Positions 1 through 64,000 of a stretch of 64,000 nucleotides of DNA are shown here, piece after piece. Below the pieces are notes generated by a model. The model ran no database searches, was not told the DNA's origin, and saw only the letters and a list, made by a program, of their open reading frames with translations. Positions within the stretch are counted from its first letter, which is position 1; every line of letters starts with the position of its first letter. The position numbers and the translations under genes were made by a program. Source of the DNA: Rugalucina vietnamica (taxonomy: Eukaryota; Mollusca; Bivalvia; Lucinida; Lucinidae); the NCBI GenBank assembly GCA_964017185.1, contig OZ024869.1, forward strand, positions 6,408,501-6,472,500, written 5' to 3'.

Positions 1-480
1 TTTCAGAAATCATTCATATTTGGACTTTAGGTACCCTATAGGGTTTGCTTTGTTTCCGTGAGTTCAGACCTGAGGGTCCATGCTCGGGGGGTGGGGCTAG
101 AGTTCAAAATCTAGGTCACCTTGAAAATGTGCTATTTACATAGTGTTTTTTTCTTCTCTAAGTTCATATATTAACAAAGACTCCTATTCGGATCATAGAT
201 ACCCTTTAGGGTTGAATTAAATTCCATGGCACCAAACTCTAGGGGTGGGGCTGGAGGTCAAAATCTAGGACACATTTATAAAATACAGAATATTTACCAA
301 GATTAATATTCTGTAGGTCTATATCTTGACAACCATTTGTCAGAAAGCATTCATACTTATAACATAGGTACCACATAAGGGTTAGACCCAAGGGTCCATG
401 CATGGGGGTGGGGGTGGGATGGACCCAAGGGTCCATGCATGGGGTGCGGGTGGGACTTGAGGTCAAGGTCTGGGGCATTT

Positions 481-482
<2 letters not shown>
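1..482. repeat. Diverged tandem repeat, about 3 units of roughly 170 bp
   Basis: Three diverged units begin near 1, 175 and 340. Each runs from a CAGAAA..CATTCATA-type start through a GGTACC..TAGGGTT segment to a G-rich GGGGTGGG block and then GAGGTCAAAATCTAGG or a close variant. No coding frame persists through the units. The 3' unit runs into a pure T tract. No gene is seen here. Confidence 0.6.

Positions 483-518
<36 letters not shown>
481..518. repeat. Poly(T) tract
   Basis: An almost pure run of T directly follows the tandem units. On the minus strand it reads as poly(A) and could be the tail of a retroposed sequence. The Lys- and Phe-rich open frames across it are artefacts of the homopolymer. 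Confidence 0.8.
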
Positions 519-522
<4 letters not shown>

Positions 523-861
523 ATGACATTATTTTCATTCCAATCTAGGACTGAGGACCTGACCCATAATGTCCGTGGATTATGTCCTAGATTGAGTATA
601 CACGTCAGCTCTGTATACTGCTCTAAAATAGATCTGTCATTCTAAAACACCAATCCCCCATGTTTGTATGTAATGTGCTTTACAGTGCTTATTTCTAAAG
701 TGTACTTGATAAGGGTACTGTCTTTCATTGGGGTTTGAGGTTCAATGTCAGGGGTGAGCATGTGCAGGGTTGTATAGGTAGGGGGTAGGGAGGGGGCTTT
801 GTGGCTACCAGCCGGGGGTATACGTGCCTCTCAAGGCACTTTTTCTAGTTGATTTGGAAAT

Positions 862-1082
862 TCATTCCGTTGGGAGAAAACCAACAATGTGGTTTTCGAA
901 CAAGTCTGAGACAAACGAAGCTGTACAAGCACAGAAGATGGCTAGAGGCTGGAAATTTCGCATTTAGAAAGTAGAGGGATTGTACTATCCGTGTAGTGAA
1001 ACCAAAGGCGCTGATCAGCTTTGTAGTTACTGCGCCTTTGGTTTCGCATATGGAGATTGTTTGTTTTCACATGAGGCGGCTC
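862..1082. mobile_element. Palindromic MITE (GAGCC family), copy 1, left end decayed
   Basis: This is the first of nine copies of a family of about 235 bp. The right end is intact (TTTTCAC..GAGGCGGCTC) but the left GAGCC end is eroded, the similarity starting at TGGGAGAAAACCAACAATG. The internal pieces AAAGGCGCTGATCAGCTT and TGCGCCTTTG are present, but the central palindrome is shortened. It has no coding capacity and would need a transposase supplied in trans. Confidence 0.75.
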
Positions 1083-1335
1083 ATATTTCATGCTCCTTAA
1101 TATGTTGCAATAAATCATGTCAAAGTCATTGGCATCGTTACTTTTTCCAGCTTTTACCTATACATGTATGAATGTATATTACTTAATTTTACTGATAAGT
1201 AATGCTTTTTGTTCCCTACCTGATTCTATAATTTTATGTGTACTCATACTTTACCTCATAGTAGTAGTTACCATTCAAGTTCAGGAGATGACAAAGACAC
1301 TGGCACAACTGTCAACTTCTCATTTTGAAAACATG

Positions 1336-1585
1336 CCCATGTAATATACAGAGATTTTTAAAGTTGTAAAAATGGAAAAAATTTCAATAGAAAATTTTTG
1401 ATATATTTCTTATTTTTGCTCAGATAGACGTTAGAACTGCCTCACTGAGGCGGTTCTAATGAGTGCCAACACATTCTATGTTTTGGAGCAAAAATAAGAA
1501 ATATAGGTATACCCCTGAAAACCCCAGTTTTTTTTATACAAAAGTGGGGTTTAAAGGGGGTATACATTTAACAGACATGTTTTCC
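1336..1585. mobile_element. Palindromic MITE with CCTCACTGAGG core, copy A
   Basis: One of four copies of a second non-coding family; the others are near 5403, 8220 and 35504. The centre is a hairpin, GTTAGAACTGCCTCACTGAG followed by its complement. One side carries GCCCATGTAATATACAGAGA and the other GTATACCCC..ACCCCAGTTTT and AAAGTGGGGTTTAAAGG. It looks like a non-autonomous DNA transposon. No target duplication was established. Confidence 0.65.
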
Positions 1586-2542
1586 TGATGTCTTGACTTC
1601 TGATGGAGTAATGATGGTAATTCATCAAGGAATAGCAAGTGACAACCATTAAACAATATTTCATATATTTTATTGAGATGATAAACAGAAGCTGCCTGAA
1701 AAACAGATCACAGAAATTATAAACAAACAAACAATGAGGTATCTTTAATGATGTATTAATTTTATACCCTTTTGGAATAAACTGGTAAGTTTAGCATATT
1801 TCTGTACACAATTGAATTGAGCATGACGAGATATTTAAATCCTGTAGTAATTTGATACCCTAGATCCGGAAATATTTGTGATTAACATAATTTTTGCTAT
1901 TATTTGCGAATTGGTTGCCTCGCGAATTCAAAGTTCTTGCTAATAAAGAGTCACTATAAACTCTATAGAATACACAGACGCTCGCGAATTCAAGAACTCA
2001 CTAATAATTCGGAAATAGAAAATTTGCGAAATAAAAGTCTTGCGAAATTTTCTGAATTTACAGTATTATTTTTTAACAATCATCGGAAAAGATTTTTTCT
2101 ATACCTTAGGTAAGAATGCAAATTCATTTTAATGACAAAGGTATTTGGTTTAATTGGTGTTGGAAACATTTCTACAAGTACCACCATAGGGCACCTTTTT
2201 TGAAAATGAACACTGTAGTGTTATTATGAAACATGAGTGAAACTCTCTGATTTTTCCTTTTTTTTTATTTCATAAAAGAGAATGTTTTGCTAGCATGAGT
2301 GTTGTGAAATAAAAAAGCAACCTCACTTTGTGGAGAAGTAGAGTAAATACATTATTGGCAGTATAGGAAAACGAAAACATCTATCAATGCTATTGAAATT
2401 CTAAATCTGTATCTACAAAATGATTACTACATTAGTATGTAAGACAAAAATTAATTAAATTATAGTCTGAACATTCTTTCAGTCAGAAACTTAAAGGAGA
2501 TATAAAATGCCTTAGAATTCCCATACAACTTACTATAATTTT
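1586..2542. other. No gene recognised; AT-rich DNA
   Basis: About 950 bp without a credible coding frame. The word GCGAATTC recurs around 1905-2045 in a locally repetitive patch, which explains the short open frame there. No splice-bounded exon, RNA gene or transposon end was recognised. Confidence 0.5.
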
Positions 2543-3654
2543 AAGCTCGCCTGCACGAAGTGCATAGAGCTATTGTAGTCACCTCGGTCGTCTCCGTTTA
2601 CAGGTACGTCCGCGTCCGCGTCACACTTTTGGTTAAAGTTTTTTATAAGTTTATATCTCTTGACCATGTTGATGGATCAAGTTGATACTTTGCATGTTGC
2701 TAGATATTGGTCTGAAGTTTTATGCAGTACCATCATGACCCACCCTAGGTGACCTTGAGGTCAAGGTCACGGACTTAGAAATTTTGTGTTTAAGTTTTTG
2801 GTTAAAGTTTTTGTAAGTCTATATCTCTTGACCATATTGATAGATTGAGTTGATACTTTGCATGTTGCTAGATATTGGTCTGAAGTTTTACGCAGTACCA
2901 TCATGACCCACCCTGGATGACCCTGAGGTCAAGGTCACGGACATAGAAATTTTGTGTTTAAGTTTTTGGTTAAAGTTTTTGTAAGTCTATATCTCTTGAC
3001 CATGTTGATGGATTGAGTTGATACTTTGCATGTTGCTAGATATTGGTCTGAAGTTTTATGCAGTACCATCATGACCCACTCTCAGTGACCTTGAGGTCAA
3101 GGTCACAGACTTAGAAATTTTGTGTTTAAGTTTTTGATTTAAGTTTTTGTAAGTCTATATCTCTTGACCATGTTGATTGATCGAGTTGATACTTTGCATG
3201 TTGGTAGATATTGGTCTGAAGTTTTATGCAGTACCATCATGACCTAACCTGGGTGACCTTGAGGTCAAGGTCACAGACTTAGAAATTTTGTGTTAATTTT
3301 TTTGGTTAAAGTCTAAATCTCTTGAACATGTTGATGGATAAAGTTGATACTTGCATGTTGATAGATATTGGTCTCAGGTTTTATGCTGTACATACAACTC
3401 ACCTGGATGACCTTGAGGTCAGGGTCACGCACTTGGAAGTTTTGTGTTTAAGTTTTGGTTAATGTTTTATAAGTCTATATCTCTTGAACATGTAGATTGA
3501 TCAAGTTCATACAATGCATTGGTCTGAAGTTTTATGTTGTACCATCATGACCCACCTGAGTGACCTTGAGGTCAAGGTCATGGGTCATAGATTTTAACAG
3601 ATGTAGTGGCAAAGCACAAGTCAGGCGAGCTACGCTGTCCTGCGACAGCTCTTA
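2543..3654. mobile_element. Composite non-coding element with AGCTCGCCTG ends and internal 168-bp tandem repeats
   Basis: The left end reads TTAAGCTCGCCTGCACGAAG and the right end CAGGCGAGCTACGCTGTCC, giving a 10-bp inverted pair (AGCTCGCCTG/CAGGCGAGCT). Between them lie about 5.6 tandem units. The word CTCTTGACC or its variant recurs at 2657, 2825, 2993, 3161, then about 3319 and 3481, so the period is 168 bp before it shortens. Most units contain the palindrome TGACCTTGAGGTCAAGGTCA. The end design resembles the GCTCACCTGAG elements at 18305 and 31494, but the internal sequence differs. It has no open frame. Confidence 0.7.
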
Positions 3655-4277
3655 TTGTTTATATCATGATAATGTATTGCTGTATGAAAATCTCAAGTAT
3701 TGTCCCATGGAATATGATAAGGCTTGCTTGTGGAATCTTGCTTTCTATAAAACATTCTAAGAGAGTTACTATTGCTTGATGTTGCCAAATATGAATGAAT
3801 TATGCCTTGTAATAAGGTCTTCCATTTTAGATTGTAATAAGAATGTCAGTATCATTTGCAGATTCATTGTTTTCAACCTCATTATGTAAACTTTAATAAG
3901 AATTACATGTGTATGAAATATAGGAGGTATGATAACATTATTTCTATGTGAGATACAGATATGAACACTAGATAATAAAATGAAGCAGGCAAAAACTGAT
4001 ATAATTTTGGCTATGAACAGTTTATAGCACTGTGGGCTTTTCTTAAAAACAAATCGTAAAAAACATACAATGTATACAAACAAAATATATACAAACAGAT
4101 CAACATATTGTTTGTTATAAACTCAACACATCCATATGGAATGATAAAAAGCAATTCAAATGTTGTAATTATATTATGCATATAACTATGAAACACACAC
4201 ACTACATACTTACTCACATGATGGAGGGATAGATGTGAAATTATATTAACATAATAATTACTAATATGTGCATACAT
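3655..4277. other. No gene recognised
   Basis: AT-rich sequence between two elements. The two short minus-strand open frames here have biased composition, lack family motifs and are not bounded by splice sites. Nothing else was recognised. Confidence 0.5.
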
Positions 4278-4281
4278 TTAA

Positions 4282-5225
4282 GGATGTTCGCTGCCAATGA
4301 AAAAATATTCAAACTTTTTTTCTAACCACTCTTTTTTGATTCCAAAATACAACACAAGACATTTGAAAACAAAATAAATATAAGGTAGTATGCATTTTTT
4401 CAAGCTACAGGCCTCTGAATGAGACCTCTGAGCACCATGTTTTAAATTTGGTAAAATTAATTTAATTTATAATTCTTTGAATCATACCTATCTTGAACAA
4501 AAATACACCTAGAATGCTTTCAAAAGTCATAATATTTACGTAGCGCAGACAATTTTGGACCAAAAGCATAGAAAAATTTGCAACTTGGAGTGGATGACAA
4601 AATTTTACAATTTCTTTTCTAACCCTACCCCCATACTTGAAAAGTCGGAAAAAATCAATATTTTGAAATGTACCAAACCCATATTTGTTGATTCAAACTT
4701 TTTCTTGTATATTCACACAACATAGAACTTGGTAATGTTGTTCGAATAAAAGAAAGAAAAATATAGGGTAGTGAGCACATAAGAGAGAACCAACAACTTG
4801 AAAATCGCCATTTTCGGCCTTTTTTCGGCTGTTTTGTTTCTAAAAGCCCATTTCATAAAACCACCTTAAATTTTAAAACCAGCACACCAAGACACAAAAA
4901 ATGACTTAGAATACCATGTACACATATACTGCTGCTAAAATAAACATCAAACTAGTGCAATTAATTTGAAGATGTGTAATATTCAAGTTTAATCTACCCT
5001 ACCCCCTAAATTTTACTGACAACTAAAATTTTCTGAAAAGTTGCAGAAAAATGGGGTGAAAAAATGAAGTTTCTTAGATTGACAATTTTCATGGCTCATT
5101 TGATGCATTTTATCAATATGTATCCAAATATAAAATATTAGGAAAATATCTGCAACCGTTTACGAGATATTCAAGAAAAGAAAAACCGGAAGTTCCGAAA
5201 TGTCAAATGTTAGCAGCGAACATCC
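4282..5225. mobile_element. 944-bp non-autonomous DNA transposon with TTAA flanks
   Basis: The element starts GGATGTTCGCTGCC and ends GCAGCGAACATCC, a 13-bp terminal inverted repeat. TTAA lies at both borders (4278-4281 and 5226-5229). TTAA duplications are typical of piggyBac and Kolobok superfamilies. The interior has no coding frame of useful length, so it is a deletion derivative or MITE. The superfamily assignment is inferred from the target duplication only. Confidence 0.75.
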
Positions 5226-5402
5226 TTAAACCCATCTACATAGATAACATTTTGTTTAATGGAAACATTCAAATAACTGCTATAACAATAATAATGAATA
5301 ATTGCATGTACGAAAACAACTTTGACTTTTCCTATTACTATGTAGCAATGAATTATACTTTGTATAATACCCTATACACTTAAATGTGATCATCCGGCAT
5401 CA

Positions 5403-5675
5403 CGATAACATGTCCATGAAATGTATACTCCCTTAAGCAGTAGTAAAACTGGGATATACAGAGAAAAACTTGGATATACAGGGTATACAATTTTTCTTAT
5501 TTTTTGATCCAAAACATAGATTGTGGGTACTTGCTAAAACTGCCTCACTGAGACAGTTCTAACATGTATCCACAATAAATGTTGGAGCAAACATCAAAAT
5601 ACCATTTTGTCTGATGAAATTTTTATTTTTACAGCTGAAAAAAATCTCTATATTGCATGGGCAAGTTTTCGTAAT
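5403..5675. mobile_element. Palindromic MITE with CCTCACTGAGG core, copy B
   Basis: Same family as copy A but in the opposite orientation. It runs from CATGTCCATGAAATGTATAC through GTGGGTACTTGCTAAAACTG, the CCTCACTGAGACAGTTCTAA hairpin and CAATAAATGTTGGAGCAAAC to GCATGGGCAAGTTTTCGTAA. There is no coding content. Confidence 0.65.
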
Positions 5676-5927
5676 GTATGTGGGAGACCAGATAAAGGAG
5701 TATTGAATTGACAAAAGATTCTACTGAGCACCCACAACATGGGAATTTTTATGAAGGAATATGCAAAATTATCCACTAGTCATCATCAGAAGCCCCTTTT
5801 ATCAGTCTTAAGTGTAAACAATAATGGAATTTTGCACACAGATAAAATCAACAGTTATCAAGATGAAGATACATGTACTTTTGGTACACAAAGATTGCTA
5901 AATCTACATGTAGACACATTCCAAACT

Positions 5928-6118
5928 GGCCCTGAGGTTATAAAACTTTTCTCATGCTCAGCTCAGCTGAGACTAAAATTTATCCTGCTGATAAATGGCA
6001 GGCTTTGATGATCTAAACCTGAAATCTGAATTCATTTTGGCTATTTCAGCATTTATGAGCAGGATAAATTTTAGTATCAGCTGAGTTAAGCATGAAAAAA
6101 GTTTTATAACCTTGGGCC
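5928..6118. mobile_element. Foldback element, about 190 bp, arms of about 75 bp
   Basis: The left arm GGCCCTGAGGTTATAAAACT pairs with the right arm AGTTTTATAACCTTGGGCC. Pairing continues inward through CTCATGCTCAGCTCAGCTGA against TCAGCTGAGTTAAGCATGA, and AAATTTATCCTGCT against AGCAGGATAAATTT. Only a short centre is left unpaired. It is a non-coding MITE-like hairpin. Confidence 0.7.
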
Positions 6119-6297
6119 TGCCTGGCCTTGGTACAACATCAGAGTGTCAGCTGATATTCTGGGAAGATTGGTATAGAGTTCAATACACAATTCGGATTTG
6201 CATAACACCCTAATAACACTCAGCAGATAATAGAGAAGAACCCCTAAGTGTAAAATCGTTTTTCTTATGAAGAGGTTATTAACATACTGATTATTAC

Positions 6298-6608
6298 CAT
6301 CCATAGTGCAGGTTATATTTCCTTTTTGGTCCTTTGAGATCAGCGAGGATATTCTGAGAAATCAGAAATTTATTATCGGTTAAGAATCATGTTCCAACCA
6401 ATGTTTAACATAATTATTTGGTCCCATTTAGATAATATTAGTCTTTGTATCGACTATCCTGTTGAAAGTTGCAAAATTTCAGTAATTCTCTGTGGCTCCA
6501 TGTTGCCAAATCTAAAGGGTCACTGACGAGACTTTAATAGTCGAAACCGCGGTATGGCCCATCCCCTTTCTCATGAATGTGTTCACTGCTCTTAAAGGAT
6601 CTCAGTTT
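6298..6608. repeat. Interspersed repeat family R3, copy 1 (SINE-sized)
   Basis: About 300 bp closely matching 22013-22322 and, in part and inverted, 24897-25045. Shared blocks include CCATAGTGCAGGTTATATTT, GGTCCTTTGAGATCAGCGAG, TAGTCGAAACCGCGGTATGG and GGCCCATCCCCTTTCTCAT. It has no coding frame. Its size and dispersed copies suggest a SINE or other short element, but no tRNA-type promoter was identified inside it. Confidence 0.6.
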
Positions 6609-6830
6609 TAATTTTTATTTACTCTTTATATGGTCACACCAAGGTAAATGCTTATGACCCCATAATCCCTTGACGTGGGGTACTCTTCTAGGACTGTTTA
6701 TTCGGGGCAATCATGAAAGGCCACCATAATCAAGAAAAGCAGGAAAATGTCTTTAACAAAAGTTTGAGATAAAATGGCTATAAGACTTCATATCATTTCC
6801 TGCCTCTTCTGACACTTATTTTCACATTTT
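6609..6830. repeat. Dispersed repeat fragment related to 48226-48390
   Basis: It shares CCCCATAATC, GGACTGTTTATT followed by GGGG, and AGGCCACC, in the same order and orientation, with the segment near 48.2 kb. The two are too diverged for borders to be set by eye. No coding potential was seen. Confidence 0.4.
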
Positions 6831-6868
6831 AGTATCTTCGAGTACTACCAACTCCTTATTTCAGCCTT

Positions 6869-6947
6869 GCCAGCCACAGTGGTGTAATGGATCCGATAGC
6901 ATATTTGCTTAGCAATCAAGAGGTTGCGGGTTCGAAACCCGGCTGGT
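6869..6947 (+). other. tRNA-like sequence (Ala-like, probably a SINE head or tRNA pseudogene)
   Basis: A strong B-box (GGTTCGAAACC) closes a T-arm-like hairpin. It is preceded by an anticodon-like loop TTAGCAA and an A-box-like TGGTGTAATGG. Flanking GCCAGCC and GGCTGGT can pair as an acceptor stem, but then the T stem shrinks or carries a mismatch, and the anticodon stem has a mismatch next to the loop. A functional tRNA is therefore doubtful; a tRNA-derived SINE promoter or a decayed tRNA-Ala copy fits better. Confidence 0.4.
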
Positions 6948-7126
6948 ACATATGCCTGTCATGGTGATAAATGTTCACTCTGATGTAATAAAGGCAAACC
7001 ACCCATAGGGTGTAACATGTTATTTCATCTCATAATTTTAATTATCTGCTTCACATCATCCTCACATCCTGAATATGACCAAGTGCTTTCTTTTTCTTAG
7101 AATTTCACTTTATTTTCTTCCTGAGG

Positions 7127-7249
7127 CTATAATGGTTTCTTCTTCTCTTGAACTTCTTCAAAATTATCTTCATTTTCTACCATCACCTTGCCCTCTGCCA
7201 TCATTCTCTTCTCCATCTCATCTCTCTGCTTACGTACAAAGAACCCACA
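7127..7249 (-). CDS. Integrin alpha exon 21: cytoplasmic tail and stop
   Basis: It starts [16 protein letters not shown] and ends EKKKPL before TAG. The KxGFFKR membrane-proximal motif is present with Val replacing the last Lys. An AATAAA lies about 11 bp past the stop (minus strand), too early to be confidently called the poly(A) signal. Confidence 0.93.
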   Translation of the reverse strand, partial: CGFFVRKQRDEMEKRMMAEGKVMVENEDNFEEVQEKKKPL

Positions 7250-10200
7250 CTGTAAATGGAAAAAAATATTCAAAATAAAGCATATATTCATCGTAGAGTA
7301 GAGTAGTTAAACCTGGTAATATAGGGCACTATTCCTCACTCTTTAGTCCATCAAGATCTTACTTATTGAAGGTGTTATTTTTGATGCAAGTTTGGTTGAA
7401 TATCATTGTGAATATGAGACAAAACAGAATGTACAACTTTAGAAAAAATAAAAAAATCATCAAAGAACTAAAACAGACTGGAGTATTTGATGATTATTGA
7501 TAGATTATTTTGTAAGTTCTTCGGAAAATCCTATGTTGTGGTTCTGCACACTCATTACAGCTGAAGTGAGTAACTATCTCCAACTAACATAGATTTTTGT
7601 GAAGAAATGAGTAAGATTATCCCCTTAATCATCATCAATCTCTTTTTGTTAAAGAAGTAAAGAAACACCTACCTTCCACAGAATGAGAACAATGACAGCT
7701 ATAAGAATGAGACCAGCTAACACACTGATCAGTATTATCCACCAAGCTACTGGTGTTGGGGGTGGGGACTTAGGCTGAACATCAGTGAACACCTGGAATA
7801 CAAATGAGCCACCTCGTGGGAAAACCAACAATGTGGTTTCTGACCAGGTCTGACACAAATCAGGCTGTACAGTCACAGAAGACAGCTAGAAGCATGAAAT
7901 TTCGTATTTAGGAAGTAGAGGGATTGTTCTATCCGTGTAGCAAAAACAAAGGCGCTGATCAGCTTCGCGGTTACCGCGAAGCTGATCTGTGCCTTTGTTT
8001 TTGCATATGCAAATTGTTGGTTTTCCCATGAGGCGGCTCAAATGTGACAGTGTCAGTTTTACTTTTTTCAGCATATTCATGGTTATACCATTTTGTATGT
8101 TGTCAGCGTTCTAGAAATAATTTGTAATCAGCATTTTTTAAATAATTTGAAAACTTTAAGATTTTCTTTGTTATGAAAAACAGACAAAAATCTGGTTTGA
8201 TCATTATGACAAAATATCATCAGGAAAACATATCCGTGAAATGTATACCCCTTTAAACCCCACTTTTATATAGGAAAACTGGGGTTTGCAGGGGTAAACT
8301 TATTTTCCTTATTTATAATCCAAAACATAGATTGTGGGTGCTCATTAGAACCGCCTCGGCGAGGCGGTTCTAACGTGTACCCACAATCTCTGTTTTGAGA
8401 AAAAATAAGAAAAAAAATCTACTAATCATTTTCATTTTTTACAACTCTGAAACTCTCTGTATATTGCATGGGCAAGTTTTCGTAATATTGACACATATAG
8501 GCCTACATACCTTAGTGGAGTGATCTGTCACATTGGTTAAAAGTCTCTCTTTTGCGCCAAATCTTACATAAGAGTCCGTTCTGAATGTCACTATGCCACC
8601 CTAAAAATAAACAATAAATAGGTGACACCGCAATCTCATCTGGGTCATTCTGTTTGCATACAGGAACTTAATAAAACATACATAAAAATACAAATCACTC
8701 CCCATGCCCCTAAACTCAAAGTTAAGTAGACTCACTCAAATGATGATGATGGACAATCTATTCATCACAAACGGGTTGAAGGTAAGTGTAAAACAAATAA
8801 ATAGAATGTTGAAAATGAAAAACAAATGCATCATGACAATTTCACTGAGAAGTATAACCCAGAATTATTGAAGAACATATTATTACACCAAAACAGGCAC
8901 AGATATGCTTTTATATTTTCTGTTCAGTCCTGAATCTCCTAAATAACCAACTTTCACATTTCAAATGCATTTTATGAAATTTTACAGAACCTAAAAAGAT
9001 ATTGGAAGTATTTGATTATTTGTAGAGCAATTTTGGGTACATCCTAACAAAATCAAATAGGTTTTTATGAAGAACTAACAAAAAATTATCTTTCAATTAC
9101 ATGTATCATCCCTAACAAAATCAAATAGGTTTTTATGAAGAACTAACAAAAAAATATCTTTCAATTACATGTATCATCCCTAACAAAATCAAATAGGTTT
9201 TTATGAAGAACTAACAAAAAATTATCTTTCAATTACATGTATCATCCCTAACAAAATCAAATAGGTTTTTATGAAGAACTAACAAAAAGTATCTTTCAAT
9301 TACATGTATCATCCCTAACAAAATCAAATAGGTTTCATGAAAAACTAACAAAAATTATCTTTCAATTACATGTATCATCCCTAACAAAATCAAATAGGTT
9401 TTTATGAAGAACCAACAAACAATTATCTTTCAATTACATGTAACATCTCTAACAAAATCAAATAGGTTTTTTATGAAGAAATAACAAAAATTATCTTTCA
9501 AGTACATGTATCATCCCCCAACAAAATCAAATAGGTTTTTAACTAACAAAAATTATCTTTCAGTATCATCCCTAACAAAATCAAACAGGTTTTTATGAGG
9601 AACTAAAAAAATTATCTTTCAATTACATGTATCATTCCTAACAAAATCAAATAGGTTTTTATAAAGAACTAACAAAAACTATCTTTCAATTACAAGTATT
9701 ATCCCTAACAAAATCAAATAGGTTTTTTGCAGACGTATAGGTTATAACTTGAATGTTATGCGACAGTCTGCATGCTTAGTTTTTAACCCAATCACGGTTG
9801 ATAACTATGCTGCCTTCTTTAATTGCACGCCGGTGGGTCGGGCGTCAGACTCTGTGATGGCCCCGACTTAAAGCTATTCATTTTAGTTGGTTGGGGCCGG
9901 AGCTTCTTGTCTGTTGCTTGGCCCACCTGGGTCCAACTGATGTTTTTCTTTAGCTCCGGAGTTAGTAAGTTATTTGGCGCCCAGGGATCTCCATCGTCGG
10001 GCAGCTTACTGAATCTGTTAGTCCTGGTTTTTGATTCATCAGGATGTTTATCATGATTTATTTGTTTGTTCTTGATGATTCATTTACTAGTTAGAGATTC
10101 ACCACGAGGACCGAAGAACTAACTAAATGTTAAGAACCACTGCAGAAGCTGAGGGTGAGGTTACGGCCGTGTAAAATCGATTTAAACCCGCCAGTTGTGT

Positions 10201-11460
10201 TACTGATCGTTCCAAGTCGATACTTCTGTGGTGGTTCTTTTTGTTTTATGTCTTGGTGTTTAAAATATTTTTGTGCTGTTGGCGCCTTATGTATGTTTGC
10301 ATATTTTTAGTTAAGGTAACTGAGTGGCCACCTATTGGGAAAATAGCTGCTCATTTGGCTTACGAAATGTTTTCGTGGTATAAGTACCTGATTGTTAGTT
10401 TGGTTTTTTTGGAGTGGGAGTCTTTTTCTGATTGCGCCTTTTCCTGATCTTTGCCTACTTGCACTTTTTTTATGAAGAACTAACAAAAAATTATCTTTCA
10501 ATTACATGTATCATCCCTAACAAAATCAAATAGGTTTTTATGAAGAACTAACAAAAAGTATCTTTCAATTACATGTATCATCCCTAACAAAATCAAATAG
10601 GTTTTTATGAAGCACTAACAAAAAGTATCTTTCAATTACATGTATCATCCCTAACAAAATCAAATAGGTTTTTATGATGAACTAACAAAAATTATCTTTC
10701 AATTACATGTATCATCAAATACCCTTGTCAAACTGATTGTGGAAAGATGCACCTACCATTTTCTTCAACAGGTCCTTATTGATTACGAACTCTAGAGCAA
10801 CAACTGCACTCTCTCGCGGCGAGATATTTCTCAATGAACACTCATATCTTGTGCATACTGTCTTCTCACAATCCTGAAAAAGAGAGAAGTGAGAATAGAA
10901 AGCTCAGGAATTGATATACATGCATAACTCAGACACAGGCAGGAAAATATACACAACAACACACAACACTAGCTCTTGGGCACAACAGAGAAGCTGACAA
11001 AATAGATATATAACCAAGAAGTTTCTATACTTGAAACTCCTTGATATAACAAAGATAGATTTGTCAGTTTTAGTTAAACAGTTAATATCAGATAATGAAC
11101 ATTTGAAAACTACATATGTACATATGAACATAAATACATGCAGTTGAACACATGTACATGTAGCACACTATTTAAAATTGTCTCCAGATCAAGCATTTTT
11201 TATTCAACAACGAAAGAATAAGCACACAAATGGAACTCAATAAATACCAGCCAAATGAAGTCCAACAACTAAATCAATGCAAATGCAATGGATAATATAG
11301 TGCGCGCTATATGCACGGACATCGCTAGCTGTACATGATAATGATGGTTGGTTGGTTATTTTTGGTTGCTTTCGTGTTTTATGCCCCACACTCAATATCA
11401 AAGTTCATATGGAGATGGACTTTTTGGCTATAATTCTTATCCGAACCTAGTCTAGAAAGT

Positions 11461-11515
<55 letters not shown>

Positions 11516-14500
11516 TAAAGAAAAAAAAAAAACACAGAAAACTTACAGCATTGTTTATTTCTGTAAGGCTAACTGATTCTCCCACCCTCTCGACTGTTGG
11601 TGATTCATCTACGTAATATGTGGGCCCTCTTTCTCCAAAGTGAATTTCTGGACTTATCACTTCCGAGTCAGGAAACGCACACGTTATCTTGCATGGTGGG
11701 CGACACGACCACTGCAAATGAACAATGTAAGAAAAAAAATCAAGATGGTTCTTGTGTGGTTATATACAAGCTTGACACATTAAAGGACTTGTATCGGAGA
11801 GACTGTGATATGTTTCTATATAAAAAAATAACAATAATAAACAGGCAATTCATACAGGCCCGCCCTCGCAAACGTGACAACTGCTAAGGTCACTTGCAAG
11901 ATTATGTACCACTGAACTTGCCCAACCTTGTACAGAACTTCGTTTTAATCCTAGATACATGTACAATTTCATCTTAAGCTACAAATTTCAAATTACCGTC
12001 AGGACAAATATAGTGATAGAAGTTAAACCTACTGTGGTTTTGTTGAGGTACAACTGCGCACTACCACCCAGCTGAACCTGTGGATACCTCACGGTAAGAT
12101 CCGCTACAGGTAATATACTTGGTCCATAGTTACTCAGTTCAAGAATATGTGAAGCAGTGTATATGCTTTCATCATCATTTACAGTGATGAAAGCTGGCCT
12201 TGAAATACTGGAAAGAAATTAGAGTTATAATAGTTGTTATTGTCTAACTCATCAAAACGAAACATATTTCTTCAACGTTAAAGCTTAACACATATCATTT
12301 TACAAGCAAATAATGCAGATTTTCATATTATAAAACACAGAACGGTCCGATATGTAGAAAGAGTCATAAACAGAGTATCGCGATTTTCGCACGTATAGGA
12401 CACAAAATGTATTCAGCTAACTTAGTAGAATCGTGAATTGGTATAACTTACTTTCCCTCACTTACATATTTATTAATAATTCTAATCATTAACACAATTT
12501 TTATCATAATTTGTCCAAGTCATACCCATTAAATCTTGAAGTAAGCATATTCCTGGCTTCCACGTCAAAAGTAGCAATGTTATCTGCCGGTGCTATTTCT
12601 GTACTAAGAGTGGTAGCGTTGAATTTAAAATGCAAGCTTGTATCTGTTATCAACCCAGGTATGGTCAAATATAGTTTGAATTTCACACCTTTATCCTGTG
12701 ACATAGGGTTACCAAATGCACAGGATATCAGTTTCTCATCATCTTCAGTGTCAGGTATTGCATATAGTTGGTATATAGAGTTTTCCGTATCTGTAGCACC
12801 ATCACTTGATGTAGTTTCTACAGTTTCTACATAGCCACAAGATATTTCTGGTTCACCATAGATTTTCTCTGCTTTTCTGAACTGAACATCTTTAGGTATT
12901 ATTACAAACAAGTTTGAACCGTAGCTTGGATTCTTTGTTTTGCTAATGGTGACGTCGACGTCTAGGTTTGACGTTCCAAGAACAAAGTAACCTTTGTGTT
13001 TTGTATAGGAAGGCTCGACTGATATATGGAGGTCAGTCTCACAATTATTATTCGGACAGTCTTTAAGGAAATCAAGCTGAAAAATGAAGAGAAAATCATC
13101 AGATCTACGGTAAAATTGTTTATTTAATTGTTTATGATATCATCTATTTTGTCAAGTCCATTGGAAATCAGAAATCAAATATGCATTTTGGATTATGACA
13201 TTTATACAATTAGTAAGGTAAAAGTAAGCAATGCTCAGGAAATGACGCAATTTAGAAAGAAATTCCCACTTCAAAAACAGAGGTGGGAAAAAGATAAATT
13301 GACAATCAGTTCTCAGCTCCTATTTATACCAGCTTCTTCAAATTTTGTATACATCTAGACAGTGTCCAAGTGTATTGTGTAAGAGAAAATCAGATGGCCA
13401 GTATTAATTTTTTCATTTTTCCACTTTGTAGTTTTTCTATCCGTCACTCCCGTATAATGAATATGGAAATTTCTCAGGAACTGCTCGACTTAGGAAGGTG
13501 AAATTTAGTACAAATATTGGGAATGATTAAGTTGTATTGTGTAAGAAATAATCAGCTGTCTGCTTATCAGTGTTTTTATTTGTCCATTTTTCTTTCTCTC
13601 TGAAATTTCTGTCGCAGATTTCTCAGCTCCTATTTATGCCAGCTTCTTCAAATTTTATACTGCTTAAAATACAAAGAAAACATATCGTAAGATATGTAAT
13701 ATGAAGCATGAATATACCAGAGTTACGACTCACCCGTTCCTTCTTTCTTAGCGGAGGTTGATCCGGCTCGTCACCATTAAACATATTAAGAGCTGGCGTG
13801 ATTTCAGAACTACTTTGTATATTTTTCTCCACAAGCTGCGCACTGACCATTACAGGTGTTACCAAGTCTGATGTTGACTGAAAATTCATGTCAGACAATA
13901 ATATAGGGATTTTCCATTCATTTACATTCGCTAGGTCACGAGGGGAGTGTTGAAAACCGAGGGGCATCCCGAGGTTTCAACCCTCCCCTAGGGACCTAGC
14001 GAATGTTAATGAATGACAAAATCATTTTTGATCGCTATTATTGCATAAATTTTGTAAACTTTGAACGAAAACAAAATACTAGTGCACTATATTCAACAGC
14101 CTGATCACGTTTTCATACGCTAAAAGTTTTCATTCTTATGCTTGTTCCGGACGGACTTCAGTTACTCATTATAAGCACGTGTTTTGCGTAGCGCCCGGTA
14201 ACGAGCATAAATAAAAGCCATGAATTAACAGCACGCGCGCACGAGAATTGCTATATTAATGCATGGCTTTCTTTTCATTAATATATGGCTGTTAATATCG
14301 TATGACACGGTAATTTATGCAATAATGGTCGATACATTTAATGTATCATTGAAAACAATCCATTTGTATTTTCTGTATGCATAACAATGGTATTTGTCAA
14401 TGTGGTTGCCTCTTTAGTACATGGGGTTGTATAGCCTACTATTTGGGTATGGAAATATCCTGTATTTATGATAGTTAAAACAGCCAGTCGTAAATTTTTG

Positions 14501-17500
14501 TTGTGTGGGTGAATGTCAAATTTCTTCAAAAAGAACACAAAAATATTTATCTAGTAAAGTCACGAAAATGTTAAAATAAAAAAAAATAAGTGAAAACGTT
14601 AAACACACAAAAAGTAGTGAGTACATGTACTTATATAGACGAATAGTCAAACTATTTAGCTCTCTTTCTTTGAGCTGCCCTTAATCTGTCCCAGGGAAGG
14701 GATATTTTGATTAGTTATCGTGATGGAGAATTTGCAATTTCCAGTAACAAAATCGCTTTCAAAGCGTTATTCTCACCCTTATGAACACATTTCTATCTTG
14801 TGTACATTTTGTATTTTTGAATATTCTAAGTTCTTCTGACACTGCATTTAATCTGTTTTCTTCAAAACTGATTCGATAATATTCTTCTTTATATGTGTCT
14901 AGTACTAATACAATATCCACATCTGAAAAATAAAGAATAAGTAACACTTTCAACTAAAGTCTGCAAATAATAAAAACCAGATACGTATTTTATAGTAATA
15001 TACACTTTATTTACACAGGCATCATTTGAGTATAAAAACTACTACTGTATAAAATATAGTTTATTTTTTCCAGATAACATGCATGTATGAGAAACTATAC
15101 GCCATCCTACAATGATACTCATGTTATACGGTATGACATGACTTCATGAAATGGTCACTACACTTACCAATATAGGGAAAGTTTGCATGTGGGTCTTCGT
15201 AAGAAGCACAAGCTTTCAGCTGAAAACATGGCACTTCTACCTGTTTTCCATCTAGTGTTGTAGTACAAGTATCTTTGGAATCTTTATCTATCTGTCTTAC
15301 ACTTGAAATTATAGTCAGCTTGGCGTTTACAACTGGTTGTCCGTGCAGCAAGAAGGCTTTATCAGACATATAGGCACCAATGGTGACATCTGAAACAAAC
15401 AATTACACAACATTGCATATGCCAGGTACATTTGTATTTCGGTTTATTGTAGTTAAATGACAATTTTCATATGCTTGTTTTTTCTAGTTTCTGACAAAAA
15501 ATACATGGAATGGAGATTAAAAAACTTTGAAATGGAATTAATACACATATTCTATAAATATGTTTTGAGGTCATATAGATTAAACCCAAATGATTCATTA
15601 TGCCATTCTATCAAAATGTAATAGAAAGCATTCATTGACACTGACAAAGCAACAAAGCAATTTACTCCTAACAGCAAACATATAAGTTAATAAATCATTC
15701 TACAATTACATATAAATTTGTAAAGATAAGCAAATCGTAGGTTGTCCATTTAAATGCATTTAAAAAAATGAAATGAAAAAAAAAATCCAGAGTCCTCTAT
15801 AAATGAAAGTGGACTCATCCAAATGATAATGATGGGCCAGTCGATTGGTCATAATTGGGTTATTCTTACCATTAACTGTGTCTTCATTCATATCATAGGA
15901 AGAAGACAGAGCAGATCCGAATGACTTGATCCCTTTGAGAACATCTGATCCTGGGATTCGTTTGGAGAACTTTGGAAATATACCTATTTTGCAGCCATTG
16001 TAAATGTAGATGGCACCTTCTTGTTCTTCTTCGTAAGGAGCGCCCACGACAATATCTGTCAAGGAGAAAGAACGAGAAAGGTGAGCCTTGAACATTTATT
16101 CACCATTTATTGTTTTCAATATTAAAATTGATTAGGAGTTAAACGCTGCATCACAATAAGTTGGTATATATGTATGTTTCAAAGGTATATACAAGATTAA
16201 TGAATTCACAAAGAAACAGGTTTGAACTCACCGTTATATGAATCTTTATTTAAATCTCCTGCATTAGAGATTGCTGATCCAAATCTTGCATACTGTTTTT
16301 CATCACCACGAAGAACTGTTGGATTGCCTTCAAATCCCTTTATATACATTGTAAAGATTCTCATGAATAGTAAAAATTATATACATTTACCATACAAGAC
16401 ATACGACATATTAATTGCAAATGAAACTTTAGTGACGATTTCTTAATTTACTTTCAACAACTTTGTAAACTGACCTTTTTGGAAAGAAAAAATGGTACTA
16501 ATACGTACAGTGTTTAGCTGATAGCATTTATCTGTTCTCTTCTTTCTTATTCAAAGCATATTCCAATTTAAATAGATATTTATCCTAAACGTTTTCAGTT
16601 TTAGTTCTTTTTCTACATTATGTACAATACTATACACACATATACATATGTAACCAAAAATGGGAAAATGACCAGTCAACTTTACCTTCTCTCCTCCTAG
16701 AAATACAAAGACGGCGCCCTCTTCGATGAGTTCTACGTCTTTAGTGGATGGCTGGCTCAACATTGGGGCTCCAACAAATAGATCATCTAGACCGTCATTG
16801 TTCACATCTACCGAGCATAGAGTAGCACCGAAGAATGCATTCACTGGCATCTATGGGAAAGGTAAATATGAGCTTTGTCGTATTTTTACACATCAACATA
16901 GAGAAGTAAGACATGTCCATTTTGAAAGACAATGTTCATAATGTTTATTTTCTACACGTCAAAGAAAAGGTAAGAAAACAAGCAACACATTTAATCCTTA
17001 ATCTATTGACAACTGAAAAAAAAGAATAAAATCAACTTGGTTTACATTGAACAGAGGTCTATTTCAGGTATTTTGGACAAATAAAGTAAGTCGTGCTCCT
17101 TTTGTTACTTTATTTTCTCAGAAATTCTATAACAAAAACTTTCATGGTCGCTGAAAAAAGGATATGTCAGAGAACCGAAAACAAAAATATTTTTGCCTAA
17201 ACAATGTCAATATTGTAATAAAAACAAAACCTAGAAAATAACAGTTTTCAATAGTATCTATAGGGAAGCAAATTAAACCAACGCTTTTTTACATGATCAA
17301 AATTCTTTCAGCACCAAATGTAAGATGTAAGAAATTAAAAAGAGATGGACAATAGTCAACAATTTTAACATATATACAAAACAAATATACATGTAAAATA
17401 TTGATAACATTAATATTTTCAAATAACGCAAATGTGAAGCTGCTGTGACGTCAGAGTAAAGAATACTCCTATAGGTTTTTGTGTTATTTGGGAGTCGATT

Positions 17501-20500
17501 TTGTCGATTTTTGTGCTGTTTGAACCTTATGTACGTTTACATAGTTTTAGTTCAGTTCGGGTAACTGAGTGGCCGCCTATTGGGAAATAGCTGCTCACTC
17601 GGCTTACGATATGTTTTCCTAGTATAAGTACCTAATTGTCAATTTAGTTTTTCACACCTCGGTTTTTTGGAGTGGGGTTTTCTTTCTGATTGCGCATGGA
17701 ACGAGTATATGTATGTTACATGGAGACGATATTATAAAAAAAAATATGTATACTACTTGTATGTTATTTCATTAATAAACTTACAGATGACATCCCTGTA
17801 TCGATAGATGATCCGTTTATAATATGATCAGCCTGTGGAAGCCGAAGAGATGTCTTTATGCTGCTGATTAAGAACACCTGGAACAGAGATAAGAAGAGTG
17901 AAATTCCTTAACTCTACAAGAATGCCAAGGATACTTGAGTGATCAAATGTTAATGTTTCGTAACCGTGAACGTTTTATTTTATTATAAAATATTGAATAT
18001 TAAAAACAAAATTGCTATCGATTTATGTTGATCAAAAACGTAATAAACTGTATTTGATTTAGATTGGTACTATGTTGCCTTTATGTAGACGCTCTCGTAT
18101 TAAAAAGAATCGAGTCATTGTGGCCTTTCCATCAAATTAAATGGACTGAAGGTAATTTTGCTTGAGAAGGACTGTTCAAAAACACAAATATAATACCGCG
18201 CCAATTAAATCTTGTCTCGGTGCACCTATCGCAAAATACGTAATGCCATCTTTGAAATAGATTCCACTCGACAACGCATACCCTGAAATAGATTATTCAC
18301 AATACAATAGATAAGAAACAAGAGGACCAATGGTCCGTAAACGCTCACCTGAGATCTGTTTCATATACCAATACCATTTTAAAAGCAGATGAGTCCCTGG
18401 GGTCCATTTTTTTTCAGAATCATTAAATTCCAGTCCTACTGCCCATTTCCTGCAAGACTTTCACTTAAAATGACATTTTAAAAGTTTTCCCCATTTAAAT
18501 GCATTGACGACCTATGTTGACCTTGTCATTACATAGGTCAAGGTCACCACACGGTCATGTTTTATATATTCATTGTAGTACTTGAGTCATCCATACTTCA
18601 TGCAAAGTTTCGTTGAAATCGATACACTGGTTTTGGAGAAGAAGATATTTTAAGGGTTTTTACCATATATGGGCATGGCGGCCATCTCGGTCATGTGACC
18701 TGGATTATTTATATACACATTGGTTCCCACTTCCTATAGATGCTTCCTATAAAATTTGGCTTTGATTGGCCAAGTGGTTTCAGAGAAAAAATCTTTGAAA
18801 AGTGTGTATGGACGACAGACCGGCCAAGGTCAAGAGATGACCTTGACCTAAATTAATCATATACCTTCATCTAATCTGTTAGTTGTTTGCATCTACCACT
18901 TTTCAGATCTCAGGCTGCAATAGTTTTCAAAAAATAGCTAATTTCCACTTTTCCCATTAAAAGTCTATGGAAACTTAAAAGTTACCATAGCAACCAGAGT
19001 TCTTATCCGACTGGAATAAAAAACACAAATTATGTAAATTATGTAGAGGCTACTGTCAGGAACATGTATACAAAGTACAGGATTCATCCACTTGACAGTT
19101 TCTCGCAAGAAACGTCAAACACTACTCAATAAACATTTCTGCAAAAACAAAATTCAAATGTCTGCAATTTTAGCGGAAAAATAGCCGATTTCCACTTTCC
19201 GTTGCCATAGCAACAAGAGTTCTTATCCACCTGGAATAAAAACACAAATTTTGTAGAGGCCACTGTCATGAACAAGTATACAAAGTACAGGCTTAATCCC
19301 CTTGACAGTTTCTGAGAAGAAGATTTTTGAATGTTTTTCAAAATTTTGCCCTATATGGGGCCCCTGCAACCAATCAAAATAAAGGATTAGGACAAAAGTC
19401 ACATGAAACGTAGAAGACTTTTCAATAAACATTTCTGCAAAAAAAAAAAAAAAAATCAAATATCTCAAACAAGACGGCAAAAATAGGCAATTTTCACTTT
19501 TTCCCATTATAAGTCTATGGGAAGCATAAGTTGCCATAGCAACCAGAGTTCTTATCCGATCGAAATAAAGAACACAAATATTCGTTCCCCCCACCTGTAG
19601 ATGCTATATGTGAAATATGAAAAGATTCGGCCTGGCAGCTTCAGAGGAGAAGTCGTTTGAAAATGTTGACTACAACGGACGACGACGGACGACGCACGGA
19701 CGCCGGCTCGACTACTATACTATAAGCTCACCTTGTGAGCCTTCGGCTCAGGTGAGCTAATAAATACAGATACAGATGTTACATGTACCGGAAAAAAAAT
19801 TAATTATACGAAAGAAAAGTAGATTAAACTGAATGCAAAAACAAATATGCATAACTTATAGTGTTTAAGGGGAGCAAAAGGATAAAATGTTAAAACAGGA
19901 CTGCTTGAACAGGAAGAAAAATAAACCCACTATTCAGCCTAATATAATAAAATAATTCACTGTGTAAATGTCGATTAACCAAAGTAATTCAACTTTTAGG
20001 AGCATTTCTAATAAAATATTCAAAGGGTGAAAGTGGGCATTACTGTCCATTTTTTGGTAAAGAATCCTCATCAGTGACTGTGTAAAAATTGTCAACGAAA
20101 TCCAGACACTTGTACTGCAATTTCAAGAATTTAACTCATTTAAGCCTGGCGTCCCTTTTATGGGACATAGGCAAACAGTATAGCCCCAGATGTGACGCCG
20201 CAGAACGCGGCGTCCCATCTGGGGCTATTCTGTTTGCTTAGAGGAATTTCATTGAAAAAATAGAATAAAATTTGAAAATACTGTTAAAGTTTGAGAAGTT
20301 AAATCTATTGGTAACATTCACTGCAAGACTTATCAAAGGGAAATTTATTTTCCAGTGTGATAAAAAGGTCGAGGGGTAGTAGTAGTAGTAGTAAAGATTA
20401 GGCTTTTAACGTCATCCTGGGCCAAACGGACTTAATCCATATTCCCACCACAAGGACGTAAAAAAGGTCGAGGGGAAACCCTTATCTTACTGAAAGAAAC

Positions 20501-20653
20501 ACATACACGCAGTTGAAATAACTAAAGTAAATCTAAGTGAATACTATATTCCACGTTACCTGCCATTTCGTTGAAATCAGTTGGAGGTTTGTCATACTGC
20601 GTAATATAATTCCTGTTAGTGCCTCCATGTCGAAGATCTACGAATCCGCCTGA

Positions 20654-20697
<44 letters not shown>

Positions 20698-23600
20698 TAA
20701 TACGTAATATAATAATAATAATAATAATAATAATATATCCTAAATGAAATTATATAGGGTTTTATTCTTCATAGCTGTTTCATAAATTCATCTGCCAAGT
20801 CGCATTAGAATTGATATTTGAAACAAAACTCAGTAGAATTAAATCAATGTAGATATCTAATTTAAAGAATATAATCTCTAAGAAATCATGACATGGTGTT
20901 TTCTTTACCTGTCCAATCCCATAGACCGGGTGTTCCAAGTAAGATATCGTTGCCCTGAAAATAAAACAGAAAACATAATCAACAAAAGGACTAATGTTTA
21001 AAACAGAGACATAACAGTATACACATGTGCTGTTGTTTTCCCAATTTCCACTAAAAATGTGAGAAAACCAACAATCTGCATATGCGAAAATAAAGACGCA
21101 CATCAGCTTTGCGGTAACCGCGAAGCTGATCTTACCGCGAAGCTGATCAGCGTCTTTGTTTTCGCTACATGGATAGTACAGTTCCCCTTCTTCTTAACCC
21201 CGAAATTTTAAGCTTCTAGCCTGCTTCTGTGACTGTACAGCCTGATTTGTGTCAGACCTGTTCGGAAACAACATTGTTTGTTTTTCCCACGAGACGGCTC
21301 AAATTTCAACGCTATTATATTCATTACCGATCTTGTAAAATGCGCAGCAGAACCCATACATCCCATTCCATAATTCCATTCATCCTCTCCCTTAGTTTGT
21401 TTCTCTTTGTTGATCAGTGCAGGAATCTTCACAATATTTTCCTTCTTGAAGTCTAGAGGCACTATATAACACAGCCCATTCATGAATATAATATTGTCCT
21501 TTGCTTCAAAATAGCGGTTGTACCAACGGCTAGCGCATACCTGAAAAGGACAAAAAAAATAGATTATTGGTCAAATTAAATGGTATCATACATTTAGCTA
21601 TTTCACTATTTATTTTTTAAAACGGTTCTAAAAGCGGATTGTAAAACGGTAAGACTGCATACAAACACCAAATATTGTATTTACTAACGTATATTTACAG
21701 TCATAGCAGACTTTTGAAGCCGTGATACAACACAGAAAACGCCAAGAAGGAGATGCTCTAAAGTATTCCTTGTAAAGTTCACAGTGGAGAGATGATCTAA
21801 CGTATTCCTTGTAAAGTTCACAGTGGAGAGATGATCTAAAGTATTCCTTGTAAAGTTCATAGTGGAGAGATGATCTAAAGTATTCCTTGTAAAGTTCACA
21901 GTCGAGAGATGATCTAAAGTATTCCTTGTAAAGTTCACAGTGGAGAGAGATGATCTAAAGTATTCCTGGTAAAGTTCACAGTGGAGAGATGATCTAAAGT
22001 ATTCTTTATCATCCATAGTGCAGGTTATATTTTCCTTTTGGTCCTTTGAGATCAGCGAGGATATTCTGAGAAATCAGAAATTTACTATTGGTTAAGTTCA
22101 TTTTTAACCAATTTTTAATATATTTGGTCTCATTTAGATAATACTGGTCTTTGTATCGACAACCCTGTTGAAATTTGCAGAATTTCAGTTATTCTCTTTG
22201 GCTCCATGTTGCCAAATCTACAGGGTCACTGACGAGACTTTAATAGTCGAAACCGCGGTATGGCCCATCCCCTTTCTCATTAATATGTTCACTGCTCTTA
22301 AAGGATCTCAGTTTTAATTTTATTTGTAAAGTTCACAATGGAGAGATGATCTAAAGTATTCCTTGTTAAGTTCACAGTGGAGAGATGATCTAAAGTATTT
22401 GAGTGATTAATGTGGATTATAGTAAAGTTTCAGAAAATCTTCGGGATATCAGCACACATTAAGGTAATGATTCGTAATATTTGACGTATTTTCTATTTTA
22501 ATACCAATAACAGGGACAGGTTCATGTTGAACGTGTTGGAGGAGGGGGTAAGTTTATCAAGGAGGTAAGAGTTCTTAATTTTACCCATAAACACTACATA
22601 AAATGAAATATCTTGTCCTAAAGGGGACGAGATTTAAGCGACCCCATGAACCTCAACCAACTCCATCATTGATATTGCTATGAATGCATCAAACTATTTT
22701 TTCTCCAAAACATGATATCTAAGGGGTCACTCACCACAACTCCTTGGTTTTCATTAACGTCAATTGATGCACCTAGCCACTGTTTGTCTCTACCGTGCTC
22801 AAATGTTGGTAAAGTGCCGTTAAAATTGACGGTGTCTGTTCCTTCGTTATCTGAAAATATAGAGAACTTACATAACTCGGTTGCTCTGGATACAGTTTAT
22901 CTTAACATACATGTTAGCATTAAACCATTTATACTTTTGTAATTTTATTTTGTATTTCTGGAGATGTTATCCTTTATATGGATCATGCCTTGCTCATTGA
23001 GCGACGGTCGCAAATAGAAGTGATAACAGCGGAATGACAAATGAGCCGCACCATGAGAAAACCAACAATCTGCATATGCGAAAACAAAGACGCAGATCAG
23101 CTTCGCGGTAACCGCGAAGCTGATCAGCGCCTTTGTTTTCGCTACTCGGATAGTACAGTTCCTCTTCTACTTAAATCCGAAATTTCAAGCTTCTAGCCAT
23201 CTTCTGTGACTGTACAGGCCGGTTTGTGTCAGACCTGTTCGGAAACCATATTGTTGGTTTTCCCACGAGGCGGCTCAAATTACTCTGGTAAAAAGGTTGA
23301 GACAAACTTAAGATGATTCTAGTAGGTATGTTTGGTAAATGAATATTTGAGCCGCCTCGTGGGAAAACCAACAATGTGGTTTCCGAACAGGTCCGACACA
23401 AACCGACCTGTACAGCTACAGAAGCAGACTAGAAGCTTGAAATTTTGGAGTTAAGTAGAGGGGATTGTACTTTCCGAGTAGCGAAAACAAAGGAGCTGAT
23501 CAGCTTCGCGGTTACCGCGAAGCTGATCTGCGCCTTTGTTTTCGCCTATGCAGATTGTTGGTTTTCCCATGTGGCGGCTCATTTAACGAATTAACAAGCA

Positions 23601-26600
23601 ATTTTACAGTGCTGTTTAATTTTTCTTTCATGAAACTAGATTACCATCAATAGAAATTCGAGTGGGATCGGAGCGCCCGGAGTTGGTAAATGTTGTTTTA
23701 TAGACAGCCCCAGGCTCAGTAGCGGACGGTAGGTTAGGGTTCTGGTCCTTGGGTGCACCAAATAAAATCCTGAAACAAACATGACAGTGGATCTCATGAT
23801 ATATACTGCAAGGTCAATAGCCATTCAATTGTACAGTACATAATGGAGAGGTAAATCGTCAGCTCATACTTTTACCCTATTGTGTATCAGTATTTCCCCT
23901 TTAAATCACTAATCAAATTGCTATACACCGGAAGTATCGCCGTGGAAGTATTGATACAGGCAGGTTTAACGTAATTGAAGACCCGATAAAAAGATTAAAT
24001 GTATGGCACCTGTATTACAGCAGAGTGGGTACAGAGGGTGACTGAAAGGGAAACTAAAACACTTCAAGTTAAAAGCAATAAGAATATCTACTTTAGTTTT
24101 CTCATATAAAACAACTGAAACGGGGGCTTTTAAATTGAAACACTACAATGGGAAACGTTACGAGTTATTTTATCAAGAAAATGATAGGAAAAAAGGATGT
24201 CCGAGTTCTGTTCCTGGGACTAGACGCAGCAGGCAAAACAACGACATTGTATAAACTGAAACTTGGCGAAGTCGTGACAACAATTCCGACGATAGGATTT
24301 AACATAGAAACCGTCAGTTACAAGAACGTCAACTTTACGGCGTGGGACGTGGGAGGAAGGGACAAAATAAGACCACTGTACAGGCACTACTATCAAAACA
24401 CGGATGCCCTGATTTACGTGCTGGATAGTAACGACAGAGAAAGGTGAGTGAAGAATTTTATCTTATGTGGGTTAGCTGGACTTTATTTTTATTAGCTGGA
24501 CTTTATTTGAGTGAAAGCACAAGTATCAGTTAAAATTAAATCATTTAAGCCATTGCAATATATTAGTCATAAGTTTTCGTCTTTAAACCACTCGCGTAAA
24601 TAAAGCCGGCCCTTTGTAATGACTAATGAGCTAAAGATTAACTTTATTAAGTTGCATAAGGAAAAAAATGCAAAATGATTATATTGTTTTTGTATGAAGA
24701 CAAGCTATATTAAATATCGATAAAAGTAAGAAAATATCGTGAGCAATCACGTATATGCAGCCTAAGCATTGTCTCAAACCATTATAACTTTCAGTCTAAT
24801 GAAAATAAAACTGAGATCCTTTAAGTAAATGTCCGATATAAGTTTCAGAACCGTTTAATTTAATATTTAAGCATATTTTAAACAAACCGTTAACATTTAA
24901 TAAAAATAAAACTAAGATGCTTTTATAAGAGCAGTGAACATATTAATGAGAAAGGGGATGAGCCATACCGCGGTTTCGGCTACTTAAGCAATTAAGCCTC
25001 TTCAGTGACCCTATAGATTAGGCAACATAATACCAAAAAGGATTATTATTAAGCCTGTTTTAAACAATCATGCATATGATACCCATTGTCTACTTTACGT
25101 CGGTTACAGGTTAGAAGATGCCGTAGATGAACTACAGAGAACGCTTGGTGAAACAGAACTGGACGGCATTCCGGTCGTTATTCTGGCAAACAAACAAGAT
25201 TTACCGAACGCTATGAAAGCTGAAGAGATAAATAAAGAACTTGTATCCAGAGGGTCTTTCCAAGGACGACAATGGTGTTTGTTTTCTGTTTGCGCAACGT
25301 CGGGTGAAGGCCTCTATGAGGCACTCGACTGGCTTTCTGATACGATTGCGCACAATCAAGCAAAGAAGTATCTAAAGAAACGTGTTTCACTGGGACATGA
25401 AGAAGCTAAAGACGAAAACGGGAATATAAATAAAGATGATTGGTCGACGCTGTATTCCTTCAAAAACATTGTGCATAGTTTTCATAAAATGTTCTGTCAA
25501 TGAAATGAGCCACCGCATGGGAAAACCAATCTGCATAGGCGAAAACAAAGGCGCAGATCAGAGAAGCTGATCAGCGCCTTTGTTTTCGCCACAAGGATAG
25601 TACAATTCCTCTACTTTCTAAATCCAAAATTTCCAGCCTCTAACCATCTTCTGTGACTGTACAGACCGGTTTGTGTCTGACCTGGTCGGAACCCCAAATT
25701 GTTGGTTTTCTCATGCACAGGCTCAAATAATACTGACGATGGGAGGAAAATGGACGTTGTGCTGACTGTTACTAAGCAAATGTTTTCTCGTACTAAAAGC
25801 GAAATCGCACGTCTATTCAGCTATTAAACACGTATGGGATCACCTCGGGAGAAAGATTCTGAGGTCTTAAATTTGACGTAGCGTATTGCGTTAGGAAAAA
25901 AATGGCGTTCCGGTGAAAAGTGGAAATTGTGGTTCCTTAAGGTTTAAATATTGATGGGTTAAAGAGTTTCTTTCAGTTCATCTTCATACCAATTTGCAAT
26001 TCGGAGATCAATTATAAAATTGCTAACTTAATAAGTCTCATAGTATACCTAACGCGCGCAGATCACACTAAATGGTATATAATAGTTACGTTTTAAAATA
26101 AATTGTGGCTAAATGTTAAAGTAGACATGTGGACCATGTGAGTATACAAATATATATTCTTTACAGTGAATATGACATTTTGACCGTATGATTATTGATA
26201 AATAAATGCTATCTGACCAAAATAAGAGTAAATATTCCATATTTATATTCATGTTTTTCTTTATGTTTTGAATCTAGACTCTTTTGGCTCGACCCAATAC
26301 CATGTTTGTATACTATATAAATGCAATGTCAATAATAAAGTTTGCAGGTAAATCGTAGTAGTATAATCCCTTACATAGCCGATATAAACCGGAAGTATCG
26401 TCGTGGAAGTATTGATATAGGTAAATTCGACGCTTTAAATTGTGCCTCCGATTAAAAAATGTGTGTTTCAATGGGGACAAAATTGAGCGAGATATAAATG
26501 ATAAATACAAAGCTTAAACTAAATGCATACTAGTCTAAAATACATATAACAGTTGCTCTAATCAAAATTAATGGGTAATGCTTCCAGTTATGGTCTCAAG

Positions 26601-29600
26601 AAAAATCCTGAAAAGAAGGATATTCTAATTTTGTTCCTCGGACTATTTGACGCAGGCAAGACCACGTCATTGTATAAATTGAAACTTGGTGAAGTTGTTA
26701 CAACCTTTCCATCAGTGGACTTTAATGTAGAAACCCTCAGTTACAAGAATGTCAACTTCATGTCGTGGGATGTAGGCGGAAGAGACAAAATAAGACCGTT
26801 TTACAGGCATTATTTTCAAAGAACTGATGGTTTGATATACATGTTCGATAGTAACGACAGAGAGAGGTAAGTCTATTTTATTCAATATTCCACATAAATA
26901 TTTAATCAGTGAATTAGACTACTTAAATGAATAAAGCCCTTACATGAATTATTCCTACGACATATGGTCATTAAAATACCAATCATGTAAAGATAGATTA
27001 CCCAAGTCAATACGCAACTTACCGGAATGTTGCAAAGCAATTATTAATTAATATTGGTATTTAATTTTGATTTCAGGTTCGAGACAGCTATTAAAGAGCT
27101 ACAACAGTTATTGTCAGAAACCGAACTTGATGGAATTCCTATCGCAATAATGGCGAACAAGCAAGATTTACCAGGTGCTTTGAAGGCTGAAGAGATAAAT
27201 AGAGAACTTATTTCCAGGAAATCTCTCCGAGAAAGAGTTTGGTGTCTATTTGCTGTTAGTGCGTCTTCAGGGGATGGACTATACGAAGCGCTTGATTGGC
27301 TTTCGATTACGATAGCGCATAACCAATCAAAGAAGAAGACCGTAAACTTTGGACATGAAAAAGAAGCTAAATATGTGGATGTGGATGCAAAGAAGGGCAA
27401 CCTGTCGACCTTATTACCCCTTAAGAATATGGTGAATAATTTGCATAAACTGTTTAATCAGTGATAAGAAAACTTAAGACATTGGGGATGTAACGAAAAG
27501 ATAGGTAAAATGCAAGGACAATGCTGGAGCTCCCATCATAGTTTCCTCGCAATATTTGGAACTGTGTTCATTATATGAAATATTTTTCAAGGCAGGGTGT
27601 TTAAACAGTCACGGTTAACATTTTGGTCCTTGCACGTGCGTTCTTAACAGCATACCATCTATTCATGACATCAGTCACTCGGCCTACGGTATGTTCTCTT
27701 CGAGTAAGTACCTGATTGGCAATTTAGTTTTCAAAACGGCTTTTGGAGTGGTAATTTCTTTCTGATTGTACAATTTCCTGATCATTGTCTACTTTTATAT
27801 TTTTACCTTTCAGTGGATGTATTTTAAATTATGATTCTGGCAGAGATTATGCAATGGCGTCAATGAAGAGATATTTATCTATGTTTTATATATATTAATA
27901 GTATTGCATTTATGGTTCCCCTTGTTGTTGCTTCTAATTCGCAAATTAATGACACACTTGTTCTATCAGCTGTTTTATTAACCACTCCATGTCCTAACCG
28001 TGTTCATAGTTATTTTCCCACGGCAGTGTACATGTTTCTTCCGTGAGAAGTACTAGGCAGCGTATGAAAAAGGACAAAACATCAACAATTAGGACGTGCG
28101 TTAAGTACCATGTGACATACCATAATATTTGAGCCACCTCGTGGAAAAACCAACAATGTGGTTTCCGAACAGGTCCGACACAAACCGGCCTGTACAAGCA
28201 CATAAAAGAGCTAGAAGCTTGAAATTTCGGATTTAAGTAGAAGAGGAATTATACTATCCGAGTAGCGAAAACAAAGGCGCTGATCAGCTTCTCTGTTACC
28301 TGGGAAGCACTCTTTCCAGAGCAGTGCACATTGATGATGAGGTCACTGCCAAAATTGCAAAAGCCAGTGTGGCATTTGGAAGACTCCCTGCAATGTCTGG
28401 GAGCGAAATGGAATCAAGCTTGACACCAAGCCGAAAGTCTACAAGGCTGTGGTACTGCCAAGCCTCTTGTATGCATGTGAGACCTGGACAATATACCAGC
28501 GTCATGCAAAGAGACTTAATCATTTCCACTTAAGCTGTTTGAAAAAGCGTGGCAAGACAAGATTCCAGACACGGAGGTGCTGAAGAAAGCAGGGATGCAA
28601 AACATGCATACTGTCTTAAAGTTAGCACAGATAAGGTGGACTGGCCTTGTTATGAGAATGCCCGATGAGCGACTTCCAAAGAAAGTCTTCTTTGGAGAAC
28701 TACAAGAGGGAAAGCGCTCTCAAGGTGGCCAGAAGAAATGCTACAAAGCCACACTCAAAGCTTCTTTGAATGATTTCGACATACCAACTGGGTCTTGGGA
28801 ACAGACTGCACAGGAGCGATCAAAGTGGCGAGGTCTCATCAACAAAGGAGCAGTTCTCTATGAAAAAAAGAGAATCTGTGAAGCTGAAAGAAAGCGAATA
28901 GAACGCAAAGCAGATACCAATGGGCCACCAGCTGTATACATTCGCAACTTATTAGGTTTACTAGGGTCTGCAATCATGTTACAGTTAAAGACTTCAACGC
29001 GAGAAATAAATGTTTAACGGTCAAACTTCTCCAATAGGGCTATCGGTATCATAATCTTCGGAAAACATTTTCTAAATTTTATCGTAGACACTATGAATTG
29101 ATTTCCATATATAATCTTGGGTTAAAGACGCTTTTAGATGAGGGCGTTTCGGAACCAGAATTTTATGGTGACTTGGTTTACAAATTTAAGAAATTTATAG
29201 GAAGTAATGATTTTTATTTTCAGTTCAGAAAAATCATAACACGTTACAGACGTATAGGTTATAACTTGAATGTTACGCGACAGTGTGCATGTTTAGTTTT
29301 TAACCCAATCCTGGTTGATAAGTATGCTGCCTTCTTTAATTGCACGCCGGTGGGTCGGGCACCAGACTCTATGATGGTTATTCATTTAAGTTGGTTGAGG
29401 CCAGAGCTTCTTGTCTGTTGCTTGGCCCACCGGGGTCCAACTAGTGTTTTTCTTTTGCTCCGGAGTTAGTAGGTTATTCGGCGCCCAGGGATCTCCATCG
29501 TCGGGCAGCTTACTCATTCCGTGAGTCCTGGTTTTTTATTCATCAGGATGTTTATTATGATTTATTTGTTCTTGATGATTCATTGACTAGTTAGAGATTC

Positions 29601-32600
29601 ACCACGAGGACCGAAGAACTATCTAAATGTTATGAACCACTGCAGAAGCTGGGGGTGAGGTTATGGCCTTGTAAAACCGGTTTAAGCCCGCGAGTAGCTT
29701 TGCGTTACTGATCGTTCCAAGGCGATACTTCAGTGGTGGTTATTTTTGTTTTATGTCTTGGTGTTTAAAGAATTTTGTGCAGTTGGTAACTGAGTGGCCA
29801 CCTATTGGGAAAATAGCTGCTCATTCGGCTTACGATATGTTTTAATGGTATAAGTACCTGATTGTTAATTTAGTTTTTTCCCCACCGGTTTTTGGAGTGG
29901 GAATCTTTTTCTGATTGCACCTTTTCCTGATCTTTGCCTACTTGTACCTTTCCATGACATTGACTTGCTTTACTTGCAACCGACAGTTTAGAGCTAGAAT
30001 TGGCCTAGTCAGCCATCAAAGAACTCATCAACACACGCGAACCTATTCAAGAAATAATGATGATCTTTCTCATTAAAGAGAGACGAATGACCAGTACTGA
30101 AGTCTATGTCGGGAACCTATCCGAGAAAAAACGCGATGGAATAGTAAGCAGACAATCGGGGAGGACAACTATGGGGCATGTAATACGTCACGGGATGTCA
30201 GATAGGGAGGTTTCCTTGTCCATATACGGAGATGATCAACCAATCAGTTTGGTAGGGAGATCTGAAATGTCAAAAAGAGATATGTATAAAATATACAGGG
30301 AAAATCTGAACCTCCAAATAGGGATCTTCTCTTATAAACAGGGAGATCCTTGCGAAACAGGGAGATATCTTCAGTATGCTAGGAGATGGTTACATCTATA
30401 CGGTAGATCTAAAACTGATGTTGGGGTGATCAGGGGTACATCTGCTCATTACGGAAAGAATAAAAGCAAGGTACATGGTCCAAAATGTTCTGAGTCCATG
30501 ATTTATTCCGTGCTCCAGATATCTCGGCTTGTAATATATACAGTCAGGCATTAGTTAAGCATCACCTGAACATATTGTGTCATAACTTTTTCTTTACCAA
30601 GTACGTTTTGAAACCGAGCTTAGGTATACCTGTTAGTTATCCTGAAATAACCACGAAAGTTGAACAGTTCAAACTGCTAAAAAGTGTAAAATGTTAATGT
30701 CACTTTGTTACAATGTTAAATCTTTCCTATACACCAGGAAAATGCGAATAGTTATGGCAGACAGGAATGGCATATTACATTGTGAAAACGTAATGTTTTA
30801 AGACGAGTAAATATGTTTGTATGACTATTCCTGTAACTTCCATAAAACATTGAGTAGAACAAAATGCCTTTGTTTTAGCTTTTAATTTTCTTCATTTTAT
30901 TTATTTTTTTTCGAGCTTATACGGATTGAAATCGAATAGGTATTCACCAATTACGCAATTACTAGGGCATACCCCTAAAATATGGGTAAGTATATACAGG
31001 ACACCATAAAATCTAAGCGGTTGGGTCAAATGCCATTCTGGCAGCTCTAACAGATCAAGAAAGGGCATTGGTAAAATGCCGTCACAGAATGATTGTTGTT
31101 ATGAAGTAATTTTATATAAAACGCCTCCAGAATGACGTTATGGTGATGCTTAACTTATGTTTGACTGGTGCAAATTAGTCTTTGGAAATTGCAACCCTAG
31201 ATAACTGGACTTGCAAATAAAATTACTGTCTTATTGGGGACAATTCCGACCAATTAATCAGAACAGAGACCCTTGCCTATGGACGAATGTCCTGTGTTTC
31301 ACCTCATTAAAACTGTGTTCTTGATACAATACAAACTACTTTTTAACAAATTGCAATAGATGCCTGTTGTGACATTAACAAGTTAGCTGGTAGCTGACAC
31401 TACATACGAATAGGATAATATTTAAAGCATGGTTGGCTAATCAACTTGTATTCAGAGTGTTAGATTAAATATTGAATGTGGTTCAATTTCATTTTAGCTC
31501 ACCTGAGCCGAAGGCTCACCAGGTGAGCTTATAGTATACCCATGCTCCGGCGTACGGCGTCGTTCACAATTTTCAAAGATCTTCTCCTCTGAAACAGCTT
31601 GGGCAATCAAAGCCAAACTTCATGTGGAGCATCCTTAGGAAGATTGGTGGGGCAAATATTTATATAAATGGTCCAGGTTACATGATCAAGATAGCCACCA
31701 TGGATATAAATAGCAAAAACTTTCAAAACTCTTCTTCTCCCGAACCAGAAGGCCTGTTATTTTGAAACTAGCCAATGAAGTTCTACAAAATTTGTATAAA
31801 TCATGACCCTGGGATGATTTTTAACTATTTCATGGCAAGGTCCACTTAGATCGACAATGCATTTAAATGGGGAAAATAAGTTGAATGTAATTAAATGGGG
31901 GAAACTTGCTGGGAGTATACAAATGGACAGAAGATTTATGTTTATGAAAAAATGTCCCCAGCGGGGTACTACCATCTGCCCCTGCCCCGGGGCTATATAC
32001 ATGTATATGACCTTAATATTCAAACATCTTCTGTGAAAGCGCTTGGCCAATCAAAGCCAAACTTTATGTCGAGCTTCGTTCGAAAGTGGAAATGAAAGTT
32101 TGTATAAATTGTCAAGGTCACATGACCAAGATGGCCACCATGGCTATAATTAGCAAAAACCATAGCTTTAAACAGAAACTTGACATGGGAGCTCTACAAA
32201 GTTTGTATAAATCATGACACTGGGATTACCTTGACCTGACCTATTTTACGCCAAGGTCAACATACGTCGCCCATGACTTTGAATGGGGAAAACTGTTAAG
32301 ACGTCATTTGAAGGACAAAACTTTCAGACAGAAAATTGGCAAGTGGACTGAATAATTATGATTTTGAAAAAGAAATTGACCCCAGGGCACTGTCCTGGGG
32401 CTATATACTTGTATATGGCTATTCTTGTTAACCTATTTTATATCTCAGTTCTCGGGTGAGCGTTTACATGACCATTTGTCCTCTGGAAGACATATCTGCT
32501 TACATTTTCTCTTTGGTTATACATTATATGATGATACATGATATGCACATTATTGACTGTAAAAAGCGGTGCACAATTCAATAACTAGGTACGTTATATC

Positions 32601-33148
32601 CTAAACTTGCAATAAGCTTATCGGTGTGACGTACGACCGTCTGTACGTGCGTCCATGCTTTCCTTACGGAGCTCGTAGAATGGGTGAATACTGCTACACT
32701 ACAAGTATCATCAATCATCACCTTATACTACAAGAACAAACACAAGCTATTATAATGTATATTATTATTATACAATCCAAAAGAAAATGCTCATTTCAAA
32801 TATATATGTTTTAACATGCTTGAATAACAAATACCAAACGAAAACAGTGATATGGGATATCTACTATATCTACTGCATTGGTCCTAGAGAAAAAGTTAAA
32901 TATGTTACAATGTGTATTAATCATGGCTTGTAACCCTGTCAATAACCCAGTTTTGTAGTTTTCAGAGATGGCGTTAGGACTCTGAAAAGTACAATCCTGG
33001 TTAACTTGACTGGTGAGACTAAAAACAGTCTGCATTATATAGTATCATACGGACAACTCGAGCGAATTGTATATGAGGCGAATGTTCTATGTTTTACCTC
33101 GATAAACCTCGATAATAACAAAAAAACTTTTTCTTTTTTTTTTTTTTT

Positions 33149-33193
<45 letters not shown>

Positions 33194-36074
33194 GTTTGAT
33201 ACAATAATAAACCACATTTTAACGAATATATTAGATGCCTGTTGTGACATTAACAAGTTAGCTGGCAGTTGACAGTACTTACTGATAGGGTTATATTTCA
33301 AGCATGGTTGGCTAAACAACTTGTATTCAGAGGGAGAGATGAAATATTAAATGTGGTTCAATTTCATTTTATTGGAAGACATACCTGATTATATTTTCTT
33401 TTAGGTTATACACTATAAAATGATACATGATCTGCAACTTTTTGACTGTAAAACCAGCTGTACACAATTCAATACTTCATCCTAAACTTGCAAATAAGCT
33501 CATTGGTATGACGCCTGCCTGCACGGGCGACCATACTTTCCATACGAAGAATGCGTAGTACTATGAATAATACTACAAGCATCACCTTATACTAAAAGAT
33601 CAAACGCATAAATCATTTTAGTAATTGACACTCCTTCTGTTGGCAAGTTGGGCACCATTACTAATACTAGTATACAATTCAAAACAATGTATGTATTACT
33701 CAATGTTCATTTTAAACACATGTACATGTATACATGTAAGTAAATGCTTTAAAGGTAAATGAAAGTAACGACCAGGAAATGTCGCAATGAATACAAGACC
33801 CACTTCAAACTTTAAATTGACAATTAGGTACCAATAAAAAGAGAACATATTGTAAGCCGAGTGAGCAGCTATTTCCCAAGAGATAGCCACTCAGTTACAA
33901 GGACTTATCTAAACTTTAGTATATAAAGACGTACATAAGATGTCCAAATGGCACAAAAAGCACAAACATTTAACAAAAGAACATAAAACAGTAAGAGCCA
34001 AAACGGAAGTATCGCCTTGGAACGGTCAGTAATATAAGATTACTGGGGGGGGGGGGGCTTAAACCGGTTTTCAGGCATCTGACCTCGCCCTCAGCTTCTG
34101 CAGTGGTTCACAGCATTCAGTTAGTTGTTCGGCCCTGAATAAAGTGATGCAAGTTTTATTATTATTATTTATATGCTATATCTACAGCATCGGTCTCAGG
34201 GAGAAAGTTAAAATATGTTACTATTTGTGTATTAATCCCGGTCAGTAACCCGTTTTATAGTGTTCGTAGGAGGATTATGGCTCTGAAAAGTACAATCCTG
34301 GGTAGCTGGACTGGTGAAAAATCACAGTCTGCATTGTATAGTTCGGGTCATTTACACGGAATGAATAATCTTGCATTTTGGTTAATGACATGTGTTTCTC
34401 CTCGATATTAGCATTAGAACTGTATGTGTTTTTTGTCACGTTTGATACAATAATCATATACTAGTAATAGATGCCTTATACTAGTATACATTAACGAGTT
34501 AGCTGGCAGTTGACATTACATACTGATAATATTATGTGAGCCTGTGCGTGAGAAAACCAACAATTTGCATGGGCGAAAACAAAGACGCAGATCAGCTTCG
34601 CGATAACCGCGAAGCTGATCAGCGTCTTTGTTTTCGCTACACGGATAGTACATTTCCTCCTCTACTTATTCCCAAATTTTCAAGATTCTGGGTTTCTTCT
34701 GTGACTGTACAGGCTGGTTTGTGTTGGACCTGGTCGGAAACCCAAATTGTTGGTTTTGTCATGCACAGGCTCATGTTTCAAGCATGGTTGGCTGTACAAC
34801 TTGTATTCAGTAAGGTATGAAAATTATTCTGTGTGTCATTTTCTTTATATTGCAAGAGATACTTCATTATATTTCCTTTTATGCTGGTATGTGATATGCA
34901 ATGTCTTCTTGAATAGGTAAACAAACCCTACATTTTAAAGTGTCAATGCGTAGCATCAACAAACAAGTAAGAAATAAGTCTTAAATGCTAGCATACGACA
35001 AATAAGCTAATGAGTGCACTTCTAGTTCAAAGTAACATCAATTATCAGCTTATAATAATTATTATAAGAACATACATATTAGTATTGATATAGGCACTCC
35101 TCGTTGCAAGGTGTGCAGCATTACTAACAATGTTCAAAAGCATACATTGATTACTCATTGTTTATCACCAGTTGAATAAACGTGTACGTAAACTTTTGGG
35201 GTGAAATATTTTGGCCTTATTTTACATTCCTCATAAATAAAGTAATGTAAGTTTCTTTTTTTATCATCGCATATCTGCAATACTGACTGCATTGGCCTCG
35301 GGGAGAAAGTTAAATATGTTACAATGTGTATCAATCGTGGCTCATTAAACTTAATAGTTACCTATAATGTAATGAAATAAAAGCCCATTTCTCATTATCT
35401 TAAAGGTTTATTATATACTGTGCTACCTGCTTAGGAAAATGAATACTACATGTAACCTCTAGAAATATTTCTTGCAAAGACAGAGGCATACCCAGGTGCA
35501 CATTATGAAAACTTGCCCATGCAATATACAGAGAATTTTTTCAGCTGTAAAAATTGAAAATTTCATCAGATACATTTTGACATTTTTAATATTTTTGCTC
35601 AAAACGTAGATCGTGGGTACACGTTGTTTTGGACCAAAAATAAGAAAGCAAGGTATACCCCTGCATACCCCTGTTTTACCTTATAAGAGTGGGGTTCAAG
35701 GCGGTATTCATTGCATGGACATGTTTTTTCTGGTGCAGTGCAGTAGATTGGTGAGTCAGTGCAATATAAACATGACTTCGACACAGCCACTGACATTATT
35801 CAAAAGCATTCGGAAACGAAAAACTGACTGTTAATCGTCCATGAGCATGCAAAATGTAGCAAAGGTGCACCTACCATTTATTGTTTGCATCTTTGTTCAT
35901 CATTTCGACCGTGAAACCGAAATAACTTCCTGTATTTGGTCCATCAAATTGTACAGCTTTTGAAGTGTCAAGATTAAACCCTTCACAGTACGTAAATGAA
36001 CATATTACATACATCCATATTGAAACCAGTACACTTAAACTTTTTTTGAAACTATAACCACTATTTGAACACAT
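7127..36074 (-). CDS. Integrin alpha subunit (no I domain), complete 21-exon coding region
   Basis: This is a cell-surface adhesion receptor alpha chain, expected to pair with an integrin beta chain. Coding exons in transcript order: 36074-35875, 23769-23645, 22850-22735, 21540-21328, 20954-20909, 20649-20560, 18282-18197, 17877-17785, 16850-16686, 16337-16232, 16055-15870, 15389-15168, 14922-14777, 13877-13734, 13076-12526, 12207-12033, 11711-11547, 10873-10757, 8600-8511, 7792-7673, 7249-7127. All introns are GT/AG, every junction keeps phase, and the sum is 3279 nt (1092 aa), the usual family length. Layout: signal peptide (about 1-32), propeller to about 480 with calcium loops near 338-346, 406-414 and 468-476, thigh and calf domains to about 1015, membrane helix about 1029-1050, and a 40-residue tail. 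The start at 36074 is chosen because a hydrophobic signal and FNLD follow it. The orthology group is not determined. Confidence 0.93.
7673..7792 (-). CDS. Integrin alpha exon 20: transmembrane segment
   Basis: [20 protein letters not shown] then a hydrophobic helix ending VIVLILWK. The P-x-x-WWII entry is the family norm. Its acceptor CAG lies 13 bp from the end of a GAGCC MITE, whose TTGTTGGTTTTCCC (minus strand) is the nearest pyrimidine-rich stretch. Confidence 0.95.
7806..8039. mobile_element. GAGCC MITE copy 2, abutting integrin exon 20 acceptor
   Basis: 234 bp from GAGCCACCTCGTGGGAAAAC to CCCATGAGGCGGCTC, flanked on both sides by AAAT (4-bp target duplication). The central palindrome TGATCAGCTTCGCGGTTACC and its complement is intact. 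It is non-coding and lies in integrin intron 19-20. Confidence 0.88.
8220..8490. mobile_element. Palindromic MITE with CCTC core, copy C
   Basis: It runs from CATATCCGTGAAATGTATAC through the hairpin TTAGAACCGCCTCGGCGAGG (complement follows) to GCATGGGCAAGTTTTCGTAA. This is the best-preserved copy of its family. It lies about 20 bp from integrin exon 19. Confidence 0.7.
8511..8600 (-). CDS. Integrin alpha exon 19: end of calf-2
   Basis: [20 protein letters not shown] and ending THST-like DHSTK. 30 codons in phase 0. A CCTC-core MITE (copy C) lies about 20 bp past its donor. Confidence 0.9.
9090..9724. repeat. 68-bp minisatellite, left part
   Basis: About nine tandem units with consensus pieces CCCTAACAAAATCAAATAGG, TTTTTATGAAGAACTAACAA and ATTATCTTTCAATTACATGT. 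The array resumes at 10469, after a Penelope-like fragment. It is intronic and non-coding. It is not CRISPR-like: there are no unique spacers and the context is eukaryotic. Confidence 0.9.
9725..10468 (+). mobile_element. 5'-truncated Penelope-like fragment inserted in the minisatellite
   Basis: It begins CAGACGTATAGGTTATAACT and encodes the RT C-terminus ([30 protein letters not shown]), then the non-coding tail (TTGGGGCCGGAGCTTCTTGT, ACCACTGCAGAAGCTGA, GAGTGGCCACCTATTGGG, GGAGTGGGAGTCTTTTTCTG). It is highly similar to 53014-53775. Minisatellite units lie immediately on both sides, which defines the insertion. Confidence 0.9.
10469..10717. repeat. 68-bp minisatellite, right part
   Basis: About four more units of the same array, ending close to integrin exon 18. 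Before the insertion the two parts were one array of at least 13 units. Confidence 0.9.
10757..10873 (-). CDS. Integrin alpha exon 18: calf-2
   Basis: [20 protein letters not shown] carries the C-x5-C-x4-C pattern near the end of calf-2. It continues [13 protein letters not shown] 68-bp minisatellite lies directly past its donor. Confidence 0.93.
11463..11513. repeat. (CA)n microsatellite
   Basis: An uninterrupted dinucleotide run of about 25 repeats just past the donor of integrin exon 17. Confidence 0.95.
11547..11711 (-). CDS. Integrin alpha exon 17: calf-2
   Basis: [20 protein letters not shown] then a linker [18 protein letters not shown]. The C-rich start fits the calf-2 disulphide region. 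No obvious furin-type RxKR site is visible, so chain cleavage is not indicated here. Confidence 0.88.
12033..12207 (-). CDS. Integrin alpha exon 16: calf-2 start
   Basis: [30 protein letters not shown] is the conserved H-x-[YL]-x-[LV]-x-N-x-GPS motif of calf-2. Confidence 0.95.
12526..13076 (-). CDS. Integrin alpha exon 15: thigh/calf-1
   Basis: The longest exon (551 nt). It opens [18 protein letters not shown], the conserved F-x-K-D-C-x(n)-C-x-x-[DN]-L motif of the genu to calf-1 region, and continues through [10 protein letters not shown] to TSRFNG. An open frame of 107 codons on the opposite strand is a shadow. Confidence 0.95.
13734..13877 (-). CDS. Integrin alpha exon 14: thigh domain
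   Basis: [19 protein letters not shown], then [20 protein letters not shown] with a basic RKKER end. 48 codons, phase 0 both sides. A palindromic element begins just beyond the acceptor. Confidence 0.88.
13915..14017. repeat. Imperfect palindrome of about 100 bp
   Basis: CATTCATTTACATTCGCTAG pairs with CTAGCGAATGTTAATGAATG around a GC-rich centre (CCGAGGGGCATCCCGAGG). It lies beside integrin exon 14 and is probably one hairpin end of a larger mobile element. Confidence 0.65.
14035..14327. mobile_element. Small element with 16-bp inverted ends
   Basis: CTATTATTGCATAAATT at the left pairs with AATTTATGCAATAATGG at the right. Inside, AGCCATGAATTAACAGC has partly complementary copies near 14265-14300. 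It is non-coding. No target duplication was recognised. Confidence 0.45.
14328..14776. other. Integrin intron, no other feature
   Basis: AT-rich intron DNA between exons 14 and 13. The short minus-strand frame at 14338-14538 has no splice support or family match. Confidence 0.5.
14777..14922 (-). CDS. Integrin alpha exon 13: thigh domain
   Basis: [13 protein letters not shown] then FFEENR-like [13 protein letters not shown] and [14 protein letters not shown], matching thigh strands with the conserved Cys. Phases agree (2 in, 0 out). Confidence 0.88.
15168..15389 (-). CDS. Integrin alpha exon 12: end of propeller, start of thigh domain
   Basis: [20 protein letters not shown] is the last propeller strand (V-x-IGA-[YF]-x-[SA]). 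PVVNAKLTI opens the thigh Ig-like domain, with a Cys-rich [11 protein letters not shown] stretch. Confidence 0.95.
15870..16055 (-). CDS. Integrin alpha exon 11: propeller blade 6/7
   Basis: [19 protein letters not shown] completes a textbook FG-GAP strand, then [17 protein letters not shown] starts the third calcium-type loop (DMNEDTVND), where the usual Gly is replaced. Confidence 0.95.
16232..16337 (-). CDS. Integrin alpha exon 10: propeller blade 6 with calcium loop
   Basis: [20 protein letters not shown] followed by the loop DLNKDSYND completed in exon 11. The acceptor (TATAAAG) has a poor pyrimidine tract but is the only phase-consistent choice I found that keeps the strand; the 5' edge is the least certain of the gene. 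Confidence 0.85.
16686..16850 (-). CDS. Integrin alpha exon 9: propeller blade 5 with calcium loop
   Basis: YFG-like [20 protein letters not shown] then [13 protein letters not shown] is a full DxNxDGxxD calcium-binding loop. It ends VFVFLGGEK before the GTAAAG donor. Confidence 0.95.
17440..17697 (+). mobile_element. Penelope-like 3' tail fragment in integrin intron 8
   Basis: From about 17500 it matches the tail of the 50.5-53.8 kb element: GTAACTGAGTGGCCGCCTAT, GGGAAATAGCTGCTCACTCG, TTTTTGGAGTGGGG and TTTCTGATTGCGC. Only the last 200 bp or so of the element are represented. Confidence 0.7.
17785..17877 (-). CDS. Integrin alpha exon 8: propeller blade 4
   Basis: [29 protein letters not shown]. 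It continues exon 7 in phase 0 and joins [11 protein letters not shown] of exon 9. Confidence 0.9.
18197..18282 (-). CDS. Integrin alpha exon 7: propeller blade 3
   Basis: [23 protein letters not shown], a standard FG-GAP strand with GAPR. A GCTCACCTGAG repeat lies just upstream of the acceptor in the intron. Confidence 0.9.
18305..19760. mobile_element. GCTCACCTGAG repeat, copy 1 (about 1.45 kb)
   Basis: It starts AGAGGACCAATGGTCCGTAA then ACGCTCACCTGAG, and ends in a hairpin AGCTCACCTTGTGAGCCTTC followed by GGCTCAGGTGAGCTAA. GCTCACCTGAG and CTCAGGTGAGC form inverted ends. Two or three diverged internal units share GTTGCCATAGCAACCAGAGT and TTCTTATCCG. It has no protein-coding frame and is a non-autonomous element of unassigned class. 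It sits in integrin intron 6-7. Confidence 0.75.
20143..20245. repeat. Hairpin repeat with GACGCCGC core
   Basis: CAAACAGTATAGCCCCAGAT and GACGCCGC pair with GCGGCGTC and ATCTGGGGCTATTCTGTTTG around a 4-nt loop, a near-perfect stem of about 32 bp. It is likely a small MITE or foldback element in the integrin intron. Confidence 0.65.
20560..20649 (-). CDS. Integrin alpha exon 6: propeller blade 3
   Basis: It encodes [18 protein letters not shown] and ends DFNEMA, leading into GYALSSG of exon 7. An ATA microsatellite abuts its acceptor. Confidence 0.9.
20653..20735. repeat. (ATA/TAA)n microsatellite
   Basis: An interrupted trinucleotide run lying directly upstream (minus strand) of the acceptor of integrin exon 6, so it forms the pre-acceptor sequence. 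Confidence 0.9.
20909..20954 (-). CDS. Integrin alpha exon 5 (46 nt)
   Basis: A very short exon encoding [15 protein letters not shown], matching the G-x-P-G-x-x-x-W-x-G pattern that ends blade 2. It is supported by a CAG acceptor, GTAAAG donor and exact phase. Confidence 0.9.
21055..21300. mobile_element. GAGCC MITE copy 3
   Basis: The left end has decayed to GTGAGAAAACCAAC; the right end CCCACGAGACGGCTC is intact. The core GCGGTAACCGCGAAGCTGAT is followed by a partial duplication of CTTACCGCGAAGCTGATC. AAAT follows the right end and precedes the left remnant. It lies 27 bp from integrin exon 4. Confidence 0.8.
21328..21540 (-). CDS. Integrin alpha exon 4: propeller blade 2
   Basis: It opens [11 protein letters not shown], the conserved VCAxRW strand, and carries several Cys ([18 protein letters not shown]) typical of this region. 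Phase 0 at both ends. A MITE starts 27 bp past the donor. Confidence 0.93.
21760..22012. repeat. 39-bp minisatellite, left part
   Basis: About six units with pieces TGATCTAAAGTATTCCTTGT and AAAGTTCACAGTGGAGAGA. The array continues at 22323 after an inserted R3 repeat. The 110-codon minus-strand frame with repeated [13 protein letters not shown] is a product of the 39-bp period (13 codons) and lies in an integrin intron, so I do not call it a gene. Confidence 0.88.
22013..22322. repeat. Interspersed repeat family R3, copy 2, inside the minisatellite
   Basis: It matches 6298-6608 across almost its full length, with small indels. Both borders fall within 39-bp minisatellite units, so this is an insertion whose ends are defined by its target. 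Confidence 0.75.
22323..22405. repeat. 39-bp minisatellite, right part
   Basis: About two more units of the array that ends at 22012. Confidence 0.85.
22735..22850 (-). CDS. Integrin alpha exon 3: propeller
   Basis: It encodes [18 protein letters not shown] and [17 protein letters not shown], the blade 1/2 transition with the conserved WLG motif. Phase matches both neighbours. Confidence 0.93.
23043..23276. mobile_element. GAGCC MITE copy 4
   Basis: 234 bp between AAAT direct repeats, from GAGCCGCACCATGAGAAAAC to CCCACGAGGCGGCTC. The central palindrome GATCAGCTTCGCGGTAACCG is intact. It lies in integrin intron 2-3. Confidence 0.88.
23349..23580. mobile_element. GAGCC MITE copy 5
   Basis: 232 bp between ATTT direct repeats, in opposite orientation to copy 4 and only 72 bp away. 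The ends are GAGCCGCCTCGTGGGAAAAC and CCCATGTGGCGGCTC. Confidence 0.88.
23645..23769 (-). CDS. Integrin alpha exon 2: propeller blade 1
   Basis: It continues [16 protein letters not shown], the usual W-[IL]-x-[VF]-GAP strand ending blade 1, to ISID. It lies 12.1 kb from exon 1. A GAGCC MITE sits 64 bp beyond its donor. Confidence 0.93.
23927..23960 (+). promoter_or_regulatory. Conserved upstream block of ARF-like gene A (ETS-like word)
   Basis: ACCGGAAGTATCGCCGTGG then AAGTATTGATACAGG, 221 bp before the ATG. 32 of 34 bases match 26388-26421, upstream of the paralogue. ACCGGAAGT fits an ETS-factor core (CCGGAAGT). A TATA-like CATATAAAA lies near 24107, about 40 bp before the ATG. The regulatory role is inferred. 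Confidence 0.5.
24148..25503 (+). CDS. ARF-family small GTPase A, two exons, catalytic Gln replaced by Arg
   Basis: Exons 24148-24443 and 25110-25503 (donor AG|GTGAGT, acceptor TTACAG) give 229 residues. ARFs recruit coats and effectors to membranes in a GTP-dependent way. Seen: MGN with Gly2 for myristoylation, an amphipathic-type start, P-loop GLDAAGKTT (24-32), switch [10 protein letters not shown] with Thr48, WDVGGRDK (66-73), NKQD near 126-129 and [16 protein letters not shown]. In ARFs position 71 is Gln and is needed for GTP hydrolysis; here it is Arg. W78 of ARF1 is Tyr. The C-terminus runs about 48 residues beyond ARF1, ending FHKMFCQ. The gene lies within integrin intron 1 on the opposite strand, and its intron holds a partial R3 repeat. 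Assignment to ARF rather than ARL rests on overall similarity. Confidence 0.93.
24897..25045 (-). repeat. Interspersed repeat family R3, partial inverted copy
   Basis: It matches the 3' half of 6298-6608 in reverse: AACATATTAATGAGAAAGGG, GATGAGCCATACCGCGGTTT and a decayed GTGACCCTATAGATTAGGCA. It lies in the intron of ARF-like gene A. Confidence 0.6.
25507..25724. mobile_element. GAGCC MITE copy 6, directly after the ARF A stop codon
   Basis: It starts 4 bp after the TGA of ARF-like gene A, with AAAT on both sides. The ends are GAGCCACCGCATGGGAAAAC and CTCATGCACAGGCTC. The centre is shortened (GCAGATCAGAGAAGCTGATC). It probably forms the start of the 3' UTR. Confidence 0.85.
25725..26380. 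other. ARF intergenic spacer
   Basis: About 650 bp between the ARF A 3' side and the upstream block of ARF B. It is AT-rich with no coding frame. AATAAA-like words occur near 26098 and 26201 but cannot be tied to a transcript end. Confidence 0.5.
26388..26421 (+). promoter_or_regulatory. Conserved upstream block of ARF-like gene B (ETS-like word)
   Basis: ACCGGAAGTATCGTCGTGG then AAGTATTGATATAGG, 183 bp before the ATG. It is the counterpart of 23927-23960, preserved although surrounding spacer sequence has diverged. ACCGGAAGT is ETS-like. Function is inferred. Confidence 0.5.
26571..27464 (+). CDS. ARF-family small GTPase B, two exons, divergent P-loop and switch I
   Basis: Exons 26571-26866 and 27077-27464 give 227 residues; the intron falls at the same codon (SNDRE|R) as in gene A. 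Seen: MGN (Gly2), P-loop GLFDAGKTT, which keeps GxxxxGK but changes Asp26 to Phe and Ala27 to Asp relative to ARF1, switch [10 protein letters not shown] (Thr48 to Ser, Gly50 to Asp), WDVGGRDK with Arg71, NKQDLPGA and [16 protein letters not shown]. It has the same kind of C-terminal extension, with [19 protein letters not shown] matching [19 protein letters not shown] of A. It is a tandem duplicate with altered nucleotide-site residues. GTP binding looks possible; normal hydrolysis and exchange are uncertain. Confidence 0.92.
27600..27812 (+). mobile_element. Penelope-like 3' tail fragment after ARF B
   Basis: From about 27665, CACTCGGCCTACGGTATGTT, AAGTACCTGATTGGCAATTT, TTTTGGAGTGG and TTTCTGATTG match the tail end of the 50.5-53.8 kb element in the same order. 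The 5' edge is uncertain. Confidence 0.6.
28131..28290. mobile_element. GAGCC MITE copy 7, truncated
   Basis: Only the left part remains (GAGCCACCTCGTGGAAAAAC to GGCGCTGATCAGCTTCTC). It is cut off where LINE coding sequence begins, and the right end is absent from the surrounding kilobases. ATTT precedes it. Confidence 0.8.
28291..28938 (+). pseudogene. LINE reverse transcriptase C-terminal part, with frameshifts
   Basis: Pieces read in order: [28 protein letters not shown], then after frame changes CETW-like [61 protein letters not shown], and [19 protein letters not shown]. This is the 3' domain of a non-LTR retrotransposon protein common in animal genomes. The reading frame is broken near 28450-28560. 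The end of the same protein reappears at 29958, after a Penelope-like insertion. Confidence 0.85.
28939..29957 (+). mobile_element. Penelope-like 3' fragment inserted in the LINE
   Basis: It starts ATTCGCAACTTATTAGGTTT, matching 52723 onward of the long copy, and includes RT C-terminus ([39 protein letters not shown]) and the full non-coding tail to CTACTTGTACCTTT. Frame-disrupting changes are present (TAGGGTC, AGTTAAAGACTT). LINE sequence flanks both sides. Confidence 0.9.
29958..30076 (+). pseudogene. LINE C-terminal C2H2 zinc finger, continuation after the insertion
   Basis: [20 protein letters not shown] then H: C-x2-C-x12-H-x3-H, followed by [15 protein letters not shown] and a stop. 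It completes the LINE protein interrupted at 28938, and its position fixes the Penelope-like fragment as the later arrival. Confidence 0.8.
30057..30554 (+). other. 165-codon open frame of doubtful status
   Basis: The frame overlaps the end of the LINE in another phase. The product is basic (many Arg/Lys/Gly) and contains no motif I recognise. GGGAGAT-type words recur through 30200-30390, so part of the openness may come from local repetition. No splice sites, signal peptide or upstream promoter word support it. I do not call it a gene. Confidence 0.15.
31494..32484. mobile_element. GCTCACCTGAG repeat, copy 2 (about 1 kb), inverted relative to copy 1
   Basis: It starts AGCTCACCTGAGCCGAAGGC and ends CTCGGGTGAGCGTTTACATG then ACCATTTGTCCTCT. 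The unoccupied counterpart near 33360 reads CAATTTCATTTTATTGGAAG, so the borders fall just after ATTTCATTTT and just before GGAAGACATA. Internal words CCAAGATGGCCACCATGG and GGTCAAGGTCACATGACC-like are shared with the family. Confidence 0.78.
33131..33192. repeat. Poly(T) tract
   Basis: Two T runs separated by AAAC, about 60 bp in all, in the second copy of the tandem segment and absent from the others. Confidence 0.85.
33822..34135 (-). mobile_element. Penelope-like 3' tail fragment, inverted
   Basis: Reverse complement of the tail: ATTGTAAGCCGAGTGAGCAG, TATTTCCCAAGAGATAGCCA, GGAAGTATCGCCTTGGAACG, a G run, TTAAACCGGTTTTCAGGC, CAGCTTCTGCAGTGGTTCA. It lies between the second and third copies of the tandem segment. 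Confidence 0.8.
34538..34772. mobile_element. GAGCC MITE copy 8, with paralogous empty site
   Basis: 235 bp between ATGT direct repeats, GAGCCTGTGCGTGAGAAAAC to GTCATGCACAGGCTC. The equivalent position in the second tandem copy (near 33290) reads TTATATTTCAAGCATGG without the element, confirming both borders and the 4-bp duplication. Confidence 0.92.
35504..35735. mobile_element. Palindromic MITE with CCTC core, copy D, core deleted
   Basis: ACTTGCCCATGCAATATACA at the left and GGTATACCCCTGCATACCCC at the right match the family, but the central CCTC hairpin is missing: AGATCGTGGGTACACG joins TTGTTTTGGACC. Confidence 0.65.
35875..36074 (-). CDS. Integrin alpha exon 1: signal peptide and mature N-terminus
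   Basis: ATG at 36074, then a basic stretch and a hydrophobic run ([16 protein letters not shown]) ending before FNLD, the hallmark mature start of integrin alpha chains, and YFGFTVE of propeller blade 1. The donor GTAGGT splits a Trp codon. The frame stays open upstream to an acceptor at 36243, so the same exon probably includes 5' UTR or additional coding sequence. Confidence 0.9.
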
Positions 36075-36242
36075 GATGTTGTCTCTGTTTTGTTGTCTTT
36101 GCTGTTTTAATCTCCCACTACTATTCTTTAGAATACTGCAGCGTTTGCACATAAAACTGGAATCTGATCTCAACCTCTCTTCGTTGTATACTTCTTCAGC
36201 AATTCTGTCTATCTTGCAAGGCTCATCCATTTCAATGCACTC
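36075..36242 (-). other. Upstream part of integrin exon 1: 5' UTR or extra coding
   Basis: An acceptor (ATATTTCAG) at 36243 precedes this stretch, and the frame stays open into the integrin ATG, reading ECIEMDEPCKIDRIAEEVYN to RQQNRDNI. An in-frame ATG exists at 36226. Since the hydrophobic signal peptide starts near 36050, the upstream part is more likely UTR or the end of another gene's exon than integrin protein. Confidence 0.4.
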
Positions 36243-36580
36243 CTGAAATATGCCGTGTACAAATAAAGTCACTTTACAGCAATGTGGGTATTAAGGCAGC
36301 TATCTTTTAACGTATAAAATAAACACTCAAATATCTTAAATAAAATTAAGGATAGCGTCAGTTATGTCTCAGGTATAAACATTTCAAATCCATTTTCAGA
36401 TAATGTTATGGTTTACTACACGTATAATAAAGTTAACTTATTATACGAGGGCCGGTTACAATTAATCTTTGTGGTTAAGAATGAGTAATAACTATTTCCT
36501 AATTTCCTTAATCCGGTACTGTATTTGAATTTCAGTTAAAGTGATTCAATTATTGGTAAACAAGTTAGCAATGACTTACC

Positions 36581-36762
36581 TTTTTGCTAAAAGCTACCTC
36601 AATGCATACGGCTACAGACAGACTCATCCCATATTGATGCCGATAAAATAGAAAATTATGAACTTTTCCAATACATTTCTTTGGTTTACCTATCCTGCAC
36701 TCCCTTTGGGCGTATTTCCCCTTTGATGATACTGATTTAAATTTATCTGTTTTCTCGTGTAT
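36581..36762 (-). other. Candidate minus-strand exon upstream of integrin exon 1
   Basis: It is bounded by a GTAAGT donor (after AGCAAAAAG) and possible acceptors ACTCAG (edge near 36758) or AAACAG. The frame reads KFKSVSSKGKYAQRECRIGK, then RHQYGMSLSVAVCIEVAFSK K, and joins ECIEMDEPC of 36242 in phase. I do not recognise the family. It may be a separate upstream gene or a 5' extension. Confidence 0.3.
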
Positions 36763-36802
36763 TTGCTGAGTCGGTTTCAATTTCTTTCAAATGACTTACC
36801 CC

Positions 36803-36843
36803 GGTGAGTTTTAATGATCTACACCTATCCACATCCAGTGCTC
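36803..36843 (-). other. Candidate minus-strand exon, second upstream
   Basis: ATTAATCAG acceptor, about 41 nt, then a GTAAGT donor after CTCACCGGG. One frame reads ALDVDRCRSLKLTG and would join the next candidate exon if its ACTCAG acceptor is used. Evidence is splice signals and phase only. Confidence 0.22.
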
Positions 36844-37303
36844 TGATTAATGCCAAAATAAGGAAATATTATTGATATCGACTGGATAGTGTTTGATCAT
36901 AACATTTTGATCAGCCCTCGTAATTTAATTTCATCGTCGATGAAAAAGATGGGTATCACTTTCCAAAATGTGTAGCCACACATAAAATTGTATGATATTA
37001 TTACAAAAACAGCATAATAACTTTTAAAATTTGAAAATATACACATATTTATGCTGCAGAGACTGCCCAGCCCATGTCAGAAAACAAAATTCTGATTCAT
37101 TCTTGTTGTAACTGACTCCCATACCATACTGATCGACGTATTTGCAATTTACATGTGTTGTATTTCAAATGACACATAAATCTTTTCTAGTGCACCTCAT
37201 ACACAATAATATGTGTAACTGAAGTATTTTTAAGTGTTTAGATGTCAAGATATGATATTTTGAAGCGATAGCAAATAAATTTAACAATCAAGCTGAAATT
37301 AAT

Positions 37304-37538
37304 GAGCCGCATCGTGAGAAAACCGGATTTTTGCCTACGCGAAAACAAAGGCGCAGATCAGCTTCGCAGTAACTGCGAAGCTGATCAGCGCCTTTGTTTT
37401 CGCCACTCGGATAGTACAATTCCTGTTCTTCTTAAATCCGAAATTTCAAGCTGCTAGCCCTTGTCTGTAACTGTACAGGCCGATTTATGTCGGACCTTGT
37501 CGGAAACCCCGAAAACCGGTTTTCTCGCGTCGAGGCTC
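37304..37538. mobile_element. GAGCC MITE copy 9, variant termini
   Basis: 235 bp, GAGCCGCATCGTGAGAAAAC to TTTCTCGCGTCGAGGCTC. The usual CCAACAAT next to both ends is replaced on both sides (CCGGATTTTTG and CCCCGAAAACCGG), and AAT follows both flanks. The central palindrome is GATCAGCTTCGCAGTAACTG with its complement. Confidence 0.87.
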
Positions 37539-38419
37539 AATTTTAGTGATTGGTACCATTAGTTACAAAAGCAGAAGTTTAATTTGACAGCGGCTGGTTA
37601 GTGCCTTACCTGCTCCGCAACTACCAAATTCGCATGTTACAAGCGTAACTGTCTAACCAACCAAGTGGGGCTTTCGTTCATTCTTAAAGCGACATTTCCT
37701 GACCGTTGCTTTCAATTACCTCAGTTCATTGTCAAAGTGAGTTCTAAATCATAGATCATCCCGTAAAATGGTTTCCATATATCTCAGTCAGGGTTCAGAA
37801 GTGTTACAACAAAATGTAGTGAATACCTAACAACACCAAGAAAATCCTATTACTATGGAGTTTGACTGACCTTTTCACATTGTCTCTCCAAAAACATACT
37901 TCCCTGAAGTAATTAATTTAAGTATTAAACACTAAACCATTTAGACTTGTATTATACGCCTAGACTATTACTCATATGATAACAATAGTGTTTCATCACG
38001 ACTTGAAAAAAAGTATCTTCAATGTTTTGAGTGTAGAATAAAATCTCAGACAAGCCTGATCCCTCGTAGTTTTATCCGCGACTTACAAACATCCAAGTTC
38101 CGTATAACAGAACGGAAATATCTAGAGATGTTTTGAATTGATCATTTTCCCGTCTTGATACATACATGTAGCTGCACGTAATTGGAATTGGACAGTATGG
38201 AAGGTAGGTTTGTTGGTGCCGAGATGCTCATTTCTTAAATTAGCGAATTCCTGGTAATCCAAAATAGCATATTGCACATATGAGTTGCATGCATTCTGTG
38301 GTACATATGTCATTCCAGACATTTTAAACGAACGACGCATGCTAATCATATTCTGGAATTATCCATAACACTCTAGTAATTAATTGTAGTGATGAGTTGG
38401 CAGGGAAAATGATAAATAT
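37539..38419. other. No gene recognised
   Basis: AT-rich spacer. A 75-codon minus-strand frame at 38122-38349 has fairly even amino-acid use but no motif, no splice-bounded exon and no neighbour it joins in phase. GGTTAGTGCC and its near-complement lie near 37602-37660 in a short imperfect hairpin. Confidence 0.4.
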
Positions 38420-38755
38420 TTGTTGATTAATGTAAGTGTTACAATACACAAGAGACTATGTACAGCTGTATTGTGGGAAAACATTTCTCTTGTCAGCATG
38501 AATCACCACTGTATGATTCTGATCCTGTACGACACTGGAACGAATGCAGTCGGTATGCGCGGAGGCCTATTAACAAGCGAAATGATGCTAAGTAGAAAGA
38601 CTGTTACGCTACACTGGAACGAAAATAAGAAATACGCAAAAGTTTGTAATAAGTTTCGTTATTTCATAACATGCGTTTGTAATGATTGTCTCACGTCCAC
38701 GGCTCCTTTAAGGTCTGACTCTGATTCTAAACTTCGGCTGAACACATCGAAATAA
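38420..38755 (+). other. 111-codon open frame of unknown status
   Basis: The first third is hydrophobic and Cys-containing, the rest mixed (YDTGTNAVGMRGGLLTSEMM, then NKFRYFITCVCNDCLT). No family recognised. It ends where LINE sequence starts (about 38768), so it could be a piece of another element. Kept only as a note. Confidence 0.2.
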
Positions 38756-39069
38756 TATTGAATAAATATTTGCTAAAAAGGAAACATATCAAACAAAGAT
38801 TGAGGAAGGCAAAGATGATCCGCGTTGGAAAATGTTCAAGCAATTTGGCGCGAGTAAAAAGGGAACATTGAAAGTTAACAATTTTGAAATAAAAATAAAT
38901 AATGATATTATTACCAGTGATCAAGATATAGCTAATGTTTTTAATGATTATTTTGTTAATATTCCATCTAAACTAAAGGAGCATATACAACTATCAGAAT
39001 TTAAACTGCTTCAAGATTTTGTCAATTCGAAAGTTAATGATGATACTAACTTCGCCATTCCTCATATAC

Positions 39070-40112
39070 ACTGAAACAATGTTATAAAGAGGCCACTTTT
39101 CAAACTCATTTTTTGTTTCTAAGCCAAGTTCAAAATTGCACAATTTTTTGCCAAAAGACGTGTCTTTCAAGTAAGTAAAGTTCCAAAGTGTTAAGAAATA
39201 ATTTTCTTTTACTGAAGGCGTTTTTGGAGTAAAAATGCAAAAATCAATGTTTTTAAATAAAAAATTGGATACAGCACACCATTTATTGAAATTAGGAACG
39301 GGTGTCATCAAAGGGGTCGTTACGGCTCGGAAAAACATCAAACATTCGAATTTTCTCTACTGGTAGAATTTTTATGCATTTTTAAAAATCGCCAATTTTG
39401 AGATTTTTTGAAAAATTCATAAATGTGCCTCTTAAACATGTTGACCCCTGTTAAATTCACTTGATGAGGCCTGGAAATGAGAGATATAATTCGACTGAAC
39501 TGTTTTTGACCATTTTCGAGGACCAACATGTCAAGGCTGCCGCACACTTCCGGTTTCAATGCCAATTTTTAACGAACAAAATAACAAAATTTGTGGACGA
39601 TTTTTTTAATTTTCAAAGTTTATCAGAGTCTAGTATTTGACCTAAATAATCGCTGAAAATTTCAATGCCGTGCTGCTGATAATAACGCAACTGGAGAAGA
39701 ACAAAGTTGGTATGCAAATTGCATACAAAAGCTGAATTCCTGTTATTCAGGTTGTTGTCTTCTTGCATGTGCTAAACAGAAACGAAGATTCTTATTGCAG
39801 CAACACTTTTGACTTAATTTTATCTTGCATCATGGCAGTCAGTAGCACTTTCAAATAAATTAAAATGTAAAAACACAACGTCATAATATGACATTTAATT
39901 TGATGTTAATAAAGTGTGACTTTTTGAAATAGGGTACCTTTACACATGCTTCGTCTGTGTGAGAAGTATCACGCATTTTGGAATGCAGAAACTCACAGAG
40001 CCACTGTTAGACATTGGTTTATTCATATGATCATGAATTTTAATTGATCGTTTTTTACTTTCTGAACTAGAAGACAAAATATGAGGTGGCCTCTTATAAC
40101 TTTGTTTCAGTG
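39070..40112. mobile_element. DNA transposon derivative with 27-bp inverted ends inside the LINE
   Basis: CACTGAAACAATGTTATAAA then GAGGCCAC at the left pairs with GTGGCCTC then TTATAACTTTGTTTCAGTG at the right, with small indels. It splits the LINE between its IPSKLKE..HIH and VSVTDNW segments. About 1.04 kb, no transposase frame. No clear target duplication is visible. Confidence 0.8.
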
Positions 40113-40492
40113 ACAGACAATTGGTTAAAAGTCATTAATGAAGGCAAACTCGTTGGTTGTGCAATGATTGATTTTCGGAAAGCTTTTGACTTGGTTGATC
40201 ATCAATTACTTCTAAAGAAATTGCGTTATTATAAATACAGTACTTTGACTTTGTCCTGGTTTCAGTCGTATCTTTATAGCAGAACACAACAGGTCGTAAT
40301 AAAAAATTCATGTTCCATTAGTGGCGAGGTTTTGTGCGGATTCCCGCAGGGATCGATCTTAGGTCCACTGTTATTCTTGCTTTTTATCAATGACCTGCCA
40401 CTTTCATTGAAAGATGTACCTGTATCTGTAGATTTGTATGCAGATGATACAACTTTATATTTACATTTTTCTAAAACCTCCTTAGATGAACC

Positions 40493-41358
40493 ATTAGATG
40501 TTCATCTGTGTTCATACTTCCATGAACAACATTGTGTCACGCGACGTGACGTAATCCAAACTTGACGTCAAAAAACATGAATCTCGCCAATCTGATTGGA
40601 CGTTGTAAACGTCGACACCGTTCCGCTGTTTGAACACACACTGTGTGTAGATTCTCTGTTTGCTGGTAAATGTGACCGCCTTGGTGATTTGTCAACAAGC
40701 GATAGAGAGAAATGAATGTAAATATAAGCAATGAGTTTAATTTTTCTGTTGTTCATGGCGCTATGAACCGCAATGGGTCGCTAGCAAAGCTTACATGAAC
40801 CCCTTCGGGGTTCATTCACTTTGCACGCGACCCACTGTGGTTCATAGCTCCATGAACACCAGAAAAATGAAATTCATTTCTTAAATATTTACATTTTTAT
40901 TGCAATCGCCCTAAATGAAAGTATATTTCTTGATGTTCTTCATTTCCTAATGAAAAACATTAAGTCACGTGATCTAGAGGCCACGCCTATGGGCGAGGCG
41001 ACGTCAAAACCCGTCCAGTGACGTTGTTTGTTTACTCTTGTTGTCGTGACGTTGGTCACGTATCGCCATGACGTTATGCGCGAAAATTTGACGTTTTGGC
41101 TGTTCCAACGTTACGTTAAGTCGGATTTAATGTCAAATAACATGAGACTGAACGGTGATATGCGCAATTAAAATCTAATACTTGACTGATAATATAAAAT
41201 GTAAATATAAGTATTGAAATTCAGATTTTAGCTTTCACTGGATGAAGAAAAACATTAGCTGTTTTAATGTCTCCTAGAAGCCCTTCGGGCTTCACAGACA
41301 TTAAAACAGCCTAATGTTTTTCATCATCCAGTGAAAGCAAAAATCTGAATTTCTATCC
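40493..41358. mobile_element. Insertion of about 865 bp with two large hairpins, inside the LINE
   Basis: Hairpin 1 spans about 40715-40900 and hairpin 2 about 41190-41355. Hairpin 1 pairs GTTCATGGCGCTATGAACCG with GTGGTTCATAGCTCCATGAA around CCCCTTCGGGG. Hairpin 2 pairs TTTAGCTTTCACTGGATGA with TCATCCAGTGAAAGCAAAAA around GCCCTTCGGGC. Both have AATGTAAATATAAG on the outer side. LINE codons stop at about 40490 and resume at 41360. Confidence 0.75.
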
Positions 41359-41979
41359 TTAAGTATAGTACTAACTTAGAAAAGGATGTCCTTGAAGCCA
41401 ATCTTCAGAAGGCGTTGAATTTAGTTCGGTGTTTAGAAAATGGAATGCTTATCAATACTGATAAAACTAAATTAATGCTAATTGCTAGCCGACAAAATTG
41501 AAATTCTTTAATTGTCAGCGAACTAAAAATCACTTTTAACAATATGCAATTGAAAAAACTCTAGCAACGAGAAAATCTTAGGTGTTCACTTGGATCAGAA
41601 TTTTGTCTGGAATAGTCATTTTCAACACGTATCCGGAAAAATTTCAACATACCTTTGGTTGTTATCGCAAATTAGTTCTTATCTTTCTATGCAACATAGA
41701 CGTCTGTATTACAACGCATATATAAATTCTCATCTGGAATATTGTTGTGTAGTCTGGGGAAGTTCAACTAATTTAAATGTTTATAAAATTGAAAAATTAC
41801 AAAGAAGGGCGTGTAAGCTTATTCTTGGGAAAGATTATACAACACCAGAGGCTGCACTTAATGAGTTACAAATTTTATCGTTTGATGAAACTGTTTTTCT
41901 GCACAAAGCAAAAATTATGTATATAAGATAGCAAATAACGCAGCTCCTATCTACTTAACGTGGATTGATATATTTACAA

Positions 41980-43060
41980 AGTCCCTAACCCCCCCTAAAC
42001 TTTGAACATGTTGTTCTCAGTCCTGGGATACAGATCATTCATGATATTACATCTCCTGAAAGGGCTATGAATGACAAACGTTATCCTAGTAATATAACCA
42101 GAATTTGTATTTGCATTTTCGTGCATGTTGGTAGTGAAATGCACTGTTAGTTTGAAAACTGCTTTTATTTTTCTTGCATTGTTTTACGCTTAAATAAGAA
42201 ATATTGTGGGATGAGTGTTGGCACGGTAGTTAGTAAGTAGAAAAATCTATCAACTGCTATCATTTTTGTTCTGTTTGAAACAATTCTTACCGAAATATCT
42301 GCAGACAAAAAGCCCGTTTTTTGAGACTAATCAAGGTCAAATTAATGGGCTTATTTGTTATGTAAAAAGGCTATGGAAATATACTGTATATGTATGTTCT
42401 ACCTGAATGAACAGACTACCTGTCCTATTTTAACAGGTATACACAGCGTGTACATACTATAATGCATATAAATATACTGTACAAAATAATTTTATCTATG
42501 TTTTATTTGAGACATGTCTCAGAGGACTTTAAATCCAACGTTACTTCAACAACACACAACAATTGTTTTACCCTTATTAGATACATAAAAGATATTGTCA
42601 GAAGAACTTCCCTAATGTCTAAAACGCATGAAGACACTGTTCAAAGTAAAAGTTGCTTAATTTATTTGGCATGGTATATTTAAGGTACAGGTATTTGCAT
42701 AAGTGACGGACAATATTATTTAAAGTAATAAATCTGATAAAGATGATGCACCTGCTATTCATGCAAATCGTTTCTAAGCTAATTTTTCAGCTTGCAAATT
42801 AGTTGGAGAACATTATTTAGACCTTGACAAAGGTTTCTATCAATTAAAATCAAAAATTTATTTTAAAGGATTATTTATGGAAATTTATTAGAAAAATAGG
42901 TAATTTCACTAAAAACTTCTATTACAATGGCTTCCCTTTGGAAAACATTATCATTCATAAGAAAGTTTAAGGTTTAGGGATTATTCTGGTATGTAACATG
43001 CCACATTTTTTTTTTAAAATCTATGAAATATTTATGAGCAGAAAACACTATTATTATAGT
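41980..43060. mobile_element. Third insertion in the LINE, about 1.1 kb, borders approximate
   Basis: LINE codons (KIANNAAPIYLTWIDIFTKS) stop near 41980 and resume by 43080. The inserted DNA is AT-rich and non-coding. TCCCTAA..CCTAAACTTTG near 41985 and AAAGTTTAAGGTTTAGGGA near 42962 are roughly inverted, so they may be its decayed ends. Confidence 0.5.
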
Positions 43061-44555
43061 AATAAGGAACCTTAAATTTGTTCCAGTTTAGAAGCAATGA
43101 AAGTAATGTGAATTATTCACAGTTAAATTTACGATCAACATCAAATAGGAATTTTCTTCTACCCAGGCCTAAAATAAATCTCTTTAAAAACAGTTTGTCT
43201 TATTCCGGTGCTTTAGTGTGGAACAGTATTCCTTTATGTGTTAAAAATTCAAGTACAATTGAGTCATTTACAAACAATTGTATACAATGGATGAAAGGTA
43301 ATAGAACTTAGCAGTAGTTTTTTTTTACACGTACCTCCGTCGCCATTGCATCATATCATTAATTTCAATACTTTTTGAATATCCTTTTTTTATTGTTTAG
43401 CATATGTCATGTTTTTAAATATTGTTTGGGTCTCGTTGATGGAAAACTTGATGATTTTGATGTGTATATAGTCTAATTTGATTGAAGTGTCTGACTGGCA
43501 TTTGTAGTTGTTTGCATTTCATCAGGTCGGAAACTATGCGCTCCTGACAACATGTTTTCCCTAGGCGACGATCCCATTGATTTGCTTCATGTATATTGTT
43601 TTATGTATCTTGTTTGTACATGTTTAGAGGTCCTCGGGGAAGATTGGCTATGCCAACCGAGCTACCCTCTTTAAATAAAGAAATTACTTACTTACTTACT
43701 ACTTACTGATTATGATTTGATGAAACCCAACTTTCTTTTGAACAAAAAATTCGTATTCTGGTTTCATTTGAATTATATTATAGTGAACTTTAAAAATAAC
43801 TTGAAGCGTTATGACCATACAAATGTTACTGGTTTTGTATTTTAATAGAGAATAGAAATTTTGTTGATGTACATAATTTTTGTTTTTGTTTCACTTCTTC
43901 AGCTTTATTGTCTGTTGTCTGGTTCTTGTTTGCACGAATGCAGGTTAATGCTTAAGCGTCTTTATTCTGCCTTGTGCACCCTAGACACTAAATGATATCT
44001 GATCACTGGGTCCTTTGCTTCTCTTTTTAGAACTTGTCTCAAATCTACTGTTTCTGGTTTATATTATCAGGTTCATCTATATCCGTTTGTACCCATGTAC
44101 TTTGAAAAGCGTATAATTATTCTGTCGTGATGGTCAAGTATCGCGGCCCTGTCAAACGTCCTTCGCTTTTCTAACGTGCCGCATTCTGTCGTAGTCATCA
44201 ATAATGCCATGTGTGGTCTGCTTTCATGCTATTTGCATCTTTCTATAATTATCTAGCAAATTGCACGTGGAACGCCATCTGTTTCTTCTCGCAAATCAAA
44301 ATTCACAACCTCGCAATCAAATAAATAAATGGTGGATTGGTTTTTGCTGTCCGTTGTATGTGGCACACCATCGTTCATGTTTTACATCATCCGAAAATCT
44401 GAATTTACAACATCCGCCTTTGGAATTGTCCTTGGCCGTCAGCAAATACGATTTATGTCATTGTTTCTATTATCCTTCGATTTACACCATACTAGAGCGG
44501 GAATGGTGCATGTTATCTGATTCTACTCGTACCGTTAAATACATGTAACCATTCC

Positions 44556-44727
44556 CTGAATGGAATAGCGAACTTGTTATTGGACCTTAATCCCCACAAG
44601 GCTGCAGAACCAGACCAACTGAAACCCCTTCTTCAAAAACGACATTGCCGCCATTGCTCCAGACTTACATGTCATATACCAGAAATCTCTTGATACTGGT
44701 AGAATGTCCAAAGACTGGAGAACTGTT
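44556..44727 (+). pseudogene. LINE RT fragment
   Basis: NLLLDLNPHKAAEPDQLKPL, then with a shift IYQKSLDTGRMSKDWRT-type words, the RT N-terminal region (PHKAxGPDxxxP, SLDTGxxPxDWR). It stops abruptly at 44727, where a Penelope-tail-like word begins (GAACCTTATGTGCGATTTCA). It may be from the same family as the dead LINE at 55.0 kb. Confidence 0.6.
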
Positions 44728-44769
44728 TGAACCTTATGTGCGATTTCATATTTTAGTTAAGTTCGGGTA

Positions 44770-46800
44770 TAGTAAGGGTGCCAGTCATCAGAAAAATGGT
44801 GATAGGTGGTCGGAGAGTAGCAAAAATTTCATTCATACCCTCTGGCAGAGGACCCCACTGGAAGCTTGAAAACCAATGTTTGGTCAATTTTAAGTCTTGC
44901 AAAAGTGTTGAAATTAACGGATGTATAACGCAACACACAACATTCTAAAACACGGTATTCAAGGATGGGGGTGTACATAAAAACAGCTCATATTGCAACT
45001 AATACATATCATAGACCAATAAATATGCTATCCTTTTACAGCTTAGATACTGTATCTTCATTCAGTCAACATACGAAATTACAATAAACTCACTTGCATC
45101 ATGCATGCATATTCATGAAATATCAAATATAAGGGATATTAATAATTTCAACTCCATTATATTTAGTATTATCATCATTCTGGACCATTTGACTGATGTT
45201 ATATAACTCAATGATGCAATTTCACACTTTCTTTAATGCAATAGGGCTACATATGTATGCAAATCACCACAGTTGTATTTTCATGAATATTAATGAAAGA
45301 ATGTGTCCTTGGTTTCCAACAATATAAAAAGAATGGGTGCCTACCTACAAAAATGCTCACATTTTAGCAGTCAGTTGTTCTAAAGATTGAAACCACAGTA
45401 ATGCATGGATATAGAGCTGTCTTTCTGGTTGTCAATAATGCAAATATTTACTAGTACCTTGTATATTTATGATGAATATATTTAATGGTAAATATCAATA
45501 AAATCACATCGTTAAAACCCCTAATTAAACTCATTTCAGGCCCAAGCTATCATCCTGACACACTGTTATTGCACCAGTGATGTCATTTGGTAACTTTACA
45601 GATATCAAAGGCCTGATATTTGAATCATCTCATTTGCATATTCATGATTATTATTTATACAAAACCTAAGAAAAATTGAGAAAAAATGCTAAAAACTTCA
45701 AGAGTAAACTTACTAAATCACTTGTATCTGACATTTAAATTGATATAGGAAGCTGAAAATGGTATTGCATGAATACTTAGACTATGAACTATTGCCTTAA
45801 AGTCATATATATGAACCATTTGCTTTTCACTTCCAAGAGTATTAATGTTAAGGTAAGAATATTGGATAAAAAATCACAGAAAAGTTAAGAAGGTACACCT
45901 TCAAAATTATTTGTATCTTCGCTACTGATAGCATAAGAGTGCAGAAACTGGTAGCAAATGGTTGCTTTGACAATGTACCATAACTGTGAAATCTGATTTT
46001 TTTATCTTATTTCTCATGAATATTAATGAAAACTTCAGAAGTAAGAGAAAAAGTTTGAAAAAATGATAGTGATATATCTACTAAATCACTACTATCTCTG
46101 ATGTCCATTGCCTTTTTATGCTGAAATTGACATCAAAGGGTAGCTAGGACAACGTGTTATTGCCATGTGGTCTCTTATACAAATCCTTTGAGATTTGGCC
46201 TCATTGGTATTAAGTAAAACATCGACATAAATAGAAAATTACAGACTAGTAAAGGGTGACCATCAACAAAAAACACTAGTATTCTGGTTGCTTACTCTTA
46301 TGCTTTGGTATATCTGACAACTTGACAATAGAACATTCTAACAGCAATTAGCTGATGCTATTTCAAGCTCTCATAGGTCAATGCCAGCATAGAAATAAGC
46401 GATTTTGATGGGTTGCCCCTTCGCATTTCCGCATTTATTCTCTCGTTTCTGATGTTCTCATTAAATTTCATGAAACAATGATTCATACGATTACATGGAT
46501 AAGAATATTGGGTCCTGGCAATCAGTTTATACCAATTTCAGCTCCCTGTGGCTATCAGTAGCCAAAATACATGGTGATTAAAGACACATTTTGCATTGCA
46601 TAACACCCTAATGACCTTCAGCAGACTACAGATAAGAAATCACAGGTAATGCAAGGGTGGCTTTACAGGTAGGGGCCTTGAATGGGAACCTAAAGTCAAT
46701 ACCTGTGAAATACAGATATAGTATTTTTATCTATGATTATTGTCATCATCATTTTGGTAATTTAGATGATCTGTCCCTTTGGGTCTAATTCAGAAATAAA
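44770..46800. other. No gene recognised; AT-rich DNA with diverged internal repetition
   Basis: About 2 kb without a credible frame. CATGAATATTAATGAAA recurs near 45282 and 46016, and phrases such as ACTAAATCACT with TATCT, GCTGAAA and TATTGC recur at irregular spacing, so this may be a very old tandem or dispersed element. No ends were identified. Confidence 0.4.
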
Positions 46801-46810
46801 GAATAAGAAA

Positions 46811-46812
46811 AT

Positions 46813-46847
<35 letters not shown>

Positions 46848-46850
46848 TTT
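46811..46850. repeat. (TTTA)n microsatellite
   Basis: About ten perfect tetranucleotide repeats followed by a short T run. Confidence 0.95.
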
Positions 46851-47261
46851 TTTTAATTTATTCAACAAAGCATTTTCATTGAATAATTGGAACACACTTG
46901 AAAGTCTTTTGTCTAATAGCACTATTCACAGTTTAGAAGGCTCCTTAATCCAGTTTGCTTATTACATGAAAGAATGTTGCATGAATAATTTATAAGGAAA
47001 ACTATTTTACATAAACCATTTTACATTGAAACAAGGATTTTCATACGTTTTGACAGATACTAAACAAACACAGACTTAGTGGAAGACAGTGAGTACATGA
47101 AATCATGTTGGTTTGTTGAAGGTGTGAAAAACAGATGACCACTTCATCAATGTGATACACTTTCATGAGCATGATGACACTTCATTCGTTTCTAATTAGA
47201 CCTTTAGAGTGACGGAGCCTATATGTGCAGTGTGACATGACATATTCATTTCTATTTGGAA

Positions 47262-47940
47262 TATGGATATTATTATAATAATATAGGGTTATTGCACTGA
47301 TATCGGTGAATATTGTCCCGAGTTGGGATATCGAAGGACGCGAGCTTGCGAGCGTCCGTAGATATCCCAACGAGGGACAATATTCACCGATATCAGTGCA
47401 ATAACCCTTTTATTATATAGCTATAGATATCTGCTTCTCATATTTGATGTTTTTTTTTTTAGAGTTAGCCTTACAAAATTGAAATATCTACACGAAGGCC
47501 GCGATAATATCCATAAGTGATATCATTTTTGCACTAGTGCAATATCAGATAATATCAGTTTTGCACTGTTACTTTTTGGAAGCACATTTTGCAATTGAAT
47601 CAATATTGTTGACATTTTGTTTTCTGTTTTCGGCTTAAATTGCTTAAATCTGAATGTGACAAACTTCAGCTGACGTTTCGGCTAGGTATGACGTCATTTT
47701 CCACGCGACGTCAGATGAAGATGACGTCATCAGAGTTGACGTCCCAATTTTACAATTTTGCACGATGACCCTCAAGTCAAGAATTTGGCAATTTTTCATA
47801 AACAGAATTTTTCGCTTTTAACAAGGTGTGCAATATCAAGTAAGTGTGCAGATATCGTCTGATATCTGCACACTTGTTACTCGGCTTTTATTCCTATGTT
47901 TTAATCATTTGATATTTATAGCTATATAATAATAACAATT
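47262..47940. mobile_element. Compound palindromic element rich in GATATC
   Basis: A stem of about 60 bp (GGGTTATTGCACTGATATCG, GTGAATATTGTCCC) folds around GACGCGAGCTTGCGAGCGTC at 47290-47405. Separately, TTATTATATAGCTATAGATA at 47410 is the inverse of TATTTATAGCTATATAATAA near 47917. A further palindrome (GTGCAGATATCGTCTGATAT) lies at 47850-47875. No coding frame. Confidence 0.65.
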
Positions 47941-50260
47941 ACTCTGTTGTTATTCCGAAACTTTTCTTCAGTTAAATCTTTTTTTAGAAAGTAAATCAGC
48001 ATTCAATGAACTGTTGAGAAAATGATCAATAGTCTTGGCCTGCTCTTTCTGACATAGAATTTAGGTTATACTTCAGCATTGGCTAAATTCAGAAAATAAG
48101 ATGATTTTAAATGCAAAAACTGAAAATCAGATTAGAAACTATAAGAAAATAAAACATTTTCTAAAATTTCATTTTAAACACTTCTCAACTATATTAAAGT
48201 TCCCTTCAAGTGGCCCCCTCAAGGCAGAGACCAATGGCCCCATAATCACTTAGATAAGATAAGCCTTTGATGTGCGCTATGCCTCCTGGACTGTTTATTA
48301 GGGGTCATTAGACCAGGCCACCCCAGGTAAAGAAGCAGCAAACTGTGCCTTTAATTCTTCCACAATTTTTCTCCAGTATCTAAAGATTTCATTAATACTC
48401 ATGAACTCATGAATGACTTGCATATTACAGTACATGCTGACTGAAAATAGTCCTAGTTGTTTGGTGCAATTTTCAGAACATTAAAGGTTTTGGTACTTGA
48501 GATCCATGTCATTTTGCAGGTATATTTGCTTACTTGTTCTATGGTGCCATTTTAAATTTTCAAAAATAATCATGAAGATTATATTTCTATAAAGCTAGAG
48601 GCCTAGTAGAGGGCAACAGTACATTGCATAAATCATTTTTTGATACCACTCTAGAGTCTAAGCAATTTAGGTCTATAAACAGCACAGGTACATAACTTTG
48701 TTGTTTTATAGGTATATCCTTTTTTCCAAACTTTTCTGTGAATTCTTAAGTTTTATTCGTATTCATGAGTATGGAAATTAAATGTTTTGCTTATTATGCA
48801 TTAGGTAAAAATGCTGTGCCCATGTATGCCTTTGATGAAGATTAGTTTGGAATTACTAGAATTGATAGAATTTTTAACTGCTCTACATATTTCAGCATTA
48901 TAAAGATGGTATTTATTCTATACATAGATTCATAGGCATGATTGTTAGAAATGAATATGTAATATCTGTTATTTTATTTTACATAAATACTCGTAGGAAA
49001 CATAAAATATTTTCACCTTGTTTGATATTACATCAAGACAATGTCCTTCTTTAATCATAACATGTAATGTTACATGCGCTACATTATTCAGTAAGATCTC
49101 TTGAGCCTAGGTTCTTGGTAACAATTGTAACAGTTGTTCAGAGGTTTGTTACTCAACTATCAAGGAAGCATCAAAATCATAAGATATATAACCACCATTC
49201 CCAAGAATGTTATAGGTAAATAGTAATGCATCATTTTGGCATATGCGACTGGGGGTTAGACTGCTGAATACTTCTTTTAGGACAATACATATAATAAAGA
49301 AAAAAAAACTTTGTGTGTCATTTGAACATGGTAATGGAAATAAATATCTTGTTTTTGGCAAAATGCATAGAACACCCGCAAAAGTGAATGAGGTCATTTA
49401 AAATTGTGTTTTTCAAAGGATATTTTAATTTATTTAACATGTACATATTACAGTCGGTGGGTGTCAGAAGTTTGTTGAAAAAAAAAACTTTAATATGTAG
49501 CATAGGCATGCAGAATGCAGACTTTATGAGTAACATGATAAATTGCTGTCATTTTTCTGTAGCTCAAACAGTCATATCAAATTTTCATTTTTACCAGTAA
49601 TGTATGTAACAGCCTGTTATATGATAATGCCCCAATGCTCAGAGTGCAAACATATCTTATTCGACTAAGCTTTAGTTTTCTTTAAGATAAAGACTTTTAT
49701 GTTGTCCAAAAACTGTACCCAACACCTGTCCCAGCGAAAAATGACTAACCAAGTGATATTGTGAAGCTATTGCCTTGTTTGGAGCCTTACCTATTGACAA
49801 ATAAACTTCTGTTACATACGTTACATGTCACAAAAAGCTATAGAAAATAGTCAAACACATAAATCTTGTAAAAACAATATTTTGCAAGCTTTATTGTTGT
49901 ACATATTGGCTTTAAGGTGTTTTTTAAATGAATTTTCAAGTTGACGGGTCACTATAGAATGACGCAAATGCAGGGATGTATTCTATTCATAATGTTACAC
50001 TTTGGACAATTATTTACACTGTAAGGAACTATAGCTTACCATTATCTTACAATAGTCTATTACTTTCTAAAGTTGCAGAACCAAACAATTAAGCAAAGTG
50101 AACCATATTAACAAAAGGACAAAAAATTTACAATTCAAAATAAAATTTTTAGGCATCTCTGAAAAATGGTGTAGTTACGTCCTTAAAGTGTAACGTATTG
50201 TAGAAATCCTGTAAAAGGATTTCATTAATATACTGTTGTCTTCTTCCCAGTCAATTTATT
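47941..50260. other. No gene recognised; AT-rich
   Basis: A fragment related to 6609-6830 lies near 48226-48390. Otherwise only short, low-complexity frames (49149-49600, both strands) without motifs or splice support. No RNA gene recognised. Confidence 0.4.
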
Positions 50261-50526
50261 ATAATTATTCACTTACATATTTGGTATTAAATTCCAAATA
50301 GGGTAACTTTGTGAATCTCGGAATAAGTCCGCGCAGACGGGTACAGTCTGTATACAGGTTATTTGCCTCAATATGGGGGAGTCCGTTAGTTTGGCAGTAA
50401 TGCAGGAAGACGAGCAGCTGTTGGCCAGGATTGCGGGTCGTTGGGCAAAATCGGGCCAAAGATAAGAAAATCAATTGCATTTAGCGGGCTGTTGTCTGTT
50501 TCTTGTGAGCTTGTAAAAATGAATAT

Positions 50527-53158
50527 ATGCTTTTCTCATATGATGAAAATTCTTCAGTTAGATTCAAAAACATTAAACGATTTGAAACTGAACTTAAATG
50601 GATAAAATTACTGCAAACACCCTTTCCACTGGGATTTAACGACAACATTTACCATGAAGGCAATATTTCCAAAACGCCCGATTTTGATGTACTTACACTT
50701 TCGGACTCTCGTAAACGTAAATCTAGATCTCATGGTATACGGAAAAATGGTAATGACAAACGTAAACGGTGCGCTGCATTGAAATTGAACATTTCTCTTA
50801 ATGATTTAGCTGTTAAACTAAGGATTCACGGTCGACATCCAATGCTGTCGTATCTTAGTTCTCTTACCTATTGCTGCATTACGTTCCTTGGACACAGGGG
50901 CTAATAGATTTTACGATAGAAATCATCAAATGTATGACGCTGCACTGTTAACAAGATGTTATACTCAGCATGCTCTTCGTCCATTTATCGATTCCGAATC
51001 TAATCACATTAGAAGTTTCATTAAAATTCCTTTCATCAATAAAGGAATTGACTTCATTGATTTACCAAGCATATTCCAGGATAAATCAGTGATACAATCT
51101 ATACCTACCTACTTCCAAAATTCAGAACCTCCTATTATTTGTTACAAATATAACAAACCAATCAGAAATACAATTTTTAATTTCAATAAACTTGTTTCTG
51201 ATCTTGATATCCATGCTAATACTCCTAAGTCTTGAGATTGTAAAGATTCAAAATATGTTTATCAACCCGCTGGACATATTGTTACTGGAAATTTAAAAAT
51301 AATTTCGGATTCTAGAATTCGCAAAATTGTTTCTAAAGGTCCGAAATATAGATTCCCTTCCTACATTAATTTCGACAAATGTAGAGAGGAGATTTCATCT
51401 GCATTAAATGATTTCGGTAATCGATGGTGTAAACGAGAGAGTGTTGAGGATAATGCTCTTAAAGAATGGAAAAGAAGTATCTTCACTATCGTGGATAAAC
51501 GTATTAAGTTTTATTCACAAAATACTAATCTTTTACCTCCTAAACCCAAATCGTCATTTAGGCATTTGAAGCAGGGTATCCAAGAATTTCATAGAAAGTA
51601 TGTCTTGGTTCCGGCAGATAAAGCCGCAAACAATGTTGTTGTCGTTTGTAGGCTTCACTACGTTAACACCTTAGAACAGGAGCTTGATGGTACCAAGGCT
51701 TATCTGGAGACAGATACTGATGAGGTATCTGTAGTTAATGCCCACTTAAACGATTTACCTGTTAAGTTTTCTGTTTGTGTCAATGAAGGCCAAGACAAAC
51801 TTCCTACGATGTATTGGTTACCTAAGCTTCACAAAAGACCATACAAAGCTAGATTTATTGCAAATTCTAGCTCTTGTACTACCACTGAACTTTCTAAATT
51901 ATTAACTTCCTGTCTTACTGCTATCAAATCTCATGTTATAAGATACTGTGAGACAGTGTATGAAACTTCAAATAAAAATTGGTTCTGGTCAATTAAAAAT
52001 TCTGGTGAGGTGCTCAGTAAATTGAAGTGTAGAGGGTTCCGTGCGACAAGCTTGTCCACATATGATTTTTCTACTCTGTATACAACATTACCACATAATC
52101 TAATAAAAGAAAAACTTCTGGATTTGATAGAGTGGACCTTCAAAAGGGCATTAAAAAACTATGGTTCACTTTATTTGGCATGTAATGACAGAAAGGCTTT
52201 TTTCACTTCCTCTGACCAAAGTCGGTATACACTTTGGTCATGTCAGAATGTATGCGACGCCTTATCCTATCTCCTTGATAATATTTATATTAGATTTGGG
52301 ACCAAGTTATACAGACAAATTGTTGGAATTCCGATGGGTACAAATTGCGCACCTCTCGTAGCTGATTTATTTTTATACTGCTACGAAAGAGATTTCATGG
52401 ATTCTCTTAACCATGATAATCAAGCTAATGTTATCGAGGCTTTTAATTCCACATCTAGGTACCTCGATGACCTTTTGAACATTGACAACCCTTATTTTGA
52501 AGGTATGGTCAATCAAATTTATCCACCTGAACTTCAGTTGAACAAAGCCAATATCACAGATACTGAAGCCCCCTTTTTAGATCTACATCTTTCTGTTGCA
52601 AATAGATTTGTTTCTTCTAAAATTTATGATAAGCGCGATGACTTTGATTTTGATATAGTAAATTTTCCTTTTTTGGATGGTGACGTTCCTCGTCGTGCTT
52701 CTTATGGTGTATACATTTCGCAACTTATAAGGTTTGCTAGAGTCTGCAATCATGTTACAGACTTCAACGCTCGAAATAAATGTTTAACGGCAAAACTTCT
52801 CCAACAGGGCTATCGGTATCATAAACTTCGAAAAACATTTTCTAAATTTTATCGTAGACACTATGAATTGATTTCCAAATATAATGTTGGGTTAAAGACG
52901 CTTTTAAGTGAGGGCCTTTCGGAACCTGAATTTTATGGTGACTTGGTTTACAAATTTAAGAAACTTAAAGGAATTAATGATTTTTCTTTTCAGTTCAGAA
53001 AAATCATAACACGTTACAGACGTGTAGGTTATAACTTGAATGTTATGCGACAGTCTGCATGCTTAGTTTTTAACCCAATCATGGTTGATAACTATGCTGC
53101 CTTCTTTAATTGCACGCCGGTGGGTCGGGCGTCAGACTCTATGATGGCCCCGACATAA
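50527..53158 (+). pseudogene. Penelope-like reverse transcriptase, one frameshift and one stop
   Basis: It replicates an RNA copy of its element. Frame pieces: 50527-about 50865 (ELKWIKLLQTPFPLGFNDNI, then a basic RKRKSRSHGIRKNG), a 1-nt shift, 50888-51232 (LRSLDTGANRFYDRNHQ), a TGA at 51233-51235 in place of what is probably a Cys codon, then open to 53158. RT landmarks in the last part: VLVPADKAANNVVVV, MYWLPKLHKRPYKARFI, STYDFSTLYTTLP, VGIPMGTNCAPLVADLF and the active-site box SRYLDDLLN. The KLHK and GxPMGTxxAP motifs point to Penelope-like rather than LINE RT. No GIY-YIG nuclease is seen C-terminal to the RT. The WIxLLxTxxPxGxND segment before it resembles sequence that follows GIY-YIG domains. 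Confidence 0.8.
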
Positions 53159-53777
53159 AGCTATTCATTTTAGTTGGTTGGGGCCGGAGCTTCTTGTCTG
53201 TTGCTTGGCCCACCGGGGTCCAACTGGTGTTTTTCTTTTGCTCCGGAGTTAGTAGGTTATTCGGCGCCCAGGGATCTCCATCGTCGGGCAGCTTACTCAG
53301 TCTGTGAGTCCTGGTTTTTGATTCATCAGGATGTTTATCATAATTTATTTGTTTGTTCTTGATGATTCATTGACTAGTTAGAGATTCACCACGAGGACCG
53401 AATAACTAACTAAATGTTATGAACCACTGCAGAAGCTGAGGGTGAGGTTATGGCCATGTAAAACCGGTTTAAGCCCGCCAGTAACTTTGTGTTACTGATC
53501 GTTCCAAGTCGATACTTCTGTGGTGGTTCTTTTTGTTTTATGTCTTGGTATATAAAAGTTTTTTGTGCTGTTGGCGCCTTATGTATATTTTCATATTTTT
53601 AGTTTAATTAAGGTAACTGAGTGGCCACCTATTGGGAAAATAGCTGCTCATTCGGCTTACAATATGTTTCATGGTATAAGTACCTGATTGTTAGTTTGGT
53701 TTTTTCCCACCTCGGTTTTTGGAGTGGGAATCTTTTTCTGATTGCGCCTTTTCCTGATCTTTGCCTACTTGTACCTT
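50527..53777 (+). mobile_element. Penelope-like retroelement, nearly complete
   Basis: Coding part 50527-53158, then a tail of about 620 bp ending CTACTTGTACCTTTTT. Seven partial relatives occur in this window (9725, 17440, 27600, 28939, 33822, 44727, 54720), all 3' biased as expected from incomplete reverse transcription. The tail holds ACCACTGCAGAAGCTGAGGG, GTAACTGAGTGGCCACCTAT and TTTTTGGAGTGGGAATC. The 5' limit is set by loss of coding similarity and may be a truncation. Confidence 0.82.
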
Positions 53778-53857
53778 TTTATGGTTTAGTAAAACATTTT
53801 ATTTTACTCAAACTAAGCAAGTGTCGTTTAATACAAATTGAGGTTTGATTCTATTGT

Positions 53858-54246
53858 AACATCAGAGTAATACTGATTGGGAAAACAATCAATCATTATT
53901 GCCCTTTCAAGTATTTCTGGTATTTTTCGGGTTGTTTTCGGGCAATGAGTCATCAATGACTATAAAAAGGCACTTTTTGAGCAACTCAGGACTGATGCTT
54001 GACACTTGTTTGGATTTGAAAAGTTGTCAAATTTGGATCTAGTTTAGGAATTAAGGAAATGTTTAATTTTTGGATATTGGCTAAAATAAAATGAAGAAAT
54101 TGTAACAATATAATGTGAATTGCTGTTAAATTAACTTTATAGTATATGTGTGTTATTTGTATGTGATGATTATTTCTTATCATTAAAGGATATACATTGG
54201 CTTAAAATGTGTCAGTGATTCTTCCTGTCCTTATATTTATATAAGG
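53858..54246 (+). mobile_element. Possible LTR followed by a primer-binding-like site
   Basis: TGTAACATCAGAG at 53858 could be an LTR start. A TATA box (GACTATAAAAAGGCAC, 53959-53974), GAGCAACTCAGGACT downstream, ATTAAA near 54182 and then TGGTGGCAGCG at 54247 (again at 54323) follow in the order expected for LTR promoter, poly(A) signal and primer-binding site. No gag/pol frames follow, so this would be a remnant. Tentative. Confidence 0.35.
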
Positions 54247-54719
54247 TGGTGGCAGCGTAAATTTAGATCAATAAGACAAATCAGAACCATAGTTTCGGTG
54301 TAAAAATCGAGAACGCCACAATTGGTGGCAGCGAACATTTACATAAGTTCAGACTTCTAAAGTCCAGAACTTTACAGTATGTAACTTTATTTTTGTTTTT
54401 AAAAAACAAAGTCAAGTCTCACTAGCAACTATATGTAATTACTAGCAGCTGCAATGAAAACATATTGCATGAACATGAAAATAGGCAACATACTTGTGGT
54501 TTGGGAATCTGCTGGCTGTCCTAGAAGTCACGGATCAAATAAGCTAGGGTACGTCATTTTCACCCACAATAAAAATACTTTTGCATGACCGAAAAAAATA
54601 AAACATTGGTTTTCATACTTTCAAAAGACAGTACTAAACAACTATACAAAGGAAATTTTTACTAAACAAGTGGCCACCTAAAGTCCTTTTTTGGTGGCTT
54701 TTTCCCATCTGGCACCTTC

Positions 54720-54890
54720 ACTAGGTAACTGAGTACGTGGCCACTTATTGGGAAATAGCTGCTCACTCAGGCTTACCATTTGTTTTCTTAGTATAAGTAC
54801 CTTCTTGTTAATTTAGTTTTTCCCACCTCGGTTTTTGGAGTGGGAGTTTCTTTCTGATTGCGCCTTTTCTTGATCATTGCCTACTTCTCG
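54720..54890 (+). mobile_element. Penelope-like 3' tail fragment
   Basis: GTAACTGAGTACGTGGCCAC, TTGGGAAATAGCTGCTCACT, AAGTACCTTCTTGTTAATTT, CCACCTCGGTTTTTGGAGTG and GATTGCGCCTTTTCTTGATC match the tail of the 50.5-kb element in order. A poly(T) tract follows. Confidence 0.8.
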
Positions 54891-54901
54891 GATCCAATAA
54901 T

Positions 54902-54903
<2 letters not shown>

Positions 54904-54939
<36 letters not shown>
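54904..54939. repeat. Poly(T) tract
   Basis: A pure T run of about 36 bp, bracketed by CTCGGATCC on the left and GTATCCGAG on the right, a 7-bp inverted pair. Confidence 0.85.
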
Positions 54940-54940
<1 letters not shown>

Positions 54941-54999
54941 TTTGTTTTGTATCCGAGCCTATTTTACCTTTTCATGTCTGTCTTTTCTCTTTTCATGAA

Positions 55000-56096
55000 A
55001 GGATATACTGGCCATTCAACCAACTACAGACCAATATCAAAGTCCAAGAGTACATTGGCACAACAAAAGTGGTTTCTCAGATGGACCAGTATTACCTGTT
55101 GTATGACCTAAAGCATGGTTTTGGAACCAAACGTTCATGTGAAACAGATTAATTGTGACTCTTATAGAGAACCTTACGAGAAACTCTTTGGTGGGCAGCC
55201 GGACAGACACTGTCTTGTTTGATTTTTCAAACGCATTTGACAATGTCAGTCACCAGAAGAAACACATGCTTAAGTTACACAACTATGGTGTCAGAGGTCC
55301 CAGCTTTAAATGATACTGGCATTTCTCCCACGAACACAAACTGTTGTTCTTGAAAATTAAAAGTCAGACATAGTACCTATGATATCTGGGGTCCCGCAGA
55401 GCCCAATATCGTTTCATAACTATATATTAAGACCTCCCGGACAAATAAGAGCAAGCTTGTTCGTGGATGATACGGTCATATACTTGGCAGTTTCCAACCT
55501 GCATGCTGCTCATTATTACAATAGGATCTAGGCCGACTTTATGACTGGGAATGATAATGAGATATGAATATTGTCTTGTTAATGCCTGTAACAAAAACAA
55601 CTACTTTAATCCCTAGTGAGTACGTACTACACGGACAGATTCTCGAATCTCAGTGAAGACCCTGGTACGCCCTTTGGTAGAGTGTTCATCCTCTGTCTGG
55701 AACTCAAAGACAGACAATGATGTTGGAAAGATCAAAATGATCCAACGCAAAGCAGTTACGTGGACAATTATTCTTGACAGTCGGGTGTCACTTGCTAGAA
55801 CACGTACCTTGGCTGGCGGTCTCTGGAACAGAGGAGGAACGACTCCTGGCTTTGATTATTCAAAACTAAAAGTTTCAAAATTGTTCATGGACTGACAGTC
55901 ACAGATATGCCACTGTATGCCGAGCATCCAGACCGGCTATTCAGAAATACACCCAGATACACACAAAAGCAGATTAATTACTATAAATACTGGTTTTATC
56001 CCCTGACAGCTGTGCGATGGAATAGGCTGCCTTCCAAAGTTGTATTGCCGCTTGCTTTTGAGCGTACGCATGATCAGCTACTCAGTGCCAAAAACT
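55000..56096 (+). pseudogene. Dead LINE reverse transcriptase
   Basis: RT words survive in three frames: STNYRPIS, DTVLFDFSNAFDNVSHQKKH, GVRGP, ISGVPQSPI, ASLFVDDTVIYLAVSN (active-site box changed to FVDD), VRPLVECSSSVWNSKTDNDV and, near the end, RYTQKQINYYKYWFYPLTAV RWNRLP. Many stops and frameshifts. Of CR1/jockey type by general appearance. Confidence 0.8.
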
Positions 56097-56872
56097 GATA
56101 CCAGTGCATTGTTTTTATCTTTTAATTTTCTATATCAGTCTTGTTTCTTTAATCATACCTGTAATTCACTCTCACCCACTAACAATGCACTGACGCGCAC
56201 CTGCACGCAATCCCTTTCGGAACGGATGATGCTGTATGTAGGTATAGATTCCATTTCTCTGTCGTGTTCTATGTTTATGTTGTCTCCTCGCGGCGTGTCT
56301 AACACATCTTGTCATAAAATGAGCCTGAATGAGCCTGAATAGGTGGTACTCTATTATGCCTGGCACATTGCATGTAGTACATCATTTGTTTCTGGCTTAT
56401 TTCATGGTGGTTTATCACCTGTTCTCGTTGACACAATCAAATGCACATCTAACTGAAAAAGATCGAATGTTCTGTCGATAAGGACGAATGTATAAATATT
56501 CCTTCTATTCATGCAATCTCCCATGTTTTTGTTCTCTTGTTATTCGCTTCTCCATATGAATGTTAGAGGTACTCTGATATTTGGCAAAAAAAAGTTCTAC
56601 TTTCAGATTCTCATACATGTATGTACATGTACGTACGTGTGGAATTTTAACAAGAGGAGGCCAGCTGATGTTATAAGCATTGAGCTGAGCCATTGATATC
56701 GAGTTCAGTGAGTCAGGAGGACTTATAGTCTCAAAATTGTAAATATATCATTGGATTGAACAACGCGACATTTTAAAACGTTGTGCCCTTTTTCTTTTTC
56801 TTTTAGACTGTATGATCCTCCACCCGATTGGAGCACCCGTGAACACTCACGGTATAAAAGTTTCTATATACA
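56097..56872. other. LINE 3' region and spacer
   Basis: AATGAGCCTG repeats at 56320-56338 may be the 3' terminal short repeat of the dead LINE. Beyond it no gene is seen. ACATGTACGTACGTGT near 56622 is a short alternating run. Confidence 0.4.
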
Positions 56873-57482
56873 GTGCACTATGGTGTACTGGAAGGGTCAA
56901 AATGACCGATCGGTCCATGCCTATTTCAAAATAGACATGCACCCGCAAATATAGGGGTGCACCCGCATATTTAGAGGTTCACCCCTATTTTAAGATAGAG
57001 GTTAACCCCTAAAATGCAGGTACATGCCTATTATAGGGGTGCATGCCTATTTTAGGGGTTAACCTCTACTTTACGGGTGCACCTCTAAAAATACGGGTGC
57101 ACCCCTAAAATAGGCATGCACCGCTATTTAGGGGTTAACCTCTATTTATGGGTGCACCCGTATATTTGCAGGTTAAAGCCTAAATATAGGGGTTCACCCG
57201 CAATTTTAAAATAGTGGTTAACCTCTATTTTTGCAGGTTCACCCCTATTTAGGGGTTCACCTCTATTTAGGCATGGACCCCTAAAAATAGGGGTTAACCC
57301 CTATTTTTAAATTGCGGGTTAACCCCTATATTTAGACATGCACCTGCAAAAATGCGGGTGCACCCCTAAAATGGAGGTTAACCCCTAAATAGCGGTGCAT
57401 GCCTATTTTAGGCTTGCACCCGTATTTTTAGGGGTTAACCTCTAAAATGGAGGTGAACCTCTAAAATAGGCATGCATCCCTA

Positions 57483-57890
57483 AAATAGGGTTGTACCTGC
57501 ATTTTTAGAGGTTAACCTCTAAAATAGGCATGCACCTCTAAAATAGGCATGCACCGCTAAACTGCGGGTTAACCCCTAAAATGCAGGTTAACCCGTATCC
57601 GAAAATAGGGGTGAACCTCTAAATATGCGGGTGCACCCCTATATTTGCGGGTGCATGCCTATTTCAAAATAGGCATGGACCGATCGGTTAACCACTTCGG
57701 TAATTTTGACCCTTCCAGTACACCATAGGGGTGCACCTGCATTTTTAGAGGTTAACCTCTAAAATAGGCACGCACCTCTAAAATAGGCATGCACCGTTAA
57801 ATTGTGGGTTAACCCCTAAAATGCAGGTTAACCCGTATCTGAAAATAGGGGTGAACCTCTAAATATGCGGGTGCACCCCTATATTTGCGG
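57483..57890. repeat. Tandem duplication of the terminal part of the mosaic element
   Basis: The stretch 57483-57729, ending at an inner copy of the terminal repeat (CTTCCAGTACACCATA), is repeated from 57723 to 57890 and on from 58658 to 58755 with few differences. The duplication therefore predates the insertion at 57891. Confidence 0.8.
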
Positions 57891-58657
57891 CCCAGGGGGG
57901 GTACTCAGAAATTTTCTGTATACATAGGCGAGGCTGACTTTTTTGGGGTCAAAATTTTGAATTTCCATATTTTTTTGGGTTTTCAGAAAAACTAGTTATT
58001 TTTTAGGGTAGTGAGCTTTTTATGGATATTTTTTTGGGGTCATGCCTTTTCTGAATTATTTTTTGGGGTCATCTATAATTCTAAGTAATTTTTTGGGTTT
58101 TGCACATTTCTTGGGGATTCTCTTTATTTCTATAAAGATAAAGAGTGACTTACACTTATGTCTTACAAGGCCTTAAGATTCAATTTTGTTTGCGACCATG
58201 CCTTATGACTGGTCTCGGTGAAATTTTGGAAGCTTGATCATGATGATGTTTGGATTGCAAATCAAATGGAATCAAAACCATCATAAGACTTACACTTTGA
58301 GAATAAATAAAATCTTTAAATTTTATCCAACTTGGTATTTACTTCCTAGTTCCTACATATACTAACTGTATTGTGACGTGTTCTGTTGGTTGGTTGATTT
58401 GGGATTTAACGTCCCACCAACAGCTTAGATCATATGGATGTGATAAAATTTCATCAATAGGCATAAAAAAGATGAATACATGTAATTTTTGGGGTAAGCT
58501 AAAAGTTCAAGTATTTTTTGGGGTATTCCTGATAGGACTGGTATTTTGGGGGGTGGTCAGCAAATCTCAGTAATTTTTTGGGTTTGGGGGTAGAAGCTGG
58601 GGCCTTGCCTATGTATCCACAAAAAATGAGAGTACCCCCCCCCCCCCCCCCCCTGGG
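57891..58657. mobile_element. hAT-like non-autonomous transposon with 8-bp target duplication
   Basis: The ends are CCCAGGGGGGGTACTC and GAGTAC, a long C run, then CTGGG. ATTTGCGG is duplicated exactly at 57883-57890 and 58658-58665. Eight-bp duplications and CAGGG-type ends fit the hAT superfamily. The interior repeats ATTTTTTGGGG-type words (for example near 58007, 58061, 58088, 58511 and 58571) and has no transposase frame. It is inserted in the mosaic element. Confidence 0.85.
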
Positions 58658-58760
58658 ATTTGCGGGTGCATGCCTATTTCAAAATAGGCATGGACCGATT
58701 GGTTAACTGATCGGTTAACCACCTCGGTCATTTTGACCCTTCCAGTACACCATAGTGCAC

Positions 58761-59549
58761 ACCGACACCAAAACTGAAGTTCTAAACAACGCTCGTTGGA
58801 GAAGGCAGCCACTATTCCCCTTTCTGTTGTAATCTGCCCTAAAAAAAAATCATTGAAGTCCACCGAGCGTGGACCGAAAAGACCAGATTTGGAGAAGAAA
58901 TAACACTACAGATTATCCAATAAAATTTCTCGTTACAAATGAGCTTCGGTCCTTGGCTGGTTCTTAGATCACGAATATTTTACAACAGGGAAACAGAGAA
59001 CCAGATCAGGAAGAGGATGATGCAGAAAAGTCAAGTCGTCAACAATTTTCTAACCATGCGTAAATTGAAGAAATATTTGCAACTATAGAGAGACAGTGAA
59101 CTACGAGAATGTCTGCTGATTTTATGGGCTCAAAACTCCCCGTCCTGCACGTTGTCGTTGTTGGATTTCATCATAAAAAGGGGTGTCAGGTACAATGCCA
59201 ATGGGAATCTGAAGCTGAATACAGAATAGTTAACTGGTGGCATGCCAAATTCACAAAACCTGTCACAAAAGCTATCCACAAAGATGACTGTCAAGCTAAT
59301 AATGCGGCTTGTTAGCAAGACCATCCTGCAGATTAGCTCCATGACTGTGGACACCAGCTATCCACACGGACCACAGGACTGGTCTGGTTAGATAGCATGT
59401 AGTGAATACGTAAACGATCAGTTCTTTTTCTAGAACTAAGGTCTGGTAAACTTGTCGAAGGACAGATATTCGGTCAAAGGACAGTTCTAGGTTACAACCC
59501 ATTATATTTAAAATAATTGGAGGATTAGTTACTAAATTAGTCATGAAAA
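58761..59549. other. No gene recognised
   Basis: Spacer between the mosaic element and the CR1-like LINE. Short frames on both strands at 59109-59544 have no motif or splice support. Confidence 0.45.
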
Positions 59550-59573
59550 TTGATATTACCTACCTATGTTTAC

Positions 59574-62500
59574 CTATGTTGATTCTGAACGCAGGCCAGA
59601 GGCCTCTATGTTCAGCTCCTCATCAGACTGTACTGTGGCAAGTCTCCTATTTCCAGTCCCCGGGTTTGCCACATATGGGTTGTATTCTATGTCTGGGTTG
59701 TACTTCATCGGATGGTCAGCCCACAGCTTGTCAAGACGATTTTCGAAGGCGTTAACACTTGGTGCACAAACCACTTTCTCCGTTAAAGAATTCCACACAT
59801 TTACCACTCTTGAAGTGAAGAAATTTTTACGTATTTCTAGTCGACATCTGTGTTTTTTCAGTTTGAATGAATGACCACGCGTCCGAGCTTGATCCGAGAC
59901 ATTAAATAATTCAGCTGTTACCCGTTTATCGTAGATTCCATGTAAAATCTTATAAACTTCAATCATATCCCCCCTTAGCCTACGGTATTTCAGTGTTGGT
60001 AATTTCAACTTCTTTAATCGTTCTTCATATGTCAAATTTTTGAATCCTGGTATTACTTTTGTTGATCTGCGTTGTACATTTTCAATCATATCTATATGTT
60101 TCTTCAAATAAGGACTCCAGACGGATTGGGCGTACTCCAATATAGGGCGTACGAGGGCTCTAAACAACAGTACAAACATTTCTTCATCCAAGAAAGTAAA
60201 TGATTGTCTAATTATACCCATTACACTATTAGCTTTATTCACTTTAGTGACAATATGTGTTTCAAATGTTAAATGCTCATCAATATAAACTCCAATGTCC
60301 TTTTCACAGCTGCTGACCTCCAGTTTGACTATAGAACCATCTGATTTTCGCATGAAATATTCAGGCTTATCAATGTTACATTTCCAGGGTAAACAAATCC
60401 TTATAACTATACATTTATCTGGATGAAATAATAGCAACCAGTCATCTGACCAATCTTGCAAGATAAATAAATCGTCCTGTACGACAATTACATCAGAGTC
60501 TGACTGTATTTCTTTGGACAATTTAGTGTCGTCGGCGTAAAGGGCTATTTCTGACATCACTGAATCCGGCAAGTCATTTATATATATCACAAACAGAACG
60601 GGGCCCAATACTGAACCCTGAGGAATACCGCTAGTAACCTTCGCCCATTCTGAAAAATGTCCGTTTACTTGTACTCGCTGCCTTCTATCATATAAAAAGT
60701 TCTCCACCCAATTACACATTTTTTCACTCATTCCATAAGCCCGTAGTTTAACGATGAGACGACGATGGGGGACTTTATCAAACGCTTTCATAAAATCCAT
60801 ATACACCGCATCTATAGTGCCCCCATCATCTAATATTTTTGTCCATTTATCCAGTACTGTCAATAGTTGCAAACTTGTAGATCGGCCCCCGATAAAACCA
60901 AACTGTTTATCACTAAACAAGTTATTACTATTCATTTGATCAACAATCTTAGTTCTAATCAGTTTTTCAAATATTTTACTTACAACACTGGTAAGACTGA
61001 CTGGGCGATAGTTTGATGCTAGCTTTTTGTCTCCCTTTTTAAACAATGCAGTTATCTGTCCCTTTTTCCATTCATCTGGTACAATACCTGATTCAAAAGA
61101 CTTGTTGAAAATCATAGTTAAAGGTTCACAAATTACATCTGCCAGTTCATATATCAACTTTGGGTGTAAACCATCAGGACCCTGTGACTTTGATGTATTT
61201 ATACTAGTCAATAACTTTCTAACTGTCCCTATTTCAAAATAATCATCAGATGATTTAGTTGTGTAATTTCTTTGTTTCAAATTGGGCAATTCACCACTTG
61301 GTTCTTTAGTGAAAACACTACTAAAAAAGTCTGACAATACCTCGGCTTTATCCTCATCACTTTCAGCAATAAAAGTTGAATCTTGTCTCTTAGTATGCAA
61401 TTCCGATATACTTGACGTTGTTTTGCGTTTCGAGTTTACATATTTCCAGAAATTCTTAGGGTTAGAATTTGATGTCTGAGCAATTTCTTTTTCACGTGCG
61501 CGTTTTTCTTTCCTTACAAGCCACTTCACTTTGTTTCTTGCTTTTGCGTACAGTTTATAAGAATTTTCATCACGAGATTCAATGAACCTTGTCCATGTTC
61601 TGTGTTTTCGCTTAATGGCTTCAACTGTATTTTTACACAAAGGTACTGTTCCTTTACGCGGGAATGGTCGTGAACGTGGGATATATTTCTCCTTGGCCGC
61701 GGTCACACGCTCCATAAAATTATTTAACATGCTATTCACATCACCTATGCCTAGTTCATCTTTCCAGTTTATCTTCAGCTCTTCTCTCAATGACTCATAA
61801 TCACCTTTATAGTAATTAAAATGTGTACTATAGTTGTTTGTATGACTGCAGTAACAATTAAACTGAAAAGTTAGTACTTTGTGATCACTGGCTCCCAATG
61901 GGGATAAATATTCCAGGTCTACAACCATATCCTCTTCATTTGTCATAATTAGATCTAACACAGAAGGTTGTTGATTTATTCTGAACCGTGTGAAGTCTTG
62001 TACATGCTGGTACCAAAAACAGTCCCTAAGACATTCAAGAAATAGTTCACTCTCCTCTTTTTCAGCGTTACAGTTTTCCCACTTAATGTCAGGATAATTT
62101 AAATCCCCTGCCACAACCACGTGACTAAACTGTCTATTTTCAGCTACATGTTTTAACAAGTTTCTCAAATGCACCTCGTTTACAGCAGAATTTGATGGAC
62201 TTTTATAAATACACCCACAGAGAAGACAGTCTGTACCTTTAAGGTTGATTTTTACCCATGTACTCTCTTCAAAATTTGTGTCAAATTTTACCTCAACTGC
62301 TTTCAAAGTCTCTTTAATATAAATAACTGTTCCTCTGGACATATTATCCGGAAATGATTCAGGAAACATTTCATATCCTTGTAAAGCAATCTCTGCCCTG
62401 GTTAGTTGAAACCTAAAGTTTTTTGGTAGCACTTCAGTTAACATAATAATATCAGGCTCCCTGCCTTTACTTTTAATGTCAGCACAAAATTCGTCCCACT

Positions 62501-62672
62501 TATTTGATAAACTGTCAACATTTGTATAATAACAAAACAAATTTGAAACGTCAACTGACGAACGAGTATTTACATTACTATTTACATTGTTCTTTGATCC
62601 CTCTAATCTGCCTCCACCCCCTCCTCGAGTGTGTCTTCTCTCACCCGAAGCTTGACTGTCCGCCGATTCCAC
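59574..62672 (-). CDS. CR1-like LINE ORF2: endonuclease and reverse transcriptase, 1032 aa
   Basis: It nicks target DNA and reverse-transcribes the element RNA in place. AP-type endonuclease: FCYYTNVDSLSNKWDEF (47-63), IIMLTEV with Glu80, VVAGDLNYPDIKWEN (186-200) and SDHKVL (262-267), covering the metal-binding Asn, Glu, GDxN and SDH residues. RT, roughly 490-760: ALFKKGDKKLASNYRPVSL, DKQFGFIGGRSTSLQLL, AVYMDFMKAFDKVPHRRL, GIPQGSVLGPVLFVIYINDL and LYADDTKL with the two catalytic Asp. C-terminal CR1-type part: ALVRPILEYAQSVWSPYLKK, LRGDMIEVYKILHGIYDK, VVNVWNSLTEKVV. No internal stop or frameshift over the full length expected for the family. The N-terminus overlaps the ORF1 end by 70 nt. Confidence 0.92.
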   Translation of the reverse strand: MESADSQASGERRHTRGGGGGRLEGSKNNVNSNVNTRSSVDVSNLFCYYTNVDSLSNKWDEFCADIKSKGREPDIIMLTEVLPKNFRFQLTRAEIALQGYEMFPESFPDNMSRGTVIYIKETLKAVEVKFDTNFEESTWVKINLKGTDCLLCGCIYKSPSNSAVNEVHLRNLLKHVAENRQFSHVVVAGDLNYPDIKWENCNAEKEESELFLECLRDCFWYQHVQDFTRFRINQQPSVLDLIMTNEEDMVVDLEYLSPLGASDHKVLTFQFNCYCSHTNNYSTHFNYYKGDYESLREELKINWKDELGIGDVNSMLNNFMERVTAAKEKYIPRSRPFPRKGTVPLCKNTVEAIKRKHRTWTRFIESRDENSYKLYAKARNKVKWLVRKEKRAREKEIAQTSNSNPKNFWKYVNSKRKTTSSISELHTKRQDSTFIAESDEDKAEVLSDFFSSVFTKEPSGELPNLKQRNYTTKSSDDYFEIGTVRKLLTSINTSKSQGPDGLHPKLIYELADVICEPLTMIFNKSFESGIVPDEWKKGQITALFKKGDKKLASNYRPVSLTSVVSKIFEKLIRTKIVDQMNSNNLFSDKQFGFIGGRSTSLQLLTVLDKWTKILDDGGTIDAVYMDFMKAFDKVPHRRLIVKLRAYGMSEKMCNWVENFLYDRRQRVQVNGHFSEWAKVTSGIPQGSVLGPVLFVIYINDLPDSVMSEIALYADDTKLSKEIQSDSDVIVVQDDLFILQDWSDDWLLLFHPDKCIVIRICLPWKCNIDKPEYFMRKSDGSIVKLEVSSCEKDIGVYIDEHLTFETHIVTKVNKANSVMGIIRQSFTFLDEEMFVLLFRALVRPILEYAQSVWSPYLKKHIDMIENVQRRSTKVIPGFKNLTYEERLKKLKLPTLKYRRLRGDMIEVYKILHGIYDKRVTAELFNVSDQARTRGHSFKLKKHRCRLEIRKNFFTSRVVNVWNSLTEKVVCAPSVNAFENRLDKLWADHPMKYNPDIEYNPYVANPGTGNRRLATVQSDEELNIEASGLRSEST

Positions 62673-62872
62673 GGTGGCCCGCGTACCTTGTAGATGAATT
62701 TTCCCTCTTGGCTTTCATTTGCAGTTTTTAATTTAGCCTCAGTTAACTTCTGCTTATTTACCTGTCTTTCGGCTTTTGACATGTCGTGCGAGACACTAAC
62801 CTTCTTAAAACGCTCATGTACCGACCCCTCCGATATGTTAAGGTAGGGGGGAAAGAATGGGCTGGCCCGTTT
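62603..62872 (-). pseudogene. LINE ORF1 C-terminal remnant
   Basis: An 89-codon open frame ending at TAG (62603-62605): FFPPYLNISEGSVHERFKK, VSVSHDMSKAERQVNKQKL, GKFIYKVRGPPWNRRTVKLR. The KVRGPPW segment is a common ending of ORF1-type proteins in animal LINEs. An upstream TAG in frame and loss of similarity show 5' truncation or decay. Confidence 0.65.
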
Positions 62873-63129
62873 CTAGTCTGACTGGTCAGCCGTCAAAATG
62901 AAGTATCATACCCAGTGGTTCATTTTGCCATCTGACTCCAGCACATTATCAAAAAGCCAAGCTGTTAGCCACTTTTGGGTGAAAGCCATTATTTACAGAA
63001 TAACAAGTTTTTATGAAAAAAAAATGGTGTCAAACACTGTCAAACAAAATAATAAACAAACCTCCATTTGAAAATTCATAAAATTTATCCAAGTGTTGTT
63101 TATTTTGATGATTTTTTAAAAGAATCCAT

Positions 63130-63693
63130 TCATCATATTCATCATATGTACTAAAGCCAACAGAACACTTGGATTCTTGAGGAGAAACTTATTTTCTTGC
63201 CCCCAAGATGTTAAAGAAGCAGCTTTAATATAAAGGACTGGTGCGCCCAGTCCTGGAATATGGAAGCTCTGTGTGGGATCCTCATACTAAATGCCTCCAG
63301 GAGGAATTGGAGAAGGTACAGAATCGTGCCGCTAGATTTGTAACTAGGAATTATACTTTCGAGGAAGGTAGTATGACTGGCATTCTTGAACAACTCAAAT
63401 GGGAATCTCTCAAGAAAAGGAGGACGGATAATCAACTTATATTACTATACAAAGGTCTGAAGGGTAAAGCCAGAATATCTACAGATGACCTTATCCCAAA
63501 GACTAGGCTTTGTAGAAATAGCCACTCCAAGGCATTTCAGCTTCCATCTGCTAGTATAGAGGCCTATAAATGTAGTTTCTTTCCCCAGACTATCAGGGAC
63601 TGGAATGACCTCCCTGACTCTCTGTTCTCTACTGCTGAAATGTCAGATGATTGTGTGTCCAAGTTCGCTTCACTCGTGCGTTCAAGGGACTAA
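63130..63693 (+). pseudogene. 3' end of another CR1-like LINE
   Basis: TKANRTLGFLRRNLFSCPQD VKEAAL, a frameshift near 63228, then GLVRPVLEYGSSVWDPHTKC, EKVQNRAARFVTRNY, RRTDNQLILLYKGLKGKARI, and SFFPQTIRDWNDLPDSLFS to SLVRSRD stop. This is the RT C-terminal domain of a different LINE family from the one at 59.6 kb and on the opposite strand. Confidence 0.85.
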
Positions 63694-64000
63694 TTTCTCC
63701 CCCATCCGAACCCCCTGGTGAAATAATGTCATTTGGCGTGTCACCAGTAAACTATTCAGATTCAGATCATGGCTGACATTTTTTTTCTTCAAAAAGTCAT
63801 CTTGAAAGGGGAGACAATTCTAATTGCGAGCTTCTGATTGGCTCTCAGAGAGTGCATGACCTCAGCACCCAGCCATCAACCAATCAGATTAGGAATTCCC
63901 ATAAAATCAATGTCTATAAACAGCTTGCAGAGATATTAATAGAACTTGGGAAATTTTGATAGTGTTGGAGCCAGACGTCAAAATGATAAATCAGTTATCA
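63694..64000. other. LINE 3' UTR and spacer
   Basis: The first 80 bp (to TCATGGCTGACATTTTTTT) are probably the LINE 3' UTR. The remainder has no recognised feature. Confidence 0.4.

What the first reader, a model, noticed from the sequence alone, without database searches (positions are those of the whole stretch)
56873..58760. Mosaic array of short palindromes built from a small alphabet of half-sites
Inside 37-bp perfect inverted ends, dozens of units of about 20 bp each join a left arm (TAGGGGT, TAGAGGT, TGCGGGT, TGCAGGT, TACGGGT, TAGGCAT) to a right arm from the complementary set through a 2-bp core. Left and right arms vary largely independently, so some units are perfect palindromes (GGGGTTAACCCC) and others are hybrids (GGGGTTAACCTC, GCGGGTGCACCCC). 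Ordinary satellite drift does not predict reuse of the same few arms in new pairings. Recombination or template switching between units, or selection as paired protein-binding half-sites, could. I know of no named family with this design.
Basis: partly seen in the sequence, partly recalled or inferred. Interest (0 to 1): 0.9.

Follow-up and report, generated by a model that had tools for sequence, protein, structure and literature searches.

The report
Foldback transposon built of palindromes
This is one copy of a mobile DNA family whose whole length folds into a single long hairpin made of about forty short near-palindromes drawn from a few shared pieces; the type of element is known, but the palindrome-array build of its ends is an unusual variant.

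Summary
The array is real. It is an 849-bp non-autonomous DNA transposon with TATGG...CCATA ends and a 6-bp target duplication (GTGCAC here). Of 39 further loci fetched, 25 have both ends, 21 of them with a 6-bp duplication (18 exact). Copies keep the same unit order apart from deletions, one insertion and one rearranged copy, so the mosaic is mostly inherited. The half-site alphabet is still real within one arm (9 distinct words against 14.6 +/- 1.1 in column shuffles). Cores pair palindromically; outer arms do not. A few copies show how pairings change: a templated jump joined at a shared core, some homology-flanked deletions, and an arm-to-arm conversion tract. The window copy also has a tandem-duplicated 3' end split by an unrelated 767-bp element. 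Ends and duplication fit the IS3EU/GingerRoot superfamily, but no transposase was linked. It works like a foldback element; the palindromic-unit array is a new variant. Half-site function is untested.

The parts
56873..56878 (.). 5' target-site duplication GTGCAC
   Evidence: exact 6-bp duplications at 18 of 25 loci with both ends found (15 different insertions)
56879..57727 (+). Body of the foldback element (849 bp), TATGG...CCATA termini, one long hairpin, no ORF of 120 aa or more listed
56879..57257 (+). Left hairpin arm: TIR plus about 17 dyad units
   Evidence: 336 of 380 ungapped columns identical to the right arm; 351 of 382 pairs in the consensus
57258..57727 (-). Right hairpin arm: mirror-image array with about 4 extra units (a 76-bp gap in the alignment)
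57728..57890 (+). Start of a tandem duplicate of the 3' terminal ~240 bp (57485-57650 against 57725-57890, 96%); junction at shared CTAT/ATAG
   Evidence: family D7; sequence
57891..58657 (.). Unrelated 767-bp element inserted in the duplicate (CCCAGGGG...CCCTGGG ends, 8-bp target duplication ATTTGCGG at 57883-57890 and 58658-58665)
   Evidence: (I21)
58666..58754 (+). Rest of the duplicated 3' end, with the outermost TIR
   Evidence: D9, D10, I13
58755..58760 (.). 3' target-site duplication GTGCAC

Best explanation
A non-autonomous foldback DNA transposon (MITE) family, moved by a transposase supplied in trans, probably of the IS3EU/GingerRoot type. SHOWN: TATGG...CCATA termini, 6-bp target duplications, hundreds of TIR copies, and the whole element as one hairpin. 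SHOWN: each arm is an array of ~19-20-bp dyad units (arm-core-arm) drawn mostly from about six half-site words; the order is shared by the copies. SHOWN in single events: units are lost, inserted and re-paired by jumps joined inside shared unit words, and sequence passes between hairpin arms. INFERRED: the array grew by repeated slippage or template switching at the shared cores (GGTTAACC, GGTGCACC), which spreads a few words and makes hybrids, and was doubled into a hairpin by a fold-back (inverted) duplication before the copies spread. INFERRED, weakly: the dyads are extra binding sites for the transposase, as reported for the repeats in Galileo ends.
For: Copies: the own-genome search returned 136 matches (both strands of the palindromic copies) from 40 of 380 candidates scored. 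TIR pattern: 312+315 genome hits against 2+1 for the reversed control. TSDs: exact 6 bp at 18 of 25 loci, one mismatch at 3, none at 4; 15 different insertions. Empty site with a single CTAGTT for the host repeat that carries several copies: one hit, one mismatch. Hairpin. Same order. Doubling older than spread: arms differ at 31 of 382 sites in the consensus while 24 of 26 aligned copies are 96.7-99.6% identical to it. Alphabet. Core pairing. Jump, deletions, conversion. IS3EU ends 'always' TA..TA and TSD usually 6 bp: passages of PMC10045372.
Against: No autonomous copy or linked transposase was found. A 6-bp duplication is not unique to IS3EU: the same paper gives 6 bp for Polinton. Of the 21 deletions of 12 bp or more, 16 show 5 bp or less of homology. 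Sharing of arms between neighbouring units is not significant. The conversion tract in two loci may be one event; many other arm-swapped letters are ancestral states in old copies. Arm identity is the same in the older and younger consensus (342/369 against 351/382), so there is no sign of rapid ongoing homogenisation.
Confidence: 0.8

Rival explanations
1. The half-sites are kept by selection as paired binding sites for a dimeric protein (transposase or host factor): the conserved core fixes the dimer geometry and the outer words tune affinity, so arms mix freely.
For: Cores are palindromic far above chance while outer arms are not; unit spacing is regular at 16 bp plus mostly 2-4 bp; the 455-bp relative keeps 4-5 units at one end. 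Galileo's internal repeats are reported to hold extra transposase sites (PMC4079207 passage).
Against: Copies lose single units and accumulate substitutions within the array. The 455-bp relative spread almost wholly as a passenger of a larger repeat (17 of 20 loci share flanks), so its retained units prove nothing. No binding data.
Confidence: 0.2
2. An ordinary decayed satellite captured in a MITE: one ancestral palindrome was amplified and then drifted; the repeated words are shared ancestry and CpG decay (TGCGGG to TGCAGG, TACGGG to TATGGG).
For: Same order in the copies and drift-like divergence; several word pairs differ by a CpG transition (sequence).
Against: Words differing by two adjacent letters (TAG/TGC, GG/CA) recur in many units, and distinct words are far fewer than when columns are shuffled (the shuffle does not model shared ancestry of whole units). 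A jump that makes a new hybrid unit is seen directly.
Confidence: 0.2
3. A hairpin-RNA source: read through from a host promoter, the 850-bp stem feeds Dicer or ADAR, and the word diversity keeps the arms pairing in register.
For: One continuous stem of ~400 bp per arm; arm identity near 92% in both old and young consensus.
Against: No transcript or small-RNA data here; four older single copies have decayed to 80-83% arm pairing (L035, L037, L038, L059); a hairpin is expected of any foldback element.
Confidence: 0.1
4. Assembly artefact.
For: Palindromic arrays are hard to assemble (general knowledge).
Against: Dozens of colinear copies at separate places, 18 with their own exact target duplications.
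Confidence: 0.01

Closest known systems
Foldback (FB/FB4) elements of Drosophila and foldback-like families (Tm1 of root-knot nematodes, Tetris, Galileo)
   Same: Long inverted ends, in Tm1, Tetris and Galileo filled with repeats; modules duplicated and deleted between copies in FB4 (passages of PMC2955051, PMC3169594, PMC4079207).
   Different: There the repeats are described as tandem repeats (about 14 bp in Tm1, about 220 bp in Tetris); here each unit is itself a dyad with exchangeable half-sites, the array fills the element to the apex, and the TSD is 6 bp (Tm1: mostly 9 bp).
IS3EU/GingerRoot superfamily
   Same: TA..TA termini and 6-bp TSD (PMC10045372 passage).
   Different: No transposase could be linked; the array was not compared with any published IS3EU family.
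Tandem-repeat-bearing MITEs and Helentrons of bivalves (Donax trunculus MITEs, pearl, C. gigas elements)
   Same: Repeat arrays carried and dispersed by a non-autonomous element in molluscs (PMC8268682 passages; the Donax and pearl papers seen only in its reference list).
   Different: As recalled, those carry direct repeats at one place inside the element; here the repeats are the inverted ends.
Palindromic MITEs of nematodes and sea-urchin TU elements
   Same: Near-complete palindromes, or inverted ends made of short repeats (recalled).
   Different: Recalled only, not compared here.

Membership tests
Non-autonomous TIR DNA transposon (MITE) | Precise terminal inverted repeats in many dispersed copies | tested here: met
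   TATGG...CCATA; 627 TIR hits against 3 control hits
Non-autonomous TIR DNA transposon (MITE) | Target-site duplication of fixed length | tested here: met
   6 bp exact at 18 of 25 loci, 3 more with one mismatch, 4 without; empty site with one TSD copy
Non-autonomous TIR DNA transposon (MITE) | No coding capacity | tested here: met
   No ORF of 120 aa or more listed in 56879-57727
Foldback element | Long inverted repeats able to fold into one hairpin | tested here: met
Foldback element | Inverted ends made of short repeats, variable between copies | tested here: met
   units; unit-scale deletions and a 70-bp unit insertion among copies
IS3EU/GingerRoot | TA..TA termini | tested here: met
   criterion from PMC10045372
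IS3EU/GingerRoot | TSD usually 6 bp | tested here: met
   (not unique: Polinton also 6 bp)
IS3EU/GingerRoot | DDE transposase of the IS3EU lineage in an element with the same ends | tested here: inconclusive
   rve+OTU proteins exist in the genome but no matching TIR was found in the sequence fetched around three of them
Satellite DNA | Long tandem array outside a mobile element | tested here: not met
   In the window GGTTAACC occurs only inside the element (16 of 16); the other unit words outside it are scattered. Copies lie between TIRs where both ends were found (25 of 39 loci). Arrays without TIRs elsewhere in the genome were not searched for separately.

The most novel reading that the evidence does not exclude
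The element is a self-recombining word array. Dyad units share universal cores (GGTTAACC/GGTGCACC) that act as crossover points, so replication or transposition-coupled template switching shuffles half-sites into new pairings while keeping every unit a near-palindrome and both arms of the hairpin in register. Palindromic cores with unlike outer arms may be the state selected: local hairpins are weakened and the single long hairpin, or a protein dimer bridging unlike half-sites, is favoured.
Probability: 0.15. Interest if true: 0.6.

Novelty: new variant of a known kind. Interest (0 to 1): 0.38.

Why it matters
It gives a clear, copy-rich case of how repeat arrays arise inside transposon ends: each unit has two readable half-sites, so slippage, template jumps and arm-to-arm conversion can be scored junction by junction. 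If the half-sites bind a transposase, the family would be a natural affinity series for dimer sites. As a genome feature it is otherwise an ordinary dispersed repeat.

Tried and rejected
Transib/CACTA ends (CACTATGG read as a terminus, motif recalled) were rejected: the flanks do not repeat there, and other copies show the terminus is TATGG with a 6-bp TSD. A hybrid unit first credited to the L036 deletion was dropped, because the same 16-mer occurs in 12 loci. A domino-like sharing of one arm between neighbouring units looked striking by eye and is not significant (p 0.11 and 0.44). The autonomous element: two long TIR-to-TIR intervals (L068, L069) hold ORFs that look like non-LTR retrotransposons (by eye); the IS481-type profile search returned 68 matches, none over the family's cut-off and most in long ORFs of the size of LTR elements (my reading); rve+OTU elements lack these TIRs in the sequence fetched. 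Viral-contig pattern scans and the phage search found nothing. Unit strings were sought in the paper library; the 20 of 46 papers listed were unrelated by title and abstract. Other bivalve genomes and small-RNA data are not within reach of the tools.

Full report
WHAT IS THERE. The region holds an array of dyad units of 16 bp, each a 6-bp arm, a 4-bp core and a 6-bp arm, separated by AT-rich spacers of mostly 2-4 bp, at most 9. The 37-bp perfect inverted ends exist (I13). Comparison with other copies splits them into a 6-bp target-site duplication, GTGCAC, and 31 bp of terminal inverted repeat starting TATGG. The body is 56879-57727. From 57728 the 3' terminal ~240 bp are repeated in tandem (57485-57650 against 57725-57890, 96%, D7), with the joint in the shared letters CTAT/ATAG. 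This duplicate is split by an unrelated 767-bp element, 57891-58657, with its own 8-bp duplication ATTTGCGG. The outermost TIR at 58724-58754 therefore belongs to the duplicate.

THE HAIRPIN. Inverted pairs I1 and I3 share one centre near 57257; I2 lies about 39 bp off it because of the extra units in the right arm. Folded as single-stranded DNA, 56878-57728 forms one stem: -360.7 kcal/mol against -107.0 +/- 5.0 for 20 shuffles. The two arms match in 336 of 380 ungapped columns; in the family consensus in 351 of 382 pairs. The right arm has about four extra units.

THE FAMILY. The window lies in an unnamed assembly of 1.09 Gb in 47 contigs. Searching it with 56873-57740 gave 136 matches, many of them the second strand of the same palindromic copy, from the 40 candidates scored of 380; the best copies match at 95% over the full length. 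The TIR pattern with up to 2 mismatches has 312+315 hits against 2+1 for the reversed control. In the 39 loci, both ends were found in 25. Of these, 18 have an exact 6-bp duplication, 3 have one mismatch and 4 have none. The 18 represent 15 different insertions, because several loci sit in one host repeat. An empty site of that host repeat, with a single CTAGTT and one mismatch in the 27-base pattern, occurs once in the genome. Of the 26 rows aligned (25 loci and the window copy), 24 are 96.7-99.6% identical to the majority consensus of 874 bp, and two are at 91.5% and 89.5%. The window copy is at 98.7%.

THE ORDER IS SHARED. Of 51 rows locally aligned to the consensus, four were too short to use; the other 47 align at 88-99.6% identity over their aligned parts, several of them truncated copies. 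A local alignment is colinear by construction, so the point is the high identity over long stretches. Exceptions seen are unit deletions, the 70-bp insertion in seven loci, and L040, where the right half appears again inside the left arm. Even L059, at 87.8% identity, keeps the order apart from substitutions, loss of single units and an inserted element. So most of the mosaic is older than the present copies.

THE ALPHABET IS REAL. Within one arm of the consensus, 34 half-sites use 9 words; shuffling letters within columns gives 14.6 +/- 1.1, and 0 of 10,000 shuffles reach 9. The right arm (40 half-sites, 10 words against 18.3 +/- 1.3) and the window copy (74, 14 against 25.2 +/- 1.6) agree. 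The shuffle does not model shared ancestry of units, so it shows that letters travel together as words, not how. Identical left and right words are not in excess: 0 of 17 units in the left arm (expected 2.6; 2.8% of shuffles as low) and 2 of 20 in the right (expected 2.4; 56% as low). But core halves match strongly: 12 of 17 (p 0.02) and 17 of 20 (p 0.0004). Left/right words share information in the left arm (p 0.024) but not clearly in the right (p 0.097). With 17-20 units the power is low.

HOW NEW PAIRINGS ARISE. (1) Seven loci (L023, L025, L027, L029, L034, L039, L071) carry 70 extra bp near the 3' end. Six have the same flanks and the seventh, L071, the same 6-bp duplication, so I take them as one insertion in a host repeat. 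The extra piece is a copy of left-arm consensus positions ~135-230, entered at the shared GGTTAACC and left at CGG. The entry creates the unit GATCGGTTAACCCCTA, which is absent from the consensus and, among the loci held, found only in these seven. I count this as one event. (2) Of 31 gap events, 21 are 12 bp or longer. Five of these 21 have 10 bp or more of homology at the ends, against 0.6% of random deletions of 10-140 bp inside the array (p about 1e-7); one of the five (814-825) lies just outside the stretch used for the random figure. The other 16 have 5 bp or less. (3) In L042 and L070, at different places and with different flanks, the right arm carries the left-arm letter at nine of nine consecutive arm-differing sites, consensus 567-595. 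At three of the nine (584, 590, 595) this is also the older copies' letter; at six it is not. This is a short conversion tract, perhaps one event inherited by both. Overall, 154 of 210 changes at arm-differing sites go to the other arm's letter, but many of these are ancestral states in six older copies, so this total must not be read as conversion. (4) The window's own 3' duplication is a further jump between short shared letters.

MECHANISM. The best account is a foldback MITE whose array grew by homology-guided slippage or template switching at unit cores, and which was doubled into a hairpin by an inverted duplication before it spread. The steps seen in single events are those above. The original growth and the doubling are inferred. 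What the units do, if anything, is unknown. Extra transposase sites, as discussed for Galileo and Tetris in PMC4079207 (passages), are the most plausible role; this was not tested.

MEMBERSHIP. TA..TA termini with usually 6-bp duplications are stated for IS3EU in PMC10045372 (passages), and both are met here; the same paper gives 6 bp for Polinton too. A linked transposase is missing. Proteins with rve and OTU domains exist in the genome, in large repeats with long tandem arrays, but no TIR like ours was found in the sequence examined around three of them. I therefore call it IS3EU-like, not IS3EU. It works like, and has the defining architecture of, a foldback element. The dyad-unit array is what differs from the foldback families I could read about. 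No paper with this design was seen in nine library searches. These cover only openly licensed papers and were read as listings, with passages of four foldback or bivalve papers and one IS481EU/IS3EU paper.

A RELATIVE. A 455-bp element shares the first 159 bp (TIR plus 4-5 units, 89-96% identical in the 11 copies compared) and ends in a TIR, with an unrelated middle. In 17 of the 20 loci it lies in the same flanking sequence, so it spread as a passenger of a larger repeat.

VERDICT.

Noticed in passing
57891-58657: 767-bp element with CCCAGGGG...CCCTGGG ends and an 8-bp target duplication ATTTGCGG, nested in the duplicated 3' end; the duplication length suggests a hAT-type MITE (recalled, not tested).
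   Followed up: partly
L048, L051 and others; G000:C1:8336197 and similar places: 455-bp relative sharing the first 159 bp; 17 of 20 fetched loci have the same flanks, so one insertion was multiplied inside a larger repeat.
   Followed up: partly
L077:681-3446 (-), L078:121-2819 (-), L079, L080: Proteins with an integrase core and an OTU protease domain in repeats of over 8 kb that also hold long tandem arrays; about eight loci in the genome stand out by identity.
   Followed up: partly
L040 (G000:C9:34403641-34405085): Rearranged copy: the right half of the element appears a second time inside the left arm, joined at the shared word TAGGCATGCAC.
   Followed up: no
window 59574-62672 (-) and 51491-53158 (+): Long ORFs with reverse-transcriptase-like sequence near the element (read by eye, no family search run).
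   Followed up: no
window 2627-3580, 9043-9727, 10467-10716, 21750-22004: Tandem arrays with periods of 168, 68, 67 and 39 bp.
   Followed up: no
L059: Old copy interrupted by a ~111-bp palindromic element with several GACGTCA motifs.
   Followed up: no
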